NCBI RefSeq assembly: GCF_016595495.1
Contig: NZ_JAENIM010000039.1
Span: forward strand, 62,001-126,000
Direction: 5' to 3'
DNA length: 64,000 nucleotides
Source: Persicirhabdus sediminis
Lineage (GTDB): Bacteria; Verrucomicrobiota; Verrucomicrobiia; Verrucomicrobiales; Akkermansiaceae
The position numbers were made by a program, and so were the translations under genes. How positions within the stretch are numbered: the stretch's first letter is position 1; the number at the start of each line of letters is the position of its first letter. Below, piece by piece: positions 1-64,000 of this stretch. The notes beneath the pieces were generated by a model that did no database searches, had not been told where the DNA came from, and was given only the letters and a program-made list of their open reading frames with translations.

Positions 1-1812
1 GCCGTGGCAAGCTGAGCAGATGGTTTGGAAGGTTTCGGCTCCAGCTGATAGGACTTCCACACCAAATGGTGATACGGGAGTGCGCCAGTTTTGCACCACC
101 GCGGCAATAATAGGGTCGCCGCTGGTATTGAGCACTGGAAATAGCTCGGCAAAATAGTGGTTGTCTGGCTGCGCTTGCATGATCGATTGCTGAATTTTCT
201 TCAGATCGATAGCGTCGATTTTCGATGCTGTTAGCGCGGCTTGGGTGACTACTGAGTTATCAGCTGAGCTGGCTAGTTTGCTGATAGCTACGTTGATAGC
301 AGCTGACGACGGCTGGCTCTCAGCCACACGCATGGCGGTAATCTGCACATCTGCTGGAGCATTGGCGAGCAGCCCGAGTAAGAGGGCATCGTTCACTTGC
401 CCGAGGCCTTCGAGCGTCCACAGCGCGTGAATACGCGAGTGGATGCTTGCGCCGCTGTTAGTGGCTAGGTTTTCTAGCTGCTCAGCTAGCTGGCTGAGTT
501 GTTGGTCAATGATTAGGTGTTGGGCGCGCTTGCGCACCCAGTAGTTGCTAGATTGCAGGCTGGTGATGAGCTCATCCGCATTGGCATTTTCTAATGAGGT
601 GGTTTCACGCTTTTTGAAATCCTCATGTACAATGCGGTAGATGCGGCCACGTGAGACGATTTTATCTAGCTGGAATTTATCAATCTGCTCGCGCAGGTAG
701 GTGCCTTCCTTAGCCCAGTGGCCGTGCTGGATGATACCGCGGTACATGTCTACCAGATATAAATTTCCATCTGGCCCAGTGCGCATGTTGACGGGGCGGA
801 AGAGTGGGTCGCGAGATCTAATAAACTCGCTGCCGGGGTCGGCATTTTTGGCGACGGTGCGCCCGTCAGCATGAGTGTCTAGCTGGAACCGGCGAACTAG
901 TCGACCTACTGGCTCAGGCAGAAATGTTTGCCCTTGGAGTTCAGCTGGCAGGTTGTCGCCTTTGAATACTTCCTGACCGCCGCAGCCGGTGAATTTTTCC
1001 AGAGCGTTGTTTTTGATCGCCCCTGGGCCACCTTGCATGTCGGGTAAGTTAGAAATTGGAAATACGTACTTCTCGATTTCGGGAAGTTCCCAGCTTGGCC
1101 ACCAGAACCCGTATTGGATAGGGATTTGGAAGTCTTTGATGCCGTGGCCACCAGCTGCGTTAGAGAAAATTTGCTGTCCGCTACTGGTCTCAGTTAGCCC
1201 CCATTGACCATTACTGCGCGGGATGGTTTCAGCGATAAATTGTCCGTCCTGATATTTCCAGCGGGTTTTCCCCCAGGATGTATAGATCCAGTTATCTAGC
1301 GAGTGAATCATGCACCCTTCTTGGTGTTCTACATTGCCGCCAAATGAATCGACTTTGAAGGCGAGCGATTTTTCATCAGCCACGCCGTCGCCGTTGTTAT
1401 CTTTGAACCAATAAACTTCTTCGATGCCGGTTTCCTGAATGAGCAAGCCACCGCGAAATGGCACGATTGAGCGGGGGAGTACAAGTTTGTCGGCAAACAC
1501 AATGCGTTTGTCCATCATGCCGTCACCATTTTCATCACTGAGGAGAACCACGCGACTTTGCGGTGTGCGCTCGTCGCTAGACTCGATGTCCTGCATGTAG
1601 GTATTCATTTCCGCTACAAACAGGTCGCCATTGTCATTCCAGGCGATGGCGACTGGCTCTTGCACCATGGGCTCAGCGGCGACGAGTTCCAGCTGGAATC
1701 CAGCGGTGATTTCTGTTTGTTGGATAAACTCAGCTGGGCTGAGGGGAACGGGTGACTCGGCTGCTACAGCCAGAGCGGGTAGTAGGGTAAAGGGAAATGG
1801 GTATAATTTCAT
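1..1812 (-). CDS. PVC-type haem-binding CxxCH protein (3' end cut by window edge)
   Basis: The frame is open for 604 codons from ATG at 1812 down to the edge, so the C-terminus is missing. The start gives a hydrophobic signal peptide (MKLYPFPFTLLPALAVAAES). A membrane-bound dehydrogenase-type beta-propeller follows, with typical phrases such as DLFVAEMNTY, DENGDGMMDKR and NLYLVDMYRG. A HEAT-like helical region comes next, and the last visible residues form a c-type haem motif, CSACH, at about 599-603. This order is characteristic of the large secreted PVC cytochrome family of Planctomycetes and Verrucomicrobia, thought to act in periplasmic oxidation of sugars; the substrate is unknown. It may be longer than 900 residues. 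No operon partner is visible upstream: the next gene, a sulfatase, is on the same strand with its own terminator between them. Confidence 0.88.
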   Translation of the reverse strand, partial: MKLYPFPFTLLPALAVAAESPVPLSPAEFIQQTEITAGFQLELVAAEPMVQEPVAIAWNDNGDLFVAEMNTYMQDIESSDERTPQSRVVLLSDENGDGMMDKRIVFADKLVLPRSIVPFRGGLLIQETGIEEVYWFKDNNGDGVADEKSLAFKVDSFGGNVEHQEGCMIHSLDNWIYTSWGKTRWKYQDGQFIAETIPRSNGQWGLTETSSGQQIFSNAAGGHGIKDFQIPIQYGFWWPSWELPEIEKYVFPISNLPDMQGGPGAIKNNALEKFTGCGGQEVFKGDNLPAELQGQTFLPEPVGRLVRRFQLDTHADGRTVAKNADPGSEFIRSRDPLFRPVNMRTGPDGNLYLVDMYRGIIQHGHWAKEGTYLREQIDKFQLDKIVSRGRIYRIVHEDFKKRETTSLENANADELITSLQSSNYWVRKRAQHLIIDQQLSQLAEQLENLATNSGASIHSRIHALWTLEGLGQVNDALLLGLLANAPADVQITAMRVAESQPSSAAINVAISKLASSADNSVVTQAALTASKIDAIDLKKIQQSIMQAQPDNHYFAELFPVLNTSGDPIIAAVVQNWRTPVSPFGVEVLSAGAETFQTICSACHG

Positions 1813-1918
1813 ATTTGTATTATATCTACTTATTACGTCCCGAATTGCCCATTTATACAGTAAAATAATAGAGTTTCTTGAGAATGCTAGCCTTGCCCAT
1901 TTTCCCTTTGCTTGAGCA

Positions 1919-1957
1919 CAAAAAAATCAGCCAGCAGAGCGAGGCTCCACTGGCTGA
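1919..1957 (-). terminator. Rho-independent terminator of the sulfatase gene
   Basis: TCAGCCAG (1927-1934) pairs with CTGGCTGA (1950-1957), with a second inner stem GAGC/GCTC. On the minus strand it is followed by a U-run, the complement of the A-run at 1918-1926. It lies 36 nt past the sulfatase stop. Confidence 0.85.
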
Positions 1958-1992
1958 ATTATTTGATCCACCTAGATGATAGAAATGAAAAA

Positions 1993-3522
1993 TTAACGCA
2001 CTTTTCCTGGTCTTCTTTTATTTGGATTGGCGTTGAACTCTTGCACGCTAGTGCGTTTACCCTGAGCGTATTCGCGGTTGCGGTTACCAGGTCCGCCCCA
2101 CCACTTATTATCAGGCATGGTGCTGTCCCAGGCATCAAACATGTCCTGAAGTGTTTGTGCTTGTTCTGGCATTTGGCTAGCGAGGTCCTTGCGCTCTTCT
2201 GGGTCATTGGCGATGTCAAAGAGCATGATGTCGAGACTGCCTGAGCTGTCATTCCAAGTGAGTTTCATGTCACCGTGGCGGATAGCGTAGTCATTGTCAC
2301 GACGCCAGAAAAGTGTCTGATGTGGACGCTCGTCACCCTTTTCACCATTGATGTATGGAAGGAGGTTTTTTCCGTCGAATGGGAATCCTTTGAGCGGCTT
2401 GTCAATGCCTACAAATGAGGCGATGGTTGGCACAATATTCAGCGAGCTCATTGGGTAGTTGTAGCGTGAGCCAGCTTTGATTTTACCTGGAAACTGCATG
2501 GTGAATGGCACGCGAATGCCACCTTCGTAGGTGTCACCTTTATAGCCACGGAATGGGCCAGCATTTGACATGACCATGCCACCGCGCTCGCGGCTTGGGT
2601 CTTTTTTGGTTTTATTTTTGCCTATTCCCTGGCCAGCTGGGGTGCCATTGTCGGCAATGAAGATCACCATGGTATTGTCATGCACACCTTGCTTTTTCAG
2701 CGCTTCAAGCACGCGGCCGATGCCATCGTCCATCGCTAAGGTCATGGCTGCAAAAAATTGGCGATCGTAGGGGACGTCGAGTGATTTGGTGCGCTCGAGG
2801 TATTCATCAGGCACCTGCCACGGTGCGTGTACTGAGTTGTACGCGAGGTAGAGGAAAAATGGATCCTCTGAGTTGCGCTCGATGAAGCCAACGGCCTCGT
2901 CGCTGAACAAGTCGGTGAGGTAGACGTCTTTTCTAGCAGGCAGTGCTTCTTCGTTTCTCCACAGCGGCCATGTGCTTGGGCGCTCGTAGCTATCTGTCCA
3001 CTGGGTGAAATCGTGTGCGCCGTTGAGGAATCCAAAGAAGTAATCAAACCCTCTGGCTTGTGGGCGCACAGGTTCGTTGACGCCGAGGTGCCACTTGCCA
3101 ATAATGCCGGTTTTGTAGCCGTGTGGTTTGAGAATTTCTGAAACCAGCGATTGATCTGGAGTCACGCCAGCGTTGATTAAGTGTTCTGGCTGGTTGCCTG
3201 GAAACCCTTTAACGGATGGGTTTTCTCCTGAGCCAAAACGTTGCTGGTAGACGCCGGTGAGCATGCCGCTGCGTGATGGACCGCAAACTGACGCGGTCAC
3301 GTAGCCTTGGCTGTAATGCACACCATTGGCGGCAATGCTATCAATATTTGGAGTCATGATGGTATCCACGCCGTGGAATCCCACATCGCCCCAGCCCATG
3401 TCGTCAGATACAATAAGCACGACATTGGGTTTGTCGGCGCGATCAGGAGCGGCAGCCAGCTGGCTTGTCATCGCTGCTCCCATAGTCAGCGCGGTGGCTG
3501 AGAGACATAAATTTTTAATCAT
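1993..3522 (-). CDS. Secreted type I (formylglycine) sulfatase
   Basis: Predicted to hydrolyse sulfate esters, most likely on algal or animal polysaccharides, outside the cytoplasm. From the ATG at 3522 the protein has 509 residues and a signal peptide (MIKNLCLSATALTMGAAMTS...). I prefer this start to the longer frame beginning at 3594 because it puts the signal peptide at the N-terminus. The metal-binding DD is at 40-41 (VLIVSDDMGWGD). The S1 signature C-G-P-S-R is at 80-84, with Cys80 as the residue converted to formylglycine by an FGE-type enzyme not present here. GKWHLG is also present. A terminator follows immediately. The neighbouring haem protein and distant GH2 and PKD genes fit a polysaccharide-degrading lifestyle; the specific sugar cannot be read from sequence. 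Confidence 0.93.
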   Translation of the reverse strand: MIKNLCLSATALTMGAAMTSQLAAAPDRADKPNVVLIVSDDMGWGDVGFHGVDTIMTPNIDSIAANGVHYSQGYVTASVCGPSRSGMLTGVYQQRFGSGENPSVKGFPGNQPEHLINAGVTPDQSLVSEILKPHGYKTGIIGKWHLGVNEPVRPQARGFDYFFGFLNGAHDFTQWTDSYERPSTWPLWRNEEALPARKDVYLTDLFSDEAVGFIERNSEDPFFLYLAYNSVHAPWQVPDEYLERTKSLDVPYDRQFFAAMTLAMDDGIGRVLEALKKQGVHDNTMVIFIADNGTPAGQGIGKNKTKKDPSRERGGMVMSNAGPFRGYKGDTYEGGIRVPFTMQFPGKIKAGSRYNYPMSSLNIVPTIASFVGIDKPLKGFPFDGKNLLPYINGEKGDERPHQTLFWRRDNDYAIRHGDMKLTWNDSSGSLDIMLFDIANDPEERKDLASQMPEQAQTLQDMFDAWDSTMPDNKWWGGPGNRNREYAQGKRTSVQEFNANPNKRRPGKVR

Positions 3523-3769
3523 AGATAGGTTGTGTGTATATTCGTTGCAGTGGGTGACCGCATCACAAGATATACACGTCAGCGAAGTTGTCATCTGGAC
3601 GGCGTTTTCCCTAATTTGTAATACATGCCATTAATCGTTGCTCGTTATGCGTGATATGACGCTGCCGAAGGTGGCTGGGCTTTGCCTGTTGAAAATGTGA
3701 AATTGATGATTACAATCTGCCGTTAGGATTCTACTAGTCAATGATCGCTCGTCTGTTCATTAATTAGCT
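3523..3769. other. Intergenic region upstream of the sulfatase gene
   Basis: Leader and promoter space of the sulfatase gene, opposite a short plus-strand ORF that starts at 3770. No convincing promoter, riboswitch or further gene was recognised. Confidence 0.4.
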
Positions 3770-3865
3770 ATGCCTGTGAGTGAACCATATCCGGAGAGAT
3801 TTGAAATCGAGATCGATCGTGAAAACCAGCTGAAATACATGCAGAACAAGGCTCAGCGTAGCTAG
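3770..3865 (+). CDS. Candidate 31-residue charged peptide
   Basis: ATG to TAG frame encoding a hydrophilic peptide that begins MPVSEPYPERFEIEID and ends KYMQNKAQRS. The composition (Glu, Arg, Asp, Gln rich, no low complexity) looks more protein-like than random intergenic sequence. There is no clear Shine-Dalgarno site, but many genes in this window lack one. I do not recognise a family. It lies divergent to the sulfatase and faces the bL36 terminator. It may be a small conserved protein or chance. Confidence 0.3.
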   Translation: MPVSEPYPERFEIEIDRENQLKYMQNKAQRS

Positions 3866-3918
3866 CTGGCTTGAAGTGCGTCCAGCTGGCATTTCTCGCT
3901 GAGACGTGTAGACACAAA

Positions 3919-3948
3919 AAGACCCTTACCGCGTCCGGAAAGGGTCTT
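3919..3948 (-). terminator. Rho-independent terminator of rpmJ
   Basis: AAGACCCTT (3919-3927) pairs with AAGGGTCTT (3940-3948); a short U-run follows on the minus strand. It lies 33 nt after the bL36 stop codon. Confidence 0.85.
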
Positions 3949-3980
3949 GGAATTTTTTGCTATATTAGCTGGAAATCTGA

Positions 3981-4145
3981 TTACTTAACGCCCTTTTTGC
4001 TGAGGCGAGTTCCCTTAGTTGCGCCCTGACGAGCTTTGAACTTAGGATTTGATTTGCAGATAACGTATAGTGTGCCGTTACGCTTGACTACTTGGCAGTC
4101 CTCGTGGCGGCGCTTCATTGAAGCAAGTGAAGAAAGTACTTTCAT
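3981..4145 (-). CDS. rpmJ: 50S ribosomal protein bL36, zinc-less (YkgO-like) form
   Basis: A 54-residue basic protein beginning [17 protein letters not shown]. It carries the bL36 core [23 protein letters not shown] in two overlapping blocks (residues 19-41), plus a basic C-terminal tail. bL36 binds 23S rRNA in the large subunit. The classic zinc-ribbon form has C-x2-C...C...H. Here only Cys17 and Cys30 remain and the first ligand is absent, as in the zinc-independent paralogue YkgO of E. coli. Monocistronic, with its own terminator and over 300 nt of upstream space. Whether a zinc-binding copy exists elsewhere in the genome is not visible. In other bacteria such paralogues are often induced under zinc limitation, but no Zur site was identified here. 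Confidence 0.92.
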
Positions 4146-4463
4146 ATTTCGAAATGGTTATATTGCTTGGGCGGCGAAATCTACTGGGAACCGGTCACTT
4201 GTAAAGCACGTTTTTGCATTATCTGTCGATTTCATTAACTTTTCTTAAATGGTTGACCGCGGATGAATGAAAGGTGGTTCATTTTCAGCGATTTGCAAGT
4301 TTATGCAAATTCAGTCCACTAGACAGATCTGCATTTTTCCAGCTGAGATTAATTAACTAAGCCGGTCAGCTATCGGCTATATTAGTGGTGAATAGGCGAG
4401 GGGGGCCGGTGGAAAGCTGGCCGCGTGGCTGGATGAATCCGCATTTGCTATGATATACAGTGA
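4146..4463. other. Intergenic region between rpmJ and ald
   Basis: About 320 nt, AT-rich near rpmJ. It should hold the rpmJ promoter and the 3' end of the ald transcript. I see no gene and no strong hairpin with a T-run. Confidence 0.4.
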
Positions 4464-5570
4464 TTATAAAGACGAGTCTGCGATGGATTGACTAAGTCCG
4501 TGGGCATCGGCGACTGGCTGGCAGGTGATTTGCTTGTTTTGGCAATTGATCGCGCTGACCAGCTCAGGTTTCAGCTGGCACGCATTTTCCAGCCCGCGCT
4601 CGGCGATGGCGAGCACCCACGGGTTAATAGCCATGTCCAGCGCCTGTGTGGCTGTGCGCGCGTAGGCAGCTGGCATGTTGGCTACACTATAATGCAGCAC
4701 GCCCTCTTCTATATAGGTAGGGTGATCGTGAGTCGTCGGGCGGGTGGTTTCAGCGCAGCCACCTTGGTCGACGGCGATATCGACAAAAACCGCACCCGCT
4801 TGCATGAGCTTGAGCATCGCGCGGGTGATTAATTTCGGCGCAGCCGCACCTGGCACTAGCACGGCGCCCACCAGCAAATCGGTGCGCGGTAGTAGGTCCA
4901 CTAGATTTGCTTGGCTGGAAAATAGACAGCGCACGCCGCTCAGGTTGCGTTCGAGAAATCTCATGCGCTCGACATCCAGCTCAAGGATGGTGACCTCAGC
5001 ACCCATGCCTGCTGCCACACGAGCTGCATTCATGCCAGCTGAGCCACCGCCCATCACGGTGACGCGTCCAGCTGGCACCCCAGTGACGCCACCTAATAAT
5101 AACCCGCGCCCGCCGAGGTTTTTGGCCAAATGATAGGCGCCAACCATGCTGGCCATGCTGCCAGCGATTTCACTCATCGGCTCGAGCAGTGGCCTGCGCC
5201 CGTCCACTGTGAGCGTTTCATAGGCCAGCGCGGTGCAGCCAGAATCGCGCAGTGCCTCGGTGAGCGGTTTGTTGGCAGCCAGATGCAGGTAGGTGAATAA
5301 AATTTGGCCATTTCTCAGCATGTCGACCTCACCCATTTGCGGTTCTTTGACCTTCACTATCATCTGTGCGGTAGAAAATACCTCAGCCGCGGAGTTCACC
5401 ACCTGAGCGCCAGCGGCAAGATATGGAACATCTGTATACGAGGCTCCTGCGCCAGCACTTTCTTGTAGCAGAACCTGGTGCCCGCGTTTAACTAATTCAG
5501 CTACAGTTGCCGGCGTCAGGGCGATGCGGTGCTCTTGGTTTTTGATTTCTTTAGGCAGGCCGATGATCAT
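4464..5570 (-). CDS. ald: Alanine dehydrogenase
   Basis: Catalyses the reversible NAD-dependent oxidative deamination of L-alanine to pyruvate and ammonia in the cytosol. The 368 residues match the usual family length. The N-terminus (MIIGLPKEIKNQEHRIALTP) has the conserved pyruvate-binding Arg/Lys region. KVKEPQ and FTYLHLAA follow. The Rossmann NAD site is VTVMGGGSAGMNAARVA (about 170-186) followed by an acidic strand end (ILELD). VDIAVDQGGCAETTRPTTH is the expected C-terminal catalytic segment. It reads as a single gene on the minus strand with tRNA-Thr genes divergent upstream. The extreme C-terminus (about 20 residues after the conserved core) is slightly extended. Confidence 0.95.
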   Translation of the reverse strand: MIIGLPKEIKNQEHRIALTPATVAELVKRGHQVLLQESAGAGASYTDVPYLAAGAQVVNSAAEVFSTAQMIVKVKEPQMGEVDMLRNGQILFTYLHLAANKPLTEALRDSGCTALAYETLTVDGRRPLLEPMSEIAGSMASMVGAYHLAKNLGGRGLLLGGVTGVPAGRVTVMGGGSAGMNAARVAAGMGAEVTILELDVERMRFLERNLSGVRCLFSSQANLVDLLPRTDLLVGAVLVPGAAAPKLITRAMLKLMQAGAVFVDIAVDQGGCAETTRPTTHDHPTYIEEGVLHYSVANMPAAYARTATQALDMAINPWVLAIAERGLENACQLKPELVSAINCQNKQITCQPVADAHGLSQSIADSSL

Positions 5571-5625
5571 GATCCGTTAACATACACCCGATGAAAAAAA
5601 AATCGTACTTCTTAGTAGAATTATA

Positions 5626-5653
5626 TTGCATAAATCCGATTTTTGAAGATACT
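5626..5653 (+). promoter_or_regulatory. Promoter of tRNA-Thr copy 1
   Basis: TTGCAT (5626-5631), a 16-nt spacer, GATACT (5648-5653), then a GC-rich discriminator (GCGCCCGCC) typical of stable-RNA promoters. The same arrangement precedes copy 2, which supports it. Confidence 0.6.
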
Positions 5654-5692
5654 GCGCCCGCCTTCCGGAAACGGCAGGAAAGCAACACAAAA

Positions 5693-5768
5693 GCCGGTTT
5701 AGCTCAGTTGGTAGAGCAACTGATTTGTAATCAGTAGGTCGTCGGTTCGAATCCGACAACCGGCTCCA
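5693..5768 (+). tRNA. tRNA-Thr(TGT), copy 1
   Basis: A 76-nt cloverleaf with encoded CCA. Acceptor stem GCCGGTT/AACCGGC, anticodon stem CTGA/TCAG with loop TTTGTAA (anticodon TGT), T-arm GTCGG-TTCGAAT-CCGAC. It reads ACN codons ending in A, and probably G. The sequence is identical to the copy 274 bp downstream. Confidence 0.97.
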
Positions 5769-5772
5769 TTTT

Positions 5773-5797
5773 GCCCATCATAACGGTGGGCTTTTTT
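5773..5797 (+). terminator. Terminator of tRNA-Thr copy 1
   Basis: GCCCATC (5773-5779) pairs with GGTGGGC (5785-5791), followed by six T. It starts 4 nt after the encoded CCA. Confidence 0.8.
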
Positions 5798-5900
5798 GGC
5801 TCTGTTGTCAGCGGATATTAGCTATTCGTTAAGACATCAGTAGTAATTTGTGGAGCTCATCAGAGTGGATAAAAAAAGTGCAAGTGAGCGCAGTATTAGC

Positions 5901-5928
5901 TTGCAAGAATCCAATTTCTGAAGATACT
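5901..5928 (+). promoter_or_regulatory. Promoter of tRNA-Thr copy 2
   Basis: TTGCAA (5901-5906), 16-nt spacer, GATACT (5923-5928), then GCGCCCGCC. It is near-identical in layout to the promoter of copy 1, so the whole transcription unit was duplicated. Confidence 0.6.
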
Positions 5929-5966
5929 GCGCCCGCCTTCGGAAACGACAGGCAATCAAAATAAAA

Positions 5967-6042
5967 GCCGGTTTAGCTCAGTTGGTAGAGCAACTGATTT
6001 GTAATCAGTAGGTCGTCGGTTCGAATCCGACAACCGGCTCCA
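5967..6042 (+). tRNA. tRNA-Thr(TGT), copy 2
   Basis: All 76 nt match copy 1, including CCA. The flanks are similar but diverged (for example TGAAGATACTGCGCCCGCC is shared, while the linker to the tRNA differs), showing an old tandem duplication of promoter, tRNA and terminator with selection keeping the tRNA intact. Confidence 0.97.
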
Positions 6043-6045
6043 TTT

Positions 6046-6070
6046 AGCCCATCATTGCGATGGGCTTTTT
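6046..6070 (+). terminator. Terminator of tRNA-Thr copy 2
   Basis: AGCCCATC (6046-6053) pairs with GATGGGCT (6059-6066) and is followed by a T-run. It is the diverged counterpart of the hairpin after copy 1. Confidence 0.85.
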
Positions 6071-6084
6071 TGGCTTCAGGCCGG

Positions 6085-6425
6085 AAGGTACGGGCTGCGC
6101 CCTAAGGTCCGCTCGCTAGCTCGCTGCAGGTGCGGGCTGCGCCCTAAGGTCCGCTCGCCAACTCGCTGCAGGTACGGGCTTCGCCCTAAGGTCCGCTCGC
6201 CAGCTCGCTGCAGGTGCGGGCTGCGCCCTAAGGTCCGCTCGCAGGCTCGTTGCAGGTTCGGGCTGCGCCCTAAGGTCCGCTCGCCAGCTCGCTGCAGGTA
6301 CGGGCTGCGCCCTAAGGTCCGCTCGCAGGCTCGCTGCAAGTACGGGCTTCGCCCTATGGTTCGCTCGCAGGCTCGCTGCAGGTGCGGGCTGCGCCCTAAG
6401 GTCCGCTCACTGGCTCGCTGCAGGT
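6085..6425. repeat. 42-bp tandem repeat array, about 8 units
   Basis: Each unit contains a small palindrome (GGGCTGCGCCC or GGGCTTCGCCC), then TAAGGTCCGCTCGC and CTCGCTGCAGGT. Units differ at a few positions. Because 42 is divisible by 3 the array is open in several frames; on the minus strand it would read a 14-residue repeat (LQRACERTLGRSPH), but there is no upstream gene structure, so I treat it as non-coding DNA. There are no unique spacers, so it is not a CRISPR array. It starts directly after the second tRNA terminator. Confidence 0.9.
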
Positions 6426-6455
6426 GCGACACTGCTCTTTGCTTGGTGATGTTGA

Positions 6456-6926
6456 TGAGGTTTTCTAGCTGGTTGAGGTTTTCTAGCTGGTTGGGTTTTT
6501 CTAGCTGGTTGGGTTTTTCTATCTAGCTGGGTTTTTCTATCTGGTTGAGGTTTTCTGGCTGGTTGAGGTTTTCTAGCTGGCTGGTTTTTCTAGCTGGCTG
6601 GTTTTTTCTATCTGGCTGGGTTTTTCTATCTGGCTGAGATTTTCTAGCTGGTTGAGATTTTCTAGCTGGTTGAGATTTTCTGGCTGGTTGAGGTTTTCTA
6701 GCTGGTTGAGGTTTTCTAGCTGGTTGAGGTTTTCTGGCTGGTTGAGGTTTTCTGGCTGGTTGAGGTTTTCTGGCTGGTTGAGGTTTTCTATCTGGCTGGG
6801 TTTTTCTATCTGGCTGGGTTTTTCTATCTGGCTGGGTTTTTCTATCTGGCTGGGTTTTTCTATCTGGCTGGGTTTTTCTATCTGGCTGGGTTTTTCTATC
6901 TGGCTGGGTTTTTCTAGCTGGCTGGC
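6456..6926. repeat. 18-bp tandem repeat array, about 26 units
   Basis: Units alternate between two main versions, TTTTCTAGCTGGTTGAGG and TTTTTCTATCTGGCTGGG. Runs of one version (6784-6910 is nearly pure CTATCTGG) show recent local expansion. The frame is open on both strands (RFSSWL on plus, RKTQPD on minus), as expected for an 18-bp period, so coding is not supported. The unit contains the CTAGCTGG word that is abundant elsewhere in the window. It abuts a REP-like element at 6937. Confidence 0.92.
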
Positions 6927-6936
6927 AGATGTTCAT

Positions 6937-7038
6937 ACGCCAAAGGCGTAAAACAGCCTAGCCTAGGGTAAGGCAGCCCAGAATGGGCAACGTAACCCTA
7001 GGGTCGGGCATATTAGAAAACGAACTCTGAAGGAGTTC
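6937..7038 (-). repeat. Palindrome-rich REP-like element, copy A
   Basis: A series of short hairpins: ACGCC-AAA-GGCGT (6937-6949), CCTAGGGTAAGG, GCCCAGAATGGGC, ACCCTAGGGT, and GAACTC-TGAAG-GAGTTC (7022-7038). Read on the minus strand it lines up with copy B at 8224-8329: CTTCAG hairpin, CTAGGGT, CGTTGC plus hairpin, CTTACCCTAGGCT, then a CTTTG hairpin at the end that touches the minisatellite. This architecture resembles REP sequences mobilised by REP-associated tyrosine transposases, but no transposase gene is in this window. Confidence 0.7.
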
Positions 7039-7499
7039 ACCATGTCGAGACTGATGGAGCATTTTAAACCACAGATTTCGCAGATGACACAGATGCTATT
7101 CTACCTGCTCGGTCCAGTATTTGGTGTCTTGATCCATAGGGGTAGCATCAAGGGTAAAGTAGCTGATTTCCTGTCTAGCTATTGTGTATAAATTATACTC
7201 GGACATGTTGATGTTGGGGATGAATGGGCTGGGGCTGCTAGGGTCTTTGATAGAAAGATCACCTTCACTGTTAAAGAGGGTTGTGTAAGCTTTTCATTTT
7301 ATGCAGATTTGCATATAAAATTAATCTGCCGTTAGGGGGCGTCTGGATTATCTGGGCTCAGAGGAGTCTATGAGCATGAGCCGGGGCATCATAGAGACAT
7401 GAAAATGTTGATTCTAATGCATACTAGCAAGGTGAACCTAACGAGGTAATTGATAGTTCACCGCGTAAACCTACGGGCTAACGATAAGTGATCATTGTA
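7039..7499. other. Non-coding stretch inside the repeat island
   Basis: About 460 nt with no convincing gene. It holds a phrase of a commonly dispersed type (CACAGATTTCGCAGATGACACAGAT split over 7070-7094) and near 7430-7480 the words GGTGAACCTAACG and GTTCACCGCG that form a loose inverted pair. It ends just upstream of the orphan gene at 7500. Confidence 0.4.
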
Positions 7500-8081
7500 A
7501 TGATGAAGAATATATTAAAGAAATTGCTGATTTTCGCCTTTGCTTATGCCTGTTTGGATAGTCAAATCCACGCTGATTTTGTTAGGAATGATGGAGATTC
7601 TCTCTATTACACGTATCTCGATTATTTAAGCACCTGCGAAAAACTATTAATCTCAGCGGATAAAATTGATAAACTTCCTAATATAAATGAGGAAGATAAG
7701 ATGGTGGTGCGTGTGGTGTATACAGCGGGCTGGGTTCAGAAGTCCTATACGATGGTATTAGGGGAATTAAATGAGCCTGTTCTCGTTGAGCGACGAGTTT
7801 TATCGAGAGACTCTGTAATTAAATTAAGTAGGCATGGTGTAAAGATTCCAGCTGATAAGCATCTTCGCTTACTGAATGCTCAAGCTTTATCAACTCTTGC
7901 AGAAGAACCTATGGACTTGGCTCCTCCAAACCCTGCATCTGAAGATGCTCCATGGGTATTCCTTATGATAAAGATGAAAGGACAGGCTGAGCCAAAATAT
8001 TACATTAGAAGTTTGGAAGAGGATAAGTATCTACTCGAAGGTTATTTCAAGGGTTTACTCAGCATCAAAGATTTATTGTAG
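7500..8081 (+). CDS. Orphan secreted protein of unknown function
   Basis: From ATG at 7500 (or 7503) the product is about 193 residues: MMKNILKKLLIFAFAYACLDSQIHADF is a signal peptide with a plausible cleavage after the second Ala (IHA). The mature part is mixed alpha/beta with no motif I recognise; it contains a VVRVVYTAGWVQKSYTMVLGE stretch that looks like beta-strands and a C-terminal KYYIRSLEEDKYLLEGYFKG. A longer version starting at GTG 7488 is possible but less likely. The gene is clearly more AT-rich than its neighbours and lies alone between two inverted REP-like elements, so horizontal acquisition is plausible. I cannot assign a function. Confidence 0.65.
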   Translation: MMKNILKKLLIFAFAYACLDSQIHADFVRNDGDSLYYTYLDYLSTCEKLLISADKIDKLPNINEEDKMVVRVVYTAGWVQKSYTMVLGELNEPVLVERRVLSRDSVIKLSRHGVKIPADKHLRLLNAQALSTLAEEPMDLAPPNPASEDAPWVFLMIKMKGQAEPKYYIRSLEEDKYLLEGYFKGLLSIKDLL

Positions 8082-8223
8082 GAAAATCGCCCGCTGCGCA
8101 GGGTGGCTGCAGTGAGCCTGCAGCTGGCATGCGCGAGTTGATGCTGACTGACTGCCTGTCACTTTATTGGGCCTGTGGTTTTGCCGTTATGATTAGGCAA
8201 GGCTGATTGTGTCCTATTGTTTC

Positions 8224-8329
8224 GCCCCTTCAGGGCTTTATTTCTAGGGGGCGGTTTCCTAGGGTGGCGTTGCACCTTCGGCGCTTCCTTACCCTAGGCT
8301 GGCATTTTTTGCCCCTTTGCGGCTGGGGT
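8224..8329 (+). repeat. Palindrome-rich REP-like element, copy B
   Basis: It contains the hairpin GCCC-CTTCA-GGGC, then CCTAGGGTGGCGTTGC, a CACCTTCGGCGC hairpin, CTTACCCTAGGCTGGCATTTTTTGC in two blocks, and a terminal GCCCCTTTGCGGC. It matches copy A in inverted orientation, element for element. Its terminal end runs directly into the 24-bp array, just as copy A runs into the 18-bp array. Confidence 0.7.
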
Positions 8330-8510
8330 GTTTGGTGGATTTGCGGCTGGGGTGTTTGGTGGATTTGCGGCTGGGGTGTTTGGTGGATTTGCGGCTGGGG
8401 TGTTTGGTGGATTTGCGGCTGGGGTGTTTGGTGGATTTGCGGCTGGGGTGTTTGGTGGATTTGCGGCTGGGGTGTTTGGTGGATTTGCGGCTGGGGTGTT
8501 TGGTGGATTG
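8319..8510. repeat. 24-bp tandem repeat array, 8 units
   Basis: Eight head-to-tail copies of a 24-bp unit beginning GCGGCTGGGGTG and ending GGTGGATTT. The first seven are identical and the last differs only at its final base. The first bases of the unit are the end of REP-like copy B, so the array seems to have grown from the element border. The frame is open on both strands (GVWWICGW, or NPPNTPAA on minus); I see no evidence that it is translated. Perfect identity implies recent expansion. Confidence 0.93.
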
Positions 8511-8802
8511 GCGGGCGTTGTGGTCAATGATGGCCTTTTTTTGGGGAGTTTTATCTGCTTGTAAGCATTTGTGTTTAGCGGGTTATAAGAATGGGCTTGG
8601 AGCAATCGATGTGGTTAAGTTGTATGATTATTATCACAAAATTTACCCGATTCAGCATGCTGTCGGGTTAATTTTATATTGGTCTTATAGATTTAGATTG
8701 CCTGAATCAGTCGTTTGTCTATTTGTTGTTGTTACATCGAACTAGTCCCCGTCGTTTCGTTGGTGGGTGTTATGTCGTTGTTAACCATGAATAGATACAC
8801 TA
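8511..8802. other. Intergenic region upstream of the PEP-CTERM gene
   Basis: No gene recognised. It contains an inverted repeat at 8645-8668 (listed separately). The final 100 nt should carry the promoter of the PEP-CTERM gene; no strong boxes were seen. Confidence 0.4.
8641..8674. terminator. Inverted repeat with T-rich flanks, possible terminator
   Basis: ACCCGA (8645-8650) pairs with TCGGGT (8663-8668); the loop itself holds the palindrome CAGCATGCTG. AAATTT on one side and TTAATTTT on the other could make it a bidirectional terminator. No gene reads directly into it, so the role is uncertain. Confidence 0.35.
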
Positions 8803-9603
8803 ATGAAATTATTACTAATAACTGCACTAAGCGGAGTTTGTGTGATGTCGACACAGGCGGCTGCGATTATCTATAGTTTTGATACAGCAACGGGTCTTGC
8901 CGCTAGTGGCGATACGTCTGGGCTGACCCTAAGCGCTATTTCAGCCACCCACGGATCTAATTCGGATGCTAGCGGCGATCGCCAGATGGCTCAAGGCTGG
9001 TACTCACGGGATACTGGTGACGATGGAGTCTTTTTTATCTCAGCGCGAAGTTTTGATAATAAAGGCATTGATGCCGCGGACCTTGATATGAATAGCGGAG
9101 CTCCGTCCTATATTTCATTTACTATGGATGCTGGTGCGGGAAATACCTTAAATTTATCCTCTTCTTCGATTAGCTTTGATGCCACCGCTTATGCTGATTC
9201 TACTTTCAGCCAGGTGATTGCCTATAGTGTCTGGGCAAATACTGGAGGTGGATGGACTATGTTGGATGCTATAGATAGCGTGACTGGTGATGCGACCGGT
9301 GCGAGCTCTACCAGCGTGATGTATGCGGATGCCGCCAAGACCACGTCGATTACCGGTTGGGCCTTGACTAGTAACGTTCTGGATACCAGCAAAATGATGA
9401 GTTTTGATATTTCCTCGCTGGGGGATGCAAACCAGTCGGTTGAGTTTGCGGTAGCGATTTCCGGTACTCGTGATAACCACGGTAACTGGGGGGCTAGTAT
9501 TGATAACCTAGCACTGACAGATTTTGCTCCTATCCCTGAGCCATCATCATCAGCGCTGCTCGGTCTAGCTGGCATGGCATTGCTTTTCAGACGTAAGCTC
9601 TAG
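8803..9603 (+). CDS. PEP-CTERM sorted secreted protein
   Basis: 266 residues with an N-terminal signal peptide (MKLLLITALSGVCVMSTQAAA) and a C-terminal sorting signal: IPEPSSS, a hydrophobic helix (ALLGLAGMALLF) and a terminal RRKL. PEP-CTERM proteins are processed by exosortase (EpsH/XrtX family) and retained at the surface or in extracellular polymer. The middle is Ser/Thr/Gly/Asp-rich beta-sandwich with a GNWGASIDNLAL ending often seen before PEP-CTERM tails in Verrucomicrobia. No enzyme motif is visible. It is monocistronic and shares a bidirectional terminator with the convergent gene downstream. The exosortase itself is not in this window. Confidence 0.9.
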   Translation: MKLLLITALSGVCVMSTQAAAIIYSFDTATGLAASGDTSGLTLSAISATHGSNSDASGDRQMAQGWYSRDTGDDGVFFISARSFDNKGIDAADLDMNSGAPSYISFTMDAGAGNTLNLSSSSISFDATAYADSTFSQVIAYSVWANTGGGWTMLDAIDSVTGDATGASSTSVMYADAAKTTSITGWALTSNVLDTSKMMSFDISSLGDANQSVEFAVAISGTRDNHGNWGASIDNLALTDFAPIPEPSSSALLGLAGMALLFRRKL

Positions 9604-9702
9604 TTTCAGCTGATTTGTCTATGTTTATTGGGTTGTCTATCATCTACTAGTTAGGGGGCCAGTTGTGCGCAGGCCGATTACTCTAGCTAGTTGTGAGAGA
9701 TA

Positions 9703-9737
9703 AAAAAACCAGTTGGTCGCGGCGACCAACTGGTTTT
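9703..9737. terminator. Bidirectional rho-independent terminator
   Basis: AAAACCAGTTGGTCGC and GCGACCAACTGGTTTT form an almost perfect inverted repeat (9705-9737) with A-run before and T-run after. It sits between the convergent PEP-CTERM gene and the PKD-domain gene. Confidence 0.9.
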
Positions 9738-9801
9738 GTGATTTGCTATGATAAGGCTCTTATTTAGCCTAATGAGTTAGGCTCAGAGCATCAGGAACAA
9801 G

Positions 9802-12330
9802 TTACTTAGCGCTGATAGTGACGTTGTCGATGTAGAGTTCGTCGCCAGCGCCTGATGCATCGCAACGGAAGCGAACAGAAGCGTCAGCAGCAAAGTTCAG
9901 CATTGATGAATCCACTGTTTCCTCGATGATGTAGGTTACATTGTTCGGGAAAGTTGTGATTTCATCAGCGTTTGTGTTCACCTTCTTGTAGTTACCAATT
10001 TCTACCCACTGGCTGCCGTCGTAGACTTCGAGGAAGAAGTCTTCGTTACCATTGTTGCCATTGAAGCGTACAGTTTGGAATGTAAACTTAACACGCAGTT
10101 GAGAGCTGTTTGATAGGTCGATGCTGTCAGTCAGGTGAGCGATTGAGCTGTCTGACTTGCCCTGCAGGTGGAGTGATCTTTCGAATCCAGCTGGAGCTGT
10201 TTCAGCGGTGCTGTCTACAGTCCAGTTAGAATCAGCTCCAGTTGTTGACCAGTTACCAAGGCCATCTTCAAAGTCATCGAATGTGAGTTCGCTGAATGAG
10301 CCGTCAACAACAGCGTTGTCGAAGTAGAAGATGCCGCCTACGCCGCCGTTACCAGCATTTACGCAGTGAAGGATAATTCTACCTGTAGCTGCTTTAGCAG
10401 GTGCGATAGCTGTTCCTGAGAGCTGGTACCAAGTGTTTGGTGTTGCGTCATTAGGATAGAGGTAGCTAACTGTGAGGATTTCACTGAGTTCGTTGCCACT
10501 GGCATCAAACCACTGCACGCTAAGCTGTGGCTGCCAGCGAGAATCTGAGCGGTTGATCATGGTGTCAACGGCAAGGTTGTAGCTATTGCCTGATGATGCG
10601 TTGAACTCCTGATAGACGTAGCAGTTGTGCCATCTTCCTTTGATCGCAACATTGTCTTCACCGATAACCGGATCGTAGCTGCTGTCAGTTACCCAAATAT
10701 TGCAAGCTGCGCTATCTGGCTTAACGCGAGTCCAGCAACCGGCGTCAAAGTTAGTGTCTTGATAGCCACCTGCTGTGGAGCCGGCGAAATCACAATTTTC
10801 GAGTGCGTTACCAGTTGGTTCTTCTTCAACTACAGGAGCAGCGATTTCAATAACAGTATTGTCAGTAGATTCAGCGCCGTCGTTGTCTGTAACGGTTAGC
10901 TGGATGATGTGAATGCCATCACTCAGTCTAACTGATGCAGTTTTACCAGTAGCGATTTGGCTACCATTTTCAGTCCAGACATAGCTCACGATGCTGCCAT
11001 CGCTGTCTGATGATGCGGATCCGTCGAGGGTAACTGTTTCACCTTCAAGACCGTCAGAGTCAGGCAGGGTGAGGTCGCCACCAGCGTTTGCTGTTGGGGC
11101 GATGTTTTCAGCTGCGACTGGGCCGTAACCGATGAGTTCGCGGCTGTCTTCTGTAAGGTCAACTTTAGCTGGAGAATTTGCAGCTGAGTTGTATTCGCCA
11201 CCTTCAAGGCCAAGGAGGTAATCACGTGGGTAGTCACCAAACCAGTGCTTGAAGTACCATGAATAAGTGTGGATAACGAGACGGTCGAAACCAGCATTGT
11301 CTTCGAAGCGGTTGACGGTTTCATGCATCATGTCTTCCCATGTAGTGCCATCTGTTGAGCCTACTTTGAAGCGTGTTGCATCAGATTCAGCAGTCAGTTC
11401 TTCGTACCAAGTTTCTTTGTCAGCATTTGTCCAGGCATCTTCGAGGTCAGCGAGCTCGCTGCCAATAGCGGCTGTGCGGCCAATGCTTTCAGCGTAGCTG
11501 ATCACCTTGTTGGACCAGTTGTAAACGGTGTTTGGTGTATCACTGTAGGCCATCAGCACACTGTGGTGGAGCCAGTCCTGCATGTGCTCGTTCATTACTT
11601 TGGTCTCACCATTGTAGGTTACACTTTGGTTGCGCCAAGTTGGACGGAGCGCTTGAGAGGTGAGTAGGTCTGAGCCAGTTTCTTCGATCCAGTCGTAGGC
11701 ACGTTTGGTATTTTCCAGCATGCCAACGTAGACCGATTGGTCATTTGGCTCCTGATCACCGTGGATACCTGCAAAACGAGCTTCTGGGTATTTTTTGTTA
11801 AAGGTGTCTACCGCTTTAGCAATGGTGAGAGTCTGTTTGGTATTGTTTACCAATGTTGCACTGTCTCTATCATCATTGAGGTAGTACATGTACCAAATTT
11901 GGATGCCACGCTCGTTTGCTTCTTTAAGGAAATCCAGCATGTGCTCTTCGGCATAGTCGATTGTTCCGCTGTTGTAGTTAGTCCACTGGTAGGTACCAGT
12001 AAACATATAGATCACGCGGATAGATTTGTTTTCGCAAAAATCAAAGAACATGTCTCTTGACCCTTTGTAGTTTGCGAAGAACTGATCTTTAGAGTTTTTA
12101 ACTCCATCCCAGTTGCGGTTGGCTGTTTTATTGCCATCCACTGAGACTGGGTTCCAAACCCACATGGCGCGGCGGGCTTCGACGTCAAATTTGGCCCACT
12201 CAGTGGAGCCGTTCCATTCATCCGCATGCAGCGTTTCGCATGAGAATGCCGCAGCTATAGCAGCTGCACCTAGCAGTGAAGACGTCATGCGTCTTAGTGC
12301 TCTCCGGTATCTTTTGTTATCAGTTTTCAT
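9802..12330 (-). CDS. Large secreted protein: TIM-barrel-like domain, PKD domain and two beta-sandwich modules
   Basis: 842 residues with a twin-basic N-terminus (MKTDNKRYRRALRRM) and a signal peptide. Residues about 45-375 look like a TIM-barrel hydrolase-type domain, with AMWVWNP, IRVIYMFTGTYQW, GIQIWYMYYLND and GIHGDQEPND (Glu194 in an acidic cluster could be catalytic). A PKD domain spans about 411-497 (PTANAGGD...LDGSASSDSDGSI...TVTDNDGAES). Two jelly-roll, carbohydrate-binding-like modules follow (about 508-675 and 680-842), each with a YIDN or YFDNAVVDG end motif. There is no C-terminal sorting signal. A role in polysaccharide binding or degradation is inferred from the architecture; I cannot assign a glycoside hydrolase family. 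It ends at a shared terminator. Confidence 0.75.
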   Translation of the reverse strand: MKTDNKRYRRALRRMTSSLLGAAAIAAAFSCETLHADEWNGSTEWAKFDVEARRAMWVWNPVSVDGNKTANRNWDGVKNSKDQFFANYKGSRDMFFDFCENKSIRVIYMFTGTYQWTNYNSGTIDYAEEHMLDFLKEANERGIQIWYMYYLNDDRDSATLVNNTKQTLTIAKAVDTFNKKYPEARFAGIHGDQEPNDQSVYVGMLENTKRAYDWIEETGSDLLTSQALRPTWRNQSVTYNGETKVMNEHMQDWLHHSVLMAYSDTPNTVYNWSNKVISYAESIGRTAAIGSELADLEDAWTNADKETWYEELTAESDATRFKVGSTDGTTWEDMMHETVNRFEDNAGFDRLVIHTYSWYFKHWFGDYPRDYLLGLEGGEYNSAANSPAKVDLTEDSRELIGYGPVAAENIAPTANAGGDLTLPDSDGLEGETVTLDGSASSDSDGSIVSYVWTENGSQIATGKTASVRLSDGIHIIQLTVTDNDGAESTDNTVIEIAAPVVEEEPTGNALENCDFAGSTAGGYQDTNFDAGCWTRVKPDSAACNIWVTDSSYDPVIGEDNVAIKGRWHNCYVYQEFNASSGNSYNLAVDTMINRSDSRWQPQLSVQWFDASGNELSEILTVSYLYPNDATPNTWYQLSGTAIAPAKAATGRIILHCVNAGNGGVGGIFYFDNAVVDGSFSELTFDDFEDGLGNWSTTGADSNWTVDSTAETAPAGFERSLHLQGKSDSSIAHLTDSIDLSNSSQLRVKFTFQTVRFNGNNGNEDFFLEVYDGSQWVEIGNYKKVNTNADEITTFPNNVTYIIEETVDSSMLNFAADASVRFRCDASGAGDELYIDNVTISAK

Positions 12331-12770
12331 AGTTCGTTAATTAGGGTTTTTCTAGCAATACTTCATATGATCAATGGAGGCGAAGTGGTTGATTGTATGA
12401 CGTATGGTTTATTTGCTAGTCCGTATGCCTATATGGATTACTGATGAGCATGTCGATGAGTAAAGATTTCAAATATGAACTAAATCGTCGAAATTGATTG
12501 CGATTTAACAAAAGTGATTGCTGTTTTAAGTTAAATTGCCTGTCTAAATATTGACCATTTGCGCTGGTGTTTTTGTTCATTGTTTAGTGCTGTATGTGCG
12601 ATTTTTCAATTACTTACGGGTGATGTCTAGCGAATCGATTAATTAGAAAATCTATCGCCTTACGGGATAGTTGTGCGTATCTGTCAATGTTAATCATAAA
12701 AAATACAAATCTGAGTTAATACCTATCTGTCTAGCTGGTGGCTGCATGACGATGGCGCTGTCTGTACTTT
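12331..12770. other. Intergenic region between divergent genes
   Basis: About 440 nt, strongly AT-rich, between the divergent PKD-domain gene and the GNAT gene. No ORF or hairpin of note was seen. It should contain the promoter of the minus-strand gene. Confidence 0.4.
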
Positions 12771-12802
12771 TTGACATTACGGATCGTATAGTGAATTATA
12801 GT
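12771..12802 (+). promoter_or_regulatory. Candidate promoter of the GNAT gene
   Basis: A consensus TTGACA lies at 12771-12776. Possible -10 boxes are AATTAT (12794-12799, spacer 17) or TATAGT (12797-12802, spacer 20). The start codon is at 12808, so the transcript would be nearly leaderless. Confidence 0.35.
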
Positions 12803-12807
12803 AAGGT

Positions 12808-13365
12808 ATGAGTTGCGACACTTTGAATTATGAAATGCATACTTGTGATATAGATGGGCAAGATGCGCTTAGTGAGTTGTTTTTTGAGACCTTTTTGCGA
12901 TCTGAGGGAAAACAAGAAGCTAAGTTGATAGGTCGCTTAGTTAGTGATTTGCTAGCTGATACCTCGGCAGGTGATTTGTATGTATTCGTAGCTAAATCTG
13001 CCGATGAGTTGGCTGGGGGAATCTTGTTTTCGCGGCTGAGCTTTGATGTCGGCATTGAGGCATTTATTATGGCTCCAGTGGCGGTTCATCCGGATTTCCA
13101 GCGACGTGGTATTGGTCAGCGCCTGATTAACTATGCATTGGCTGAACTGTGCAAACTAAGGGTGGAGTTAGTTGTCACCTACGGAGATCCTGATTTTTAT
13201 ACTAAGGTGGGATTCCTGCATGTTGAAGAAGCGCGCATCCCAGCACCGCTGAACTTGCAATATCCAGCTGGCTGGCTGGCGCAGTCATTGTGTGGCGGCG
13301 AGATTCCTTACTTAGCTGGCTGCTCTCGTTGTGTGCCTGCTTTGAATCGCCCTGAGTATTGGTAG
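12808..13365 (+). CDS. GNAT-family N-acetyltransferase (YhbS-like)
   Basis: 185 residues. The acetyl-CoA binding motif A is present as VAVHPDFQRRGIGQRL (about 91-106, Q/R-x-x-G-x-G at 98-103). Later GDPDFYTKVGFLHVEEA is the typical YhbS-like segment in which the Tyr helps catalysis. The substrate is unknown; relatives acetylate small amines or amino acids. Upstream lies a possible TTGACA promoter. The following gene starts 119 nt downstream with its own upstream region, so this may be a single-gene unit. Confidence 0.88.
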   Translation: MSCDTLNYEMHTCDIDGQDALSELFFETFLRSEGKQEAKLIGRLVSDLLADTSAGDLYVFVAKSADELAGGILFSRLSFDVGIEAFIMAPVAVHPDFQRRGIGQRLINYALAELCKLRVELVVTYGDPDFYTKVGFLHVEEARIPAPLNLQYPAGWLAQSLCGGEIPYLAGCSRCVPALNRPEYW

Positions 13366-13484
13366 CTAGATGTTGTCTATATTTTCTGCATGGAAATATA
13401 GACAGAGGTTCTAAAATGTAGACAAATTATTGACATTGTCTAGTTTTTGGTGAACATTGCCTGTGTTGTCAACCCTATCTCCCT

Positions 13485-14042
13485 ATGAATTTATCTCACA
13501 TGAGCGCCCTATTTTTTGTTTTTGGTCAAGCTGTAGCTACTCCTCTTCAGGCTGATTCCCCGCAACTGCTGACGGATTTTTCCACGGCTGGCGGTTACGC
13601 GTGGGGGAGCATCACGGATACGGTGATGGGCGGTCGCTCAAGTGGTAAAGTGGCTATTAAGCAGGGAAAGCTGAAATTCAGCGGTGAGGTATCACTGGAG
13701 AACAATGGTGGTTTTGCCTCCATGCGCAGCCAGAATGATCCGCTGGACCTGTCAGCTTACCAGGGCATCGAGCTGCGAATCAAAGGCGATGGGCGGTCTT
13801 ATTATCTGACCTGTAGAGATTCCACCAAATCACGCCGCGCCTTTTGGGCTCCAGTGCAAACTAAGCCGGGGAGTTGGATGACGATTCGCATTCCTTTTGA
13901 TGAATTTTACGCCACTTATTTTGGCCGCAAGGTTCCCAGCCGCAAGCTCAAGCTAGATCATGTGTGTAGCATTGGCCTGATGTTATACGATAAGCAAGCT
14001 GGTGCCTTTTCCGTGGAGCTAGACAGCATCAAGGTTTATTGA
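13485..14042 (+). CDS. Secreted CIA30-domain protein
   Basis: 185 residues. An N-terminal hydrophobic stretch (MSALFFVFGQAVATPLQA) reads as a signal peptide. The rest is one CIA30 (NDUFAF1-like) domain: ITDTVMGGRSSG, then EVSLENNGGFASMRS, IELRIKGDGRSYYL, and IPFDEFYATYFGRKVP, closing with the GLMLYDKQAGAFSVELDSIKVY strand pair. The domain is a galactose-binding-like jelly roll. In eukaryotes CIA30 helps assemble complex I; bacterial secreted versions are uncharacterised and probably bind carbohydrate or another ligand. A weak TTGACA lies near 13430. Function inferred from fold only. Confidence 0.85.
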   Translation: MNLSHMSALFFVFGQAVATPLQADSPQLLTDFSTAGGYAWGSITDTVMGGRSSGKVAIKQGKLKFSGEVSLENNGGFASMRSQNDPLDLSAYQGIELRIKGDGRSYYLTCRDSTKSRRAFWAPVQTKPGSWMTIRIPFDEFYATYFGRKVPSRKLKLDHVCSIGLMLYDKQAGAFSVELDSIKVY

Positions 14043-14170
14043 CCTGAGCAGGTGGCTATTGGTGAGTGGTGAATGGTCGTGGTAAACCAGTTTCTCTAGC
14101 TACGTGGAGAAATTTCCAGCGGAAGCATTTTCTGATAGCCTGATTCAGCTGGCTGGTCATTAATGGGCAC

Positions 14171-15280
14171 ATGCAGAGTGATCACGGCCAGTTAATGATC
14201 TTGGGGGTTCCGGGAACGGAACTCACAGCGGCGGATATTGAGCTTTACCAGCGCATCCAGCCGGGTGGGTTTATTTTGTTTGGGCGCAATGTTGAGAGTC
14301 CAGAACAGCTAGCCAAACTGACCGCAGATTTGCTTGAGGTGACTGATGAAAAACCAATCATTGCGATTGATCAAGAAGGTGGGCGCGTCACGCGAACCAA
14401 AGAAATCGGCCACGCGCCGCCAAGTGCTCAGGAGCTACGTGAAAACGGTGACCTCGGCATGATCAGCTGGCACGGGCTGGTGACTGGCGATGTGCTACGA
14501 GTTTTGGGATTTAATATGAACTTCGCGCCTGTGCTGGATATCTCCTACGATGACGCCGCCGATAATGCATTGCGAGGTCGTTGTTATGGTAAAGATGCCC
14601 AGGAGGTGATCACCAATGCGGGCATCTTTAACCGCAACATGAGACGGCGCAAAATTAACTCCTGCGGCAAACATTTTCCTAGCTGCGGGCTGAGTGATTG
14701 CGACCCTCATCACGGCTTGCCGGTGATCGACAAAACCATCGACGAGATGATGAAAAGCGATTTGCTGCCGTACAATGCGCTGATGCCAGAGATGGATGCC
14801 ATCATGACCTGCCACGCGCATTTTTCAGCGGTGGACGGTGATCAGCCGGGCTTACCGGGCTCGTTTTCCAAAAAGATCGTCACTCATCTACTGCGCTGGC
14901 AACTCGGCTACGAAGGGCTCATCATCACGGACGACCTCGATATGGGGGCGATTGTCGACCACTACGGTCGCGGGCCAGATGTGGAAATGGCCATCCGCGC
15001 TGGCAATGACATGGTGATGATTTGCCACCAGATCGACTCCGCCGAGCAGGCGCTGGAGCAACTGAAAAAGCTGCCCGACTCGGTGACTGTGGATTCGCTC
15101 AAGCGCATCAAGAAGTTTAAGAAAAAGCGGCTGCCGAAAAAAATGCACTTCAACCGCAAGCAGTGGGATAAGCTGGATGCTGAAACCCTCGAGCTGCGCA
15201 AAGCGGTGCTCGGTGATGAACTGGCGCTAAATCCAGAATTGGCCAGCCAGCCAGTTAATTCTCCTGTAGAAGAGTATTAA
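14171..15280 (+). CDS. nagZ: GH3 beta-N-acetylhexosaminidase, NagZ-like
   Basis: 369 residues, cytosolic (no signal peptide). NagZ releases N-acetylglucosamine from peptidoglycan fragments during cell-wall recycling. Family marks: GGFILFGRN (32-40), IAIDQEGGRVTR (65-76), NFAPVLDI (117-124), RGRCYGKD (135-142), KHFPSCG (167-173), D178-P-H180 carrying the expected Asp-His acid/base dyad, and IITDDLDMGAI (251-261) carrying the nucleophile Asp. The usual KHFPGHG loop reads KHFPSCG here, so one of the substrate-contacting positions has changed. The C-terminus is Lys-rich (KKFKKKRLPKKM). A CCAGCTGG-type terminator lies about 90 nt downstream. Confidence 0.88.
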   Translation: MQSDHGQLMILGVPGTELTAADIELYQRIQPGGFILFGRNVESPEQLAKLTADLLEVTDEKPIIAIDQEGGRVTRTKEIGHAPPSAQELRENGDLGMISWHGLVTGDVLRVLGFNMNFAPVLDISYDDAADNALRGRCYGKDAQEVITNAGIFNRNMRRRKINSCGKHFPSCGLSDCDPHHGLPVIDKTIDEMMKSDLLPYNALMPEMDAIMTCHAHFSAVDGDQPGLPGSFSKKIVTHLLRWQLGYEGLIITDDLDMGAIVDHYGRGPDVEMAIRAGNDMVMICHQIDSAEQALEQLKKLPDSVTVDSLKRIKKFKKKRLPKKMHFNRKQWDKLDAETLELRKAVLGDELALNPELASQPVNSPVEEY

Positions 15281-15676
15281 TAATGGATAATGGCGGTGAG
15301 TTGGCGCAGGCCAGCTAGCCAGAGTTGATAATCTCACAGAAATTTCACCCGAGTGAGGTTTATTTCATCGTCCAGCTGGCTGCCAGCTGGACGATTTTTG
15401 TTATCTAAAGGGTCGCATTTTCCAGCTGGAGGAAGTTTTTTGCCAGAAATTCAACAAAATCACCGGCAAAAGGTGGGTGATTGGGAAATTTTTGAGACGA
15501 AAAATGGGCCGTTTTGCAGGCAAACTTGCTAACAGGTCGGATTTTCCCGTCCAGCTGAGAAGAAATGCTGAAAAAGACTGCGGAGTTGTGTTTCTTTGGA
15601 TTCCTTGATTATCAATAGTTTCTGTAATGATGTGTTTTGCTTGGGAAAAAAAAGTAACTATTGATGCCTTTTTATC
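15281..15676. other. Intergenic region between nagZ and tRNA-Phe
   Basis: Holds a terminator (15367-15399) and several CCAGCTGG-like words (15371, 15386, 15421, 15551). No gene recognised. Confidence 0.4.
15367..15399 (+). terminator. Rho-independent terminator after nagZ
   Basis: ATCGTCCAGCTGG (15367-15379) pairs with CCAGCTGGACGAT (15383-15395), loop CTG, then a T-run. The stem is built from two copies of the CCAGCTGG word. Confidence 0.85.
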
Positions 15677-15705
15677 TTGTGCGGGATGAGGTTTTCCCTT
15701 AAGAA
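15677..15705 (+). promoter_or_regulatory. Candidate promoter of tRNA-Phe
   Basis: TTGTGC (15677-15682), 17-nt spacer, TAAGAA (15700-15705), then a GC-rich discriminator (GTCGCCGCGC), similar in design to the tRNA-Thr promoters. Confidence 0.4.
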
Positions 15706-15759
15706 GTCGCCGCGCTCAGCGCACCCCACACAGCTGCCACACGGCACTGAGTAAAACGG

Positions 15760-15835
15760 GGCCCAATAGCTCAGTTGGTAGAGCAGCGGATTGAAAATCC
15801 GCGTGTCCTTGGTTCGAATCCGAGTTGGGCCACCA
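15760..15835 (+). tRNA. tRNA-Phe(GAA)
   Basis: 76 nt with encoded CCA. Acceptor stem GGCCCAA/TTGGGCC, anticodon stem GCGGA/TCCGC with loop TTGAAAA (anticodon GAA), T-arm CTTGG-TTCGAAT-CCGAG. Confidence 0.97.
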
Positions 15836-15876
15836 TTTTAAACCTCACGGTTTGGTGGTAGCAGAGTACAAAATTA

Positions 15877-15904
15877 GCCGATCTGATTCAGATCGGCTTT
15901 TTTG
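15877..15904 (+). terminator. Terminator of tRNA-Phe
   Basis: GCCGATCTG (15877-15885), loop ATT, CAGATCGGC (15889-15897) and a run of seven T. Confidence 0.9.
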
Positions 15905-15991
15905 TGTCTGGGGATTGGACAGGTGGGGGAGTTTGCGCCCGCTACAGCGAGCGCTGGCTGATGGCTAGTAGCTGGCTAGCTCATCGCTGGA

Positions 15992-17077
15992 TTATTTGGC
16001 GGCTTCATTGCTGGTGCGGTTTTTTACGATATCTTCAAACAGGCCGCGTGAGCTGTCGTATTTACTCCACTTGCTGGTGACGGGCAGGTCAATGATGGCG
16101 AGGTTGCATACCTGCCAGCTTTCAGATGACGAGCTGCGTATCAGCTCCAGCTGCAGGTAGCTGGATCTCTTTTCTGATTTTAGCTCGATGAGCCGGGTTG
16201 ATTTTTTCTCGCTTCCATCTGTGCTGAAGGAGCTGTGTGAGCTGGCGCTGATTTCTTTGCCTAAGCCGCGGAATTTTCCAGCTGACTGGCTGAGTGCTTG
16301 GCTGGCCTTAGTCAGTTGACGCTTGCTGATTTCTTGCTGCAGTTCGGTGGTGAATAGGCTGTGCAGCGGCTGGCTGTCATTTTCTTTGAAGTAGGCGTCG
16401 AGGGTTTGGTAGATGGGCAGGAACTCTTGGTCGTATTTTTTGCTGCTACTGGTTGAGCTGAATGCTGGTCCATCGGCTGTGTTCATCATGACAGCGGCGA
16501 CTAGAATGAGGACGCCCACGGCTACCGGCACGGCTTTCATTTTTCCGCTCAACTTGATCAGCTGTTTTTCTGCACGGTTGCTTAGCGGTAGTGGTGGCGC
16601 GGGGAATTTTGTTTTGATGAGTTTTTGTAGTCCATCATCATGTGTTGATTTTGGGATGATGATGGTGAGGTGATTAGGGCCACTGAGTCTGTAAAACTGT
16701 TCATTTTCCTGTAGCTGGTTGATGGCATCCCATTGGTAATGGCTGGTTCTGTGTAGGGATTGCACCGTGATGTTTTGTTCATTGAGCTCGATGCTGGTGA
16801 TGGAGGAAAAGATCTGACGATTGGCTATGGTGGTCGTTTTGCTGAACTCTATCAGCCAGCTGAAGATGAGCGCGCAAAAGATGAGTGTCGTGCAGAGGAT
16901 GCCTGGGCTCACTGACCAGAAAGAGCCGCTGATGATTGTGGCAATGAGGATGAAGAGAAGTATCTTCTTGGTATTGAGAATGGGGTTATTGCCGAGCTGA
17001 TAGCTGGATGCTTCTTCAGCGTAACCTTCAGCTGGGGTGATGGTGACGGCGCCTTCATGGCTTGTTTGGGTGTTCAT
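15992..17077 (-). CDS. Membrane protein with YcxB-like domain
   Basis: From ATG at 17077 the product has 361 residues; the longer frame adds an unlikely 37-residue N-terminus. Two adjacent transmembrane helices (about 40-80: ILLFILIATIISGSFW and ILCTTLIFCALIFSWL) are followed by a cytoplasmic YcxB-like module (SITSIELNEQNITVQ, then YQWDAINQLQENEQFYRLSG, then LTIIIPKS). A third helix (AVPVAVGVLILVAAVMM) leads to an external C-terminal domain of about 150 residues rich in Ser, with FLPIYQTLDAYFKEN at its start. Function is not known for this family. It reads alone on the minus strand, just after the RRM gene on the same strand with a terminator between. Confidence 0.7.
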   Translation of the reverse strand: MNTQTSHEGAVTITPAEGYAEEASSYQLGNNPILNTKKILLFILIATIISGSFWSVSPGILCTTLIFCALIFSWLIEFSKTTTIANRQIFSSITSIELNEQNITVQSLHRTSHYQWDAINQLQENEQFYRLSGPNHLTIIIPKSTHDDGLQKLIKTKFPAPPLPLSNRAEKQLIKLSGKMKAVPVAVGVLILVAAVMMNTADGPAFSSTSSSKKYDQEFLPIYQTLDAYFKENDSQPLHSLFTTELQQEISKRQLTKASQALSQSAGKFRGLGKEISASSHSSFSTDGSEKKSTRLIELKSEKRSSYLQLELIRSSSSESWQVCNLAIIDLPVTSKWSKYDSSRGLFEDIVKNRTSNEAAK

Positions 17078-17175
17078 GAGTCTAACTATTATTGCTGCTC
17101 TAGCAAGCTGTCGATTTTCAAATATTGAACAATTGTTTAGACCTGGAATGGCTAGCGCTTCCTGGCTGCGTGGGC

Positions 17176-17210
17176 AAAAAAAATCCACGCTTGCGAGGCA
17201 AGCGTGGATT
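17176..17210 (-). terminator. Terminator of the RRM protein gene
   Basis: AATCCACGCTTGC (17182-17194) pairs with GCAAGCGTGGATT (17198-17210). The A-run at 17176-17183 gives the U-run on the minus transcript. Confidence 0.9.
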
Positions 17211-17245
17211 CAAAATGATTTGAGTGATTCACTCTATGGAGAAAA

Positions 17246-18280
17246 TTACGCTTCAGGCGCGTCTTTTTTCTCTTCAGCAGGTGCGGCAGCTTCTTCAGCT
17301 GGAGCTTCGTTGTTAGCTGGCTTTTCTTCAGCTGGAGTAACGATTGGCTGATCTTCTGCGTCTGAGAACGAGAAGCTTTCCTCGGTGACGTTCGGGTCAA
17401 CGAGTGATGCGGCTGCGGCGTCGCGAGCGGCTTCGGCGGCTGCTTCAGCAGCTTTTTCTTTGTCGCGGCGGGTATTGCGAGTGCGTGGTTTGCGCTCGTT
17501 TTTGCGCTCGCCGCCTTCTTTACCTTCGCTGCGCTTGTTGTCGCGCTTGCCATCACGTTTTGGCTCGCGGTTATTGGTGCGCTTTTTGTCGTTTTCTTTG
17601 GCTTTGGCGCCGCTGACAACGAGTTTGCGACCCATGTAGAATTGGTCGTGAAGGACCTCTACAGCGCGCTGGGCTTCTTCTTTGCTGAACATTTCGAGGA
17701 AGCCGTACCCTTTGGATTTGTGTGTTTGGCGGTTGTAGATGATTTCTACGCGACGCACGGTGCCCACACCTTTGAATAGATCTTCAAGATCGTGTTCGGT
17801 GGTGTCGTAGGATAGATTGCCCACGTAAACACGTGGGGTTTCGCAAATTTGTGGTTCGCGAGGTGCGCGGTCAGTTTTTTCTTTGGCCACGCGGGTATTT
17901 TGTTTTGGTGCTTTGCTGGCTGCTGCTGGAGCGGCTTTGCTGGCTGGTTTTTTGCCGGCAGGTTTGCTGCTGGCTGGGTTGTAGAGGCCAAAGAACTTGA
18001 GGATCTTTTGCCAGAGTGTGAGTGGCTGTGGTTTTCTGCCACGAGCTTGTTGTGGGCGATTTCCTTGCCCTTGGCGGTTACCTTGTTTGTTGCGGTTTTG
18101 GTTGCGGTTTTGGTTGCGGTTACGGTTTTGGTTGTTGCGCTTGCGCGGCTGGCCACCTTCGTTTCCTTGTTGATTGTTATTGGCTTGGCCGTTGCGGTTT
18201 CTATTGCGATTGCGGTTCCTGTTGCGGTTTCTTTGATTCGACCGCTGCTGCCCTTCTGGGCGTGCTTGGTTTTCGGACAT
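17246..18280 (-). CDS. RRM RNA-binding protein with low-complexity RN-rich N-terminus
   Basis: 344 residues in three parts. Residues 1-85 are an Arg/Asn/Gln low-complexity region with long RN dipeptide runs. Residues about 149-226 are one RRM domain: RNP2 VYVGNL at 151-156 and RNP1 KGYGFLEM at 190-197, giving a typical single-stranded RNA binding surface. The C-terminal half is first basic (KRTNNREPKRDGKR...) and then Ala/Glu-rich and acidic. Bacterial RRM proteins of this type are known from cyanobacteria and several other phyla and are linked to cold or mRNA localisation; the long RN tail suggests multivalent RNA binding or condensate formation, which is inference. Divergent from the S11-like gene. 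Confidence 0.9.
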   Translation of the reverse strand: MSENQARPEGQQRSNQRNRNRNRNRNRNRNGQANNNQQGNEGGQPRKRNNQNRNRNQNRNQNRNKQGNRQGQGNRPQQARGRKPQPLTLWQKILKFFGLYNPASSKPAGKKPASKAAPAAASKAPKQNTRVAKEKTDRAPREPQICETPRVYVGNLSYDTTEHDLEDLFKGVGTVRRVEIIYNRQTHKSKGYGFLEMFSKEEAQRAVEVLHDQFYMGRKLVVSGAKAKENDKKRTNNREPKRDGKRDNKRSEGKEGGERKNERKPRTRNTRRDKEKAAEAAAEAARDAAAASLVDPNVTEESFSFSDAEDQPIVTPAEEKPANNEAPAEEAAAPAEEKKDAPEA

Positions 18281-18613
18281 TGATTAAGTAGGTTAATGTT
18301 GTACGGGCGCAGAGTTGGGCAGTTTGTGTGCCTGTGGTTGGTGTCGCCGTCGGATCTGGCTCACCGTAGTTGCTTCTGCGCTAGCTAGCGTTCTTTTGGT
18401 CAGAGTGTTTTCTGTAGTTGCCTGAGAAATCTGGGGGTTACTCGTGTATTGTTTATGGATTTTAATAAACAGATAATTGGCTGCTGGCATATGGATAGCA
18501 TGAAGCCAGCTGCTTAGATGCATAGCTGCGCGGCAAACTAGACGAATATTTCTCTTTGACAAGGCTCGAATCAAGGGTTGTCAGATTCTACTTCTTGGAT
18601 ACAGTGCCGTGAA
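18281..18613. other. Divergent promoter region
   Basis: About 330 nt between the RRM gene (minus) and the S11-like gene (plus). A TTGACA is at 18556-18561 on plus without a clear -10. A long 5' leader for the RRM gene is possible, as is common for cold-responsive RNA-binding proteins, but nothing specific was recognised. Confidence 0.35.
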
Positions 18614-19582
18614 ATGGACAGATTTTTAGCTGGATGGAAAAGAATGGTCGCGACGGCGGTAGCTGTAGGCGTGAGTGTTTCTGCTGCAATTGCCACTGAG
18701 GGGTATATGGCGATTGAGGCGTATTCTGGTAAAGTATTGGTGGCATCGCAGTCTGAGACAAAAAAATCAGCAGGGCCGATGACCAGTTTGGCGACGGCTA
18801 TTTTAGTGCTCGATTGGGCTCGTGTTTCTAAGACAGACATTGGCCGCAAGGTGATTGTGCCACCATCCGCGCCGCTCGCTGGACCGAATCCTCTCGGGCT
18901 GGCAGCTGGTGATCAGATCAAATTACGCGATGCATTATATTCCTGTCTGCTACGTAATGATGCGGCGGCAGCGAGCACGCTAGCTACTTTTATTGGTGTT
19001 GAGCTGGAGATGAAACGCGGACGCCGCACCAGCAACCCAGAGGGGACATTTGTGAAAGAAATGAATGTTTTGGCCAAATCTCTGAATATGCGCAGGACAA
19101 AATTTGCCAATAGCCATGGGCTGGCTGCCAGCGGTAAAAATGGCACCACCTGTGTGAGTGACATGGCGCGGCTGAGTATTTATGCCATGCGCGATACTGG
19201 ATTTGCTTATTACGCCAAGCAGGCGAGCCGGCAAGTGAGCTTCTATCCACAAGGTGGTAGCGCCAAGACCGTTACGGTTAAAAATCAAAACCCACTGCTG
19301 GGTAAGCTGGCGGTAAATGGTGTGCGCGCAGCAGGCGGTGGCCTGAATGGCGAAAGCCTGTCGGTTTCCTCGCAAAGATCTCCTATTGTCAACGAGTTGC
19401 CAGATGGTCGATCTAGCATTCGTAACCGTCGACTGATTGTCGTGGTGTACGATTCAAATCAAGCTGGCGCACGTGCTCAGCAGCTTATTGGTCAAGGGTG
19501 GAAGCTATATGATCAATGGGAAGCGTCAGGATTTAACAATTCAGCTGATGGGAAAGATATAATTAGAGTGCCGGTTCTTTAA
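18614..19582 (+). CDS. Degenerate D-alanyl-D-alanine carboxypeptidase homologue (peptidase S11 family)
   Basis: 322 residues from ATG at 18614; a TTG-started extension is less likely. The N-terminal helix (MVATAVAVGVSVSAAIA) is a signal peptide or anchor. The fold markers of PBP5-like enzymes are easy to follow: GYMAIEAYSGKVL, DALYSCLLRNDAAAA, then MRRTKFANSHGLAASG and TTCVSDMARLSIYAM. However, the three catalytic motifs are altered: SxxK reads S-L-A-T (Lys lost), SxN reads L-R-N, and KTG reads R-A-A. Family knowledge says Lys of SxxK and Lys of KTG are essential, so I infer a non-enzymatic protein that may still bind peptidoglycan or a partner. Its frame is intact, arguing against a decaying pseudogene. 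Confidence 0.85.
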   Translation: MDRFLAGWKRMVATAVAVGVSVSAAIATEGYMAIEAYSGKVLVASQSETKKSAGPMTSLATAILVLDWARVSKTDIGRKVIVPPSAPLAGPNPLGLAAGDQIKLRDALYSCLLRNDAAAASTLATFIGVELEMKRGRRTSNPEGTFVKEMNVLAKSLNMRRTKFANSHGLAASGKNGTTCVSDMARLSIYAMRDTGFAYYAKQASRQVSFYPQGGSAKTVTVKNQNPLLGKLAVNGVRAAGGGLNGESLSVSSQRSPIVNELPDGRSSIRNRRLIVVVYDSNQAGARAQQLIGQGWKLYDQWEASGFNNSADGKDIIRVPVL

Positions 19583-19613
19583 TTTTTGTACGCTATTTGC
19601 TACGCTAGCTGCG

Positions 19614-20690
19614 ATGAAACGAATAGGTGTGCTAAATAGCGGCGGCGATTGCCCAGGGCTGAATGCAGTGATTCACGGTGTGGTGGGTGCTGCTAGCCAG
19701 ATGGGGATTGAGGTTGTTGGTATTAAATATGGCTTCGAGGGGCTGCTAGCGCCAGCGTCATACCGCGTGCTTACCCCAGCGGATACCATTGGTATCTTAC
19801 AACAAGGGGGGACGATTCTCGGCACCACCAATAAAGGACATTTTATTTCTAAGCTCGGCATGGGCACGCCAGAGGAAATTTCCAAAGGCATCATAGAAAA
19901 TGCTCGTGGCACGATGCAGCAGCTATCGCTAGACGCCCTAGTTGTCATTGGTGGTGACGGCTCGCTGACTACCGCGCTGCAGCTCTACCGTGCTGGTTTC
20001 CCTGTGGTAGGGGTGCCTAAAACCATTGATAACGATCTGCTAGCTACGGCGCGAACCTTTGGGTTTGATAGCGCTTGTGCCATGGTGGTGGATGCACTTG
20101 ATAGACTGCAAACCACCGCGCAGAGCCACGAACGGGTGATGGTGCTAGAGGTGATGGGACGTCACGCTGGCTGGATCGCCATGTGGGGCGGTATCGCCGG
20201 CGGCGCTAACGTCATCTTGATTCCAGAGCTGGAATATGATCTCGATAAAGTGGCTGATTTCATCAAACAGCGTGACGCCGACGGCTATAAAAGCACTCTG
20301 GTTGTGGTGGCTGAAGGTGCTCACCTGCCAGAAGGGGGACTATCCACTCGCAGCGGAAGTGCTGGCGCTGAGGTTAGACTTGGTGGCATTGGCGAAATTA
20401 TCGCTCAAGAACTAGAAGTCCGCACTGGTAAAGATACGCGCGCTTGTGTACTAGGTCACCTGCAACGCGGAGGCCAACCCACTGCGCTGGATCGAATCAT
20501 CGGTGCACGTTTTGGGGTTAAGGCTGTGAAGTTAGCTGCCGAAGGTGGCTTCGGTCGCATGGTAAGCTACGATGCTTATCGTGTGGTATCCGTGCCTATC
20601 GAGGAGGCTGTTCACCAGCTGCGCCGCGTGCAAGATAACGGGGAGATTGTCGAGACTGCTAGAGCGATCGGCATTCACCTCGGACAATGA
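19614..20690 (+). CDS. pfkA: 6-phosphofructokinase
   Basis: Phosphorylates fructose-6-phosphate in glycolysis (cytosol). 358 residues. MKRIGVLNSGGDCPGLNAVI is the nucleotide-binding start, GGDGS lies at 113-117, PKTIDND at 135-141 (Asp139 catalytic), and VMGRHAGW and GHLQRGGQPTALDR follow. Gly at the GGDGS position points to ATP as donor, while Lys136 (PKTIDND instead of PGTIDND) is typical of the group III enzymes known from actinomycetes and PPi-using relatives. So ATP use is likely, but PPi cannot be excluded from sequence. Its TGA overlaps the ATG of the next gene (ATGA), giving a coupled operon with an Lrp-type regulator. Confidence 0.93.
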   Translation: MKRIGVLNSGGDCPGLNAVIHGVVGAASQMGIEVVGIKYGFEGLLAPASYRVLTPADTIGILQQGGTILGTTNKGHFISKLGMGTPEEISKGIIENARGTMQQLSLDALVVIGGDGSLTTALQLYRAGFPVVGVPKTIDNDLLATARTFGFDSACAMVVDALDRLQTTAQSHERVMVLEVMGRHAGWIAMWGGIAGGANVILIPELEYDLDKVADFIKQRDADGYKSTLVVVAEGAHLPEGGLSTRSGSAGAEVRLGGIGEIIAQELEVRTGKDTRACVLGHLQRGGQPTALDRIIGARFGVKAVKLAAEGGFGRMVSYDAYRVVSVPIEEAVHQLRRVQDNGEIVETARAIGIHLGQ

Positions 20691-21199
20691 AAATAATTAT
20701 CACCGAGAATGAATCAATGAACGACCCATTACTAACACTGCTACAGCAGAAAGCTCGTTACACAGATCTAGAATTAGCTGATATCCTCTCACTTAGTGAG
20801 GCAGAAGTATCCGCGCGCATCGCGGCCTGGGAGGCCGATGGTACGATTCTTGGTTACCGAGCGGTGGTCGATTCTCAAAAAGTAGCTAACAAGGGTGTTG
20901 CTGCTTTCATTGAGGTGAAAGTGACTCCTGAGCGTGGCGGCGGTTTTGACGGCATGGCTATGCGCATTGCTCGCTTTGACCAAGTAGTATCATGTTACCT
21001 AACTAGTGGTGGCTATGATCTCATGTTGGTGGTACGCGGAAAGGATTTGCTAGAAGTCGCTCGTTTTGTGTCTGAGAAACTCAGCACCATCAGCGGCGTG
21101 ATTTCCTCAGCCACGCATTTTCATCTGAAAACCTATAAAGATAATGGGTTTCTTTTCCAACAGGAAGAGCTCCATGAGCGCCTGCCTGTAACGCCATAA
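20687..21199 (+). CDS. Lrp/AsnC-family transcriptional regulator
   Basis: 170 residues. The N-terminal winged helix (about 15-60: TDLELADILSLSEAEVSARIAAWEADG) and GYRAVVD linker are followed by a C-terminal RAM/ACT-like ligand-binding domain (AFIEVKVTPE...CYLTSGGYDLMLVVRG). I chose the start at 20687, which overlaps the pfkA stop by 4 nt; an internal ATG at 20717 is an alternative. It precedes an aminotransferase gene with a strong ribosome binding site, so it probably controls amino-acid metabolism, perhaps of its own operon, in response to an amino acid. The effector is unknown. Confidence 0.9.
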   Translation: MKIIITENESMNDPLLTLLQQKARYTDLELADILSLSEAEVSARIAAWEADGTILGYRAVVDSQKVANKGVAAFIEVKVTPERGGGFDGMAMRIARFDQVVSCYLTSGGYDLMLVVRGKDLLEVARFVSEKLSTISGVISSATHFHLKTYKDNGFLFQQEELHERLPVTP

Positions 21200-21204
21200 G
21201 GAGG
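21198..21204 (+). promoter_or_regulatory. Strong Shine-Dalgarno site of the aminotransferase gene
   Basis: AAGGAGG ends 8 nt before the ATG at 21213. It is unusual in this window, where most genes lack such a site, and it overlaps the end of the upstream regulator gene (TAA at 21197-21199). Confidence 0.85.
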
Positions 21205-21212
21205 ATTGATAG

Positions 21213-22379
21213 ATGGACTATTCAGATAAAATTGCACATCAAGTTGCAGCTATTCCGCGCTCGGGTATTCGCGATTTCTTTGATCTCGTGCAGGGCAGGG
21301 ATGATGTGATTTCCCTTGGTGTTGGTGAGCCAGATTTTGCGACTCCATGGTCAATCCGTGAAGCTGCGATCTTTTCGCTAGAGCGGGGGCAAACTAGTTA
21401 TACTTCTAACTTAGGCCTGCTGCAGCTACGTGAATCAATTACTAACTACGTTAGTGATTTTTTCAAAGTCGACTATGATGCCAGCACAGAAGTTATTGTT
21501 ACTGTGGGTGTATCAGAGGCGATTGATTTGGCTCTGCGAGCATTGCTCAATCCTGGTGACGAAGTGATCTACCATGAACCTTGTTATGTTTCCTACAGCC
21601 CGAGTATATCTATGGCCTATGGGGTAGGGGTTCCTGTACAGACTCATAAGGCTGATGCATTTGCCTTGCATCCAGCTGAGTTGGAAAAAGCCATCACGCC
21701 ACGTTCACGTGTGCTGATGTTGAATTTCCCAACCAACCCAACAGGTGCGGTGATGTCAGCTGACGAGCTCGCTGAGATTGCGAAAATCTGCGTGAAGCAC
21801 GACCTGATTGTGCTTAGCGACGAGATTTATAGCGAGCTGCGCTACGATACTGATGAGCATGTTAGCATTGCTTCCATGCCGGGAATGCGCGAGCGCACCA
21901 TCTTGCTGCACGGTTTTTCTAAGGCATTTGCGATGACCGGTTTTCGCCTCGGTTATGCATGTGCGCCTGCTCCGCTGATAGATGCGATGATGAAAATTCA
22001 CCAATACGCGATGCTCTGTGCGCCAATTACCAGCCAGGCAGCTGCGATTGAAGCATTAGAAAATGGCCTGCCTGCGATGGAGAAAATGCGTGAGAGCTAC
22101 CATCAACGCCGAGACTTTTTGGTGCGTCGACTCAATGAGATGGGCATAGACTGCCACTTGCCAGGCGGTGCTTTCTACGTATTTCCTGATATTAGTAAGT
22201 TTGGTCTATCAAGTATGGAGTTTGCCATGAAATTGCTAGAAGCCGAAGATGTGGCGGCCGTTCCGGGCACTGCGTTCGGCGATGGAGGCGATGGTTTCCT
22301 GCGCTGCTGTTATGCGACTTCTTTTGAGGAGTTGCGCACAGCTATGGACCGCTTGGAAAGATTCATCAAAACTCTCTAA
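21213..22379 (+). CDS. PLP-dependent aminotransferase, class I/II
   Basis: 388 residues, fold type I, cytosolic. Marks: SLGVGEPDF, then TSYTSNLGLLQLRE, VTVGVSEAIDLALRAL, NFPTNPTGAV (cofactor-binding Asn), LSDEIYSEL with the Asp-x-x-Tyr pair, and LHGFSKAFAMTGFRLGY containing the Schiff-base Lys. A C-terminal Arg (FLRCCYA) binds the substrate carboxylate. It resembles aspartate or branched/aromatic aminotransferases of subgroup I-gamma, often encoded next to Lrp-type regulators. The exact amino acid is not deducible. The next gene begins 19 nt after its stop. Confidence 0.93.
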   Translation: MDYSDKIAHQVAAIPRSGIRDFFDLVQGRDDVISLGVGEPDFATPWSIREAAIFSLERGQTSYTSNLGLLQLRESITNYVSDFFKVDYDASTEVIVTVGVSEAIDLALRALLNPGDEVIYHEPCYVSYSPSISMAYGVGVPVQTHKADAFALHPAELEKAITPRSRVLMLNFPTNPTGAVMSADELAEIAKICVKHDLIVLSDEIYSELRYDTDEHVSIASMPGMRERTILLHGFSKAFAMTGFRLGYACAPAPLIDAMMKIHQYAMLCAPITSQAAAIEALENGLPAMEKMRESYHQRRDFLVRRLNEMGIDCHLPGGAFYVFPDISKFGLSSMEFAMKLLEAEDVAAVPGTAFGDGGDGFLRCCYATSFEELRTAMDRLERFIKTL

Positions 22380-22398
22380 GCTGACAAATAACCCCATC

Positions 22399-23172
22399 AT
22401 GTCCACTAGGGAAAAAATCCAGCGCTGGCAGAATGATCGCACATTGGCACATGTCGTGCCTCTAGCGGTCTTTATGTTATTCCTGATGCCTTTCATGTTT
22501 TTTGATGGGGCAAAATGGTTCCGCTGGGAGCACCCTAGTGCGCCATGGTGGCAACAATGGCCAGAGCAATGGCTCTACCCGCTGCAGAGTTTTGTTGGGC
22601 TGGCCTTATTGATTTTTTTCCGCAAACACTACGAGCTGAAGTGGTCGAAGTCGGTTTGGTTTGGAGCTCTGATGGGGGCTGTTGGAATAGGCTTCTGGCT
22701 ATTGCCAACGACTCTTTACGATTGGTTAGGTATCGACGGAAAGCCTGAGGGAGTTCTCAAATACCTTGGCGTAATGCCGCGCACTGAGGGTTTTGATCCA
22801 GGGGTATTTGATTCTCCTGCAGCTTACTGGGCTTCCTTGATCCTACGTTTTTTCCGCGCGGTGGTGATCGTGTCTCTAGTTGAAGAGATCTTCTGGCGCG
22901 GGTTCCTCATGCGTTTCTTGCTAGATCGAGACGGTGATTACTGGAAAATCCCATTCGGTCAGCCAGCTTGGATCTCATATTTAGTGACCACGGGCGCCTT
23001 CATGTTAGCTCATGCGCCAGTCGACTACCTAGGTGCTTTTATCTATGGTTCGTTAACATACTTTGTCGCAGTGCGTACCAAGAGCCTGATGGCCTGTGTG
23101 GTGATGCATGGAGTCGCGAATTTGCTGATGGGGTGTTATGCCCTAGCCTATGCTAAATACGGGCTTTGGTAG
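22399..23172 (+). CDS. CPBP-family intramembrane metalloprotease (CAAX protease-related)
   Basis: 257 residues with about six transmembrane helices. ATG at 22399 is chosen because the longer upstream frame overlaps the aminotransferase in another frame. The catalytic motif EE-x3-R is at 162-167 (VEEIFWRGF), with a second motif HAPVDY (His205) and a third MHGVAN (His237), as in Rce1-type glutamate/zinc proteases. The arrangement resembles the CAAX-protease-related proteins that accompany exosortase systems, and a PEP-CTERM substrate exists at 8803, but a link is inferred only. It is the last gene of the pfkA operon. Confidence 0.88.
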   Translation: MSTREKIQRWQNDRTLAHVVPLAVFMLFLMPFMFFDGAKWFRWEHPSAPWWQQWPEQWLYPLQSFVGLALLIFFRKHYELKWSKSVWFGALMGAVGIGFWLLPTTLYDWLGIDGKPEGVLKYLGVMPRTEGFDPGVFDSPAAYWASLILRFFRAVVIVSLVEEIFWRGFLMRFLLDRDGDYWKIPFGQPAWISYLVTTGAFMLAHAPVDYLGAFIYGSLTYFVAVRTKSLMACVVMHGVANLLMGCYALAYAKYGLW

Positions 23173-23511
23173 TAGATCTGATTTTTGCTGGTGTTTTTTC
23201 AGCTGCTTCTGTGATTTTTGATAGTTAGTTAACAGTCTCTCTGTTTTGTCTAAATCATCAACATGGAAACGTTTTATTAAATGCATTTATGTTAGTTTGT
23301 TTGTAGCCCTCTCTGGTAGAGTGTTTAACGGTGTTTGGTGCATTTGCTTGAATGAAAATATCTGAACGGAAATCACGGCGGGTTTCTATTCTAACGTATT
23401 CATGACGACGAATTTACTGGTTTGTTTATCGCTCATGTGGGATGTCTAGCGGCATAGATATGCTTGATCTTCTAAGAACAAGTGATGCCTGATCGTTAAA
23501 AAAATAACAGA
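23173..23511. other. Intergenic region upstream of the envelope coiled-coil operon
   Basis: About 340 nt, AT-rich. No gene or clear hairpin with T-run. It should hold the promoter of the three-gene operon starting at 23512. Confidence 0.4.
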
Positions 23512-23841
23512 ATGAAATTCACCCATTTAAAATTAGCGGCCTTAGCCATTGTTTCACTTATGTCAGTTAGTTGTGAAGACAAGGAGTTGATAGCTGAACA
23601 CGAAAAACTTCAGCAGGAGGTGTTAGCTTATGAACAACGAGTCGATCAGCTAGAAAGCGAAATTATTGAAGATCCAGGTGATCAGAGCAAAATCATCCAG
23701 AGCGGTGAGGCTAGCATCAAAGAGATCGAAGCTAACATTCAGGCTTTAGAAGAAGAGAAAGCTAACATTGAAGCTGAGAAGCAAGAGATTCAAAAGGAAT
23801 TCGACGAATACAAGTCACAGTACAAAATTCACGGAACATAA
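23512..23841 (+). CDS. Small coiled-coil lipoprotein
   Basis: 109 residues. A lipoprotein signal peptide ends at LMSVSC (Cys21). The mature part is almost entirely alpha-helical coiled coil (EHEKLQQEVLAYEQRVDQLE, then EASIKEIEANIQALEEEKANIEAEKQEIQKEF) with one helix-breaking stretch EDPGDQ. Probably anchored to a membrane and acting with the two membrane coiled-coil proteins encoded directly downstream (34 nt gap). Function unknown. Confidence 0.85.
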   Translation: MKFTHLKLAALAIVSLMSVSCEDKELIAEHEKLQQEVLAYEQRVDQLESEIIEDPGDQSKIIQSGEASIKEIEANIQALEEEKANIEAEKQEIQKEFDEYKSQYKIHGT

Positions 23842-23875
23842 TTTGCGTTGAGCGAGCTATTACCAAGATATTATT

Positions 23876-24802
23876 ATGTCGGATTTATTTTCTAGCGCAA
23901 AAGGACCTGGACTAGTTGGGCTGGGTCTAGCAGCTGTTGTTTTAGGTGGTTTGAGCCTGTTGATGACATTGGCACTCGAGGACGAAGACTTATCAATTGA
24001 GCAGGATATGGTAGAGCTCAATTATGAGCTGAATTACCTTAAGGACTTTGAAGGGCAAGTTATAGCCTATCAGGATGTTGCGAAAAAGAACCAACAGACG
24101 GTAGAACGTCTGCAGGAAGTAGTTAACGAGCTCAATGCAAAGTCAGCTGAGCTGATGCAAAAAGAACAAGAGTTAGATGACGAAAAGGCGAGCGTCGCTG
24201 AGTTATACAAACAGATAGATCAATATAAAGTGAACTATCGTGAAGCCGAGTGGGCTTCAGCTCGCGGTGAAAAATATGAAGCTCTAAAGACACTGCGTGG
24301 TCGTGAATATCAAAGCGTAGAAGTGCGTAAAGTTAGCGCCGCTGGAATGGAGATCAGGCATGCTATTGGTACCGCTCGAATTCCTTACGACCACCTTCCA
24401 TCTGAGATGCAAGATCGTTTCCAGTTCACTGCCGAGGCTGCAAGCTCCATGGCGCAAGAAGAACTGGCATTTCGTAAGAGGCTCGAAAGTGACCACGCTA
24501 GAGCGGCTGATCGTCGCACTGAACGTGAGAAACTCTATAAAGATAAGTTAGCAAAACGGTCTAATTACCTAGCACGTGCAAAAATCAAAAGCCTGCAGAA
24601 CGCACTGAAGACAAAAGAGGAATTACACATGGCCTCAATTGAGCGTGTTCGTGCATTGCGAGCGAAAGCAGACGCTAACAACAATCGTGGTTTGTCTGGC
24701 GGTCTAGCCAAGCGCGAGGAAGAACGTGCCGCTGAGCTGCAGAAGTCTATTGAACAAACTCGTAGCGAGATCAGCCGCTTGTCTAGGCAGGTTAGAAATT
24801 AA
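23876..24802 (+). CDS. Membrane coiled-coil protein with SHD1-like domain (paralogue 1)
   Basis: 308 residues. One transmembrane helix near the N-terminus (LVGLGLAAVVLGGLSLLMTLAL) is followed by a coiled coil (about 35-125). A compact module at about 136-186 has the pattern GREY-x-x-VEV-x-x-V-x-x-G-M-E-I-R-H...GTARIPY-x-x-LP, typical of SLA1-homology-like repeats found in Planctomycetes and Verrucomicrobia. A second long coiled coil follows (about 190-308). It is a paralogue of the next gene, with the same order of parts. Probable bitopic envelope protein; role unknown. Confidence 0.8.
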   Translation: MSDLFSSAKGPGLVGLGLAAVVLGGLSLLMTLALEDEDLSIEQDMVELNYELNYLKDFEGQVIAYQDVAKKNQQTVERLQEVVNELNAKSAELMQKEQELDDEKASVAELYKQIDQYKVNYREAEWASARGEKYEALKTLRGREYQSVEVRKVSAAGMEIRHAIGTARIPYDHLPSEMQDRFQFTAEAASSMAQEELAFRKRLESDHARAADRRTEREKLYKDKLAKRSNYLARAKIKSLQNALKTKEELHMASIERVRALRAKADANNNRGLSGGLAKREEERAAELQKSIEQTRSEISRLSRQVRN

Positions 24803-24810
24803 ATATCATC

Positions 24811-25833
24811 ATGATTAGTGATCCATTCACCGAAGATAAATCCCAGGGGGTTATCTATACGCTAGCAGCCGTTGTCTTGCTTGTTATTGGCGCTATTGCC
24901 ATCAGCATATATTCTGACAGAAGTGCTGCGCCTTCAGATTTGTCTCAGTCAAAGTATAAGTTAGAAAAGCAAAAGCTTAACTTGCTAAGTAAAATAAGTG
25001 AGCTTGAAGCTGAGAAGTTAGTTGCTGAAAAGAACGAGAAAGATAGCCAGCGATATGCTGAGATTGAGAAAGAAATGCAGTCATTGATGGACCGCGAGGC
25101 TCAGGCGCTGGAAGTGAATACACAGGCCAGTGACCAGCTGATCTCATTATTAGATGCCTATGCTAACTACCAGCGTAGTTACATTTTACAAATGCGTGAT
25201 GAAGTGGTGGGCGAAACCTACGACTTGCTAGAAACAGCTAGTGGCAGAGAGTATACTGAGGTAACGATTCAACGTGTTAGTGCGTACGGAGTGGATATTA
25301 AGCACACCAATGGAACCGCTAGATTAGCTCACGCAGAAATTCCAGCTGATCTGGCTAACCGTCTATCCTATTCTGAAGAGGAGTTGGAGGCGGTATTGAA
25401 AGCTAGTCAACAGCGACGTGCTAGTTCGGCGAGTTCACCTGTGGTAGCCGCCAAACCAAGATCAAATCGTCCAGCTCGCAGTGGTCGCGTTGTGGCTAGT
25501 ACCGAGCAGAAACAAAAAGATGCAAGTCAACGTTCAGCTTTGCGTGTGCGCTTGAGCCAAGTGCAAGTTAAGCTAACACGCGTGCGTGATGAAATTGGTG
25601 TGATTGAAGGCAAACTCAATAAGCTGAATACGTCCACTCGTTCAACGACCAGCTCGAGCTATTCTAGCAATGGTTATTATACCACGACGAGACCAACATC
25701 CAGATACAAAGGGTCGCGCTCAGTTCCGGGTGGTTTGGAGACTTGGTCGCAACGCTTGGTACGGTTTAAAAAGGCTGAGAGAATTTTGGCCATGCAAGAA
25801 GCTACGCTCAGCGCGCAGCTCGAGTCACTTTAA
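24811..25833 (+). CDS. Membrane coiled-coil protein with SHD1-like domain (paralogue 2)
   Basis: 340 residues. The transmembrane helix (about 15-35: VIYTLAAVVLLVIGAIAISIYS) is followed by a coiled coil (about 48-105), an SHD1-like module at about 140-188 (GREYTEVTIQRVSAYGVDIKH, then GTARLAHAEIP), a basic Ser/Pro/Arg linker, another coiled coil (about 235-275), and a Ser/Thr/Tyr-rich segment before the C-terminal helix. It starts 8 nt after the stop of paralogue 1 and is followed by a terminator, so the three genes form one operon. Function unknown. Confidence 0.8.
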   Translation: MISDPFTEDKSQGVIYTLAAVVLLVIGAIAISIYSDRSAAPSDLSQSKYKLEKQKLNLLSKISELEAEKLVAEKNEKDSQRYAEIEKEMQSLMDREAQALEVNTQASDQLISLLDAYANYQRSYILQMRDEVVGETYDLLETASGREYTEVTIQRVSAYGVDIKHTNGTARLAHAEIPADLANRLSYSEEELEAVLKASQQRRASSASSPVVAAKPRSNRPARSGRVVASTEQKQKDASQRSALRVRLSQVQVKLTRVRDEIGVIEGKLNKLNTSTRSTTSSSYSSNGYYTTTRPTSRYKGSRSVPGGLETWSQRLVRFKKAERILAMQEATLSAQLESL

Positions 25834-25866
25834 GTTTTCTAGCTAGAAACTAACTAGTTAGGCACT

Positions 25867-25901
25867 AGCGACCTCGAGACTATGTCTCAGGTCGCTTTTT
25901 T
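25867..25901. terminator. Terminator shared by the coiled-coil operon and apt
   Basis: AGCGACCT (25867-25874) pairs with AGGTCGCT (25889-25896), with an inner stem GAGAC/GTCTC, followed by six T on plus. It lies between the convergent operon and apt. Confidence 0.88.
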
Positions 25902-25905
25902 GTGC

Positions 25906-26430
25906 TTAGTACTGGATGATGCTGTGGATGTTTTTGGTAGGCAGCAGCTGGCGACCATTGAGGAATTCCAGCTCGATGAGGAATGAAATACCAACTAGGT
26001 CGGCGTCTAGCGACTGTACTAAGCTTACGGCGGCGGCAGCGGTGCCACCAGTAGCTAGCAGGTCATCGACGATTAAAACACGCTCACCTGGTTTGATAGA
26101 ATCTTGGTGAATTTCCACCGTTGCTTCACCATATTCTAGCGAATAAGAAATGGCATTGGTCATCCATGGCAGTTTGCCTTTTTTGCGGATAGGAACAAAT
26201 CCTGCACCTAGCTCCATGGCCACGGCGCTGCCGAAGATGAACCCGCGCGCATCGATACCAACGACTTTGTCGATTTTCTGACCAGCTGCGGTTTCACAGA
26301 ATGCCTGCACGGAAAGTTTGAGCAATTCTGGCTGGGCAAGCATTGGCATGATGTCTTTAAAGATAATGCCTTCTTTGGGGAAATCGACGACATCGCGGAT
26401 GGCGTCACGGAGAGCTGAGTAATCTTGCAT
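25906..26430 (-). CDS. apt: Adenine phosphoribosyltransferase
   Basis: Salvages adenine to AMP using PRPP in the cytosol. From ATG at 26430 the protein has 174 residues, the usual length, and begins MQDYSALRDAIRDVVDFPKEGI as in family members; the longer frame adds a spurious N-terminus. The PRPP-binding loop is VLIVDDLLATGGTA (about 118-131), and GIDARGFIFG is the adenine-side loop. It is divergent from obgE (about 115 nt apart) and shares a terminator with the upstream operon. Confidence 0.95.
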   Translation of the reverse strand: MQDYSALRDAIRDVVDFPKEGIIFKDIMPMLAQPELLKLSVQAFCETAAGQKIDKVVGIDARGFIFGSAVAMELGAGFVPIRKKGKLPWMTNAISYSLEYGEATVEIHQDSIKPGERVLIVDDLLATGGTAAAAVSLVQSLDADLVGISFLIELEFLNGRQLLPTKNIHSIIQY

Positions 26431-26546
26431 GACCTCGTTATATCTGCAGCAGCCATGACTCCAATGGAAAAGTAGTGATTTTCTGATTTGTCCCACGCCA
26501 TTTCATTTGCGAATTTAGAAATCAATGCTAAAAGACGCGTCACGTT

Positions 26547-27611
26547 ATGTTTGTTGATCACATCAGGATATACGCTCAGGCAGGAGACGGCGGTAATGGT
26601 ATTGTACATTTTCGCCGCGAGAAGTTTCGCCCGAAAGGTGGCCCGGATGGTGGCGACGGTGGTGACGGGGGAAGTGTTATCCTCGAGGTCAGCCCGCATA
26701 CCGATAACCTCAAAGCTTTTGCCTACGACCCGAAGATTATTGCTAAGGCTGGGCAGCATGGCATGAGCCAGCGCAAGCATGGTAAAAATGGCAAAACAGT
26801 GATTGCTAAGGTGCCTCCAGGTACCGTGATTTACCGCAGTACTGCGCAAACTGTAGCTGACGCCGTGGACATGGAGCGCTCAGAAGAAGGTGTGGATCTA
26901 GAGCCAATTGCTGATTTGACCGAGTATGGTGAGCAATTCATCCTCTGCGAAGGTGGCAAAGGCGGTAAAGGAAACTGGCACTACAAAACATCTACCAACC
27001 AAGCACCAGAAGAGCATCAGCTGGGAACAGAAGGTGAGCTAGGAGTATTCTACTTTGAGCTGCGTCGCATCGCTGACGCTGGACTAGTTGGTTTCCCAAA
27101 TGCAGGAAAATCCACATTGCTTAACAAACTTTCAGCGGCATCACCAAAGATTGGCAGCTACCCGTTCACTACGCTCAACCCGAGTGTGGGTGTTTGTGAA
27201 TTTGATAATTTCCGCCGTTGTACCATCGCTGATATTCCAGGATTGATTGAAGGTGCGCACGATAACCGTGGCCTCGGTCACGAGTTCCTGCGTCACATCA
27301 CTCGTTGCCGCGTTTTGTTATTTGTCGTTGATATGGCTGGTTCAGAAGGTCGTGATCCAATCGATGATCTGCAAATCCTGCGTAAGGAAATCAAAATGTA
27401 CGACGAAGAGCTCGCTCAGTTTGAGTGGATGATTATTGCTAACAAGATGGATGTTGAAGGTGCTGAAGAGAATCTCGCAATTTTCCGCGATCGATTCCCT
27501 AAGCAGACCATTATTCCTATCTCAGCGGATCAAGAAACTGGCTTGGAAGAACTCAAAGCTGACCTCGATGAGCGTATCGGCTATCGCTACAACAGCAAGC
27601 AGGCTGAGTAG
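26547..27611 (+). CDS. obgE: Obg-family GTPase
   Basis: Large-subunit assembly and stringent-response-linked GTPase, cytosolic. 354 residues. The glycine-rich Obg fold comes first (AGDGGNGIVHFRREKF, GGPDGGDGGDGG, then GKGGKGNWHYKT). The G domain follows: G1 GFPNAGKST (about 179-187), G2 with the TTLNP switch, G3 DIPGL, G4 NKMD, G5 ISA. A short C-terminal tail replaces the longer OCT domain found in some species. It is a single-gene unit with a strong terminator. Confidence 0.97.
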   Translation: MFVDHIRIYAQAGDGGNGIVHFRREKFRPKGGPDGGDGGDGGSVILEVSPHTDNLKAFAYDPKIIAKAGQHGMSQRKHGKNGKTVIAKVPPGTVIYRSTAQTVADAVDMERSEEGVDLEPIADLTEYGEQFILCEGGKGGKGNWHYKTSTNQAPEEHQLGTEGELGVFYFELRRIADAGLVGFPNAGKSTLLNKLSAASPKIGSYPFTTLNPSVGVCEFDNFRRCTIADIPGLIEGAHDNRGLGHEFLRHITRCRVLLFVVDMAGSEGRDPIDDLQILRKEIKMYDEELAQFEWMIIANKMDVEGAEENLAIFRDRFPKQTIIPISADQETGLEELKADLDERIGYRYNSKQAE

Positions 27612-27630
27612 TTGATAGAATAGTTTTAAT

Positions 27631-27666
27631 AAAAAGGCGCTGGTGATTTCACCAGCGCCTTTTTTG
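27631..27666. terminator. Bidirectional terminator between obgE and sufS
   Basis: AAAAAGGCGCTGGTGA and TCACCAGCGCCTTTTTT form a perfect stem with a 2-nt spacer and T/A-runs on both sides. Confidence 0.92.
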
Positions 27667-27752
27667 TTTCTAGCTGGTCGTTAGGTTGTGCGAGCCAGCT
27701 GGGTCTTTAAATCATTGCGCGCTGGATTAGACAGCGCTGGACGAGTGGCTAA

Positions 27753-28982
27753 CTAGCGCAGCATGTTGATGGCGCGCTGGGTCGATTTTACAAATGCCTC
27801 TGCTTCTTGCTCGGTATTGTACATGGCAAATGATGCGCGCACGGTTCCGGTGATGCCAAATCTAGCCATCAGCGGCTGACAGCAATGGTGACCGGTGCGA
27901 ACTGCTACTCCCATTTGGTCTAGCAGGGTGCCTAGGTCGTAGTGGTGAACGCCATCTACCAAGAAAGAAATCACAGCGGCTTTTTCTGCTGCGGTGCCAT
28001 AAATTCTCAGTCCATCTATTTCTAGCAACCCTTCAGTGGCTATTTTTGCCAGGTGACGCTCGTGGGCTGCGATGTTCTCCAGACCGATTTGGTTGACGTA
28101 GTCAGCGGCGGCGGAAAAAGCAATGGCGCCTTCGATGTTAGGTGTGCCGGCTTCGTATTTGAATGGCAGTTCGTTGTAGGTGGTTTTTTCAAAGGTGACG
28201 AGTTTGATCATCTCGCCGCCACCACGCCATGGTGGCATTTTTTCTAGTACCTGAGTGCGACCGTAGAGTAGGCCAGTACCTGTAGGTCCGTACATTTTGT
28301 GTCCGCTGATAGTGTAGAAATCACAGTCTAGCGATTGTACATCAATGCGTTCGTGTGGCGCGCTCTGGGCGCCGTCGATGCATGTGTAGGCATCGACTTT
28401 TTTTGCCGCAGCAATGATGTCCTCAATTGGGTTTCTCGTGCCTAACGAGTTAGAGTAATGATTGACGGAAACAACGGCTGTATTTTTATCGATGAGCTGG
28501 TCAAAAGCCGGCATGTCGAAGGTGCCGTTGTCGAGGATGGGGATCACTCGGAGCTCGGCGCCAGTGCGCTCGCATAGCATCTGCCAGGGCACGATGTTGG
28601 AGTGGTGTTCCAGCCCTGAGATGATCACATTGTGATCGGCTGTGATTTCACCTGATAGCGAGAGGATGTTAGCTACGAGGTTGATAGAATCAGTCACGCC
28701 GGAGGTGAAGATAATTTCACGGTCGTCAGCGGCGTTGATGTGTCTGGCTAGATTTTGTCTAGCAGCTTCAAATTTCTCGGTTGCTTCACGCGCGAGCTTG
28801 TGGGCGCCGCGGTGGATGTTAGCGTTGTATCCTTTGTAGTACTGCTCGTAGCTAGCTAGCACTGATAGGGGAGTCTGTGAGGTCGCCGCGTTGTCCAAGT
28901 AGATCAATGGTTGGCCATTGACCTGTTGGTCGAGAATGGGAAAATCGGCGCGGATGGCCGTGGTGTCTAGTGCTTGTGCCAT
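27753..28982 (-). CDS. sufS: Cysteine desulfurase, SufS type
   Basis: Removes sulfur from L-cysteine for Fe-S cluster assembly (and, in organisms that use it, can supply selenium from selenocysteine). 409 residues from ATG at 28982. PLP Lys lies in YTISGHKMYGPTGTG; the mobile catalytic Cys is in VRTGHHCCQPLM, the short group II loop that marks SufS rather than IscS. YLDNAATSQTP and RGAHKLAREA are also typical. The start is 57 nt downstream of the DUF4340 gene on the same strand, with only a weak hairpin (29010-29030) between, so co-transcription with the ABC cluster is possible. No sufBCD or sufE is adjacent. Confidence 0.94.
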   Translation of the reverse strand: MAQALDTTAIRADFPILDQQVNGQPLIYLDNAATSQTPLSVLASYEQYYKGYNANIHRGAHKLAREATEKFEAARQNLARHINAADDREIIFTSGVTDSINLVANILSLSGEITADHNVIISGLEHHSNIVPWQMLCERTGAELRVIPILDNGTFDMPAFDQLIDKNTAVVSVNHYSNSLGTRNPIEDIIAAAKKVDAYTCIDGAQSAPHERIDVQSLDCDFYTISGHKMYGPTGTGLLYGRTQVLEKMPPWRGGGEMIKLVTFEKTTYNELPFKYEAGTPNIEGAIAFSAAADYVNQIGLENIAAHERHLAKIATEGLLEIDGLRIYGTAAEKAAVISFLVDGVHHYDLGTLLDQMGVAVRTGHHCCQPLMARFGITGTVRASFAMYNTEQEAEAFVKSTQRAINMLR

Positions 28983-29039
28983 GTTGTGAATGTGCTTACG
29001 CCAGCTGGCTCTATCGTGCAACCCCTGCGGGTGCAATTG

Positions 29040-31016
29040 CTATTTTTCAAAGAGCTCGGTGGTGAGCTGCTGAATGTTTTTGTGTGGGATGAGGAAATAA
29101 TCGGGGTCGTCCACTAGGGTGCCGTCAGCGTCAGAGGTGATTTTACCATAATAGACGCGGTTGGCTGGCGAGTCTGAGGCGCGCGCCACGCTGAGGATTT
29201 GAGTGATTGGCGTGAGCGGGTTGCCATCATCGTCTTCATTTTCAATGACGATCTGGACGCGCAAAAATGGAGTCATTAGCGCTTCTCTAGCGCCCCTGTG
29301 GAATGGTCCGAGCCAGCGTGGTGTTTTCAGCTCAGAGAGGTTGCTGAGCAGGCGGTTGGCGCGGTTATGATTGAGCTCGGCGCTGGCGTCGGTTTCGCCA
29401 ATTTCTGCGCCCCAAGCTTCGCGAAAATAATCGTAAGATAGCGCAACTGTAGGTTTGTCGTCGCGCTCAATGTAGATGCCTTTGACGTCAATTTGTGGGA
29501 TAAACCAGACGTCGAGTGGTCGCCAGTTCCACGGGTATGGAGCGATTTTCGACATAGATTCGTGGGATACCTGCCAGATGTTTGGCGTATTAGCGATGCG
29601 ACCAAAGTAGAACTGGCGGCGTGTTTCAGGGCTTTCACCTTCGATGATGCGGCCAAATTCGATGCCAACCACAGATTGGTCGCGGTTGATGAATGATAGA
29701 CGCAGGAATGGATTGTCTAGCCCGTAGCGGGTGAGGTCGGTAGCTGCGTCGGTAGCAAATTTTTCCACAGGATCGACCACCACGGCGGCGATGAGTTCTT
29801 CGAGCGTTTTTAGGTTAATCGGCTGTAGCTGGTTTTGGAAGTCTAGCAATCTCCACTGCGGTTGCTTAGGTGACTTGCGGTCGAGGGTGAGTAGAACCGC
29901 TGGCTGATCAACTGGCTGGATGGCGATAGTTTGCAGGTCGCGAGCTTTGAGGTCGCACATGTTTTTGGCGCGCAGGTCATTGACGTTGACTTGTAGCTGA
30001 CTGAGGGTGACGACATCGGGGTCGATCGTGCTGGTCAGCGGCAGGGTGAATACGGCATTGCGGTCTGAAACGGTGGCGAGTGCGGTTTGTGCATTGGTCT
30101 CCTTGGGGAGGTAGGCGCGCATGACCGTTTCAGGGATGGTTTCACCATTGATTGGGCTGAACTGGTAGGCGATTTCTAGCACGTTTGAGCGGGCATTATC
30201 CTCAGGCAGAGTGACGGCATCTTGGTTGCGAACATCAAATGCTGTGAGCCTGCCGAGGTTGGAAAACAATTTGGTCAGAGCTTTGTCGTCGATACGCAAG
30301 TTGAGTGGTTTGGAGATTTGCCAAATATCTTTACCGTCTACTTGTTCCTTGGTCAGGAGAATGTCGCGGCCGTTTTGTGAGATTCGTAAGGAATCGAGGT
30401 AGCCTGGGTGGAAGAAAAATGGACGGTGGTCGCGGAAACCTTTGAGTTGATCGCGGAATAATAGGCCCACATTTTCTACTGGATCAGTCACCAAGTAGAC
30501 ATTGTTTTTCAGCCTATCGTCAGTTGGGCGCAGGAAAATGGTGGGGATGTTTTTTTCGTTTTCTTCGTCGTAAATGTGCCAAGCGGTTTTGCGCCCAAGG
30601 TTGTATGACATCATGTCATTGCCATCGGCGTCTTTGAATAGCACAAAGGTGGCTTTTTCTCCGAGGCCATAACTAGGTAGCTTTTCTTCATCACGCTCGA
30701 AGGTGTCGACGATGGTCGCCCCTTGAGTGAAGGCAAATAGACCGTCAATGAACTTAGTGCTGACGCGGTCATTCCACGGGGTTTTGGCGATGAATCCACG
30801 CTCGGTGCGTTCGAAGACTCCTGTAGTGCCATCAGGAAGCCTAACCTCGATGGTTTGAGCCAGCTGGCGCACGGGGATATCAAATAGAATTTCACCTTCA
30901 GCCTTTGGGGGAATGCCAAAGATGCGGTTACTGAAGCGTTCATCTGTCTGCACCACGGCGAGTGTCACCAAGGTGATGGTGACGATTGTGAGCAGGATGG
31001 TAGGAATGTAGCGCAT
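29040..31016 (-). CDS. DUF4340-domain membrane-anchored protein
   Basis: 658 residues. One N-terminal transmembrane helix (IPTILLTIVTITLVTLAVV) is followed by a large periplasmic part with repeated DUF4340-type beta-rich units (for example GVFERTERGFIAKTPWNDRVSTKFIDGLF, YGLGEKATFVLFKD, YGLDNPFLRLSFI). Such proteins are nearly always encoded after GldG-like and GldF-like genes of an ABC-2 export system, as here (gap 25 nt). It may be an auxiliary periplasmic subunit; the transported substrate is unknown. Confidence 0.85.
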   Translation of the reverse strand: MRYIPTILLTIVTITLVTLAVVQTDERFSNRIFGIPPKAEGEILFDIPVRQLAQTIEVRLPDGTTGVFERTERGFIAKTPWNDRVSTKFIDGLFAFTQGATIVDTFERDEEKLPSYGLGEKATFVLFKDADGNDMMSYNLGRKTAWHIYDEENEKNIPTIFLRPTDDRLKNNVYLVTDPVENVGLLFRDQLKGFRDHRPFFFHPGYLDSLRISQNGRDILLTKEQVDGKDIWQISKPLNLRIDDKALTKLFSNLGRLTAFDVRNQDAVTLPEDNARSNVLEIAYQFSPINGETIPETVMRAYLPKETNAQTALATVSDRNAVFTLPLTSTIDPDVVTLSQLQVNVNDLRAKNMCDLKARDLQTIAIQPVDQPAVLLTLDRKSPKQPQWRLLDFQNQLQPINLKTLEELIAAVVVDPVEKFATDAATDLTRYGLDNPFLRLSFINRDQSVVGIEFGRIIEGESPETRRQFYFGRIANTPNIWQVSHESMSKIAPYPWNWRPLDVWFIPQIDVKGIYIERDDKPTVALSYDYFREAWGAEIGETDASAELNHNRANRLLSNLSELKTPRWLGPFHRGAREALMTPFLRVQIVIENEDDDGNPLTPITQILSVARASDSPANRVYYGKITSDADGTLVDDPDYFLIPHKNIQQLTTELFEK

Positions 31017-31041
31017 GGTTAGGCTTACTGGTTAGTGGCGG

Positions 31042-32589
31042 TTACGCGCGGCGGGTATTCCAGACAACAAGCGCGGCTAGCAGGGCAGCTAGAGGCATGC
31101 CGATGAGGCAGATCTTATTGACCAGCGATCTCTCTTTGTCTGGCAAGGTGAGCTTGTGACGCACGACTTTGCGAGGTCCAATACCGATGAGTTCTTCGCG
31201 GCCAATGAGCCAGTTAGAGCTGGCGTTGAGGAAATCTTCCTGCTCAGCGCGCATACTATTTGGTTCCATAAATCCGCTATTGGAAACCACAACCATGCGA
31301 CCTGTGAGGTGTCTGGTTTGGTCGTCGCTGGCATTGCCGCGGGTGATTTTAGCGCCAAGATAGATAGGCGCGGCATTGTCTTCTTCCGCGTTAAATTCTG
31401 GAGTTCCGGCGTCTTGGTAGCGGGTTTCTCCCCACCAGCGCTCGTTAGCTTCGATGAGCGGCACTGGGGTGATGAGGCGGTTGAGTAGGTCTTCATCATT
31501 CTCACGAACTTCTAATGAGCTGCTAGGCCCCTCGAAGGTAGCTGGTTTGCCGCCGATTTGTTTGTTCACGTCTGGCTCGCGTGTGAAGAGAGCGCGAACG
31601 TTGCGCAGTGTTTCGCCATCGCGGCTGGTGCTAACAACTCTGTCGTTGCGAGCGGAAACTCCGTAGCGACGCAGGAAGCTGTTGAGGTTGGCTAAGCGGT
31701 TGTTGGGGTCGAGGGCGATAAATACTGCACTCGGTGTGCGATCCCAGTACTCGCGTAGGATTTCAATTTCAGTATCAGTAAAGTCGTAGGCTGGCGCGAT
31801 CAATGCAACACCTGCGGCGTCTTCTGGAAGTTTGGCAAGTTCGGAAATGCGGATAGGGACCAGTTGGATGTTCATCTGGTAGAGCATGGCGGCGTAGTTT
31901 TCCCATGCGGCAGCTTGTTTATTCACGCCTTCAAGTTTGCTCTTATCGGCGATGAAGTAGAACTTGCGCGGGTTGCCTTCCACGGCGCCAATGATCTGGC
32001 TGGTGATGACACGCTCATCTTGCCATTCTGTGATGATGAGTTTGTTATCAGCGCCAGGAGCCATCAGGTAGAGTGCGCTGATAGGGACAAAGCGCACGTG
32101 GGCTGACATCTGTTGGCGGCTGGTTGAATCCTCAGTGCGCGATTGGTCTTCACTCTTGCGGGCATCGAGGATGAGGATGTCTTCGGTAAAGGTGTGACGG
32201 TAGGTATTAGTGATTTCCTGGGCGCGGTCTAGGTTCTTGAATGGATCGAGAAATTCGATGGAGATCTGACCATTAGCGGCGCGCTGGTAGGCTTCGAGGC
32301 GACCGCGCATTCTCTGATAGTGAGGTGAATTCGGGCGGATTGCAGCGATGATACGCAGCGGTTGCTCGAGATTCTGCATGTTTTCGCCAGCCAGATAGCT
32401 GGTGCTCAGCGGTGACAAGGTGAAGTCTTTTTGCACCGTGAGGTCAACGGTACGGTGGTGAGCACAGCTGAGGTAGTTGGCTGCACAGATGGCTATCAGG
32501 AATAAAACAAACTGGAAGGAGATGAGAAAGCGCTGGCCGTTACGACGGATTTGGCGTGCTTTCGATGGGCTATTTTCGCTCTCGGACAT
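31042..32589 (-). CDS. GldG-like ABC-type auxiliary protein
   Basis: 515 residues with a transmembrane helix at each end (FLISFQFVLFLIAICAANYL near 23-42; ICLIGMPLAALLAALVVW near the C-terminus) and a large periplasmic middle. The middle has the ABC_transp_aux pattern: LRIIAAIRPNSPHYQRMRGRLEAY, ISIEFLDPFKN, and a later VALIAPAYDFTDTEIEILREYWDRTPSAVFIALDPN, resembling an ATPase-independent GATase-like fold. In Bacteroidota GldG works with GldA and GldF. Here it sits between the DUF4340 gene and the permease gene. Confidence 0.88.
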   Translation of the reverse strand: MSESENSPSKARQIRRNGQRFLISFQFVLFLIAICAANYLSCAHHRTVDLTVQKDFTLSPLSTSYLAGENMQNLEQPLRIIAAIRPNSPHYQRMRGRLEAYQRAANGQISIEFLDPFKNLDRAQEITNTYRHTFTEDILILDARKSEDQSRTEDSTSRQQMSAHVRFVPISALYLMAPGADNKLIITEWQDERVITSQIIGAVEGNPRKFYFIADKSKLEGVNKQAAAWENYAAMLYQMNIQLVPIRISELAKLPEDAAGVALIAPAYDFTDTEIEILREYWDRTPSAVFIALDPNNRLANLNSFLRRYGVSARNDRVVSTSRDGETLRNVRALFTREPDVNKQIGGKPATFEGPSSSLEVRENDEDLLNRLITPVPLIEANERWWGETRYQDAGTPEFNAEEDNAAPIYLGAKITRGNASDDQTRHLTGRMVVVSNSGFMEPNSMRAEQEDFLNASSNWLIGREELIGIGPRKVVRHKLTLPDKERSLVNKICLIGMPLAALLAALVVWNTRRA

Positions 32590-32655
32590 GTGATGAAAAT
32601 TGGATAGGAAGTAGCTGGGAAAAGGAATATTGGGTAACTAAATGTGGCTGGTTGA

Positions 32656-33408
32656 TTAGGCTTTCCAGCGGCGGTAGTTGAGCACGGCGTGTGTAAGGAA
32701 CAATAGGAAGGCAGCTAGCGACAAGTGATAGACAATGGGGCGTGAATCGATCAGCCCCTTGGAGAAATTAGACAGCTGCTGTTGGATGCCGATGTAATGG
32801 AAAACTTCGACGCCTTTGTATCCATCACCAATGATCTGAGGGATGTAGCCGAGGAAGAAGAGGATGACGAGCATGCCGATGGTGACGATGCCGGCGACGA
32901 TCTGGCTAGATGTCAGCGTGGAGGCAAAACAACCAATGGCGATAAATGAGAAGCCAATCAGCATGACGATGCCAAGCATGCCGTAGATGTGGCCGTCGGC
33001 GTATGGCGCTTTGGAGCCAATGACGACACGGAAGATTTTTAGGTGCAGCAGCATAGGCAACCACAAAATCGCGTAGAAAACACAAGTGGCGGTGTATTTA
33101 GAAAGCACAACCTGCCAGAGTTTGATAGGTGCGGTGAGCAAGGTTTCCATAGTGCCCGTTTTTACCTCTTCGGCAAATAGGCGCATGGTGATCAGCGGGA
33201 AGATGAATAAGAAGTAGAACCAGAAGTTAGGCGTGTTGAGGATAGTCAAAATGAAGTTTTCCTGCACTGGGTAATCTTTGACCCGCTCCATGGCAGTCGA
33301 TAAGGAGAACCCTTGCATGAGCATTACCATGCTGAGCACAACCCAGCCAAATGGCGTGAAGAAGTAACCGTTTAGTTCTTTGCGAAATAATATTAAAAAT
33401 GTGCGCAT
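32656..33408 (-). CDS. ABC-2 type permease, GldF-like
   Basis: 250 residues, about six transmembrane helices. The N-terminus FRKELNGYFFTPFGWVVLSMVMLMQGF and the LFAEEVKTGTMETLLTAPI segment (coupling helix) are diagnostic for ABC-2 permeases of the Gld/Nod type. First gene of a three-gene minus-strand cluster. The ATPase that must energise it is not adjacent: 272 nt of non-coding DNA precede it, then a divergent gene. Confidence 0.9.
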   Translation of the reverse strand: MRTFLILFRKELNGYFFTPFGWVVLSMVMLMQGFSLSTAMERVKDYPVQENFILTILNTPNFWFYFLFIFPLITMRLFAEEVKTGTMETLLTAPIKLWQVVLSKYTATCVFYAILWLPMLLHLKIFRVVIGSKAPYADGHIYGMLGIVMLIGFSFIAIGCFASTLTSSQIVAGIVTIGMLVILFFLGYIPQIIGDGYKGVEVFHYIGIQQQLSNFSKGLIDSRPIVYHLSLAAFLLFLTHAVLNYRRWKA

Positions 33409-33680
33409 GGGTAATGTGTGGATATTTACTGAGCTAGCCGAACAGACTGGTAAATGAAAATCACTAGCTACGAAAGCATGAAAGTGAGCGATTGATGAAA
33501 AATGCCCGCTAACAAAGGTGTTTGGTTTTAAAACAGTTGCTTCCGAGAAGCTTAGGCATTGGCTGACAGCTAGATAAACTGGAGTATGACTAGGTGGTTT
33601 GAATTCCAGCTGGCTGACAGATGGAATGATTAGGTCAATCGCATTAGTTTTCCAAGATTGCTAAAAATGAATTTCTCATT
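33409..33680. other. Divergent promoter region without ABC ATPase gene
   Basis: 272 nt between the permease (minus) and the prepilin peptidase gene (plus). No ORF or fragment of an ABC ATPase was detected. Promoters for both directions are expected here. Confidence 0.45.
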
Positions 33681-34847
33681 ATGAATTTGAGCATGTCAGA
33701 GACTTTGACCTTTATGACCCAATATATCCACCAGCACTACGCGTTTTTTACCGTGGCTGCATTTATGTTTGGGGCCAGCATTGGTTCGTTTTTGAATGTC
33801 GCCATTTACCGTCTGCCGCGCGGACTCTCAGTGAATGAGCCGAAGCGTTCATTTTGCCCTACTTGTAAAAAGCAGATTCCGATGTTTCGCAACATTCCGC
33901 TGTTCACTTGGCTGATCCAGCGTGGCCGCTGTGCCGAGTGCCATTGCCGAATTCCTGTACGTTATTTTCTGGTGGAGTTTTTGATGGCGGTGATATTTGC
34001 GTTGATTTGGTGGTTTGCGCCGAGCATCGGGCTGGCATTTTATTTTATGATTTTGGCGGCCCTGTTGATGGTGGTGATCTGTGTGGATATTGAGTTGATG
34101 TTGATTCCGCTGCAGGTGACGTGGCTGGGCACGGCTGTTGGCTTGGTTGGTAGCTATTTTCTCGCGATGTCGCCGGATAATATTTTCCGTGCTGATTCGC
34201 CGTGGGATGGAGTGAAATTATCAGCCATTGGATTTGTAGCTGGATTTGCAGGCCTGTGGGCCGTGGTGGTTTTAGGCAAATTGGTCTTTGGTCGCCAGGT
34301 GGTGAAATTTGACAAAGCCGTCGACTGGGAACTGCGTGAGCCGGTAGAAGGTGAAGACGACGAAATGGCTGAGCTCAGCTTTGTGCTGGATGGCGAGCCG
34401 AATGCATGGTCGGACTTGTTCTACCGCAAGACGGATCGCCTAATTATTGAGGGGTATCACTTCTTTGTGGATGGCGTGGAGCGCAATGCCGAGAAATTGG
34501 TGATCTTTGGTGATCGCATCGAGCTGGATGGCGATCCTGTGATGATTGAAGATTTGGTCTCGCTGGAAGGTAAAGCCAAGAAGGTGGTGATTCCGCGCGA
34601 AGCCATGGGCATGGGTGATGTGTATTTGCTCGGCATGTTGGGCGCGTGTTTTGGCCCGCAGTCGCTTATTTTTATTGTTTTTGCGGCCTGTGTTTACAGC
34701 ATCATTCTAGCGATCATTGGTCGTTTGGGCATTGGTTCGCGCATGCCATTTGGGCCAAGTTTGGCCTTTGGCGCGGTGACTTGGGCGATCTGTGGCTGGC
34801 AGCTTTGGGACTGGTATTTCAGTCTCATGGTGATGCCAAGTTACTAA
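33681..34847 (+). CDS. Prepilin peptidase (A24) with large insertion
   Basis: 388 residues; bifunctional cleavage and N-methylation of type IV pilin-like prepilins at the inner membrane. The N-terminal segment has GASIGSFLNVAIYRLPRG, a zinc-type C59-x2-C62...C84-x2-C87 pair, and IPVRYFLVE. Catalytic aspartates are D136 (CVDIELMLIP) and D313 in GMGD (310-313). Typical PilD proteins have 250-290 residues; here about 100 extra hydrophilic residues (about 205-307) sit between the two active-site halves, rich in acidic residues and short beta-strands (IIEGYHFFVDGVERNAEKLVIFGDRIEL, split by turns). A second ATG at 33693 (MSETL) is an alternative start. Confidence 0.92.
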   Translation: MNLSMSETLTFMTQYIHQHYAFFTVAAFMFGASIGSFLNVAIYRLPRGLSVNEPKRSFCPTCKKQIPMFRNIPLFTWLIQRGRCAECHCRIPVRYFLVEFLMAVIFALIWWFAPSIGLAFYFMILAALLMVVICVDIELMLIPLQVTWLGTAVGLVGSYFLAMSPDNIFRADSPWDGVKLSAIGFVAGFAGLWAVVVLGKLVFGRQVVKFDKAVDWELREPVEGEDDEMAELSFVLDGEPNAWSDLFYRKTDRLIIEGYHFFVDGVERNAEKLVIFGDRIELDGDPVMIEDLVSLEGKAKKVVIPREAMGMGDVYLLGMLGACFGPQSLIFIVFAACVYSIILAIIGRLGIGSRMPFGPSLAFGAVTWAICGWQLWDWYFSLMVMPSY

Positions 34848-34974
34848 GCGACTAGCTGGCTGGGGGAATTTTCCAGCTGGCTGGATCATGATCACAGCTA
34901 GGTTTTTCCAGCTGATGATACGGATTTTGGAAAAGTAAGTTGCCAAATCTGGTATGAGGGTTTAGAGCCTTTGC

Positions 34975-35409
34975 ATGTCAACAATTCTTGAAGAATCAGC
35001 GATCCTTGGAAAAACTAAGGAGCTATGTGAAGCCATCGTAACTGATGAGAAGTTTTTGTACCTGCAGAAGCAGGTGGAAACATTTTTGGGTGATGACGCA
35101 GCGCGTCTGCAGTACCAGTCAGTACACGAGCGTGGTGATGACCTCAACCGCAAGCAACAGAGCGGCATCGAGCTGTCTGAGCGTGAGATCCAAGAATTTG
35201 AAGAAGCTCGCGACCAACTGCTGGCTAACTCAATCGCTAGCAATTTCATCCAAGCTCAACAGGAGCTGACTGAAATCCAGAAGACTGTGGGCAAATACGT
35301 CGGCATGACTCTCGAGCTTGGCCGTGTTCCTTCTGAGGAAGACATGGCTAACGCAGGTGGCGGCGGTGGCTGCTGCGGCGGTAGCGGTGGCGGCGGTTGT
35401 GGCTGCTAG
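34975..35409 (+). CDS. YlbF-family protein with Gly/Cys-rich tail
   Basis: 144 residues. Residues 1-120 are helical and match the YlbF/YmcA pattern (ILGKTKELCEAIVTDEKFLYLQKQVETFL ... ANSIASNFIQAQQELTEIQKTVGKYVGMTL). In Bacillus these small proteins act with YaaT in RNase Y control. The last 18 residues are GGGGGCCGGSGGGGCGC-like with four or five Cys, which could bind a metal or Fe-S cluster; this tail is my main reason for interest. The gene has its own terminator and precedes an AsmA-like gene by 79 nt. Confidence 0.8.
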   Translation: MSTILEESAILGKTKELCEAIVTDEKFLYLQKQVETFLGDDAARLQYQSVHERGDDLNRKQQSGIELSEREIQEFEEARDQLLANSIASNFIQAQQELTEIQKTVGKYVGMTLELGRVPSEEDMANAGGGGGCCGGSGGGGCGC

Positions 35410-35443
35410 TAAATTATTTAAATTAGAAAATTCCCAAGATGAA

Positions 35444-35474
35444 GTCAGCATGGTACCACTGTGCTGGCTTTTTT
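35444..35474 (+). terminator. Terminator after the YlbF-like gene
   Basis: GTCAGCA (35444-35450) pairs with TGCTGGC (35462-35468) and is followed by six T. Confidence 0.75.
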
Positions 35475-35488
35475 GTGCCCCATCAAAT

Positions 35489-37087
35489 ATGAGTATTTCA
35501 GAGGATAAGAAGGAGACTTTTAACGACCAGATGAATGACTGGGTGTCTCGTCAAGGACTGTGGTTCCAGCTGCGCCATTCAGGCGGTCACAGCTTTATTG
35601 GAAAAATGATTCGTCTATGCATTCGAGTGACGCTGGTGATTATTGTCTTATCTATGGCTGGGTTATATTTCCTCAAGAAACGTGTGGCCTCGCCCAAGCT
35701 CGCTAGCGAGATTGCGGAAAATATTTCCACCTCGCTAGGTGCGGAGCTGGAAAATATGAGCGGCTACCGGCATCACGCCAATCAGGCGTCATTTTCCCAG
35801 CTGGTTATGCTTGGTGGAGATTCATCATTTTTTGATAAGGCTGAGGTGGAGGGCATGCGCTTTAATATGAGCATGTTTGATGGAATATTTGGCGCCTGGG
35901 ATGGTGGCGGAATTTCTATCGGCAGATTGGCCCTAGATATTAAAGCTGGCGCGGAAAATGACGAGCTAGCTCAACAGGCTTATGACTCCTTATTTACCTC
36001 GTCGCCAAACTACCGCTTCAACCGTTTGGATGTAGAAGAAGTGGAATTAAAGTGGGGGTATTCTGAGAAAAATAGAGGAGCGATCACAGGCAGCGCTATG
36101 CGCGGTCGCCGTGATGATGGGAGATGGATTCTTAATTTCAAAGGAGGTACTTTCAGCCAGAACTGGATTCATTCATTTGATATCGTCGAGATGCAAGTCG
36201 TCTGTAGTGACGAGGGCGTAGAGATCACTGAGGCGGTGCTTACCTCAGAAGATGGTGGCACATTCCGCTATCAGCTGGAACTTGGAGCAGGTGGCCAGCC
36301 ATCGCTAGCTGGCAAGATCGAGCTGAAATCATTTCCGCTGAACTCGCTGTTGCCTGATCGATTCCATTCATGGGTTTCCGGTTCGGTTTCTGGCACCGGC
36401 AAGGTGACGGGGTCCACCAATGGCGCTGAAGGCGTGGTGATAGCCATGGATGTTGAGCTTTCAGGAGCCGACAGCATTGTTGTGCGCAGCAAGCTGCCAG
36501 TGATTCGTGCGCTGGATACAATTGATTTATACAATTCCTACGGTCGCATTGATTTCAAACAAGGTCGCTTTAAAATGACTACGCGCCGCGGTTTAGTGGA
36601 GATTCACGACCTGGATATGAAGGCGGGGAATTTGCTCAGCGTGAAAGGTGACATCATGGTGGTGCGCACTGGCGAGGGGATTCAGGAATTTGAAGCCACC
36701 ATGGCTAGTAAGGCAGATGAAAAACTTCAGCAACTCGGCAAAACTGACGACAACTACAGCCTGCGCGATGCGGTGGGCGATGCGCAGTTGATCGACAAAG
36801 AAAGTGTCGAGCTGGAATCTCAAGCGAAAGAAAAAGGGGTTGTGGCAAAAATCAATGTCATGCAGCCAGAGCTCGCTGAAGCCCATTATTCTGGCATGCT
36901 GGATATCACGCTGCAGGGTGATGCTTTTGATAAATCCAATTTATTGAAAAAGGAATACCCGCCCAATGCTGACACTGGCCGAATTCACATCGAAGTGCCA
37001 TTGTTTGGTAAGCTCGGTGAACTCACCGTCAGCCAGGCTGAAATGTTCTACATGAAAGGCCGCAATCGCCGTGCCCTAGACGAATAG
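35489..37087 (+). CDS. AsmA-like / inter-membrane bridge-type protein
   Basis: 532 residues from ATG at 35489 (MSISEDKKETF...); the longer frame from 35318 runs through the YlbF gene in another frame and is rejected. A single transmembrane helix (about 48-68: LCIRVTLVIIVLSMAGLYFL) anchors a long periplasmic beta-rich domain with AsmA-type strands: LAGKIELKSFPLNSLLPDRFHSWVSGSVSGTGKVTG, DIDLYNSYGRIDFKQGRF, LVEIHDLDMKAGNLLSVKGD. Such proteins are thought to shuttle lipid between membranes. The gene begins 15 nt after the preceding terminator. Confidence 0.65.
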   Translation: MSISEDKKETFNDQMNDWVSRQGLWFQLRHSGGHSFIGKMIRLCIRVTLVIIVLSMAGLYFLKKRVASPKLASEIAENISTSLGAELENMSGYRHHANQASFSQLVMLGGDSSFFDKAEVEGMRFNMSMFDGIFGAWDGGGISIGRLALDIKAGAENDELAQQAYDSLFTSSPNYRFNRLDVEEVELKWGYSEKNRGAITGSAMRGRRDDGRWILNFKGGTFSQNWIHSFDIVEMQVVCSDEGVEITEAVLTSEDGGTFRYQLELGAGGQPSLAGKIELKSFPLNSLLPDRFHSWVSGSVSGTGKVTGSTNGAEGVVIAMDVELSGADSIVVRSKLPVIRALDTIDLYNSYGRIDFKQGRFKMTTRRGLVEIHDLDMKAGNLLSVKGDIMVVRTGEGIQEFEATMASKADEKLQQLGKTDDNYSLRDAVGDAQLIDKESVELESQAKEKGVVAKINVMQPELAEAHYSGMLDITLQGDAFDKSNLLKKEYPPNADTGRIHIEVPLFGKLGELTVSQAEMFYMKGRNRRALDE

Positions 37088-37130
37088 TCATAGCTGGCGC
37101 CATGGCGCTGATTGATCAGATTTAAAATGA

Positions 37131-37168
37131 AAAAAGACGCTCGGCTAATCAGCTGAGCGTCTTTTTTT
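37131..37168. terminator. Bidirectional terminator between the AsmA-like gene and metF
   Basis: AAAAAGACGCTC (37131-37142) pairs with GAGCGTCTTTTT (37155-37166), with A and T runs, between convergent genes. Confidence 0.9.
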
Positions 37169-37189
37169 TGAGGGTGGTCGAGAACCGGA

Positions 37190-38080
37190 TTACAACCCTA
37201 GTGATGAGTAAATCTCACGGGTAGCGTGGCTCTTGTTGAGCGTGTAGAAGTGGATACCATCTACCTTGCCGTCGAGCAGCTCAGCGCATTGCTGAGATGC
37301 GTACTGGATGCCCACGCGCTCAACAGCGGCGTCATCTTTGGCGCGGTTGAGGGCCTTGAGTAGCTTAGCTGGGAAACGTGCTCCTTCAGCCAGCTCAGCC
37401 ATGCGCTTCATGCTAGCGATTGTCTGGATAGGCATGATGCCTGCGATGATTGGCACATGAATTCCAGCCAGCTCACAGCGCTCGCGAAAATCAAAAAAGT
37501 CGTTATTGTCAAAGAATAGCTGGGTGCAGATGTAATCAGCGCCTGCGTCTACCTTGGCCTTGAGGTAGTCCATTTCTTTCATGCGGTTGGGCATGGCTGG
37601 GTGGCCTTCTGGGAAACCTGCAACGCCAATTCCAAAACCACGCGCATCTGGGTGCTTGCCGCTCTGGTTGTATTCGCGGATGAAGCTCACTAGGTCAGCT
37701 GCATACTGGAATGCGTCATCGCTGCGCTTGTAGTTAGGCATGCTAGCTGGCGGATCGCCGCGCAGCGCTAGGATGTTGCCAATGCCAGCTTCGGCGTAGC
37801 GGTCGAGCGTTTGCGTGATTTCCTCTTTACTGTGGGCCACACAGGTGAGGTGAGGGATGGCGGGAATCGTCGTGGTTTCATTGATTCTTACTACCAAGTC
37901 GTGGGTCATCTCACGAGTACTGCCACCAGCGCCGTAGGTGATGCTGACAAATGATGGCCCCATAGGTGAGAGCTCGGCGATTGTTTTGTACAAGGCCTCG
38001 AACCCCGCACTCGTTTTGGGAGGGAAGAATTCAAAGGAAAAAGTAGGATTTCCTTTTTGGATGATATCTTGGATATGCAT
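37190..38080 (-). CDS. metF: 5,10-methylenetetrahydrofolate reductase
   Basis: Reduces methylene-THF to methyl-THF with FAD and NADH for methionine synthesis. 296 residues, the bacterial length. FSFEFFPPKT (start), VSITYGAGGSTRE, HLTCVAHSKEEI, NILALRGDPP, and GADYICTQLFFDNNDFFDF all lie in the expected order; the catalytic Glu is in the FEFFPP block. No SAM or folate riboswitch was recognised in the 110 nt to the divergent EF-hand gene. Confidence 0.96.
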   Translation of the reverse strand: MHIQDIIQKGNPTFSFEFFPPKTSAGFEALYKTIAELSPMGPSFVSITYGAGGSTREMTHDLVVRINETTTIPAIPHLTCVAHSKEEITQTLDRYAEAGIGNILALRGDPPASMPNYKRSDDAFQYAADLVSFIREYNQSGKHPDARGFGIGVAGFPEGHPAMPNRMKEMDYLKAKVDAGADYICTQLFFDNNDFFDFRERCELAGIHVPIIAGIMPIQTIASMKRMAELAEGARFPAKLLKALNRAKDDAAVERVGIQYASQQCAELLDGKVDGIHFYTLNKSHATREIYSSLGL

Positions 38081-38190
38081 GTCTGCGCGCAGGTTTTATT
38101 GAAATCGACCATTTGCGAAGAAAAAAAAAGCAATAGTATGAAACTTATTCTCGCAATGGCAGTTTTATAGGGTGAACCTATTGTTGTTCC

Positions 38191-39147
38191 ATGAAGAAAT
38201 TTTCATCCATTCTCAGCCTATTTTCATATACTGGCGTTTCTGTGGCCACCATGATTTGCATGGTGCCATCAGCGGTGGCTCAGGATGATGGGCCGCCTCC
38301 ACCTCCACGAGGACCACATGGTGAAAGGCCCAAGCCGCCTCATAGTGGACCTAGAAATAAACCTGATGGGCAAAGAAAAGGACCCAAACCGCCACACGGC
38401 GGCATGGCTGATCATTTTGACGAGCTGGATACTGATAATTCCGGCGAGTTGTCATTTGAGCAATTCAGCAAAGCGCCGCGACTCTCTCACCTTGGCGAGG
38501 CAGAAAGGCGTAAGATTTTCAATTTCCTCGATCGCAATAAGGATGGAAAAATCCAGCGTGATGAGCTAGTTGATGGCAAAACCCGCGATCGTGAGCGGTT
38601 TGAAAGATTTGATACTAATGGCGACGGCGTGCTAGATCGCAGCGAGTTTTTCCGCATTCCTGAAGTCAGGCAGATGCCTGAGGAGAAACGCAAGGAGCTA
38701 TTCAAGCGGCTCGATCGCAATAATGATGGCAAACTTCAGCCCGATGAGATGCGTCGATTCCGTGGGCCAGGTGGATTTGATTTCAAAAAACTCGATACCA
38801 CTGGCAGTGGCGGCTTGAGCTTTGAGGAATTTATCAAAGCCGGTTTTGTCGCCCGTTTGCCCGAGGATAAACAGCGCGAGCTATTCAAGCGTTTTGACCT
38901 CAATGGCGATGGCGAAATCACCAAAGAAGAAGTTCACCGCGCCCGTGCCGAAGGCGGTGGATTCCGCAGGGGGCCAGGAAAACGTGGACCCGAAGGGCGC
39001 CGCGGACCTGGCGAGCGCAAAGGACCACCTAAAAAACGTGGCCCATCTGATAACGAAGCTCCACAGGGTCATCCAAAACCAGGACCCCCACCACACGGTG
39101 AGCCGGAGGGACCACCACCACCTCCGCCACATATGGGTGAGGAATAA
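38191..39147 (+). CDS. Secreted EF-hand protein with Pro-rich ends
   Basis: 318 residues. A signal peptide (about 1-30, ending SAVA) is followed by a Pro/Arg/Gly-rich segment (31-70), then six EF-hand-like calcium loops starting near D80, D114, D141, D175, D202 and D236 (for example D-R-N-K-D-G-K-I-Q-R-D-E at 114-125). Loop 1 has Gln and loop 5 has Gly/Thr at key positions, so they may bind weakly. The C-terminus is a second Pro/Gly/His-rich tail (GPPPHGEPEGPPPPPP-like). It is a probable extracytoplasmic calcium-binding protein; partner unknown. It shares a terminator with the next, convergent gene. Confidence 0.88.
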   Translation: MKKFSSILSLFSYTGVSVATMICMVPSAVAQDDGPPPPPRGPHGERPKPPHSGPRNKPDGQRKGPKPPHGGMADHFDELDTDNSGELSFEQFSKAPRLSHLGEAERRKIFNFLDRNKDGKIQRDELVDGKTRDRERFERFDTNGDGVLDRSEFFRIPEVRQMPEEKRKELFKRLDRNNDGKLQPDEMRRFRGPGGFDFKKLDTTGSGGLSFEEFIKAGFVARLPEDKQRELFKRFDLNGDGEITKEEVHRARAEGGGFRRGPGKRGPEGRRGPGERKGPPKKRGPSDNEAPQGHPKPGPPPHGEPEGPPPPPPHMGEE

Positions 39148-39173
39148 TTTTTAGCTGGGTAGCTAGAGTGTTA

Positions 39174-39212
39174 AAATGCCAGCCCGCCGATATGGCGTGG
39201 CTGGCATTTTTA
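39174..39212. terminator. Bidirectional terminator
   Basis: AAAATGCCAGCC and GGCTGGCATTTT form a strong stem with inner CGCC/GGCG, between the EF-hand gene (plus) and the lipoprotein gene (minus). Confidence 0.85.
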
Positions 39213-39302
39213 TATCTTCTCTAATCTAGCTGCGTTGCTAGTTGAGGTGGTGATGTTGTTAGTCTCGGGTTGAGGTGGCTAACAATTTTGTCGGCTGCTA
39301 GG

Positions 39303-39656
39303 CTACTGCACGCTAATAGTTGTGACATGCTGCTCATCGATGCTGATCTCAGCTTGTTTGATCGGCTTGCCTGTCGTTTCAATTTCAGTAATCATAGCGA
39401 CCACATCACTGCCGTGCCAGCTACCAGTTGCTTTGGTAAATCCAGCTACAGAGATGATGCCGCGAGTTACTTCTTGGCCGTTGAAATAGATGATCAAGCC
39501 ACCGTCGACACCGTAGAGCGGGTCAAATGCGGCGGAAATATTCACCGTCTGACCGCTGCTAGGCACAGTGACTGGGTGAATGGCGGATTGAGTTTCGCAA
39601 GAGACTAGCAAGGCGCTGATGGCACCAATGAGTGTGCAGGTGATGATCGTTTTCAT
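39303..39656 (-). CDS. Small lipoprotein of unknown function
   Basis: 117 residues. Signal peptide with lipobox ALLVSC (Cys20). The mature part is beta-rich and without cysteines (VNISAAFDPLYGVDGGLIIYFNGQEVTRGIISVAGFTKATGSWHGSDVV). I do not recognise a family. Convergent with the EF-hand gene. Confidence 0.7.
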   Translation of the reverse strand: MKTIITCTLIGAISALLVSCETQSAIHPVTVPSSGQTVNISAAFDPLYGVDGGLIIYFNGQEVTRGIISVAGFTKATGSWHGSDVVAMITEIETTGKPIKQAEISIDEQHVTTISVQ

Positions 39657-40032
39657 AAAGTATTCACCAATGTTCTAGCTAGCTACAGGCAATCCGACAA
39701 GCCGCGATCGCATTCGTCTGCTGATTAGGACAAAGCTATGTATTTGCTATTGGAATTACCTGCCCGAATTTTCCCTCACCGCCAGATTGTTGGATTTGTC
39801 CACCAGCTTGTTTGCAGTGCCTCATTGCATACTCCGTATGGCTAGAAATCATATCTGCTAGGAGTGGAGATTTTCTCATTTGGTGAAGAAAAAAATATTC
39901 CTATCTTTGGCTGAGATCCATGCTACAAGGCTCTATTAATAGTTCATCTAGGTTGGGTCCCCATTTGACTCTCAGCTACTTCTTGCTGGCATGATCCTCC
40001 TGCCTCACTTGAGCCTTACTCAATGAGTATCT
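39657..40032. other. Intergenic region upstream of the DUF1611 cluster
   Basis: About 375 nt between divergent genes. No ORF or repeat other than GCTAGCTA-like words at 39676. Promoter region for both sides. Confidence 0.4.
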
Positions 40033-41214
40033 ATGTCTAAAAAAAACCAAGTGCCTTCGTCGCCAGTTTTTCCTGATAGGCCTGCAGATTCAGCAGCTGT
40101 CACCACTGAAGAGTTAATGCCAAAGCAAAGCAAATGCGGGTGCGAATCAGCTATTGTCTATTGCGAAGGTAATTTTGGCGGTATTGATGGAAAAACTGCT
40201 AACGGGTTGGTGCGCCACTCAGAGCGGTACAAAATTCTATCAATCATCGACAGCGAGCTGGCCGGTCAAGATGCTGGCTTAGTACTTGATAACAAAGCTA
40301 ACGAAATCCCCATCGTCAAAAACCTCGACTCCGCCATGCAGCATGCCGGCGAGATTCCTGATTATTTCATTTTTGGCATCGCGCCAGCTAGTGGCATGCT
40401 TTCTAAGGACGAGAGGAAATTGCTGCTTCGAGCAATCGAACTCGGCATGAATATCGTCAACGGCTTGCATGAGTTTCTCAACGAAGACGCTGAATTTGCA
40501 GCTGCTAGTAAAAAGCACAATGTGACCATTCGTGACGTTAGAAAGCCACGCGACAAAAAAGACCTGAGAGTTTTCAGCGGTCGCATCAACCAAGTGAAAT
40601 GCCCACGCATTGCAGTGTTAGGCACTGATTGTGCGATTGGCAAACGAACCACAGCTACCATTCTAGCTAGGGCACTTAACGAGCGTGGCATCAAAGCGGT
40701 AATGATTGGTACTGGCCAAACGGGCCTGATTCAAGGTGCTCGATATGGTCTGGCTCTAGATGCGGTGCCGTCGCAGTTTTGCGCAGGCGAGTTGGAGGGT
40801 AAGATCATCGAGGCTGCAGAAAACGAAAACCCGGATATTATTCTCATCGAAGGTCAAGGTTCATTGAGCCACCCGGCATATTCAACTTCGAGCTTCATTA
40901 TTCGCGGCAGCTGCCCCCAGGGAGTTGTATTGCAGCATGCTCCAAGTCGCAAACATCGATGCGACTTTGAGCACATGCCTATGCCCAGTCCGGCTGCGGA
41001 AATTGAGCTCATCGAAATCTTTGCAAAAACTAAAGTCATCGGCCTAACGATTAATCATGAAAACATGAGCGACGGTGAAATATCCTCAGCGATTGATCGC
41101 TATGAAGAAGAATTAAATATCCCCACGACTGATGCTCTAACTCGCTCGCCTGATAGGCTGGTAGAAATGGTACTCTCAGCCTTTCCTCAGATTGGGGGCG
41201 AAAGATCGATTTAA
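40033..41214 (+). CDS. DUF1611-family protein (DgcN-like amino-acid N-acyltransferase)
   Basis: 393 residues, cytosolic. Two parts: an N-terminal Rossmann-like domain (VYCEGNFGGIDGKTANGLVRHSERYKILSIIDSELAGQDAG in segments) and a C-terminal P-loop-like domain with VLGTDCAIGKRTTATILARAL, then QTGLIQGARYGLALDAVPSQFCAGELE and IEGQGSLSHPAYS. The known DUF1611 protein DgcN N-acetylates D-glutamate in a D-amino-acid breakdown route with the epimerase DgcA; here the next gene encodes an unrelated PLP racemase, so a similar N-acyl/racemase pathway is inferred. The first 38 residues are a variable extension. Confidence 0.85.
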   Translation: MSKKNQVPSSPVFPDRPADSAAVTTEELMPKQSKCGCESAIVYCEGNFGGIDGKTANGLVRHSERYKILSIIDSELAGQDAGLVLDNKANEIPIVKNLDSAMQHAGEIPDYFIFGIAPASGMLSKDERKLLLRAIELGMNIVNGLHEFLNEDAEFAAASKKHNVTIRDVRKPRDKKDLRVFSGRINQVKCPRIAVLGTDCAIGKRTTATILARALNERGIKAVMIGTGQTGLIQGARYGLALDAVPSQFCAGELEGKIIEAAENENPDIILIEGQGSLSHPAYSTSSFIIRGSCPQGVVLQHAPSRKHRCDFEHMPMPSPAAEIELIEIFAKTKVIGLTINHENMSDGEISSAIDRYEEELNIPTTDALTRSPDRLVEMVLSAFPQIGGERSI

Positions 41215-42317
41215 CTTACAACTCCGCTCCGCGTATTGAGGTAGATCTTGATAAGATTTCTCACAATGCGCTGACACTAGTCACGCGCCTACGGGCAAAA
41301 GGCATTTCGGTAACAGGAGTTACCAAAGCGACTCTAGGATCAGCTGAAATCGCTAACGCATGGCTTCGAGCTGGCGTTTGTGGGCTTGGTGATTCACGTG
41401 TGGAAAATATGCAGTCAATGCGAGATGCTCAGATTTCTGCGCCACTAACATTGATCCGCTCACCAATGATCAGCCAAGTTGCTCAGGTTGTCAGACTCAG
41501 TGATGTTAGCTTTAATACGGAGATGGACGTGATTTGCCAGCTCTCTCTAGCAGCTGGTAAAGCACAGTGTATTCACGGCGTCGTCCTCATGGTCGAACTT
41601 GGTGACCTGCGTGAAGGCATCATGCCTGATCAGCTAGAGGCTACCGTGCGAGCTGTGCTGCGGCTTCCAAATATTACTTTCTTAGGCATCGGTGCCAACC
41701 TTGCCTGTAGGAGTGGAGTTTCTCCCGATTGTCAAAACATGGCTGAATTATCCAGTCTAGCAGATTTGATTGATGCCACTTTTGGGCCCATTGTAAATAC
41801 TGTTTCAGGTGGTAACTCTGCCAATCTTGAATGGGCGCTTAGCGGGCAAGATACTGGACGGATTAACAATTTACGGCTAGGTGAAGCGATGTTGTTAGGA
41901 TGTGAGCCACTACATCGCCGAGCGATAGATGGCTTGCATACCAATGCGATCACTTTGGTAGCTGAAATCATTGAGCTGAAAATTAAACCATCTCAGCCGT
42001 GGGGGAACCTAGCACAAGCTGCTTTTGGGGAAGCTGCACCCAGCGCAGATGTTGGACCTATCAAGCAGGCAATTTTGGCGATTGGTAGGCAAGATGTTGA
42101 TCCTGATGGCCTGCTCACTCCGCTTGGCATGAAGATTCTAGCAGCTAGTAGCGACCACCTTATCGTCGATGTGACTCACTACAGGGGACCGCTACAAGTC
42201 GGCTCTGAAATCACCTTTCAGCTAGACTACAGCGCGCTGCTGCGTGCTATGACCTCGCCATTTATCAAGAAGGTGATGAAGCGTACAACTATCAATAGGG
42301 CTGTTACTAATGTTTAA
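41205..42317 (+). CDS. Alanine racemase-fold (YhfX/ornithine racemase-like) PLP enzyme, non-canonical start
   Basis: Fold type III PLP enzyme of about 370 residues. The conserved N-terminus reads APRIEVDLDKISHN, then GISVTGVTKATLG with the Schiff-base Lys (about residue 41), GLGDSRVENM, MVELGDLREGI, and VSGGNSANL. The frame is open from 41157, but no ATG, GTG or TTG precedes the PLP Lys in frame; the first conventional start (GTG 41400) would delete it. I therefore place the start provisionally at ATC 41205, which overlaps the upstream stop and follows a GGGGGCGA sequence. Alternatives are ATT initiation, ribosomal frameshifting from the DUF1611 gene, or a base error. It probably racemises an amino acid such as Orn, Lys, Ala or Glu. 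Confidence 0.75.
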   Translation: MDLTYNSAPRIEVDLDKISHNALTLVTRLRAKGISVTGVTKATLGSAEIANAWLRAGVCGLGDSRVENMQSMRDAQISAPLTLIRSPMISQVAQVVRLSDVSFNTEMDVICQLSLAAGKAQCIHGVVLMVELGDLREGIMPDQLEATVRAVLRLPNITFLGIGANLACRSGVSPDCQNMAELSSLADLIDATFGPIVNTVSGGNSANLEWALSGQDTGRINNLRLGEAMLLGCEPLHRRAIDGLHTNAITLVAEIIELKIKPSQPWGNLAQAAFGEAAPSADVGPIKQAILAIGRQDVDPDGLLTPLGMKILAASSDHLIVDVTHYRGPLQVGSEITFQLDYSALLRAMTSPFIKKVMKRTTINRAVTNV

Positions 42318-42340
42318 ATTAATTTCAGCGCCTAGACTTC

Positions 42341-43003
42341 ATGAATGACCAGCCATCAACCATCTTCGCTGATTCGTCTCTAGACGAACTAGCAGCCTCT
42401 GTTGCAGAGCCGGGGTTTGGAATTTTTCCCAAGCTGCTATCGGCTAACATTCAGAATGATCTCATCAAGTTGATGACTGACAAAGTGCAGTCTGATAGTC
42501 TGGTGCAAGCTGGTGTCGGTGCAGGTCATGAGATGAAGGTGCGTGCAGAAATCCGCAACGATTCTATCTATTGGTTCGACCCTGATGATCCAGCCCCAAT
42601 GGCTAACAAATGGATCGTGGCAATGGACGGGATTTGCCAGCATTTCCGCCAGCATCTATTTCTATCTTTGTGGTCTTACGAGGGGCATCTAGCGCGTTAT
42701 CCAGCTGGAGGTTTTTACAAAGCGCACTTGGATAGACATGCCAAAACTTTAGCTCGGGAAATTACCGTCATTGCTTATCTCAATGAAGATTGGCTAGCGT
42801 CTGATGGCGGTCAGCTTCGGCTTTATACCGACTCAAATTTAGGCATTAATGGCCCCTTCATTGATGTGCTGCCAGAAGCTGGCACAGTTGTTATTTTTCG
42901 CAGTGCTGATTTCTGGCACGAAGTGAAACCAGCTAAGCGAGCTAGGCTCAGCTTAACTGGCTGGTTGCGCGGACGAGAAGAACCGCTAACTGGAGGAATC
43001 TAG
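42341..43003 (+). CDS. 2-oxoglutarate/Fe(II)-dependent oxygenase
   Basis: 220 residues, prolyl-4-hydroxylase-like fold. Iron ligands are H129-x-D131 (FYKAHLDRH) and H193 (FWHEV), with R202 (AKRARLSLTGW) for 2-oxoglutarate. RYPAGGFYKAH and GTVVIFRSADFWHEV are typical of the SM-20/PHD group. Substrate unknown. It lies 23 nt after the racemase and probably belongs to the same transcript, so it might hydroxylate an amino acid or a protein. Its stop overlaps the convergent GH2 gene stop by 4 nt. Confidence 0.9.
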   Translation: MNDQPSTIFADSSLDELAASVAEPGFGIFPKLLSANIQNDLIKLMTDKVQSDSLVQAGVGAGHEMKVRAEIRNDSIYWFDPDDPAPMANKWIVAMDGICQHFRQHLFLSLWSYEGHLARYPAGGFYKAHLDRHAKTLAREITVIAYLNEDWLASDGGQLRLYTDSNLGINGPFIDVLPEAGTVVIFRSADFWHEVKPAKRARLSLTGWLRGREEPLTGGI

Positions 43004-46000
43004 CGGCTAAATAAGCTGATCTCGCGGATGCCTAGCAGGCTGTCGCTTGGTTCAGTTTTTGCAGCTTGAATTTTCACAAAGCGAACTTGCTTCGCGTGCC
43101 ATGCTTCGCGCTCTTCGTTGTGGCCAGTCTGAACATCTTGGTAGACTTGTTTCCAATTTTTACCGTCAGCTGAAACGGAAATGCTGAATGTGTACCAGGT
43201 GCTGTCTTTCTCCCAGATAATCAAACTACCGCTCAGTGTGGTGGGGGATTCTAATTCCAGCTGGACCCATTCGTTGGTGTTGCTAGACGCAAACCACCAG
43301 CTTTCCGTATCGCCATCTATCAGTGAGCTGGCATCAGTACCTTCTAGGGTGCTGCTCACGCTGGCAGATTTGATAGCTACTGCTTTGCCTGATTCAGTTG
43401 TTAGCTCGATGGCCTTGATTTCAGTCAGTCCTCTCTGGCTGGCTGGAGGTGCTATATCTGGCGTTCTAACTGTGGCTGATTTACTGGCCTGGCTAATCGT
43501 GGTAAATGTCTGATTAGCTAGGCCCTTGGCTGATGCCGTAACCCTGATTTCTCCAGCTTGGGTAGTGCTAGCTAGCCAGATGGCAGCTACGCCACCTTCG
43601 GCTTTTACTGGGTTAGGGCCAATCAATCGACCGTTGCCACTGATTTCTACGTCAATGTTTTCGCTGAAATCAGGCACTAGAGTGCCGTTTTCATCGACAG
43701 CACTGATGAATAGCATTGCCATGTCACTGCCGTCCGCTGTGAGCGTGTCGTTAGGATGATCCATAGTGATGGCGATTTTGCTAGCTGCTAGTGGTGTGCG
43801 AACTTCGTGTTCGGCCACTAACTTGCCATCTATGTAAGCTTCAGCTCGTAGCGTGCCAGCTTGCCACTGGACTCCAGCAAAGGTGAAGATTGGGTGGGGC
43901 ACGTGATCTAGCTGCTTTTCTTCGCGGATAGCTCCTTTAGTTTTATCATGAGTTGTTAGTGTGTAGCTACTGTCAGCTGTGCGAGTGTCTATCAACTTCT
44001 CATTGAGGTAGAGTTTTACTTCCTGAGCGTTACTGTAGACACTGATATCGCGTTGTGAATTTTCGCGCCAGTACGAGGCAATGAAGACCATTGGCCCCGA
44101 GTCGATGCCCTTGTGAAGAACCTTTGGGTCTCGTTGCGCCTGAAGAAAATAATGACAAAACTTAGGATAGCGGTCTAATCCGAAGATGCCGCAGCGGGCG
44201 ATGTTGCCGCGGAACCCACGGTTGTGGTCAATGCCAATCCACAGCGCGTATCCAGCGCTTGTTGGGTTGGCGTTAACACCGTACCAGTCCCAATATCCGT
44301 CACCATTAAGGTCTTGTTGGCGAGCTAGACTCTGCCAGACCATGCTATTTTCATCGTTGCGGTTGGCCCAGTCGCCCCATCTATCAGCTGCGCGACTAAT
44401 TCCACGTTGGTTGTCGCCCCATTCACGGGTGAAGAATGGTTTGCTGCCATCTGGAACCTTGTAGTTGACGTCGTAGATCTCGTGAGCTGGGTATTTGTAA
44501 TCGCAGGCAGTGAAGCAGTTAGGGTCTTCTTCCTTACTGATACGGAAGCTTTCTCGAGCGTAGTCCTCGGAGTAGCGGCTTTCGTTGAGGATGGGTTCGT
44601 AGAGAATGACTGATGGATGATTGCGCTCTAGGCGAATCAAATCACGAATATCTTGGTAGCTGTTATTGATAAAGGTTTCGTTGTCGCGGAAGCAATGCCA
44701 GCCAGGAATGCAGGCGATAACCGTTAGGCCTAACTCGTCACAGGCATCCATGAACGATTGCGCGAGTGGATAGTGGCCAGCGCGCACATTGTTAAATCCG
44801 GCTTCCTTGAGTTTGATTGCATCTAGCCGTTGCATGCTATTGCTAGCAGCATTGCCTACGTAAATGTAATCTTGGTGGCGGTTAGCTCCATTGAGGACGA
44901 CGCGCTTGCCATTGAGGAAAAATCCATCATTACGCCACTCAATGGTGCGTAAACCAATGCGTGTGAGTTCGTGATCACAAGTTTTGCCATCACGAATGAC
45001 TGTGCTATTCACAGTGTAAAGCGTGGGGCTTTCTGGCGACCAAAGCTGTGGTTGTTGGACTGTGAATTGCTGCTCAATGTGTTCGTTAGAGCTTGCCGCT
45101 AGAGTTTTCTGGCTGCGTTGTTCAGCGATGATTTTCCCGCTGGCATCGTTAATTGTCGTATGCAGTTCGAATGATTGTGGTTTAGCGTGCTCGTTAACCA
45201 CATGTGTTTTTACAGCTACTTGAGCTTCCTCTTCGTCAATCTTTGGGTAGCTAACAAAAACTCCTCCGCCAGCGACCTGATTTGCCGCCACGGCGTCACT
45301 GATGTGCAGCTTGTCATTAATTTCTATGGTGACGTCGCGGTAAATGCCGCCTTGATAAGTGAAGTCTAGCTGGTTGAGTGGCTGACCCGGAGGGATGTTA
45401 GGATGGTTGCGGTTATCAGCGCGCACGACGATCAGGTTTTCCTTTACGCCATCGTAGTGGAGCAGATCGCTAACATCACATGAAAATGGCAGGTAGCCAC
45501 CGTCGTGGTTGGCCACCCGCTGGCCATTGACCCATACTTGAGCTTGTTGCATCACCGCTTCAAAGCGGATGACGACTTGTTTTCCTTGCCATGCTGGCTC
45601 CGCGTAGAATTGTTTGCGATACCAGCAAATGCCCTGCCAGTGGCTACGAAATTCTTTTGGTTCAATGGTCGGGCTATGCGGCAAGTGAACACTTTCCCAT
45701 TGGCTGTCGTCAAATTCTGCATCCAGAGCCAATCCGCTGAGGTCGCCATTGGCGCGGGTTTGCGGCAGCGTTAGCATTTCTGCTAGGGCGCAAACACGGC
45801 TATTTTCTTTGTGGCTAGATTTGGCTAACAAGCGTAGATATCGAGCTTGATGAGTTTTCTCAAAATTGAATTCTTGCCATTGTCCACGGTTTTCTAAGTT
45901 TCCGCTGTAGATTGCCTCGGACCATTTTTTTCCATCATTGCTGAGCTGGATATCAAATTCATTGATGCGTCCGTCCTCGCTATCAACGCGGGGGAGAAGC

Positions 46001-46308
46001 TTGATGCCAGATATATCGCGAACGGCACCAAAATCCTCACGAATCCAGTGAGGGTAGGGGGTGCTGCCGCGCTTGGCTGGTGTGCTCCAGTAACTTTCTC
46101 TTCGGCCATCAAATGCGCCGCTAGCTGGTTCATCGCTAGAGCTGCTAGAAAAGGCGTCCTTAGCCGCTTGTGCCTCGCGAGCAAAGGTCCAGTTAGGATT
46201 CATGTTCAAGACTTCAACTCCTTGGAGTTGGTCGTTTGCACTTAGTCCGAGGACATTGCATGCCAGTAGGGCTAAAGAGCAGCTGATGCTCTTCATAGGT
46301 GATTTCAT
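43000..46308 (-). CDS. Secreted GH2 glycosidase (beta-galactosidase-like) with discoidin domains
   Basis: About 1,102 residues from ATG 46308 (46296 also possible), with signal peptide (MKSPMKSISCSLALLACNVLGLSA). Order: an F5/8-type C (discoidin) domain with DFGAVRDISGIKLLPR, the GH2 sugar-binding sandwich (WVNGQRVANHDGGYLPF), an Ig-like domain, a TIM barrel (FNNVRAGHYPLAQSFMDACDELGL; PILNESRYS has the acid/base Glu; FFTREWGDNQRG has the nucleophile Glu), a DUF4982/invasin-like Ig region, and a second discoidin domain at the C-terminus. The family cleaves galactosides or related polysaccharides outside the cell. It is the largest gene of the window. Confidence 0.9.
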   Translation of the reverse strand: MKSPMKSISCSLALLACNVLGLSANDQLQGVEVLNMNPNWTFAREAQAAKDAFSSSSSDEPASGAFDGRRESYWSTPAKRGSTPYPHWIREDFGAVRDISGIKLLPRVDSEDGRINEFDIQLSNDGKKWSEAIYSGNLENRGQWQEFNFEKTHQARYLRLLAKSSHKENSRVCALAEMLTLPQTRANGDLSGLALDAEFDDSQWESVHLPHSPTIEPKEFRSHWQGICWYRKQFYAEPAWQGKQVVIRFEAVMQQAQVWVNGQRVANHDGGYLPFSCDVSDLLHYDGVKENLIVVRADNRNHPNIPPGQPLNQLDFTYQGGIYRDVTIEINDKLHISDAVAANQVAGGGVFVSYPKIDEEEAQVAVKTHVVNEHAKPQSFELHTTINDASGKIIAEQRSQKTLAASSNEHIEQQFTVQQPQLWSPESPTLYTVNSTVIRDGKTCDHELTRIGLRTIEWRNDGFFLNGKRVVLNGANRHQDYIYVGNAASNSMQRLDAIKLKEAGFNNVRAGHYPLAQSFMDACDELGLTVIACIPGWHCFRDNETFINNSYQDIRDLIRLERNHPSVILYEPILNESRYSEDYARESFRISKEEDPNCFTACDYKYPAHEIYDVNYKVPDGSKPFFTREWGDNQRGISRAADRWGDWANRNDENSMVWQSLARQQDLNGDGYWDWYGVNANPTSAGYALWIGIDHNRGFRGNIARCGIFGLDRYPKFCHYFLQAQRDPKVLHKGIDSGPMVFIASYWRENSQRDISVYSNAQEVKLYLNEKLIDTRTADSSYTLTTHDKTKGAIREEKQLDHVPHPIFTFAGVQWQAGTLRAEAYIDGKLVAEHEVRTPLAASKIAITMDHPNDTLTADGSDMAMLFISAVDENGTLVPDFSENIDVEISGNGRLIGPNPVKAEGGVAAIWLASTTQAGEIRVTASAKGLANQTFTTISQASKSATVRTPDIAPPASQRGLTEIKAIELTTESGKAVAIKSASVSSTLEGTDASSLIDGDTESWWFASSNTNEWVQLELESPTTLSGSLIIWEKDSTWYTFSISVSADGKNWKQVYQDVQTGHNEEREAWHAKQVRFVKIQAAKTEPSDSLLGIREISLFSR

Positions 46309-46546
46309 AGTATGGTTTTGTGCTTTTGTGTGTGAATAAGAAACCCTCAGCAAGGGGGGGGGCTGGGATTGTCTAGCTAGAAATTATTGCTTTCTGTTGT
46401 ACTCATTCAAGGGGTTATGTCGCAGTAAATTTACCATTCTTGCTAGCTTTGTAACAGGGCAGCTCGCTGATGCGCTGCTGGTCTTGGTCGCTGGTTGCAG
46501 CTGATTAAACTTGTACTTGTAGCGAGCTTGGTTTCTGTTGGATAAT

Positions 46547-47200
46547 ATGACTAGCGAGTTGCGTTATCGACTGAAAGAGCAAGCCATCATGTTGGCTCTG
46601 ATTGGTGTCATTTGTCTGGTTTATCTTAGTCAGCTAGTTTTTGGCGATGCATGGTTCCTCAGCTCTATGGTGGTTCCTAATCAAATTGTAGCTAGCTGGA
46701 ATTTGGCTCTAGCTGGTGAGCTTGATCTTCGCTCATTCGTGCCAATGGTTAGTTATGCTTTTTTGCATGGTGGATTTGAGCACTTGGCCTTTAATATGCT
46801 CTACCTGTGGATTTTTGGCGGACTAGCTGTGCAGTTAATTGGTAGCCGGTGGATGTTAATTGTCTTTTTTCTCACAGCTGCCTGCGGCTGTGTGCTGCAT
46901 GTGGTGATGAATGCTGATAGTCCAATTCCTATGTTAGGAGCTTCGGGCGCGGTGATGGGTTTTGAGGGGCTTTATTTGGGCATGGTCGTTAGGTGGCGAC
47001 TTCCCAACCCAAAAATTTGGCCGATGGCGCATGCGATTCCGCCCGCGCATCTAGCTGCTTTGGGGATTATTGGGTTGGTGATGGATTACATGGGTTATCT
47101 TGGCGGCGATTTAGGGGTGGCCTACAGCGCCCACTTAGGAGGTTTTATTGGCGGTGTGGTAGTAGCTTCTCTGGTGGTTCCGCGGCCACGTGGACTTTGA
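46547..47200 (+). CDS. Rhomboid-family intramembrane serine protease
   Basis: 217 residues, six transmembrane helices. Catalytic Ser133 lies in GASGAVMG and His196 in AHLGGF; HGGFEHLAFNMLYLW carries the conserved His/Asn pair in helix 2. I prefer ATG 46547 to the TTG three codons earlier. Cleaves membrane proteins within the bilayer; substrates unknown. A terminator shared by the convergent efp gene follows. Confidence 0.92.
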   Translation: MTSELRYRLKEQAIMLALIGVICLVYLSQLVFGDAWFLSSMVVPNQIVASWNLALAGELDLRSFVPMVSYAFLHGGFEHLAFNMLYLWIFGGLAVQLIGSRWMLIVFFLTAACGCVLHVVMNADSPIPMLGASGAVMGFEGLYLGMVVRWRLPNPKIWPMAHAIPPAHLAALGIIGLVMDYMGYLGGDLGVAYSAHLGGFIGGVVVASLVVPRPRGL

Positions 47201-47240
47201 TAGACGATGGTGGACCTGAGTGAGAATATTTCTGGGCACA

Positions 47241-47270
47241 AAAAAAACCGCTCAGCTGACTGAGCGGTTT
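47241..47270 (-). terminator. Terminator of efp
   Basis: AAACCGCTCAG (47245-47255) pairs with CTGAGCGGTTT (47260-47270), with a seven-A run on the 5' side that gives a U-run for the minus transcript. Confidence 0.88.
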
Positions 47271-47294
47271 GGAAATGATAGTTAGCTAGTGAGC

Positions 47295-47858
47295 TTATGC
47301 GCGGCCGCTGTAGCTGCCGTCGGCAGTAGCGATCTTGAGGCGGTCACCTGGCTTAACAAAGAGAGGAACCTGAACGACCAGACCAGTCTCGAGAGTAGCT
47401 GGTTTGGTTGGGTTGTTAGCGGTGTCGCCTTTGATGCCTTCTGATGATTCAGTAACTTCGAGCTCCACAGTAGCTGGAAGGTCGAGAGAAACTGGGCTTT
47501 CTTCGATGAAGAGGACTTCAACGAGCATGGCGTCGGTGAGGTAATCTTTGGCATCGCCTACGAGCTTGGCGTCAAAGGTGACGGTGTCGTAAGTATTTGG
47601 GTCCATGAAGTGGTAGCCTTCTGGATCTGCGTATGAGAACTCAAGTTTCTGGCGATCAGTTTCAACCACTTCAACTTTGTCTGATGAGGCAAAGCGAATA
47701 GTTTTGGTTTTGCCAGTTTGGAATGAGCGGATGGTAGCAGCGATGAGGGCGTTGCCCTTACCAGGTGTGCGGTGTTCCAAGCCGAGTACGAGTCCGAGTT
47801 CACCTTGGTATTTGATGCACTGGCCTTTTTTGACGTTAGTAGCGACGATTGATGGCAT
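47295..47858 (-). CDS. efp: Elongation factor P
   Basis: 187 residues from ATG 47858; the longer frame is not conserved. Helps ribosomes through polyproline stretches. Begins MPSIVATNVKKGQCIKYQGE; the loop that contacts the peptidyl-transfer centre is HRTPGKGNA with Lys34 at the tip, the position modified by EpmA-like enzymes (or left unmodified). C-terminal OB domains end in TGLVVQVPLFVKPGDRLKI. Divergent from purC (194 nt). Confidence 0.95.
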   Translation of the reverse strand: MPSIVATNVKKGQCIKYQGELGLVLGLEHRTPGKGNALIAATIRSFQTGKTKTIRFASSDKVEVVETDRQKLEFSYADPEGYHFMDPNTYDTVTFDAKLVGDAKDYLTDAMLVEVLFIEESPVSLDLPATVELEVTESSEGIKGDTANNPTKPATLETGLVVQVPLFVKPGDRLKIATADGSYSGRA

Positions 47859-48052
47859 AATGACAATTATTAATAATTTGCTGACAGCTAGGTAATGGCA
47901 GATGGGTGGGTATTCAAGGCACAAGTTACCGAATCGAAGTAATTTATGATTGAGGCGGCGCGCAGGCAGCTTGAGTAGCTGTTGATGATGATTTTGCAGC
48001 TGAATGTCACCTTTGAATTGACCATTTGTAGATGTGGACATAGTTAAAGCAC

Positions 48053-48766
48053 ATGCAACCACTCTACGAAGGTAAGGCTAAGAGGCTCTACACGACTGAC
48101 GACCCAAACGTGCTTCGCATGGAGTACAAGGATGAAGCGACCGCGTTTAACGCGCTGAAGAAGGCTGAATTTGAGAACAAAGGTAAGCTGAACAAAGCAA
48201 TTACGCTGGCGCTCTACCGCATGCTGGAAGCTAAAGGAGTAAAAACTCACTTGGTGGAAGACATTGATGAGATCAACATCAACGTGAAGGCTGTAGACAT
48301 TTTGCTTGTAGAAGTGATTGTGCGTAACTTCGCAGCTGGTTCATTCAGTAAGCGTGTTGGCGTTGCTGAAGGCACTGCTTTCAATCAGCCAATCGTAGAA
48401 TTTTCTTATAAGAGCGACGAGCTCGGTGATCCTCTTATCAACACTGCCTACGCTCGTGAAATGGGCCTCGCTACTGAAGAAGAGTGTGCTGAGCTGAAGC
48501 GTCAGGCACTTATCGTAAACGAGGTGCTGATCGATTTTTTCAAGCGTACTGGCCTGAAGCTGGTTGATTTCAAAATTGAATTTGGTCGCACTCGTGATGG
48601 TGACAAGGAGATCGTACTGGCTGACGAGATCAGCCCTGATACTTGCCGTCTCTGGGACCTTGAAACTGGTGAAAAGCTCGACAAAGATCGCTTCCGCCAA
48701 GACCTTGGTGATGTGATGGCTGGATACGAAGAGATCCTGCGCCGCATCGAATCTGAGCTTTCTTAA
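48053..48766 (+). CDS. purC: Phosphoribosylaminoimidazole-succinocarboxamide synthase
   Basis: Joins CAIR and aspartate to SAICAR in purine synthesis, using ATP. 237 residues, family length. MQPLYEGKAKRLYTTDDP, FVRNFAAGSF-like VIVRNFAAGS, LVDFKIEFG, and ADEISPDTCRLWD are all typical. It is a single gene with a strong terminator. Confidence 0.96.
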   Translation: MQPLYEGKAKRLYTTDDPNVLRMEYKDEATAFNALKKAEFENKGKLNKAITLALYRMLEAKGVKTHLVEDIDEININVKAVDILLVEVIVRNFAAGSFSKRVGVAEGTAFNQPIVEFSYKSDELGDPLINTAYAREMGLATEEECAELKRQALIVNEVLIDFFKRTGLKLVDFKIEFGRTRDGDKEIVLADEISPDTCRLWDLETGEKLDKDRFRQDLGDVMAGYEEILRRIESELS

Positions 48767-48801
48767 GTTTAATCGCTAGCCCAGCTAGCTGGATTGATTT
48801 T

Positions 48802-48844
48802 GCCCCGAATGACCTTATTTCAGGTTGTTCGGGGCCTTTTTTTT
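48802..48844 (+). terminator. Terminator of purC
   Basis: GCCCCGAA (48802-48809) pairs with TTCGGGGC (48828-48835), followed by nine T. Confidence 0.9.
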
Positions 48845-49014
48845 GCTTGTTTTTGTTGATAGGTTTGTTGTTGAGGTGTTGGATGTTTGTCTAAGTGGTT
48901 TAAAATCGCCTATTTGTGTGATCTTTTGGTGATGGTAAATGTTAGCTGTTTTACATATGTGAATGATCTTATTTCCTACTTGATGAGCTGTTTGATCTAG
49001 TTGTAGATTGATAT

Positions 49015-49542
49015 ATGCATTTGTTTAAAACGTTAATCTGTGCTTCAGCATTGTTTACCTGTTCGCAGAGTGTGAATGCCCAATTGGGACCTGATGACGG
49101 ACTCAATATTGCGAGGTATACCTCGGTGAACATGCTGGATCTGATCATCTATGGCGACAACATGAAGTTGGATGCCAAGGCAATCACGCGCTGGCGGCAG
49201 AAAGATGATTTTTTTGTGTGGGAGCTAGATGTCAAAAAGCCGGGAGTTTATTATATTGTGGGCGATTTTGCCTGCCCATCCGGTGATGCGCGAATCAAAG
49301 TTTTGGTCAAAGGTTCCGACGAACAACGCTGGCTTGCGGTGAATCAAACTAAAACCTGGGGGTCAGCCCACGCCAAGTCATCCTTTGTTAGGGTGAGGTT
49401 CCAGCAAGCTGGCCGCAAAGAGATAGAGTTTCACCCGGGTTTCCCGTGGAAGCCGGTAAATGTCTGTGGCTTGGCGCTCTACCACGGTGAGGTAGAACCA
49501 AAACGTACAGCGCTAGCTGTGAAAGTGGTGAAAAGCCCGTAG
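49015..49542 (+). CDS. Secreted beta-sandwich protein of unknown function
   Basis: 175 residues. Signal peptide (MHLFKTLICASALFTCSQSVNAQ). The mature part has strands and aromatic residues (FFVWELDVKKPGVYYIVGDFACPSGDARIKVLVKG) resembling a carbohydrate-binding jelly roll of the type attached to secreted Verrucomicrobia enzymes, with EFHPGFPWKPVNVCGLALY near the end. Family not recognised. Located alone downstream of purC. Confidence 0.7.
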   Translation: MHLFKTLICASALFTCSQSVNAQLGPDDGLNIARYTSVNMLDLIIYGDNMKLDAKAITRWRQKDDFFVWELDVKKPGVYYIVGDFACPSGDARIKVLVKGSDEQRWLAVNQTKTWGSAHAKSSFVRVRFQQAGRKEIEFHPGFPWKPVNVCGLALYHGEVEPKRTALAVKVVKSP

Positions 49543-49706
49543 GTTGTTAGCCCACGGTCTGATTGACCAATGTGCTGCCAAGATCTAGCTGGCCACTGAG
49601 TAGCTGGCCAGCATGGCAGGGGAAATTTTCACCAATGCGGTGGATTTCTAGCTAGCTGGATTTTCTAGCTAGCGGCAATGAATAAAATGTTAGTGGTGCG
49701 ATTGCG
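49543..49706. repeat. Gap rich in CTAGCTGG words
   Basis: Short gap with at least five copies of AGCTGG or CTAGCTGG (around 49585, 49602, 49650, 49663) in about 90 nt. It is one of the densest clusters of this word outside the 18-bp array. Confidence 0.6.
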
Positions 49707-50012
49707 TTAGGCGTTAGGGTCAATACCCATGCCACGCAGTTTACCTTGTTCATCTTCGATGCGCTCAGCCAGCCATTGTTTCATCATCGACTGGTAGTTG
49801 AGGTGGCGCGAGCGAGCGAGCCGCTTGATGCGTGAGAGCATGCGAGGATCGAAGCGCAAAGTGATAGTTGTAGAATCTCTCACTGTAGGCGAGTGGACTG
49901 AGCTGTTCATCAATGATGGCGAGAGCTCGTGGTCTTGCCAAAATTTGGCTTCATCCTCAGGTGAGGCAAATTCTGGAATGTCAGTCCATTTGTTGATGAC
50001 GGTAAGGTCCAT
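49707..50012 (-). CDS. CopG/BrnA-like antitoxin
   Basis: 101 residues. The N-terminal part (IPEFASPEDEAKFWQDHELSP) is the toxin-binding signature of this antitoxin family. The C-terminal ribbon-helix-helix (ITLRFDPRMLSRIKRLARSRHLNYQSMMKQWL) binds DNA, probably repressing the pair. Gene order toxin-antitoxin (toxin upstream, 26 nt gap) matches BrnT/BrnA-type modules. Confidence 0.88.
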   Translation of the reverse strand: MDLTVINKWTDIPEFASPEDEAKFWQDHELSPSLMNSSVHSPTVRDSTTITLRFDPRMLSRIKRLARSRHLNYQSMMKQWLAERIEDEQGKLRGMGIDPNA

Positions 50013-50038
50013 AATGATAGAAACTGGCTAAGTGGTTG

Positions 50039-50317
50039 TTATTTGAACTCCGCGTATTTGCGCTGGTAGAAGTTGGCTTCAGAGCTGCTCATTTCGCGAG
50101 CGGCGTAGACTTTGGCCTCTTTGCCATTGGTCCAGAAACAGATAAATAAGTCTCTGCCTGTAATCGAACGGCCAATCATGTAATAACGAACTTCACCGTC
50201 GGCGCGCTCGTGGTCTGGTAAGAACTTCAAAGCAAAGGGATCTTCCATGACCTCTTCAATTTCTCCAGGGGTGATGAATTTTAAATCGAAAGTGGCGTAG
50301 GTGAGATCGAGTTCCAT
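50039..50317 (-). CDS. BrnT-like toxin
   Basis: 92 residues. The core RYYMIGRSITGRDLFICFWTNGKEAKVYAAREMSSSEANFY matches the BrnT/HigB-like RelE-superfamily ending R-x-M-x3-E-x3-Y, characteristic of ribosome-dependent mRNA endonuclease toxins. The N-terminus has IEEVMEDPFALKFLPDHERADG, the usual family opening of a helix before the sheet. First gene of the pair. Confidence 0.82.
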   Translation of the reverse strand: MELDLTYATFDLKFITPGEIEEVMEDPFALKFLPDHERADGEVRYYMIGRSITGRDLFICFWTNGKEAKVYAAREMSSSEANFYQRKYAEFK

Positions 50318-50486
50318 GACTTAATTAAGATATATTTAGTAATAGAGCATAAGTTGAAGTGAATGAACAAAAAAAAATCGTATTATGCCATTTTAGTGAC
50401 TGATCTGGTGGAACTATGGCAAATCATCAGTGTTCAATTCGCAGGATCCATGCTAAGCAATGGGCGCCAGTAGCGGCGAGTAATCT

Positions 50487-51836
50487 ATGAACCACAGTGA
50501 AATTTTAAGCGTATTGGAGCAAGCCGGTGTGCGCCCATCCAAGAAATTAGGACAGAATTTTTTAACTGATGCCAATGTGGCTCGGTGGATTGTGGATCAG
50601 CTCGACCCGCAGCCGGATGATACCGTGCTGGAAGTGGGCCCGGGAACGGGTGCGCTGACGGAGAATTTGGTAGGGCGAGTGAAACGTATTATCTTAGTGG
50701 AATTTGACGCCCGTCTGGCGGAATATTTGACCAAGCGATTTGCCGACCGCGACGACGTGGAAGTGCATCACGCGGATGGTGCGCGTTTTGATCCTCGTGT
50801 CTTGTTCAAACATTCACCGGTGAAGTTTCTCGGCAATTTGCCTTACTCAGCAGGTGGCGCCATCATGCGCAATTTCATGAAACGTCCGACCATGATCAGC
50901 AAGGCTGTGCTGATGTTGCAGAAGGAGTTTATTGATCGCATTGTCGCCAAACCGCGCACTAAAGAATATGGTGTGCTTTCCCTGCGCATGCAGAGCGAGT
51001 GGAATAGCAAGCCGCTGAAAACCATTCCACCAGAAGCCTTTTTCCCTCGTCCATTGATTGATTCCACCGTGATGCTGTGTGAGCCGCGTCCGCAGGATCT
51101 GCCAGTTTATGATGCCCGTTTGTTTGACGAGCTCGTGCGCCGCGGATTTGCCCAGCGCCGCAAACAAATCAAAAAACAAATGCCAGCTGAGCCAGCGTGG
51201 GATGTGGTTGCTGAAAAAGTTGGCCTGCCACTGACCGTGCGCGCAGAAGAGGTGACGCTCGATCAATGGGTGGAACTTACCCGTGAATACGACGATCATC
51301 CGCTGAAAGACGTGGCGCAAAAAGGCGACGAGCTTTTTGATGTGGTTGATGAAAATGACGAAGTCGTTGGGCAACAAATAAGAGACGTCGTGCATCGTGA
51401 TGATTTGCGACACAGAGCGGTTCATATTTTGGTGTTCAACAAACGCAAAGAAGTTTTCCTGCAGAAGCGTTCGCGCTTGAAAGATAAATTCCCATCACGC
51501 TGGGATTCTAGCGCAGCTGGCCACCTCGACAGCGGTGAAGCATACGACGCCTGCGCGGTGCGTGAGCTGGCTGAGGAAATGGGCATTGAGAATGCTGAAG
51601 TGCAGATGATTGATAAAATCGACGCTTGTGAGCAAACTGGCTGGGAATTTGTGGGTGTTTACGTGGCCCGTCACGATGGTGCTGTACGTTATTCATGCAG
51701 CGAAGTTGAGTGCGGGTTATGGTTATCTATGGCTGACGTGCGCGACTGGATTGTCGCTCGCCCAGAGGATTTTGCTCCTGGATTTATGGCGGCTTGGAGT
51801 CGCTTTGATGTAAAACTCGGCCTGTCAGCTGGATAA
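50487..51836 (+). CDS. rsmA: RsmA (KsgA) 16S rRNA dimethyltransferase fused to a Nudix hydrolase
   Basis: 449 residues in a single frame. Residues 1-265 form RsmA, which dimethylates two adjacent adenines near the 3' end of 16S rRNA: KKLGQNFL, the SAM loop EVGPGTG (49-55), and catalytic NLPY (117-120). Residues about 282-449 form a Nudix domain of the isopentenyl-diphosphate isomerase / YfcD-like type: DELFDVVDENDEVVG, then the Nudix box G345-x5-E351-x7-R359-E360-L-x-E-E364-x-G366. Such a fusion is unusual; most RsmA proteins end near 270 residues. The linking segment (265-282) is short and polar. Nudix substrate unknown. Confidence 0.93.
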   Translation: MNHSEILSVLEQAGVRPSKKLGQNFLTDANVARWIVDQLDPQPDDTVLEVGPGTGALTENLVGRVKRIILVEFDARLAEYLTKRFADRDDVEVHHADGARFDPRVLFKHSPVKFLGNLPYSAGGAIMRNFMKRPTMISKAVLMLQKEFIDRIVAKPRTKEYGVLSLRMQSEWNSKPLKTIPPEAFFPRPLIDSTVMLCEPRPQDLPVYDARLFDELVRRGFAQRRKQIKKQMPAEPAWDVVAEKVGLPLTVRAEEVTLDQWVELTREYDDHPLKDVAQKGDELFDVVDENDEVVGQQIRDVVHRDDLRHRAVHILVFNKRKEVFLQKRSRLKDKFPSRWDSSAAGHLDSGEAYDACAVRELAEEMGIENAEVQMIDKIDACEQTGWEFVGVYVARHDGAVRYSCSEVECGLWLSMADVRDWIVARPEDFAPGFMAAWSRFDVKLGLSAG

Positions 51837-51922
51837 TTGAACTGTCGCAAAAATTAACCATTGCAAGCAGGTGGTCGGCTAGCTAGCTAGATTGTGTACA
51901 TTTCATTTACCCACACAATCTA

Positions 51923-52993
51923 ATGGCCCACAAAGAAGGATTTAATTACGCACCGAGTTCCCTACATTCTGAAAAAGTTGTCGCCGATGGCGAGTTTGTT
52001 TTTGCCGTAGCCGCCCTAGACCACGGGCACATCTACGGCCAAACCAATGGTTTGATAGAAGCTGGGGCGACCTTAAAATACGTCTACGATCCTGATCCAG
52101 CTAAGGTGGCTGATTTTCTAAAAACCTACCCGCAGGCGCAGGCGGTGGACTCACTGCAGGTGATCCTCGATGATGAGTCTATCCAGCTGGTGGCTTCGGC
52201 TGCCATTCCATCTGAACGCTGTGCGCTGGGATTGAAAGTACTTGATGCAGGGAAAGATTATTTCACCGACAAGTCGCCATTCACCTCGCTGGACCAGCTG
52301 GCGCAAGCGCGCCAGAAGGTGGCTGAAACTGGCCGCAAGTATATGGTGTATTACTCGGAGCGCCTGCACGTCGAGTCGGCATGGTACGCGGGCGAGCTGA
52401 TTCAAAAAGGAGCGATTGGTGAGGTGGTGCAGGTTTTGATCATGGCGCCACATCGATTGTCGAAGGCATCGCGGCCTGAGTGGTTTTTTGATAAAGAAAA
52501 ATACGGCGGCATTCTCACTGACATTGGTTCACACCAATTTGAGCAGGCATTATTTTTCACAGGAGCGAGTGATGCGACGCTGAATTTTGCGCGCACCGCG
52601 AACCTAGCTAATAGCGATCGACCTGGGTTGGAGGATTTTGGCGAAGCCTCGCTGACGATGGACAATGGCGCGTCATGTTACTGTCGCGTCGACTGGTTCA
52701 CGCCAGATGGTCTCAGCGTGTGGGGTGATGGGCGGGTATTTATCGTCGGCACCAAAGGCACTATGGAGATCCGCAAATACCTCGATTTTGGTCGTGGCGG
52801 CTCGGATACTATTTTGCTAGCTGATGAAAATGGCGAGCAGGTCTTTGAGTGTGCTGGCAAGGTGGGGTTCCCATTTTTTGGCCAGCTGATTCTCGACTGT
52901 ATTAACCGTACAGAGAATGCCATGAGCCAAGAGCATGCCTTCAAAGCGGCTGAGCTGAGCCTGCTAGCGCAGCAAATGGCTGAACGAAGCTAG
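51923..52993 (+). CDS. Gfo/Idh/MocA-family oxidoreductase
   Basis: 356 residues. The NAD(P)-binding half begins FVFAVAALDHGHIYGQ, a variant of the usual GxGxxG loop, and continues with YVYDPDPAKVADFL. DYFTDKSPFTS carries Lys at the family EKP position (DKS here). The C-terminal half has the catalytic-type GGILTDIGSHQFEQALFF (Asp and His). Acts on a sugar or polyol in the cytosol; substrate unknown. A shared terminator lies between it and the convergent Na/Pi gene. Confidence 0.88.
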   Translation: MAHKEGFNYAPSSLHSEKVVADGEFVFAVAALDHGHIYGQTNGLIEAGATLKYVYDPDPAKVADFLKTYPQAQAVDSLQVILDDESIQLVASAAIPSERCALGLKVLDAGKDYFTDKSPFTSLDQLAQARQKVAETGRKYMVYYSERLHVESAWYAGELIQKGAIGEVVQVLIMAPHRLSKASRPEWFFDKEKYGGILTDIGSHQFEQALFFTGASDATLNFARTANLANSDRPGLEDFGEASLTMDNGASCYCRVDWFTPDGLSVWGDGRVFIVGTKGTMEIRKYLDFGRGGSDTILLADENGEQVFECAGKVGFPFFGQLILDCINRTENAMSQEHAFKAAELSLLAQQMAERS

Positions 52994-53057
52994 TCAGTTG
53001 GCTGCTATTTCCAGCTGGCTGGAAAGCTAGTCAGCTGCAATTTTACATTATTGGCAA

Positions 53058-53095
53058 AAAAAAATGGGCGCTGGTCGAAATGACCAGCGCCCGTT
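53058..53095. terminator. Bidirectional terminator
   Basis: GGGCGCTGGTC (53066-53076) pairs with GACCAGCGCCC (53082-53092); A-run before and T-rich after. Serves the oxidoreductase and the convergent Na/Pi gene. Confidence 0.85.
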
Positions 53096-53111
53096 TTGAT
53101 TTTATCTAGCT

Positions 53112-54863
53112 TTAGTCCTGAATGTGCATTTGCTTGCTAGACTCGATGATGTGGTAGCTGTGTGAAGCAATCATTTCGAGGTGATTGTTGGTATTCACAT
53201 TGAGCATTTCGAGTTTCACTTTGCCATTGTCGGCCATGCGCTTCATCGCAGCTTTGTTGAACTTCTTGATGAGTTCTTTGATTTCAGCACGCATGGTATT
53301 TGCTTCATTCATCATCGCATCGCTAACTTCATGCAATACAAGTGTCTTGCTGTGCAGGATGATTTTCTCCACTGCATGCGCGAGGTCACGGATGGCGTGG
53401 ATTTGGTCAGCCTTGAAGACGTGATCTTTGTTGTACATGCGCTCGGCAATCTTGATCAGGCGGTAGATGGAGTCTGAGCTTTCTTCCAGCTCAGCGGTGA
53501 CACGCAGCATGTGAGTGATGCGCTCGGCATTCTGCATACCCACTTCGCGAGCTGAACAACGTACCAGGTATTCGGTGATGTCGTGCATCATGTGGTCGGC
53601 TTCATCTTCCATCTTCTTCAGCTTGGTGACGAGATCTGAGAGATCTTCATCAGGAGCTTCAAAGACGCGGATGTAACCTTTGTACATGTCGTAACAATGA
53701 TCAGCCATGTTGTGGATAGCTTCTTCAGCTTCAGCGAGGTTGAGTTCGCCCATGTCAACGAGACGCTGGGAGATGTACTGAATGCGTGGTTTTTCGCCAT
53801 TGCTGCCTTCGTCCTTAACCCACTTGGTCACAGTTTTAGCGATCACTGGTACAAACCATACCAGGAGGAAAATGTTGAGCATGTTGAAGACGGTGTGGAA
53901 AATCGCAGTAGCAAATGCGACTTCGCTCTTACCAAAGTCACCTTTAGCGCTCTTGAGGTTTTCAGGCAGCATGCTGGCGATTTCCCAGACCATGTTGGTC
54001 AGCGGAATGAAAAGCACCAGCGCCCATATCGAGCCAATAATATTGAATAGGAAGTGAGCTCGAGCAGCTCGTTTGGCGTGCACGTTGGCGCCAATGGAGG
54101 CGAGCCAAGCGGTGATGGTGGTACCGATGTTTTCGCCGAGTACCACAGCTGCGGACAGCTTGAAGGCATCCATGGCGTTATCGCCGAGCCAGCCGTTCAT
54201 CGCACAGGTGATGGTGATGGCCATGGCGGCTGAGGATGACTGCACGGTCAGCGTGAGGATCACACCAACAATCATGAAGAGAACGTAGGATCCGTAGCCG
54301 TAACCATTGATCGCAGCAATTACACCTTGGATCATTCCAGCTACTGAGTCGTCGCCACCTTGCAGGCCACCTCTGAGGTCAGGAACGGCTCCTTTGAGCA
54401 GGTCGAGACCGAGGAAAAGAAGACCAAAACCAATCAGAGTTTCACCAAATGAACGCACCTTGTTTTTGCCAACAAAGAACATTGGCAGACCCACACCGAT
54501 GATTGGCAGGGCGATCTTGGCGACACTGAATTTACCAATGTAGGCAATGATCCAGGCGGTGATGGTGGTACCGAGGTTGGCACCCATGATCAAGCTGATG
54601 GACTCAACTAAGGTGAGCAGGCCAGCATTAACAAAACTCACCACCAGAACGGTAGTGGCTGATGACGACTGCACCATGCAGGTCGTCAGGAAGCCAGTGA
54701 AAATACCGCTGGCGCGGTTTTTAGTCATGGTGGCTAGCGCGATGCGCATGCTGTCACCGGCGACTTTTTGCACCCCTTCCGACATGATTTTCATGCCGTA
54801 GAGGAAGATGCCTAAGGCACCGAGAATTTGTAAGATGGTTGCTATTGATGACCAGATATCCAT
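53112..54863 (-). CDS. Na+/phosphate cotransporter (NptA/YjbB type) with PhoU-like domain
   Basis: 583 residues. The N-terminal half has two inverted Na/Pi repeats, each with a QSSSA motif (MVQSSSATTVLVVSF and TVQSSSAAMAITITC) and a GANLGTTITAW or GENIGTTITAW segment, as in SLC34-like bacterial carriers. About eight helices. The C-terminal 220 residues are a PhoU-like helical domain (HNMADHCYDMYKGY, KMEDEADHMMHDITEYL, ITHMLRVTAELEESSDSIYRL). Moves phosphate across the inner membrane, with PhoU tuning activity. No PHO box was found in the 400 nt upstream. Confidence 0.93.
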   Translation of the reverse strand: MDIWSSIATILQILGALGIFLYGMKIMSEGVQKVAGDSMRIALATMTKNRASGIFTGFLTTCMVQSSSATTVLVVSFVNAGLLTLVESISLIMGANLGTTITAWIIAYIGKFSVAKIALPIIGVGLPMFFVGKNKVRSFGETLIGFGLLFLGLDLLKGAVPDLRGGLQGGDDSVAGMIQGVIAAINGYGYGSYVLFMIVGVILTLTVQSSSAAMAITITCAMNGWLGDNAMDAFKLSAAVVLGENIGTTITAWLASIGANVHAKRAARAHFLFNIIGSIWALVLFIPLTNMVWEIASMLPENLKSAKGDFGKSEVAFATAIFHTVFNMLNIFLLVWFVPVIAKTVTKWVKDEGSNGEKPRIQYISQRLVDMGELNLAEAEEAIHNMADHCYDMYKGYIRVFEAPDEDLSDLVTKLKKMEDEADHMMHDITEYLVRCSAREVGMQNAERITHMLRVTAELEESSDSIYRLIKIAERMYNKDHVFKADQIHAIRDLAHAVEKIILHSKTLVLHEVSDAMMNEANTMRAEIKELIKKFNKAAMKRMADNGKVKLEMLNVNTNNHLEMIASHSYHIIESSKQMHIQD

Positions 54864-55260
54864 GGTAGGTAGAGTTGGTGATTGGCTTAGCGGATATAAG
54901 CTTGGTGTTTATTTAATGGTTAGGAACAAATATTGTTTCTCAGGGTTAAAGTCGAGTGAAGTGTATGTTTATCAGGACTTGGTTCTTGTAATTAAATTAT
55001 TGAGTGATTTTTGGATGTCTGGCTCAGCTGATCACATGAAGTTCAACCAAACGTTGGCTGCAATGTGACAAAAATGACACATTAGGCAAGCTGTAGATTG
55101 CAGTGGTGGGTGGTTTTTTTCTCAATTCATCGTTTGAATGATAATTGATGCTTATTAGGTGATGAACCTCAATTCTTTAGCCCTTGGTCGCGAATGCTTG
55201 TCAGTGGGGTGATTTTTATCCATTACTGGCATAAATTTAGCAGCGAATTGGTGTAGAAAC
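54864..55260. other. Intergenic region upstream of the Na/Pi gene
   Basis: About 395 nt, AT-rich, between the dsbD terminator and the Na/Pi gene start. No gene recognised. A TGTGACAAAAATGACACA near 55063-55082 has repeats of TGTCA at a 9-nt period on minus, not the 11-nt period of a PHO box. Confidence 0.4.
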
Positions 55261-55288
55261 AAAAAACGAGGCACCCGTGGGTGCCTCG
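55261..55288 (-). terminator. Terminator of dsbD
   Basis: CGAGGCACCC (55267-55276) pairs with GGGTGCCTCG (55279-55288), with an A-run at 55261-55266 giving a U-run on minus. It lies 50 nt after the TAA at 55338-55340, which supports that the gene ends there and not at the UGA at 55599. Confidence 0.9.
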
Positions 55289-55337
55289 TCTGGATTCAGC
55301 AGTGGATTTCGCCACTAGCTAGATAGGATGATGAATA

Positions 55338-57599
55338 TTATTTGGCAGCCAGCTCGAGCGCCTTGAGCACATCGTCTGGGCTGATATTTTGTGGCAGCAT
55401 GATCGCTGGCTTCGACGGATCCGCTGGGAAGATTAAGTTGGTTGGCAAACTACTTCGGCCCACTCTGGCGAGATCATTTTTGATCGCCTCGTTACCGTCG
55501 GTCCAGTCAGCGACGACTAGGGCGACATTAAGTTCTTCGAGTTTGGCAGTTACGGCATCTGATGAGAAGACACGCTTCTCGTTGGTTTTACAAATCAGTC
55601 ACCAATCGGCGGTGTAATCCAGCCAGACAATCCTGCCTTTTGACCGGCTGAGCTCGACCACTCCGGGGTACCAGCTGTGTTCGCTAGCAGTGGTGGGCGC
55701 GCGGTAGCTGGTGGCATCTTTGGCCATCAATAAACCAGCGCTGGCGACGATGACGGGGAAACCAATGCCCCAGACGTATTTCTTGGATTTTTTGGTCACT
55801 GGAGTGCCATAGCGTCCAAATGCCCACGCGGCTAGTGACAGAATCACCAGCGCCATGATCAGCCAGAATGCGCCGTCAGTTCCTGTGATGTTGATGAAGC
55901 TGAGGTAGAAATAGGCGGCAGTGGCAAAGAGGGCAAATGCCATCAGCTGCTTGAAGGTTTCCATCCACGCGCCTGGGCGAGGTAGTTTCTGAATGAGCTT
56001 GGGCATGAATGCCAGCGCCACGTAAGGCAGGGAAATGCCGAGCGCAAAGATGGTGAATAAGAACATGCCGGTGAGCGGCGGTTCTTTTAAAGTAAATGCC
56101 AAAGCTGAGCCGAGGAAGGGTCCGCTACATGGGGTGGCAATCAGCGTGGTGAGTACGCCTGAATAAAATGAACCAGAGTAGCCTTTTTTCATCTGTAGCT
56201 GGCCGCCAGCGCTAGTCAGCGAGGTGCCAATTTCAAAAACTCCAGCCATGCTCAGACCAAACAGGAATAGCAAAATAATCATGCCCGCTAGGAATGGTGG
56301 CTGGGTGAGTTGCTCGCCCCAGTTGATGTCCTGACCGTAAAAATGGATCAGGCCAAAAATCGTGCCGGCCAGAATCCACATCGATGCCACCAGACCAGTC
56401 ATGAAGACCAGCCCGTGCAGGCGGATCTTAGTGGCGTCTTCGCCAGCTTGTTGAACAAACCCCATCACCTTGAGGCCAAGCACAGGAAAGACGCAGGGCA
56501 TTAGGTTGAGCAGAAATCCGCCAATGAACATGAAGATGACGGCGGTGAGAATGGTGAGTTCTTTTTCTTCTTCACCACTTAGCAAAACGTAGGGGACCTT
56601 GGCGTTGACGTCGTAAAGTTTAGCGGCAGCCGCACGGTCAGCCTCGCTAGCAATCTGGCCAGACCCGTGAGCTGAATTTCCAGCTGGCTGATCTGCTGAA
56701 GCCGTGGTGGCTGCGGTGTCATTAGTAGCTGGCTGATCTTCAGCGCCAGCGAGTGGTAAATTTACCAGCAATCCGTGTTCATCAAAGCCAGCTAGGATTT
56801 TCCCTTTGCTGGCGAGAATGCCTTCCAGTTGGCTGGCTGGACCAGCATCTACATTGCGCTCGATGGTCAAGGTGCCAGCGGCAGCGTCCCACACCTGTGC
56901 GGCGCTGGCTACGGTGAGTTTTTTGTCGTCGTAATAGTACAGAGATTCAAGAGCAGATAAATCAGCGCCAGCTAGCGTGATGATGAAATGGCTGTCACTC
57001 TGGCTAGCTGAAATCTGCAATGATTTCTGCCACTCAGCTGGCTGGATAGGTAGTTCATTTCTAGCCGTCTCAATGGTGGCTGCGTTGTCATCGTTGAGCA
57101 CTGATTCGCCACCATGCTTCAGTGTGATGGAAAATTCACCACTCTGCGGCATGTCGCACGCCGAGTCGTTACATACTTGCCAGCCTAGCTTGAGGTCAAT
57201 CTGGCTCTGCTCACCGACGAGCTCAGCTGGCGAGGTGATCTTAGTGAGGAAATAGTTTGTATTTTCGTAGGTATATGATGTTTCGCCAAACAAAACCGTG
57301 GTGTGTGGCACGGGCCATTCTACTGGCTCGTGGGTAAATCCAGCGGGCAACTGCCAATCAAATTCTAGCGGTAAGTTAGAGCCGCCAGGGTTCTTGTAAT
57401 ATGAATGCCAGCTGGCGGAATGGGAGATCTCAGTAGCGACGATGAAGCTGGAACCAGCGGAAATCTGATCGTGGTCACTGAGTAGCTTGACGGTGGTTTT
57501 TTGCGCCAGCTTATCGCCAAAGCCAAATTGGCCAAAGCTTGCTGTAGCGCTGAAAATCAGCCAGCTGAAGGTGATGGTTAGAAGTTTGAAAGCAGTCAT
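55338..57599 (-). CDS. dsbD: Thiol:disulfide interchange protein DsbD with probable selenocysteine (in-frame UGA)
   Basis: 753 residues if UGA at 55601-55599 is read as Sec667. It moves electrons across the inner membrane to periplasmic thiols. A signal peptide opens the protein. The N-terminal immunoglobulin-like domain has C143 and C148 (VCNDSACDMP). The membrane domain has the conserved C369 (NLMPCVFP) and C491 (IATPCSGPF). The thioredoxin domain has LDYTADW-U-L-I-C670-K, where other DsbD have DWC-x-x-C. After the UGA the frame continues with ADWTDGNEAIKNDLARVGRSSLP (cis-Pro) to a TAA just before a terminator. Selenocysteine is inferred from position, intact downstream frame and a hairpin after the UGA. 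A nonsense mutation is the main alternative. Confidence 0.85.
55559..55598 (-). promoter_or_regulatory. Candidate bacterial SECIS element in dsbD
   Basis: Directly after the UGA on the minus transcript: CUGAU pairs with AUCAG (outer stem) and GAGAAG pairs with CUUCUC (upper stem, 6 bp), leaving apical loop CGUGU. The loop starts 24 nt after the UGA and has G at its second position, as the published bacterial SECIS pattern demands (16-37 nt, G in the first two loop positions). A 13-nt unpaired stretch lies on the 5' side only. Confidence 0.75.
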
Positions 57600-57661
57600 G
57601 GTTTACAGGATGAGGATGGTATTAGCTACCCATACGAGCCTCAAGCTCAGGGTTTGTTCCC

Positions 57662-57699
57662 GAAAAAAAAACTCGGACAGAAAATTTCCCGTCCGAGTT
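57662..57699 (-). terminator. Terminator of the glycine-zipper lipoprotein gene
   Basis: AACTCGGAC (57670-57678) pairs with GTCCGAGTT (57691-57699); A-run at 57663-57671 gives the U-run on minus. Confidence 0.88.
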
Positions 57700-57722
57700 G
57701 GTAAAATGATTAGCCCGATTGA

Positions 57723-57971
57723 TTAATAACCGTAAGCATTTTGGTCGTCTTTGCGTTTGCCTACAGCAGCGCCACCAAGGCCACCTGCAGCGGCTCCAAT
57801 AGCGGCTCCTGTACCAGCATTTCCTGATTGATTGCCGATAATGGCACCAATACCAGCACCTAGTAGTGCGCCAGTGGCGGCGTCAGCTTGCGCGTGGTTT
57901 TGTGGTTGGCACTGGGTGAATAAAGCACAACTAATGGCTGCCAGACTTGATAATTGCAGTGATTTTTTCAT
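57723..57971 (-). CDS. Small glycine-zipper lipoprotein
   Basis: 82 residues from ATG 57971. The signal peptide ends at LFTQC, a fair lipobox. The mature part is GALLGAGIGAIIGNQSGNAGTGAAIGAAAGGLGGAAVG, a glycine-zipper (2TM/OmpA-like) that inserts in a membrane. Such proteins are outer-membrane-associated; precise role unknown. Directly upstream of dsbD, with a terminator of its own. Confidence 0.82.
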   Translation of the reverse strand: MKKSLQLSSLAAISCALFTQCQPQNHAQADAATGALLGAGIGAIIGNQSGNAGTGAAIGAAAGGLGGAAVGKRKDDQNAYGY

Positions 57972-58082
57972 AGTATCTGTTGGTAACACTAACTTAGACT
58001 GCAGGTGCTAGCAAATTATTTTATCGATCATGAAAATTGTTCAACACGTGCAGATTCTCAATACCCAGCTAGCTGGAGAGCT

Positions 58083-58502
58083 CTAGAGTATCGCGTTGAC
58101 TTCCACTGTTTTGCGGATGTTTTTTGGTAGAAATGGACCGCGAAACGCGTCGTCAAAATTGTAAAGTTCGATGAAATCAGCCTGATTGTCTGAATCTTGT
58201 TTGCCAAAGATCTTGGCCTCAATCAGCGCAAAAACCATCACCCCAATGTCACTGCATTTACTCACGCCCCATTCGCGCATCATCGTCGATGCCATCGGAC
58301 CAAATTTCTCCAAAGCCAAATCGCGCCAGCCAAGCATCAACTCTTCCGCGCTGACGTGGCGTGCTGGTCCTTCAGATTGCTCTTGGGCTTTTTCGACCGT
58401 GTGATCCAGCGCATCCTTGAGAAACATGTAGGCACCCGGGTTAAATAACCTTTGTCTCATACATAGCTCGATGACGGCGTCTTCAAAGTGGCTCGGCTGC
58501 AT
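58083..58502 (-). CDS. Minf_1886-family protein (Verrucomicrobia/Planctomycetes-restricted)
   Basis: 139 residues. FEDAVIELCMRQRLFNPGAYMFLKDALDHTVEKAQ, then RHVSAEELMLGWRDLALEKFGPMASTMMREWGVSKCSDIGVMVFALIEA, matching a conserved short family known only from Planctomycetes and Verrucomicrobia genomes. No function is known. Its presence supports the phylum assignment. Confidence 0.85.
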   Translation of the reverse strand: MQPSHFEDAVIELCMRQRLFNPGAYMFLKDALDHTVEKAQEQSEGPARHVSAEELMLGWRDLALEKFGPMASTMMREWGVSKCSDIGVMVFALIEAKIFGKQDSDNQADFIELYNFDDAFRGPFLPKNIRKTVEVNAIL

Positions 58503-58636
58503 GCCATGATCCTAGCCAATCATCGACAAATGAAAACCGAATTTTCTCCAGCCGCGCATATTTAGCTCAAATTTATTTCCGCACACAATCAGCACAGTGG
58601 AAAATTACACTTGCAATTGAGACTCGATATCATTAG

Positions 58637-59539
58637 TTGGCTTTTGTGAATGCCCTACACCGAGAACAGATAGCCAGCGATGGACCTGCTGCTGGCTGGA
58701 AATTAGTCTATTACTCTTCAGCGAGTATGCTGGACTGGAGTTCCTATTTAGAAAAAAACCAATTTCATCTGATCTGGAATACTTCTGGAGCAGGCATCAT
58801 TTTTTCTGGAGACATTCGCATGAGTGTGACGGCGAGCACATTTTCTGTTTGTTTCACTGGTGAGCACATTCAGGCATCGCGGCTAGATGATAGAGATCGC
58901 CACGAGTGGACGGTTTTGAGCATTTCTAAATCATGGTTAGAACGTCACTTAGCAGATCATCTCAGCCAACTAGGGAAACAAATTCACGATTTGTTATATG
59001 ACGAGCGCACTCAGCAGAAAGGCTGGTATGAAATGCGCTCGATGACATTGATAGAGAAAGATTTAGTCAGAGACCTGTTGGATCCGCCAGCTAGTAAAGT
59101 GGTTCACGACCTGTGGTACCAAGCCAAGGTGAAAGAAATTGTTTATACCCAGCTGCTTAATGACAATATGGTAAGCGAACGCGGCGCTGGGGTGGTTCAT
59201 CCTAAATTAAAACAAATCAAAGTGGAACAAGCGCAGAGCTGGCTGCGGGAAAATATCACCGAGCCATTAGATCTAAACCGGCTGGCGCAGCACCTCACTT
59301 GGTCACCCTATCACTTGAGCCGAAGCTTTAAACAGCTAACAGGTAGAACGCTCAGCGAGCAGCTGCGTATCATGCGTGCTGACTACGCCGCAGAGCTACT
59401 AGAGACCGGCAGCTACAATGTTACAGAGGCAGCCATGGCGGCTGGCTACAGCAGCCTGAGCCATTTCACAAAAATCTTTGTGCGCGAAAAGGGGATTAAA
59501 CCGTCTGTCTATATGCGCAAACGCGTGAGGCGGGCGTAG
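58637..59539 (+). CDS. AraC-family transcriptional regulator
   Basis: About 300 residues. The N-terminal half (WNTSGAGIIFSGDIRMSVTASTF...) looks like a cupin-like sensor, not clearly ligand-binding. The C-terminal pair of helix-turn-helix motifs is clear: EPLDLNRLAQHLTWSPYHLSRSFKQLTGRTLSEQL (first) and NVTEAAMAAGYSSLSHFTKIFVREKGIKPSVYMRKR (second, with the conserved AraC ending). The start is uncertain: TTG 58637 or GTG 58646; no ATG is near. It ends 3 nt before the convergent PBP gene. Confidence 0.9.
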   Translation: MAFVNALHREQIASDGPAAGWKLVYYSSASMLDWSSYLEKNQFHLIWNTSGAGIIFSGDIRMSVTASTFSVCFTGEHIQASRLDDRDRHEWTVLSISKSWLERHLADHLSQLGKQIHDLLYDERTQQKGWYEMRSMTLIEKDLVRDLLDPPASKVVHDLWYQAKVKEIVYTQLLNDNMVSERGAGVVHPKLKQIKVEQAQSWLRENITEPLDLNRLAQHLTWSPYHLSRSFKQLTGRTLSEQLRIMRADYAAELLETGSYNVTEAAMAAGYSSLSHFTKIFVREKGIKPSVYMRKRVRRA

Positions 59540-59542
59540 ACA

Positions 59543-61231
59543 TTATTCAACAATCACGGCTTTTGGTGGGCCGCTGAGGATTTTTTCTATCAATTGAGCT
59601 GTGGCTTTTTGCACGCTTGTGGCATCGCCAATTTTTTTGCTGCGGTCGTAGCCTAACCAAAGAGCTGCTGAGTAGTCGCGGCAGCTAGAAATCGCCCAGC
59701 TGTCGTGCCCTGAATTGGTCACGCCAGCTAGCGTGTGTGATTTATTTACCAATGGCAGCGAGTTTAGCGCATCTGCAGCTGCACCTTCGTGAATGGCTTG
59801 AGTGAGTGAACTAGTGCCAGTGTAAACAACCTGACCGTGCGCATTTCTAATTTCTTTGATTAGATAGGGCTTGGCGCGTTTGCCTGAGTTCTGCAGTGTT
59901 GCCGTAGCAATGGCTAACTGGTCGGTGTTGGCTGCCAGACTGCCGCGGAATAGGTCTTCAGTTTCCGGCATGTCATTTTTAAAACCGAGGCGACGGAAAA
60001 TTCTAACTGCTTCGCTTGGGCCAATTTGTCTACCGGTCTGCAATGGTTTCCCTTTGATAGGTAGTTTGTTGCGCTCGCGTGCGGCGGCATGAAGGAAGGG
60101 TTCAAATAGCGGGCCAATATCGCGGCTAGTATTATAAGCGCGGTTATACTGGCTCACTTTATAATCGCGGCTGCCAATCATGCTGAGCACACTGCCGTCT
60201 TTGGGCTGCAGCACCATCAGTGAGCCCTGTAAGGCTGAGATCTCACCGCTCTCAATACCAGAAATTGGCTGGGCAAAATATTTCTCAGCGCGCAGTTGCA
60301 TTTCCCCATCAAGCGTGGTGACGATGGTGAGTGCGCCATCACGAATGTCGTTGCGTTCAAGGATTGTTTCCAGCTGGCGCTGAACGGCGCGCGCAATGAA
60401 TGTCTGGCTAGCTCTGTTACCTTCTGGGTCAGCTAGACCGATAGGTAGACTTGTGATAGTTGAGATATCCGCAGATTTGATGTAACCCTCGGCAACCATG
60501 CGCGCGAGCACATCATCACGTTGGTTCATCGCGCCCTCTAGATTGCGAAATGGCGAGTAGATATGCGGGCCTCTAATGATGCCAGCTAGGATAGCACATT
60601 GATTGGTGTTCAGTTGGCTAACGGATTTGCCAAAGTAAGTTTCTGATGCTTCTTCGATGCCGTGACAGCCAGCGCCAAAATAGATGCGGTTAAGGTAATG
60701 AGTGAGGATTTCATCTTTGCTATAGCGAGATTCAATGCGCAAGGTGATAGCGATTTCTAGCAGTTTCCTGTGGATCGATTTGGCGCGGATATCAAAGGTA
60801 TTGCGCGCTAACTGCATGCTTAGCGTCGAGGCTCCCTGGGTGAATGATCTATCTTTGATGTTACGCAGTGTGGCTCTAGCTAGGCCTTTTACATCTACGC
60901 CCCTGTGCTGGTAAAACCTTGAGTCCTCACGTGCGACTAAGGCGTTGACCATGTCCTTGGGAATCGCCTCGCGCTCAATTAGTTGACGACGTGTGCCTGC
61001 TAGACTGCCAATTTCCTTGTTGTATCTGTCTAGCAGAACGGTGCGGGCTGGAATTTCAGCCACCTCGTCGAGGTCGTATTTCAGAGAAATGAAAAAGTAA
61101 TACAGGACAATAGCCAGCCCGATGAGGGCAAAAATACAGCTCCAGCGGACCAGCCAGAGTACTGGACCGCGAAGTCTGGAGCGCTGCCAGCGGGGAAATC
61201 TTGCGGGTGTATTTTCGGGTTTTCGAGACAT
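59543..61231 (-). CDS. Class A PBP homologue with intact transglycosylase but degenerate transpeptidase
   Basis: 562 residues, one N-terminal transmembrane helix (about 28-48). The GT51 domain has the catalytic Glu102 in REDSRFYQHRG and TQGASTLSMQLARN, so glycan polymerisation is expected. The transpeptidase domain is shortened and lacks its catalytic residues: the family GS-x-F-K-P-F reads GPLFEPF (P374 for Ser, E377 for Lys), SxN is lost in a deletion of about 60 residues, and KTG reads V-T-N (504-506). I infer a glycosyltransferase with a structural or regulatory C-domain. It follows the intact homologue with about 100 nt gap; the two are probably paralogues. Confidence 0.88.
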   Translation of the reverse strand: MSRKPENTPARFPRWQRSRLRGPVLWLVRWSCIFALIGLAIVLYYFFISLKYDLDEVAEIPARTVLLDRYNKEIGSLAGTRRQLIEREAIPKDMVNALVAREDSRFYQHRGVDVKGLARATLRNIKDRSFTQGASTLSMQLARNTFDIRAKSIHRKLLEIAITLRIESRYSKDEILTHYLNRIYFGAGCHGIEEASETYFGKSVSQLNTNQCAILAGIIRGPHIYSPFRNLEGAMNQRDDVLARMVAEGYIKSADISTITSLPIGLADPEGNRASQTFIARAVQRQLETILERNDIRDGALTIVTTLDGEMQLRAEKYFAQPISGIESGEISALQGSLMVLQPKDGSVLSMIGSRDYKVSQYNRAYNTSRDIGPLFEPFLHAAARERNKLPIKGKPLQTGRQIGPSEAVRIFRRLGFKNDMPETEDLFRGSLAANTDQLAIATATLQNSGKRAKPYLIKEIRNAHGQVVYTGTSSLTQAIHEGAAADALNSLPLVNKSHTLAGVTNSGHDSWAISSCRDYSAALWLGYDRSKKIGDATSVQKATAQLIEKILSGPPKAVIVE

Positions 61232-61340
61232 TTCTATCAGTGCTCAGCGAGCTGAGCTAGAGATGTAGCCAGTTTGGCGAAATTTGCCAATGAATTTATA
61301 CGTCGAAAGCTACTGCTACGTACGCTCATTCAGCCATTTT

Positions 61341-63638
61341 TTAGCGCACGGGAATGGCTCTTGGCGCCCGCTTGTTTTCGTTAACTGGCTGCGCTTTTGA
61401 GGGATGGAATGGGCAGAACTCGTGCTGACCAGGAAGCGTATCGGCTGGTGCCTCTGTGGTATACGCGCTGCCTAACTTCTCGCATTCCTTGGTCGCTCGC
61501 TTGGCCGACCAGCGACATAGGCGAGCTTGTTTCATCGCCATTGGCGGGTTGAACGAGCCAGCTGCATAACCAACCTCATCGGCTTCTTTGATGATATCGA
61601 TCCAAATTGGCAGAGCCAGTGTAGAGCCGTATCCGCGGTCAATCGTTCTCTGCGGCTGGTCCATGCCGACCCAAACTGAGCAGGTCACGGCTGTAGTGTA
61701 GCCGGCAAACCACGCGTCCTGATAGTTGTCTGTGGTGCCGGTTTTGCCAGCTGCTGGTGAGCTGAACTTTGATTTGATCGCCGCGCCAGTTCCGCGCTGG
61801 GCAACTTTTTGTAAGACCTTGTTAGTTTCCCAAGCTGCACCACGTGATGCCGCTGAGTACACCAGTTTGCTATTGCGGTAGAGTACCTGGTCGCCATTGC
61901 GGATTTCTTGGATCAAATACGGACGGTAGCGCTCGCCATTGTTAGGGAAGATGGTATAGGCGCTAGCCACTTGCCATGGTGTGGCTTCCCATGACCCAAG
62001 GTAGGCCGCTGGTGTATTGGGCAGTTTCTGGGTGAATCCAACATCGTTAGCTGTGGTATGCACGCGATCCATTCTCGCAAAATCACCGACCCTAACAGAT
62101 GACGTGTTGCGCGAGCGAATCAATGCCTCCTCAGCAGTGACATACTTGTAATATTTGCCATCGCTATTGCGTGGGTTCCAACTGCGCTGCGCCCCTTTAA
62201 TTTCGCCGGGGCGAAGTGGGGTGTCGCGAATCCACGTTTGCGCCTGCATGCCGTTATTAAATGCCGTTAGGTAGACAAAGGGTTTAAAAATTGAGCCTAT
62301 TTGGCGTTTCGCGTATTTAGCGCGGTTGAACATAGATTCATCGGCATCGCGGCCTCCAACAACTGCGAGCACAGCACCACTGCGGTTTTCAATGACAACC
62401 GCTGCGCCTTGAATATATTTTGGTGGTTTGGTTTTTTCTGGCTGAGCTGTTTTTAGATAGTGTTGGTACTGGCTGCGAGTTTGGTGGTTGTAGCCAGGTT
62501 TGCGCTCTACCGTGCGTAGGTGTTTTTCCATCGCCCTCTCAGCTGCTTTTTGAATGTTATGGTCGATGGTGGTGATGATTGTTAGTCCGCCAATGTCGAT
62601 GCGCTCGTCTTCCAAAATAAGGTCGAGGTCGCGGCGAATCGCATCCATGGCATAGGAACCTTGAGCCAAACGACGGTCTTCTGGACGAATCTGTAATTTC
62701 TCAGTTTTGGCCTGATCGGCTTCTGCTTGGGTGATGAATTGATTGTCGACCATGCGCGCCAGTGTGGTATCGCGCTCGCTGGTGGCTCGTTCGATGCTGC
62801 GGAATGGTGAGAATGAGTTAGGTCCGCGAATGATGCCAGCTAACATAGCGGCTTCACTCAGTGTTAGATCTTTGGCGGATTTCTCAAAATAGGTACGCGA
62901 TGCCGCTTCGACTCCTCGCATATTGTGGCCCCAGAAGATGCGGTTCACATAATGTTTGAGGATTTCTTTTTTGCTGAAATGCGATTCGATGCGAAATGCT
63001 AGAGCGATTTCAAGCATCTTGCGGTCCAGTGATTTGAGTGCGCTCCCTTGGCCGGGTTTGGCCTGAATATCAAAGCTGTTACGCGCCAGCTGCATGGTCA
63101 GCGTAGACGCTCCCTGAGTCATTGATTTGTCTTTGATATCGCGCACGAGTGCTCGAGCTAGGCCAACTGGGTCGACGCCAAAATGGTAGTAGAATCGTGA
63201 ATCTTCTCGGGCTAACAATGCACTAGTGAAGTAATCTGATACTTCATCTAGCTCGACAAGCAAGCGGTTATCACCGTGCATACGGCCAATTTCTGTGCGC
63301 CTATCACTAGCGTAGATGATAGATCTAGCTGGCATTTCTTCAACTTGCTTGAGATCGAAATGGCTGGCGCGCAAAAAGTAGAAAGTGCCAACAATGATGC
63401 CGATAGAGCTGAAGATAAAACCAAATGAAAGTACAAGTCGCAGCGGCCATTTGATAAAGAAATTCAGCCTATCAGTGAGCCTGTTGATGAGTAAAAATGG
63501 AGCCGTTAGGACCTGTGGCAGCCAGCTAGATGACTTTCTAGATTTTTTACTATTCTTCCGCTTATTTGCCGATGAGCTGGCTTTTTTTCTAGCCGATTTT
63601 TTTTTGGCAGATTTTTTGGCTGTCTTACGTGGTGGCAT
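61341..63638 (-). CDS. Penicillin-binding protein 1A-type peptidoglycan synthase
   Basis: 765 residues, bifunctional glycosyltransferase and transpeptidase on the cell wall. A long Lys/Ser-rich cytoplasmic N-terminus (1-40) and one transmembrane helix (about 68-88) are followed by GT51 with Glu145 (REDSRFYYHFG) and TQGASTLTMQLARN. The transpeptidase domain has S449-x-x-K452 (GSIFKPF), S509-R-N511 (SRNTSS) and KTG 632-634 (GKTGTTDNYQDAWFAGY). All catalytic motifs are intact. A Cys/Pro-rich C-terminal tail (CRWSAKRATKECEK..EFCPFHP) may add disulfides. It is upstream of the degenerate homologue on the same strand. Confidence 0.95.
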   Translation of the reverse strand: MPPRKTAKKSAKKKSARKKASSSANKRKNSKKSRKSSSWLPQVLTAPFLLINRLTDRLNFFIKWPLRLVLSFGFIFSSIGIIVGTFYFLRASHFDLKQVEEMPARSIIYASDRRTEIGRMHGDNRLLVELDEVSDYFTSALLAREDSRFYYHFGVDPVGLARALVRDIKDKSMTQGASTLTMQLARNSFDIQAKPGQGSALKSLDRKMLEIALAFRIESHFSKKEILKHYVNRIFWGHNMRGVEAASRTYFEKSAKDLTLSEAAMLAGIIRGPNSFSPFRSIERATSERDTTLARMVDNQFITQAEADQAKTEKLQIRPEDRRLAQGSYAMDAIRRDLDLILEDERIDIGGLTIITTIDHNIQKAAERAMEKHLRTVERKPGYNHQTRSQYQHYLKTAQPEKTKPPKYIQGAAVVIENRSGAVLAVVGGRDADESMFNRAKYAKRQIGSIFKPFVYLTAFNNGMQAQTWIRDTPLRPGEIKGAQRSWNPRNSDGKYYKYVTAEEALIRSRNTSSVRVGDFARMDRVHTTANDVGFTQKLPNTPAAYLGSWEATPWQVASAYTIFPNNGERYRPYLIQEIRNGDQVLYRNSKLVYSAASRGAAWETNKVLQKVAQRGTGAAIKSKFSSPAAGKTGTTDNYQDAWFAGYTTAVTCSVWVGMDQPQRTIDRGYGSTLALPIWIDIIKEADEVGYAAGSFNPPMAMKQARLCRWSAKRATKECEKLGSAYTTEAPADTLPGQHEFCPFHPSKAQPVNENKRAPRAIPVR

Positions 63639-63782
63639 AATCGTCGGGAAGGTGTGCTAGGCTTGGCGCTTTGGACGAGACGAGTGTGCCGTGAATTCAA
63701 GCAATCCGCAATGAATTCCTTAGGGATTAAATTGTCGTATCATATTTTACTATTCGCGGTAGTGTCTGGTGTTTGCTAATGT

Positions 63783-64000
63783 ATGAATATGAATACTCAG
63801 CCGCACAATGATCATAGCCGAGCTGCCCATCGGCTGGCTGGTGTGGCCGCGCTGGCTTCACTCGTCTTGGTCAGTTGTGGCGCATCACCACAATCTGCGT
63901 CTGGCCAGCAAGCTGTGCTAGATGAACCTGCCTTTATTGATAGTCATGGATTGCCCGTGGCATCTATCAATGAGAAGAGACGAGAGAATTATACTGAACA
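63783..64000 (+). CDS. Lipoprotein of unknown function (3' end cut by window edge)
   Basis: Open from ATG 63783 to the edge (72 codons). A signal peptide ends in the lipobox LVLVSC, giving a lipoprotein. Too little of the mature part (GASPQSASGQQAVLDEPAFIDSHGLPVAS) is visible to assign a family. Divergent from the PBP1A gene. Confidence 0.75.
   Translation, partial: MNMNTQPHNDHSRAAHRLAGVAALASLVLVSCGASPQSASGQQAVLDEPAFIDSHGLPVASINEKRRENYTE

Follow-up and report, generated by a model that had tools for sequence, protein, structure and literature searches.

The described systems closest to the locus reported here are the DsbD protein of E. coli and several selenoproteins. E. coli DsbD has three domains with six redox residues forming three pairs, the cysteines of its N-terminal pair being spaced six residues apart. 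Among the selenoproteins, and according to the accessible parts of the respective papers, TsoB (NF045694), a rhodanese/DsbD fusion-like protein, contains two selenocysteines (Sec, U) in a UxxxxU motif (PMC13188914); a "Thiol:disulfide interchange protein" of family PF13098 with a UxxC motif is known from Geobacter and Syntrophus (PMC1794560, PMC13188914); and the Global Ocean Sampling survey of 2008 listed 22 UxxC sequences as "Trx-like 2 (thiol disulfide interchange protein)", cd02953, in a table row giving neither domain layout nor host (PMC2398784). The PF13098 protein and TsoB are included in a review from 2026 that covers 119 families of prokaryotic selenoproteins; in the accessible part of this review, and within the openly licensed literature, we found no full-length Sec-containing DsbD, DsbD being named once, for TsoB (PMC13188914).

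The window, by which we mean the whole 64,000-nucleotide stretch of Persicirhabdus sediminis DNA analyzed here, carries on its minus strand an ORF that starts at 57599 and, under translation table 11, ends after 666 amino acids at a TGA (55599-55601). With TGA translated as a residue, the frame runs on to the TAA triplet 55338-55340; the coding sequence, further referred to as Sec-dsbD (55338-57599, minus strand, ATG at 57599), comprises 753 residues. Its sole TGA is codon 667 in the context DYTADW-U-LICKTNEK, at the first position of a UxxC motif with Cys670 as the partner. The initial annotation had placed the gene at 55599-57599, which takes in the frame as far as the UGA; the gene actually extends to 55338. 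The other elements it had described were recovered: the tail past U667 has 86 residues including ADWTDG and SSLP, and right behind the TAA lies a strong intrinsic terminator (55264-55291, minus strand; a 12-pair stem followed by a T run, the enclosing segment having -31.8 kcal/mol).

Three domains are combined in one chain, each above its Pfam gathering score: the periplasmic DsbD_N (PF11412, residues 48-154, 57138-57458 on the minus strand, 42.8 bits at a cut-off of 25), the membrane domain DsbD_TM (PF02683, residues 353-564, 55908-56543 on the minus strand, 61.3 bits at a cut-off of 27.1) and the C-terminal Thioredoxin_7 (PF13899, residues 642-725, 55425-55676 on the minus strand, 39 bits at a cut-off of 27). 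The 753 residues include exactly six Cys or Sec, two per domain: C143/C148, C369 (LMPCVFP)/C491 (ATPCSGP) and U667/C670. In domains and redox pairs the predicted protein resembles E. coli DsbD, with whose C-terminal domain (PDB 4ip6, 1uc7, 2fwe) its thioredoxin domain aligns along ADWC-x-x-CK; U667 stands opposite the first Cys of CVAC, which is where the initial annotation had seen the frame stop. It differs from the E. coli protein in having Sec as the first residue of the last pair and in the spacing of the N-terminal cysteines, five residues instead of six. The domain content confirmed the window gene as a predicted complete DsbD (thiol:disulfide interchange protein); it is homologous across its full length to loci of other genomes and is the only DsbD match in a search of the P. 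sediminis genome. The NCBIfam DsbD model NF001419 (PRK00293) gave 114.3 bits, below its curated cut-off of 330; since this model describes a narrow subfamily, the failure lowers membership in that subfamily and not in DsbD as defined by the Pfam domains.

With TsoB the window protein shares the DsbD-like membrane part, its residues 346-711 matching positions 177-529 of NF045694, whereas it has DsbD_N, no rhodanese match, and one Sec in UxxC. Assignment to TsoB was rejected because the score, 141.8 bits, is far below the cut-off of 805, which none of the 58 relatives passes. The PF13098 protein has the same name and the UxxC motif but is a Thioredoxin_2 protein, while the window protein consists of PF11412, PF02683 and PF13899, so that the two are set apart by family assignment only.

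The 64-kb window contains 22 candidates for UGA read-through, and Sec-dsbD alone among them combines a long 5' frame (668 codons) with 87 codons on the 3' side and a UxxC motif. This uniqueness, together with the alignment to the first Cys of the E. coli CVAC motif, argues that the UGA in dsbD is not there by chance. The other 21 candidates, which do not combine long frames on both sides with UxxC, were rejected as further selenoproteins within the window. The neighbors of dsbD (a Na/Pi cotransporter, a glycine-zipper protein and unrelated genes) yielded no operon partner, and at two homologous loci (L089 and L127) the neighbors are unrelated genes as well, so gene context gives no hint to function. 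Elsewhere in the window we observed a single fused frame of a KsgA-type rRNA adenine dimethylase and a NUDIX domain (50487-51836); an adjacent pair of class A penicillin-binding-protein-like genes (59543-63638), the first with a weak, partial transpeptidase match only; two tRNA-Thr(UGU) genes of equal score about 270 bases apart (5693-5768 and 5967-6042); and a CopG-type antitoxin gene with a small gene ahead of it (49707-50317), resembling a type II toxin-antitoxin pair.

Among the 58 relatives searched, nine, P. sediminis included, have UGA in DsbD (9/57 of the relatives with a DsbD), in each case as a single TGA, which always falls opposite U667 in the alignment. The remaining aligned relatives have TGC or TGT there, that is, the cysteine codon anticipated by the initial annotation. 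A scan of species genomes with a DNA pattern for D[FY]TAxW-UGA-xx-C[KQ] found 101 stretches, nearly all from Verrucomicrobiota or Planctomycetota (Verrucomicrobiales/Akkermansiaceae; Pirellulaceae and others), including one on the complete chromosome CP036526.1 of the planctomycete K23_9. Matches in Halomonas (L066) and Acidobacteriales (L091) were discarded as chance, their flanking frames having only 10-18 codons. In all 142 loci with both the membrane and the thioredoxin domain (some genomes being counted twice; 73 UGA rows are left without near-copies) the aligned codon is either UGA (95) or Cys (47) and never encodes a third residue; the 95:47 ratio is meaningless because the scan asked for UGA, and the informative points are the lack of any third residue and the occurrence of Cys among relatives that were not chosen for UGA. 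Judging by these alignments, a predicted DsbD with Sec in its active site is very probably also made by dozens of relatives among the Verrucomicrobia and Planctomycetes. Taking cd02953 to be the DsbD-gamma domain, we suppose that a part of this family has probably been met earlier as reads and that the ocean-survey sequences, as far as their table row tells, may belong to it.

The selA gene was found in all nine UGA relatives versus 18 of the 48 others (Fisher p = 5e-4), and no UGA dsbD was found in a relative without selA among the 57 relatives with a DsbD. A further set of 39 UGA genomes, most of them MAGs, had selA in 36 cases. When relatedness is considered, the selA-searched relatives provide three to four independent Sec/Cys contrasts, too few for significance of the association. 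In many relatives that possess selA the DsbD has Cys, so Sec is optional for the family; relatives without selA have a full-length Cys DsbD and not a short form.

We further determined the pattern of selection for the tail after the UGA. Ten pairwise comparisons between related Sec genes gave a dN of 0-0.14 versus a dS of 0.1-2.2 or saturation, demonstrating that the frame downstream of the UGA is under purifying selection; in place of the decay in related strains considered by the initial annotation, the relatives show a conserved tail with dN much less than dS. The UGA could in principle be a nonsense mutation or a sequencing error in an ordinary Cys DsbD, leaving a truncated protein and a remnant tail, and both the draft state of the genome (47 contigs) and the presence of only one DsbD in it would agree with that. 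But the UGA recurs at this codon in dozens of genomes that were assembled independently, CP036526.1 among them, it co-occurs with selA, and the tail is selected, which makes such an accident almost inconceivable; the initial annotation had also held a random nonsense mutation unlikely, and the singularity of the gene among the 22 candidates bears this out. Alternatively, the 666-residue product may be the functional protein and read-through minor or regulatory. The truncated form would retain the N-terminal and membrane domains, and termination at a Sec UGA competes with insertion in known systems; the conserved tail with its low dN/dS and the retention of full length with Cys, not of a short form, in selA-less relatives argue against this explanation, which we regard as very improbable.

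The Sec machinery that the initial annotation had proposed to look for is present in the P. sediminis genome (G000, a draft of 4.17 Mb in 47 contigs, 96.7% complete): SelA (6.6e-125), SelB and SelD (both above cut-off), and a tRNA-Sec with the UCA anticodon, which exceeds the Rfam gathering score and is called tRNA-Sec by ARAGORN. The selD gene (L020:1501-2424; G000:C29:4423-5346) has an in-frame UGA of its own at the catalytic residue (SCGG-U-ASKLDP), which makes selenophosphate synthetase another predicted selenoprotein of this genome. Genome-wide reassignment of UGA was rejected because UGA still terminates other ORFs, for example one that reads as phosphofructokinase-like and ends at 20690.

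Downstream of the UGA (55599-55601, minus strand) we predicted a bacterial SECIS hairpin (55564-55580, minus strand) with a stem of 6 bp, GAGAAG/CUUCUC, and the loop CGUGU, relying on the fold, covariation and a synonymous-codon control. The loop starts 24 nt past the UGA, and the 51 nt starting with the UGA have an MFE of -7.8 kcal/mol. The window hairpin (loop of 5 nt with G second, 6 bp, 24 nt, -7.8) lies within all the bSECIS limits in the accessible part of the review: loop 3-9 nt, stem 4-16 bp, G in the first two loop positions, spacing 16-37 nt and MFE -7.5 or lower (PMC13188914). In 31 distinct Sec genes of the window type 94.9% of cells are paired, a value reached in none of 500 shuffles, while versions with the partner slid are paired in 33-64%. 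Double-sided changes were seen in 27 cells of these genes, 14 of them being GC to CG at the loop-closing pair. Planctomycetes have a second hairpin type with the loop GGUC or similar. Under synonymous recoding the hairpin region of the Sec genes proved more stable than expectation (mean z -1.40, n=96), unlike that of the Cys genes (-0.15, n=21; Mann-Whitney p = 1e-5, the sequences not being independent), and Cys homologs rarely keep the hairpin pairs. The window hairpin by itself is not significant (z -0.88, p 0.22), being no stronger than its amino acids allow, so the SECIS signal resides in the family; according to the folds and recoding, a strong hairpin at this register is absent in a few groups (UxxC...NEQFVLHT type).

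The exchange of UGA and Cys alone would also be compatible with a tRNA-Cys(UCA), and more generally the UGA might be decoded by a suppressor tRNA or an altered tRNA that inserts Cys or a different amino acid. This is extremely improbable given that the UCA tRNA matches the tRNA-Sec model and is an ARAGORN tRNA-Sec, that the genome has SelA, SelB and a SelD with its own UGA, that a SECIS-type hairpin follows the UGA and that other ORFs still end at UGA. In our prediction there is a high probability that UGA 667 is read as selenocysteine, and insertion through SelB and the hairpin is strongly supported by these sequence features. The suggestion of the initial annotation that dsbD probably encodes a selenoprotein is supported by the machinery, the Cys homologs and the conserved downstream frame; the protein remains predicted. 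Overall, we assign a probability of about 0.96 to a full-length DsbD whose C-terminal thioredoxin domain has Sec in place of its first, nucleophilic Cys, the Sec being inserted through SelB and the hairpin and, as Sec667, taking part in the proposed electron relay.

On a 120-row tree (a quick one without bootstrap) we counted 10 Sec/Cys changes, at least seven of them on well-supported branches, versus 37 with shuffled labels. The window gene clusters with genes of Akkermansiaceae MAGs (support 99), and Pirellulaceae genes, that of K23_9 among them, are placed within a verrucomicrobial clade, which suggests transfer of Sec-dsbD between the phyla. This clade, of 30 Sec and five Cys rows, includes four nested Cys genes from two genera (g5 and g6), in which selA was not detectable. 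These nested genes are as expected for a reversion from Sec to Cys following the loss of the machinery.

Several other loci came up in the same searches. At two loci from two related genomes (L026 and L027) the gene directly after Sec-dsbD encodes a stand-alone DsbD-gamma-like protein (a 202-aa frame) with D-M-T-G in place of the active site U-x-x-C, apparently a redox-dead paralog next to the Sec enzyme. The Mariniblastus MAG g4_MAG_00002 has three thioredoxin-type UGA loci, two DsbD-like and one thioredoxin-like (L115, L116 and L118). Further thioredoxin-fold proteins with UGA-xx-Cys came from Poribacteria, Phycisphaerae and others (L072, L137, L101, L104, L107, L147); these are probably selenoproteins too.

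In the proposed mechanism SelB with Sec-tRNA(UCA) would bind the hairpin 24 nt downstream and Sec would be inserted at the UGA. By analogy with E. coli DsbD we infer that electrons would pass from cytoplasmic thioredoxin to the membrane pair C369/C491, then to Sec667/Cys670, to C143/C148 and finally to periplasmic disulfides. Under selenium shortage translation would end at the UGA, giving a protein without the third domain. The benefit of Sec is likely to be a faster exchange or resistance to overoxidation.

We consider it somewhat better than an even chance that Sec-DsbD is a widespread, uncatalogued family which makes the whole periplasmic reducing system of many Verrucomicrobia and Planctomycetes dependent on selenium, has moved between the two phyla and switches between the Sec and Cys forms according to whether a lineage retains or loses the machinery. 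Existing inventories would overlook it because the codon resembles a stop, and the thioredoxin domain is missing from annotations because standard gene calling truncates the gene at the UGA. Reducing power reaches the periplasm through DsbD, and since a sole DsbD was found in the P. sediminis genome, periplasmic reduction in this organism would hinge on the selenium supply. The nested Cys reversions in selA-less lineages may serve as a natural set for measuring the advantage of Sec over Cys in a well-understood electron relay.

Follow-up and report, generated by a model that had tools for sequence, protein, structure and literature searches.

DsbD of E. coli, from which the electron order used below is taken, has three domains with three redox pairs. 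In the consulted sections of one review, the consensus model of the bacterial SECIS (bSECIS) has a loop of 3-9 bases, an upper stem of 4-16 pairs, a spacing of 16-37 and a G as the first or second loop base, with G or U frequently the next one (PMC13188914). The same sections count 119 selenoprotein families, and the nearest entries to the present locus in their table are a thiol:disulfide interchange protein (PF13098, UxxC) and TsoB (PMC13188914). The thiol:disulfide interchange selenoprotein with PF13098 and UxxC is recorded for Deltaproteobacteria in the parts consulted of PMC1794560 and PMC13188914. Among the GOS sequences, 22 marine sequences with UxxC were grouped as 'Trx-like 2 (Thiol disulfide interchange protein)' and assigned to cd02953, according to the excerpt consulted of PMC2398784. 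Selenoproteins were also reported in Planctomycetes, with the candidate list placed in a supplement to the text consulted (PMC4807772).

The window, which is the whole stretch of DNA analyzed here, comprises 64,000 nucleotides of the Persicirhabdus sediminis genome (contig NZ_JAENIM010000039.1, positions 62,001 to 126,000). Standard gene calling closed a dsbD open reading frame on its minus strand after 666 codons, at a UGA (55601-55599). Reading through this UGA as selenocysteine (Sec) extended the frame by 86 codons to a TAA (55340-55338), and gave the following features.

55338-57599, minus strand: dsbD with an in-frame UGA read as Sec, 753 residues (translation with TGA as U; Pfam DsbD_N, DsbD_TM and Thioredoxin_7)
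57138-57458, minus strand: DsbD N-terminal domain, residues 48-154, with C143 and C148 (PF11412, E 6.4e-11)
55908-56543, minus strand: DsbD transmembrane domain, residues 353-564, with C369 and C491 (PF02683, E 1e-16)
55425-55676, minus strand: C-terminal thioredoxin-like (gamma) domain, residues 642-725 (PF13899, Thioredoxin_7, E 9e-10)
55599-55601, minus strand: in-frame UGA, codon 667, at the first Cys of the CxxC (from the sequence, the translation and the UGA of relatives)
55341-55598, minus strand: 86 codons of coding sequence past the UGA, subject to purifying selection (dN < dS in the compared pairs with finite dS)
55264-55291, minus strand: terminator-like hairpin with a T tail about 50 nt past the TAA, 12 pairs, 7 of them G-C

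DsbD_N, DsbD_TM and a C-terminal thioredoxin domain, the three parts taken to define membership in DsbD, were all present. The gamma domain matched PDB chains of DsbD (best E 1.3e-5), and the score against NCBIfam PRK00293 (DsbD) was 114.3 bits, under the cut-off of 330. The full-length DsbD match contained a single TGA, in the motif ADW-U-LIC-K with the active site U667-L-I-C670. The three redox pairs C143/C148, C369/C491 and U667/C670 were invariant in 14 aligned Sec homologues, in which U was shown as C. The residue before Sec was Thr or Asn (ADT-U, ADN-U), not Trp (ADW-U), at L046 (G129), L053 (G065), L054 (G043) and L059 (G021). Selection after the UGA is illustrated by the close pair L019/L020, with a dN of 0.020 and a dS of 0.366.

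The position of the terminator-like hairpin at 55291-55264 suggests that the TAA, not the UGA, marks the end of dsbD. Another strong terminator-like hairpin with a T tail (57699-57670) was located between an upstream glycine-zipper gene (57989-57723) and dsbD; therefore, dsbD is probably transcribed alone. The same-strand gene downstream (53112-54863) codes for a Na/Pi cotransporter with a PhoU domain. Since a search of the whole genome returned only one DsbD match, the Sec-DsbD is probably its main or only DsbD.

The initial annotation had described a hairpin following the UGA and proposed it as a bacterial SECIS element.

55564-55580, minus strand: putative SECIS core, stem GAGAAG (55580-55575) with CUUCUC (55569-55564) and loop CGUGU (55574-55570); from the fold, covariation and codon resampling
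55559-55598, minus strand: whole hairpin, including a lower stem CUGAU (55598-55594) with AUCAG (55563-55559); folds in the window, lower stem not conserved

The stems, the CGUGU loop, the distance of 24 nt from the UGA to the loop and the G at loop position 2 were all confirmed in the sequence. When 55550-55605 was folded with RNAfold, both claimed helices formed, together with three outer pairs, at -11.9 kcal/mol. The annotation was also right that the hairpin satisfies the published rule (stem of at least 4, loop of 3-9, spacing of 16-37, G first or second in the loop), with a loop of 5, an upper stem of 6, a spacing of 24 and G in position 2. Its argument that such pairing over codons is not expected without selection did not hold, because 62.8% of the 2742 TGA triplets in the window (both strands) satisfied the same rule. 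Compliance with the rule was rejected as stand-alone evidence for this reason. Stems of 6 or more pairs closing a 5-base loop followed 4.2% of the TGA triplets, and 0.15% had one at a spacing of 24. In a shuffle test of the fold, 19 of 200 shuffles folded equally well (z -1.34), and together with the frequency of rule matches this makes the case from one sequence alone weak. Rfam at gathering scores reported three tRNAs only in the window and no match to a SECIS family. Two tRNA-Thr (TGT) genes, at 5693-5768 and 5967-6042, lie about 200 bases apart and have equal Rfam scores.

Relatives of the gene with names were found in Akkermansiaceae, other Verrucomicrobiales and Planctomycetota. In a sample of 195 genomes of the same family, judged from these named relatives to be Akkermansiaceae, 191 gave a DsbD match, and at least 35 of the 195 had exactly one TGA within it; the same UGA was also present in the Planctomycetota relatives. 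In a phylum sample of 387 genomes, an inner TGA occurred, among the matches listed, in the window gene only, and a search of viral contigs found no relative of the gene. The full upper 6-bp stem was present at 30 of 35 family UGA loci (29 of 34, plus L059) versus none of the 15 Cys loci of the family. The stem was imperfect at five UGA loci (L021, L028, L031, L034 and L046), where 4 or 5 of the 6 pairs formed. A second set of 80 named loci, which shares some genes with the family set (L075 and L057 among them), gave a full stem in the same register at 8 of 10 UGA loci versus 0 of 70 Cys loci. L080 and L081 are the other two UGA loci of this set. At L080, from Kiritimatiellia, the hairpin UGAAGC-CGUGU-GCUUCA is shifted by one base in register, and the minimum-energy fold is another one. 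L081 has several short alternative stems and is a weak locus, with N in the contig and a long branch. The G column of the loop was invariant in all 34 UGA sequences. The initial annotation would have been contradicted by pairing that is not conserved in homologues keeping the UGA; instead, the upper stem and the loop G were conserved with the UGA and the stem was lost with Cys.

The genome of P. sediminis (4.17 Mb, 47 contigs) was searched for Sec machinery. SelA (504 bits), SelB (264 bits, cut-off 242), SelD (370 bits) and tRNA-Sec with the anticodon TCA were found together in this one genome. Across the family, SelA was found in 30 of 35 genomes with the UGA versus 40 of 160 others (P 2.6e-11, a value that ignores relatedness). 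SelA was not found in five of the UGA genomes (G059, G094, G109, G114 and G150), where assembly gaps are a possible cause, though G059 is given as 96% complete. G059 and G150 gave a tRNA-Sec match over the cut-off. The same model also exceeded this threshold in G146, a genome in which SelA was not detected, and in 5 of 14 control genomes. The selD gene (L048:1531-1533, contig 29 of G000) itself has an in-frame UGA, in CGGUASK, followed by a SECIS-like hairpin with a 7-bp stem, the loop AGUUU and a spacing of 32. This loop shares G-then-U at loop positions 2-3 with the CGUGU loop of dsbD.

Covariation was analyzed in an alignment of 34 UGA sequences, 29 of them distinct, in which a 7-pair upper stem occupies columns 21-27 and 33-39. 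Pairing was seen in 94.1% of cells of this stem versus 29.6-69.5% when the partner was slid. Thirteen cells were changed on both sides, versus a shuffle mean of 3.1 with none of 500 shuffles as high, although these cells are not independent events because the sequences are related. The observed paired percentage and the covariation score were likewise reached by 0 of 500 shuffles. The number of pairs with both-sided change was only 2, which was not above the shuffles (356 of 500 as high), indicating that the covariation signal sits in two pairs. The innermost pair was C-G in 23 and G-C in 6 distinct rows, a swap that goes with silent Val codons GUG/GUC, and the outermost pair was U-A in 18 and C-G in 7 rows, with silent changes in Asn (AAU/AAC) and Ser (UCA/UCG). 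In the planctomycete L079, Glu GAA occurs with Phe UUU whereas the others have GAG with UUC, and both changes are silent. Thus, the compensatory changes that the annotation had proposed to look for in related genomes were found, including silent double changes. The window sequence itself has a C-A mismatch at the outermost family pair (column 21/39).

The same alignment bears on whether a SECIS at this site would function as a larger two-stem structure with CUGAU/AUCAG at its base, as the annotation had drawn it. The lower stem is present in the minimum-energy fold of the window, but it was paired in only 25.5% of cells among the 29 distinct homologues, and it was rejected as a part of the conserved element. 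Another base stem, formed by columns 6-10 with 47-51, was paired in 74.5% of cells; its columns are also conserved codons, and just two of its five pairs form in the window. We therefore regard a two-stem functional unit as improbable, and take the conserved core of the putative SECIS to be a stem of 6-7 bp that closes a loop of five bases (type NGU..) at a distance of 24 nt from the UGA.

A conserved stem within a coding sequence could also mirror a conserved protein. The UGA might be read as a standard amino acid such as Trp or Cys, or be passed by readthrough independent of Sec, with the RNA bases merely reflecting the residues N-E-x-R-V-F-S. This motif is indeed conserved in the protein, and the aligned DsbD PDB chain likewise carries Glu at the corresponding position; hence, Glu there is not special to the Sec forms. 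Lys was found at this position (+7) in all 15 Cys homologues of the family set; a change from Lys to Glu was considered as a mark of the Sec form and dropped, because Glu is present in many Cys homologues of the second set as well as in the PDB chain. The codons, however, are constrained beyond the residues. When amino acids were fixed and synonymous codons were drawn from each gene's own usage, in 18 representatives (one per 85%-identity cluster of the 60-base stretch starting at the UGA), 1.74 full stems were expected and 14 were seen (P 3.5e-14). The Glu codon at the stem site was GAG in 34 of 34 sequences versus 706 GAG and 828 GAA gene-wide, and Ser at the stem site was UCN in 32 of 32, notwithstanding that AGC/AGU are common. 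The Pirellulaceae locus L077, which has Cys and the same residues NEKRVFSN as L076, has lost the outer stem and keeps three inner pairs. These results, with the pairs kept by silent double changes and the tRNA-Sec with a TCA anticodon in the genome, make decoding without Sec highly implausible. Judged from relatives, chance pairing of the upper stem is excluded.

Alternatively, translation could truly stop at the UGA (which might also be a sequencing error or the mark of a pseudogene), with the gene ending before the thioredoxin active site and a hairpin formed by chance. This reading agrees with standard gene calling and with the commonness of rule-fitting hairpins after TGA triplets in the window, but it is scarcely credible given the recurrence of this UGA in 35 or more of the 195 genomes, the open and selected frame of 86 more codons, the terminator after the TAA, the Cys of relatives at the place of the UGA and the full Sec machinery in the genome.

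We conclude that the hairpin is very probably a bacterial SECIS within the dsbD coding sequence, with Sec predicted to be inserted at UGA 667. The proposal of the initial annotation is thus supported in its main point, by the upper stem that tracks the UGA and by the full Sec machinery. The conclusion is drawn by sequence analysis from the UGA, the hairpin, its covariation, the Sec machinery, the intact downstream domain and the stem loss in Cys homologues.

From this reading we infer SelB binding, Sec insertion itself, the electron route and the benefit of Sec as follows. SelB with GTP and Sec-tRNA(Sec) would bind the upper stem-loop and place Sec at UGA 667, and the ribosome would then continue through the 86 residues that complete the gamma domain. 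The full-length product would have a selenosulfide pair, U667-x-x-C670, as the redox pair of its gamma domain. By analogy to E. coli DsbD, electrons may pass from C369/C491 to U667/C670, then to C143/C148 and to periplasmic substrates. The gain from Sec could be faster exchange or easier rescue from over-oxidation.

The evolution of Sec and Cys forms was analyzed with two trees. In a large tree of 133 rows, built from the membrane and gamma regions after removal of the hairpin columns, 25 of 27 Sec rows grouped together with 7 Cys rows. A careful tree, with 44 rows picked from the 133 and the hairpin columns masked, needed six Sec/Cys changes, and on it the AU test rejected a single clade of Sec rows, from which L080 had been excluded (P 2.5e-6). 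The seven nested Cys rows formed four groups: L056/L058 (G004, G016), L052/L055/L065 (G028, G005, G017), L072, and L077. SelA was searched for and not found in G004, G016, G005, G017 and G028. The site sequence of L072 is that of L043 of G040, where SelA is present. This pattern indicates that the replacement of Sec by Cys fits machinery loss in two of the four cases, and that such loss is not required in at least one. The Planctomycetota genes L076, L079, L126 and L077 branched within the Akkermansiaceae Sec-DsbD clade, adjoining L023 (L126 being outside the 44-row tree), suggesting transfer between phyla.

We lean, at somewhat better than even odds, toward the view that the full-length three-domain DsbD with Sec in the gamma domain is a lineage of its own in Akkermansiaceae and Planctomycetota, probably with inter-phylum transfer. 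It would have undergone several Sec/Cys exchanges, in which Cys always stands without the full RNA stem; two of the four cases are from genera that yielded no SelA. If this view is true, transmembrane export of reductant would be selenium-dependent in the window genome, because the Sec-DsbD is the only DsbD detected there.

DsbD is a membrane protein that takes reducing power out of the cell, and here Sec would be in its active site, which suggests a selenium dependence of an outward thiol-reducing path. Because gene calling stops at 666 residues and the catalytic thioredoxin site is lost, DsbD would be mis-annotated across the clade. Sec and Cys relatives with codon constraint linked to the UGA also offer a clean natural experiment on the requirements of a bacterial SECIS and on the loss of Sec.

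The dsbD hairpin adds a new, well-supported case to a known type of signal, the bacterial SECIS. We take cd02953 to be the DsbD gamma domain. If so, Sec in the gamma domain was already seen in 2008, in the GOS group Trx-like 2, whose members carry Sec in place of the first CxxC Cys, probably within the same domain as here (excerpt of PMC2398784). That excerpt is without full-length DsbD, host lineage or SECIS comparison, unlike the present analysis. The literature already contains UxxC thioredoxin-like proteins with Sec, among them a thiol-disulfide interchange group. In the consulted selenoprotein table of PMC13188914, there was no DsbD with a single Sec in the C-terminal domain. Searches of literature on DsbD and on selenoproteins of Verrucomicrobia and Akkermansiaceae gave, among the matches listed, no identifiable description of the Sec-DsbD lineage, and the full-length lineage with Sec/Cys switching was not found in the parts of that literature consulted.

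Compared with the bSECIS model in the consulted sections of PMC13188914, the dsbD element lies within all limits (loop 5, stem 6, G2 then U, spacing 24, intragenic just past the UGA), while its stem sequence is particular to its own gene lineage. The Deltaproteobacteria PF13098 protein is a UxxC thioredoxin-like selenoprotein, as is the protein here, whereas Thioredoxin_7 (PF13899) is here fused to DsbD_N and DsbD_TM, as far as the consulted entries describe the former. TsoB (NF045694), a rhodanese/DsbD fusion-like selenoprotein, has a DsbD-like membrane part in common with the dsbD product, which matched it partially (141.8 bits, residues 346-711). Assignment to TsoB was rejected, as this score is under the cut-off of 805 and the gene has one UGA versus two Sec; in the consulted table, the two Sec of TsoB form UxxxxU (PMC13188914), in contrast to the single UxxC here. 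With DsbD of solved structures, the protein shares the gamma domain match, and with E. coli DsbD the make-up of three domains and three redox pairs; it differs in having, by our reading, Sec instead of the first gamma-pair Cys.
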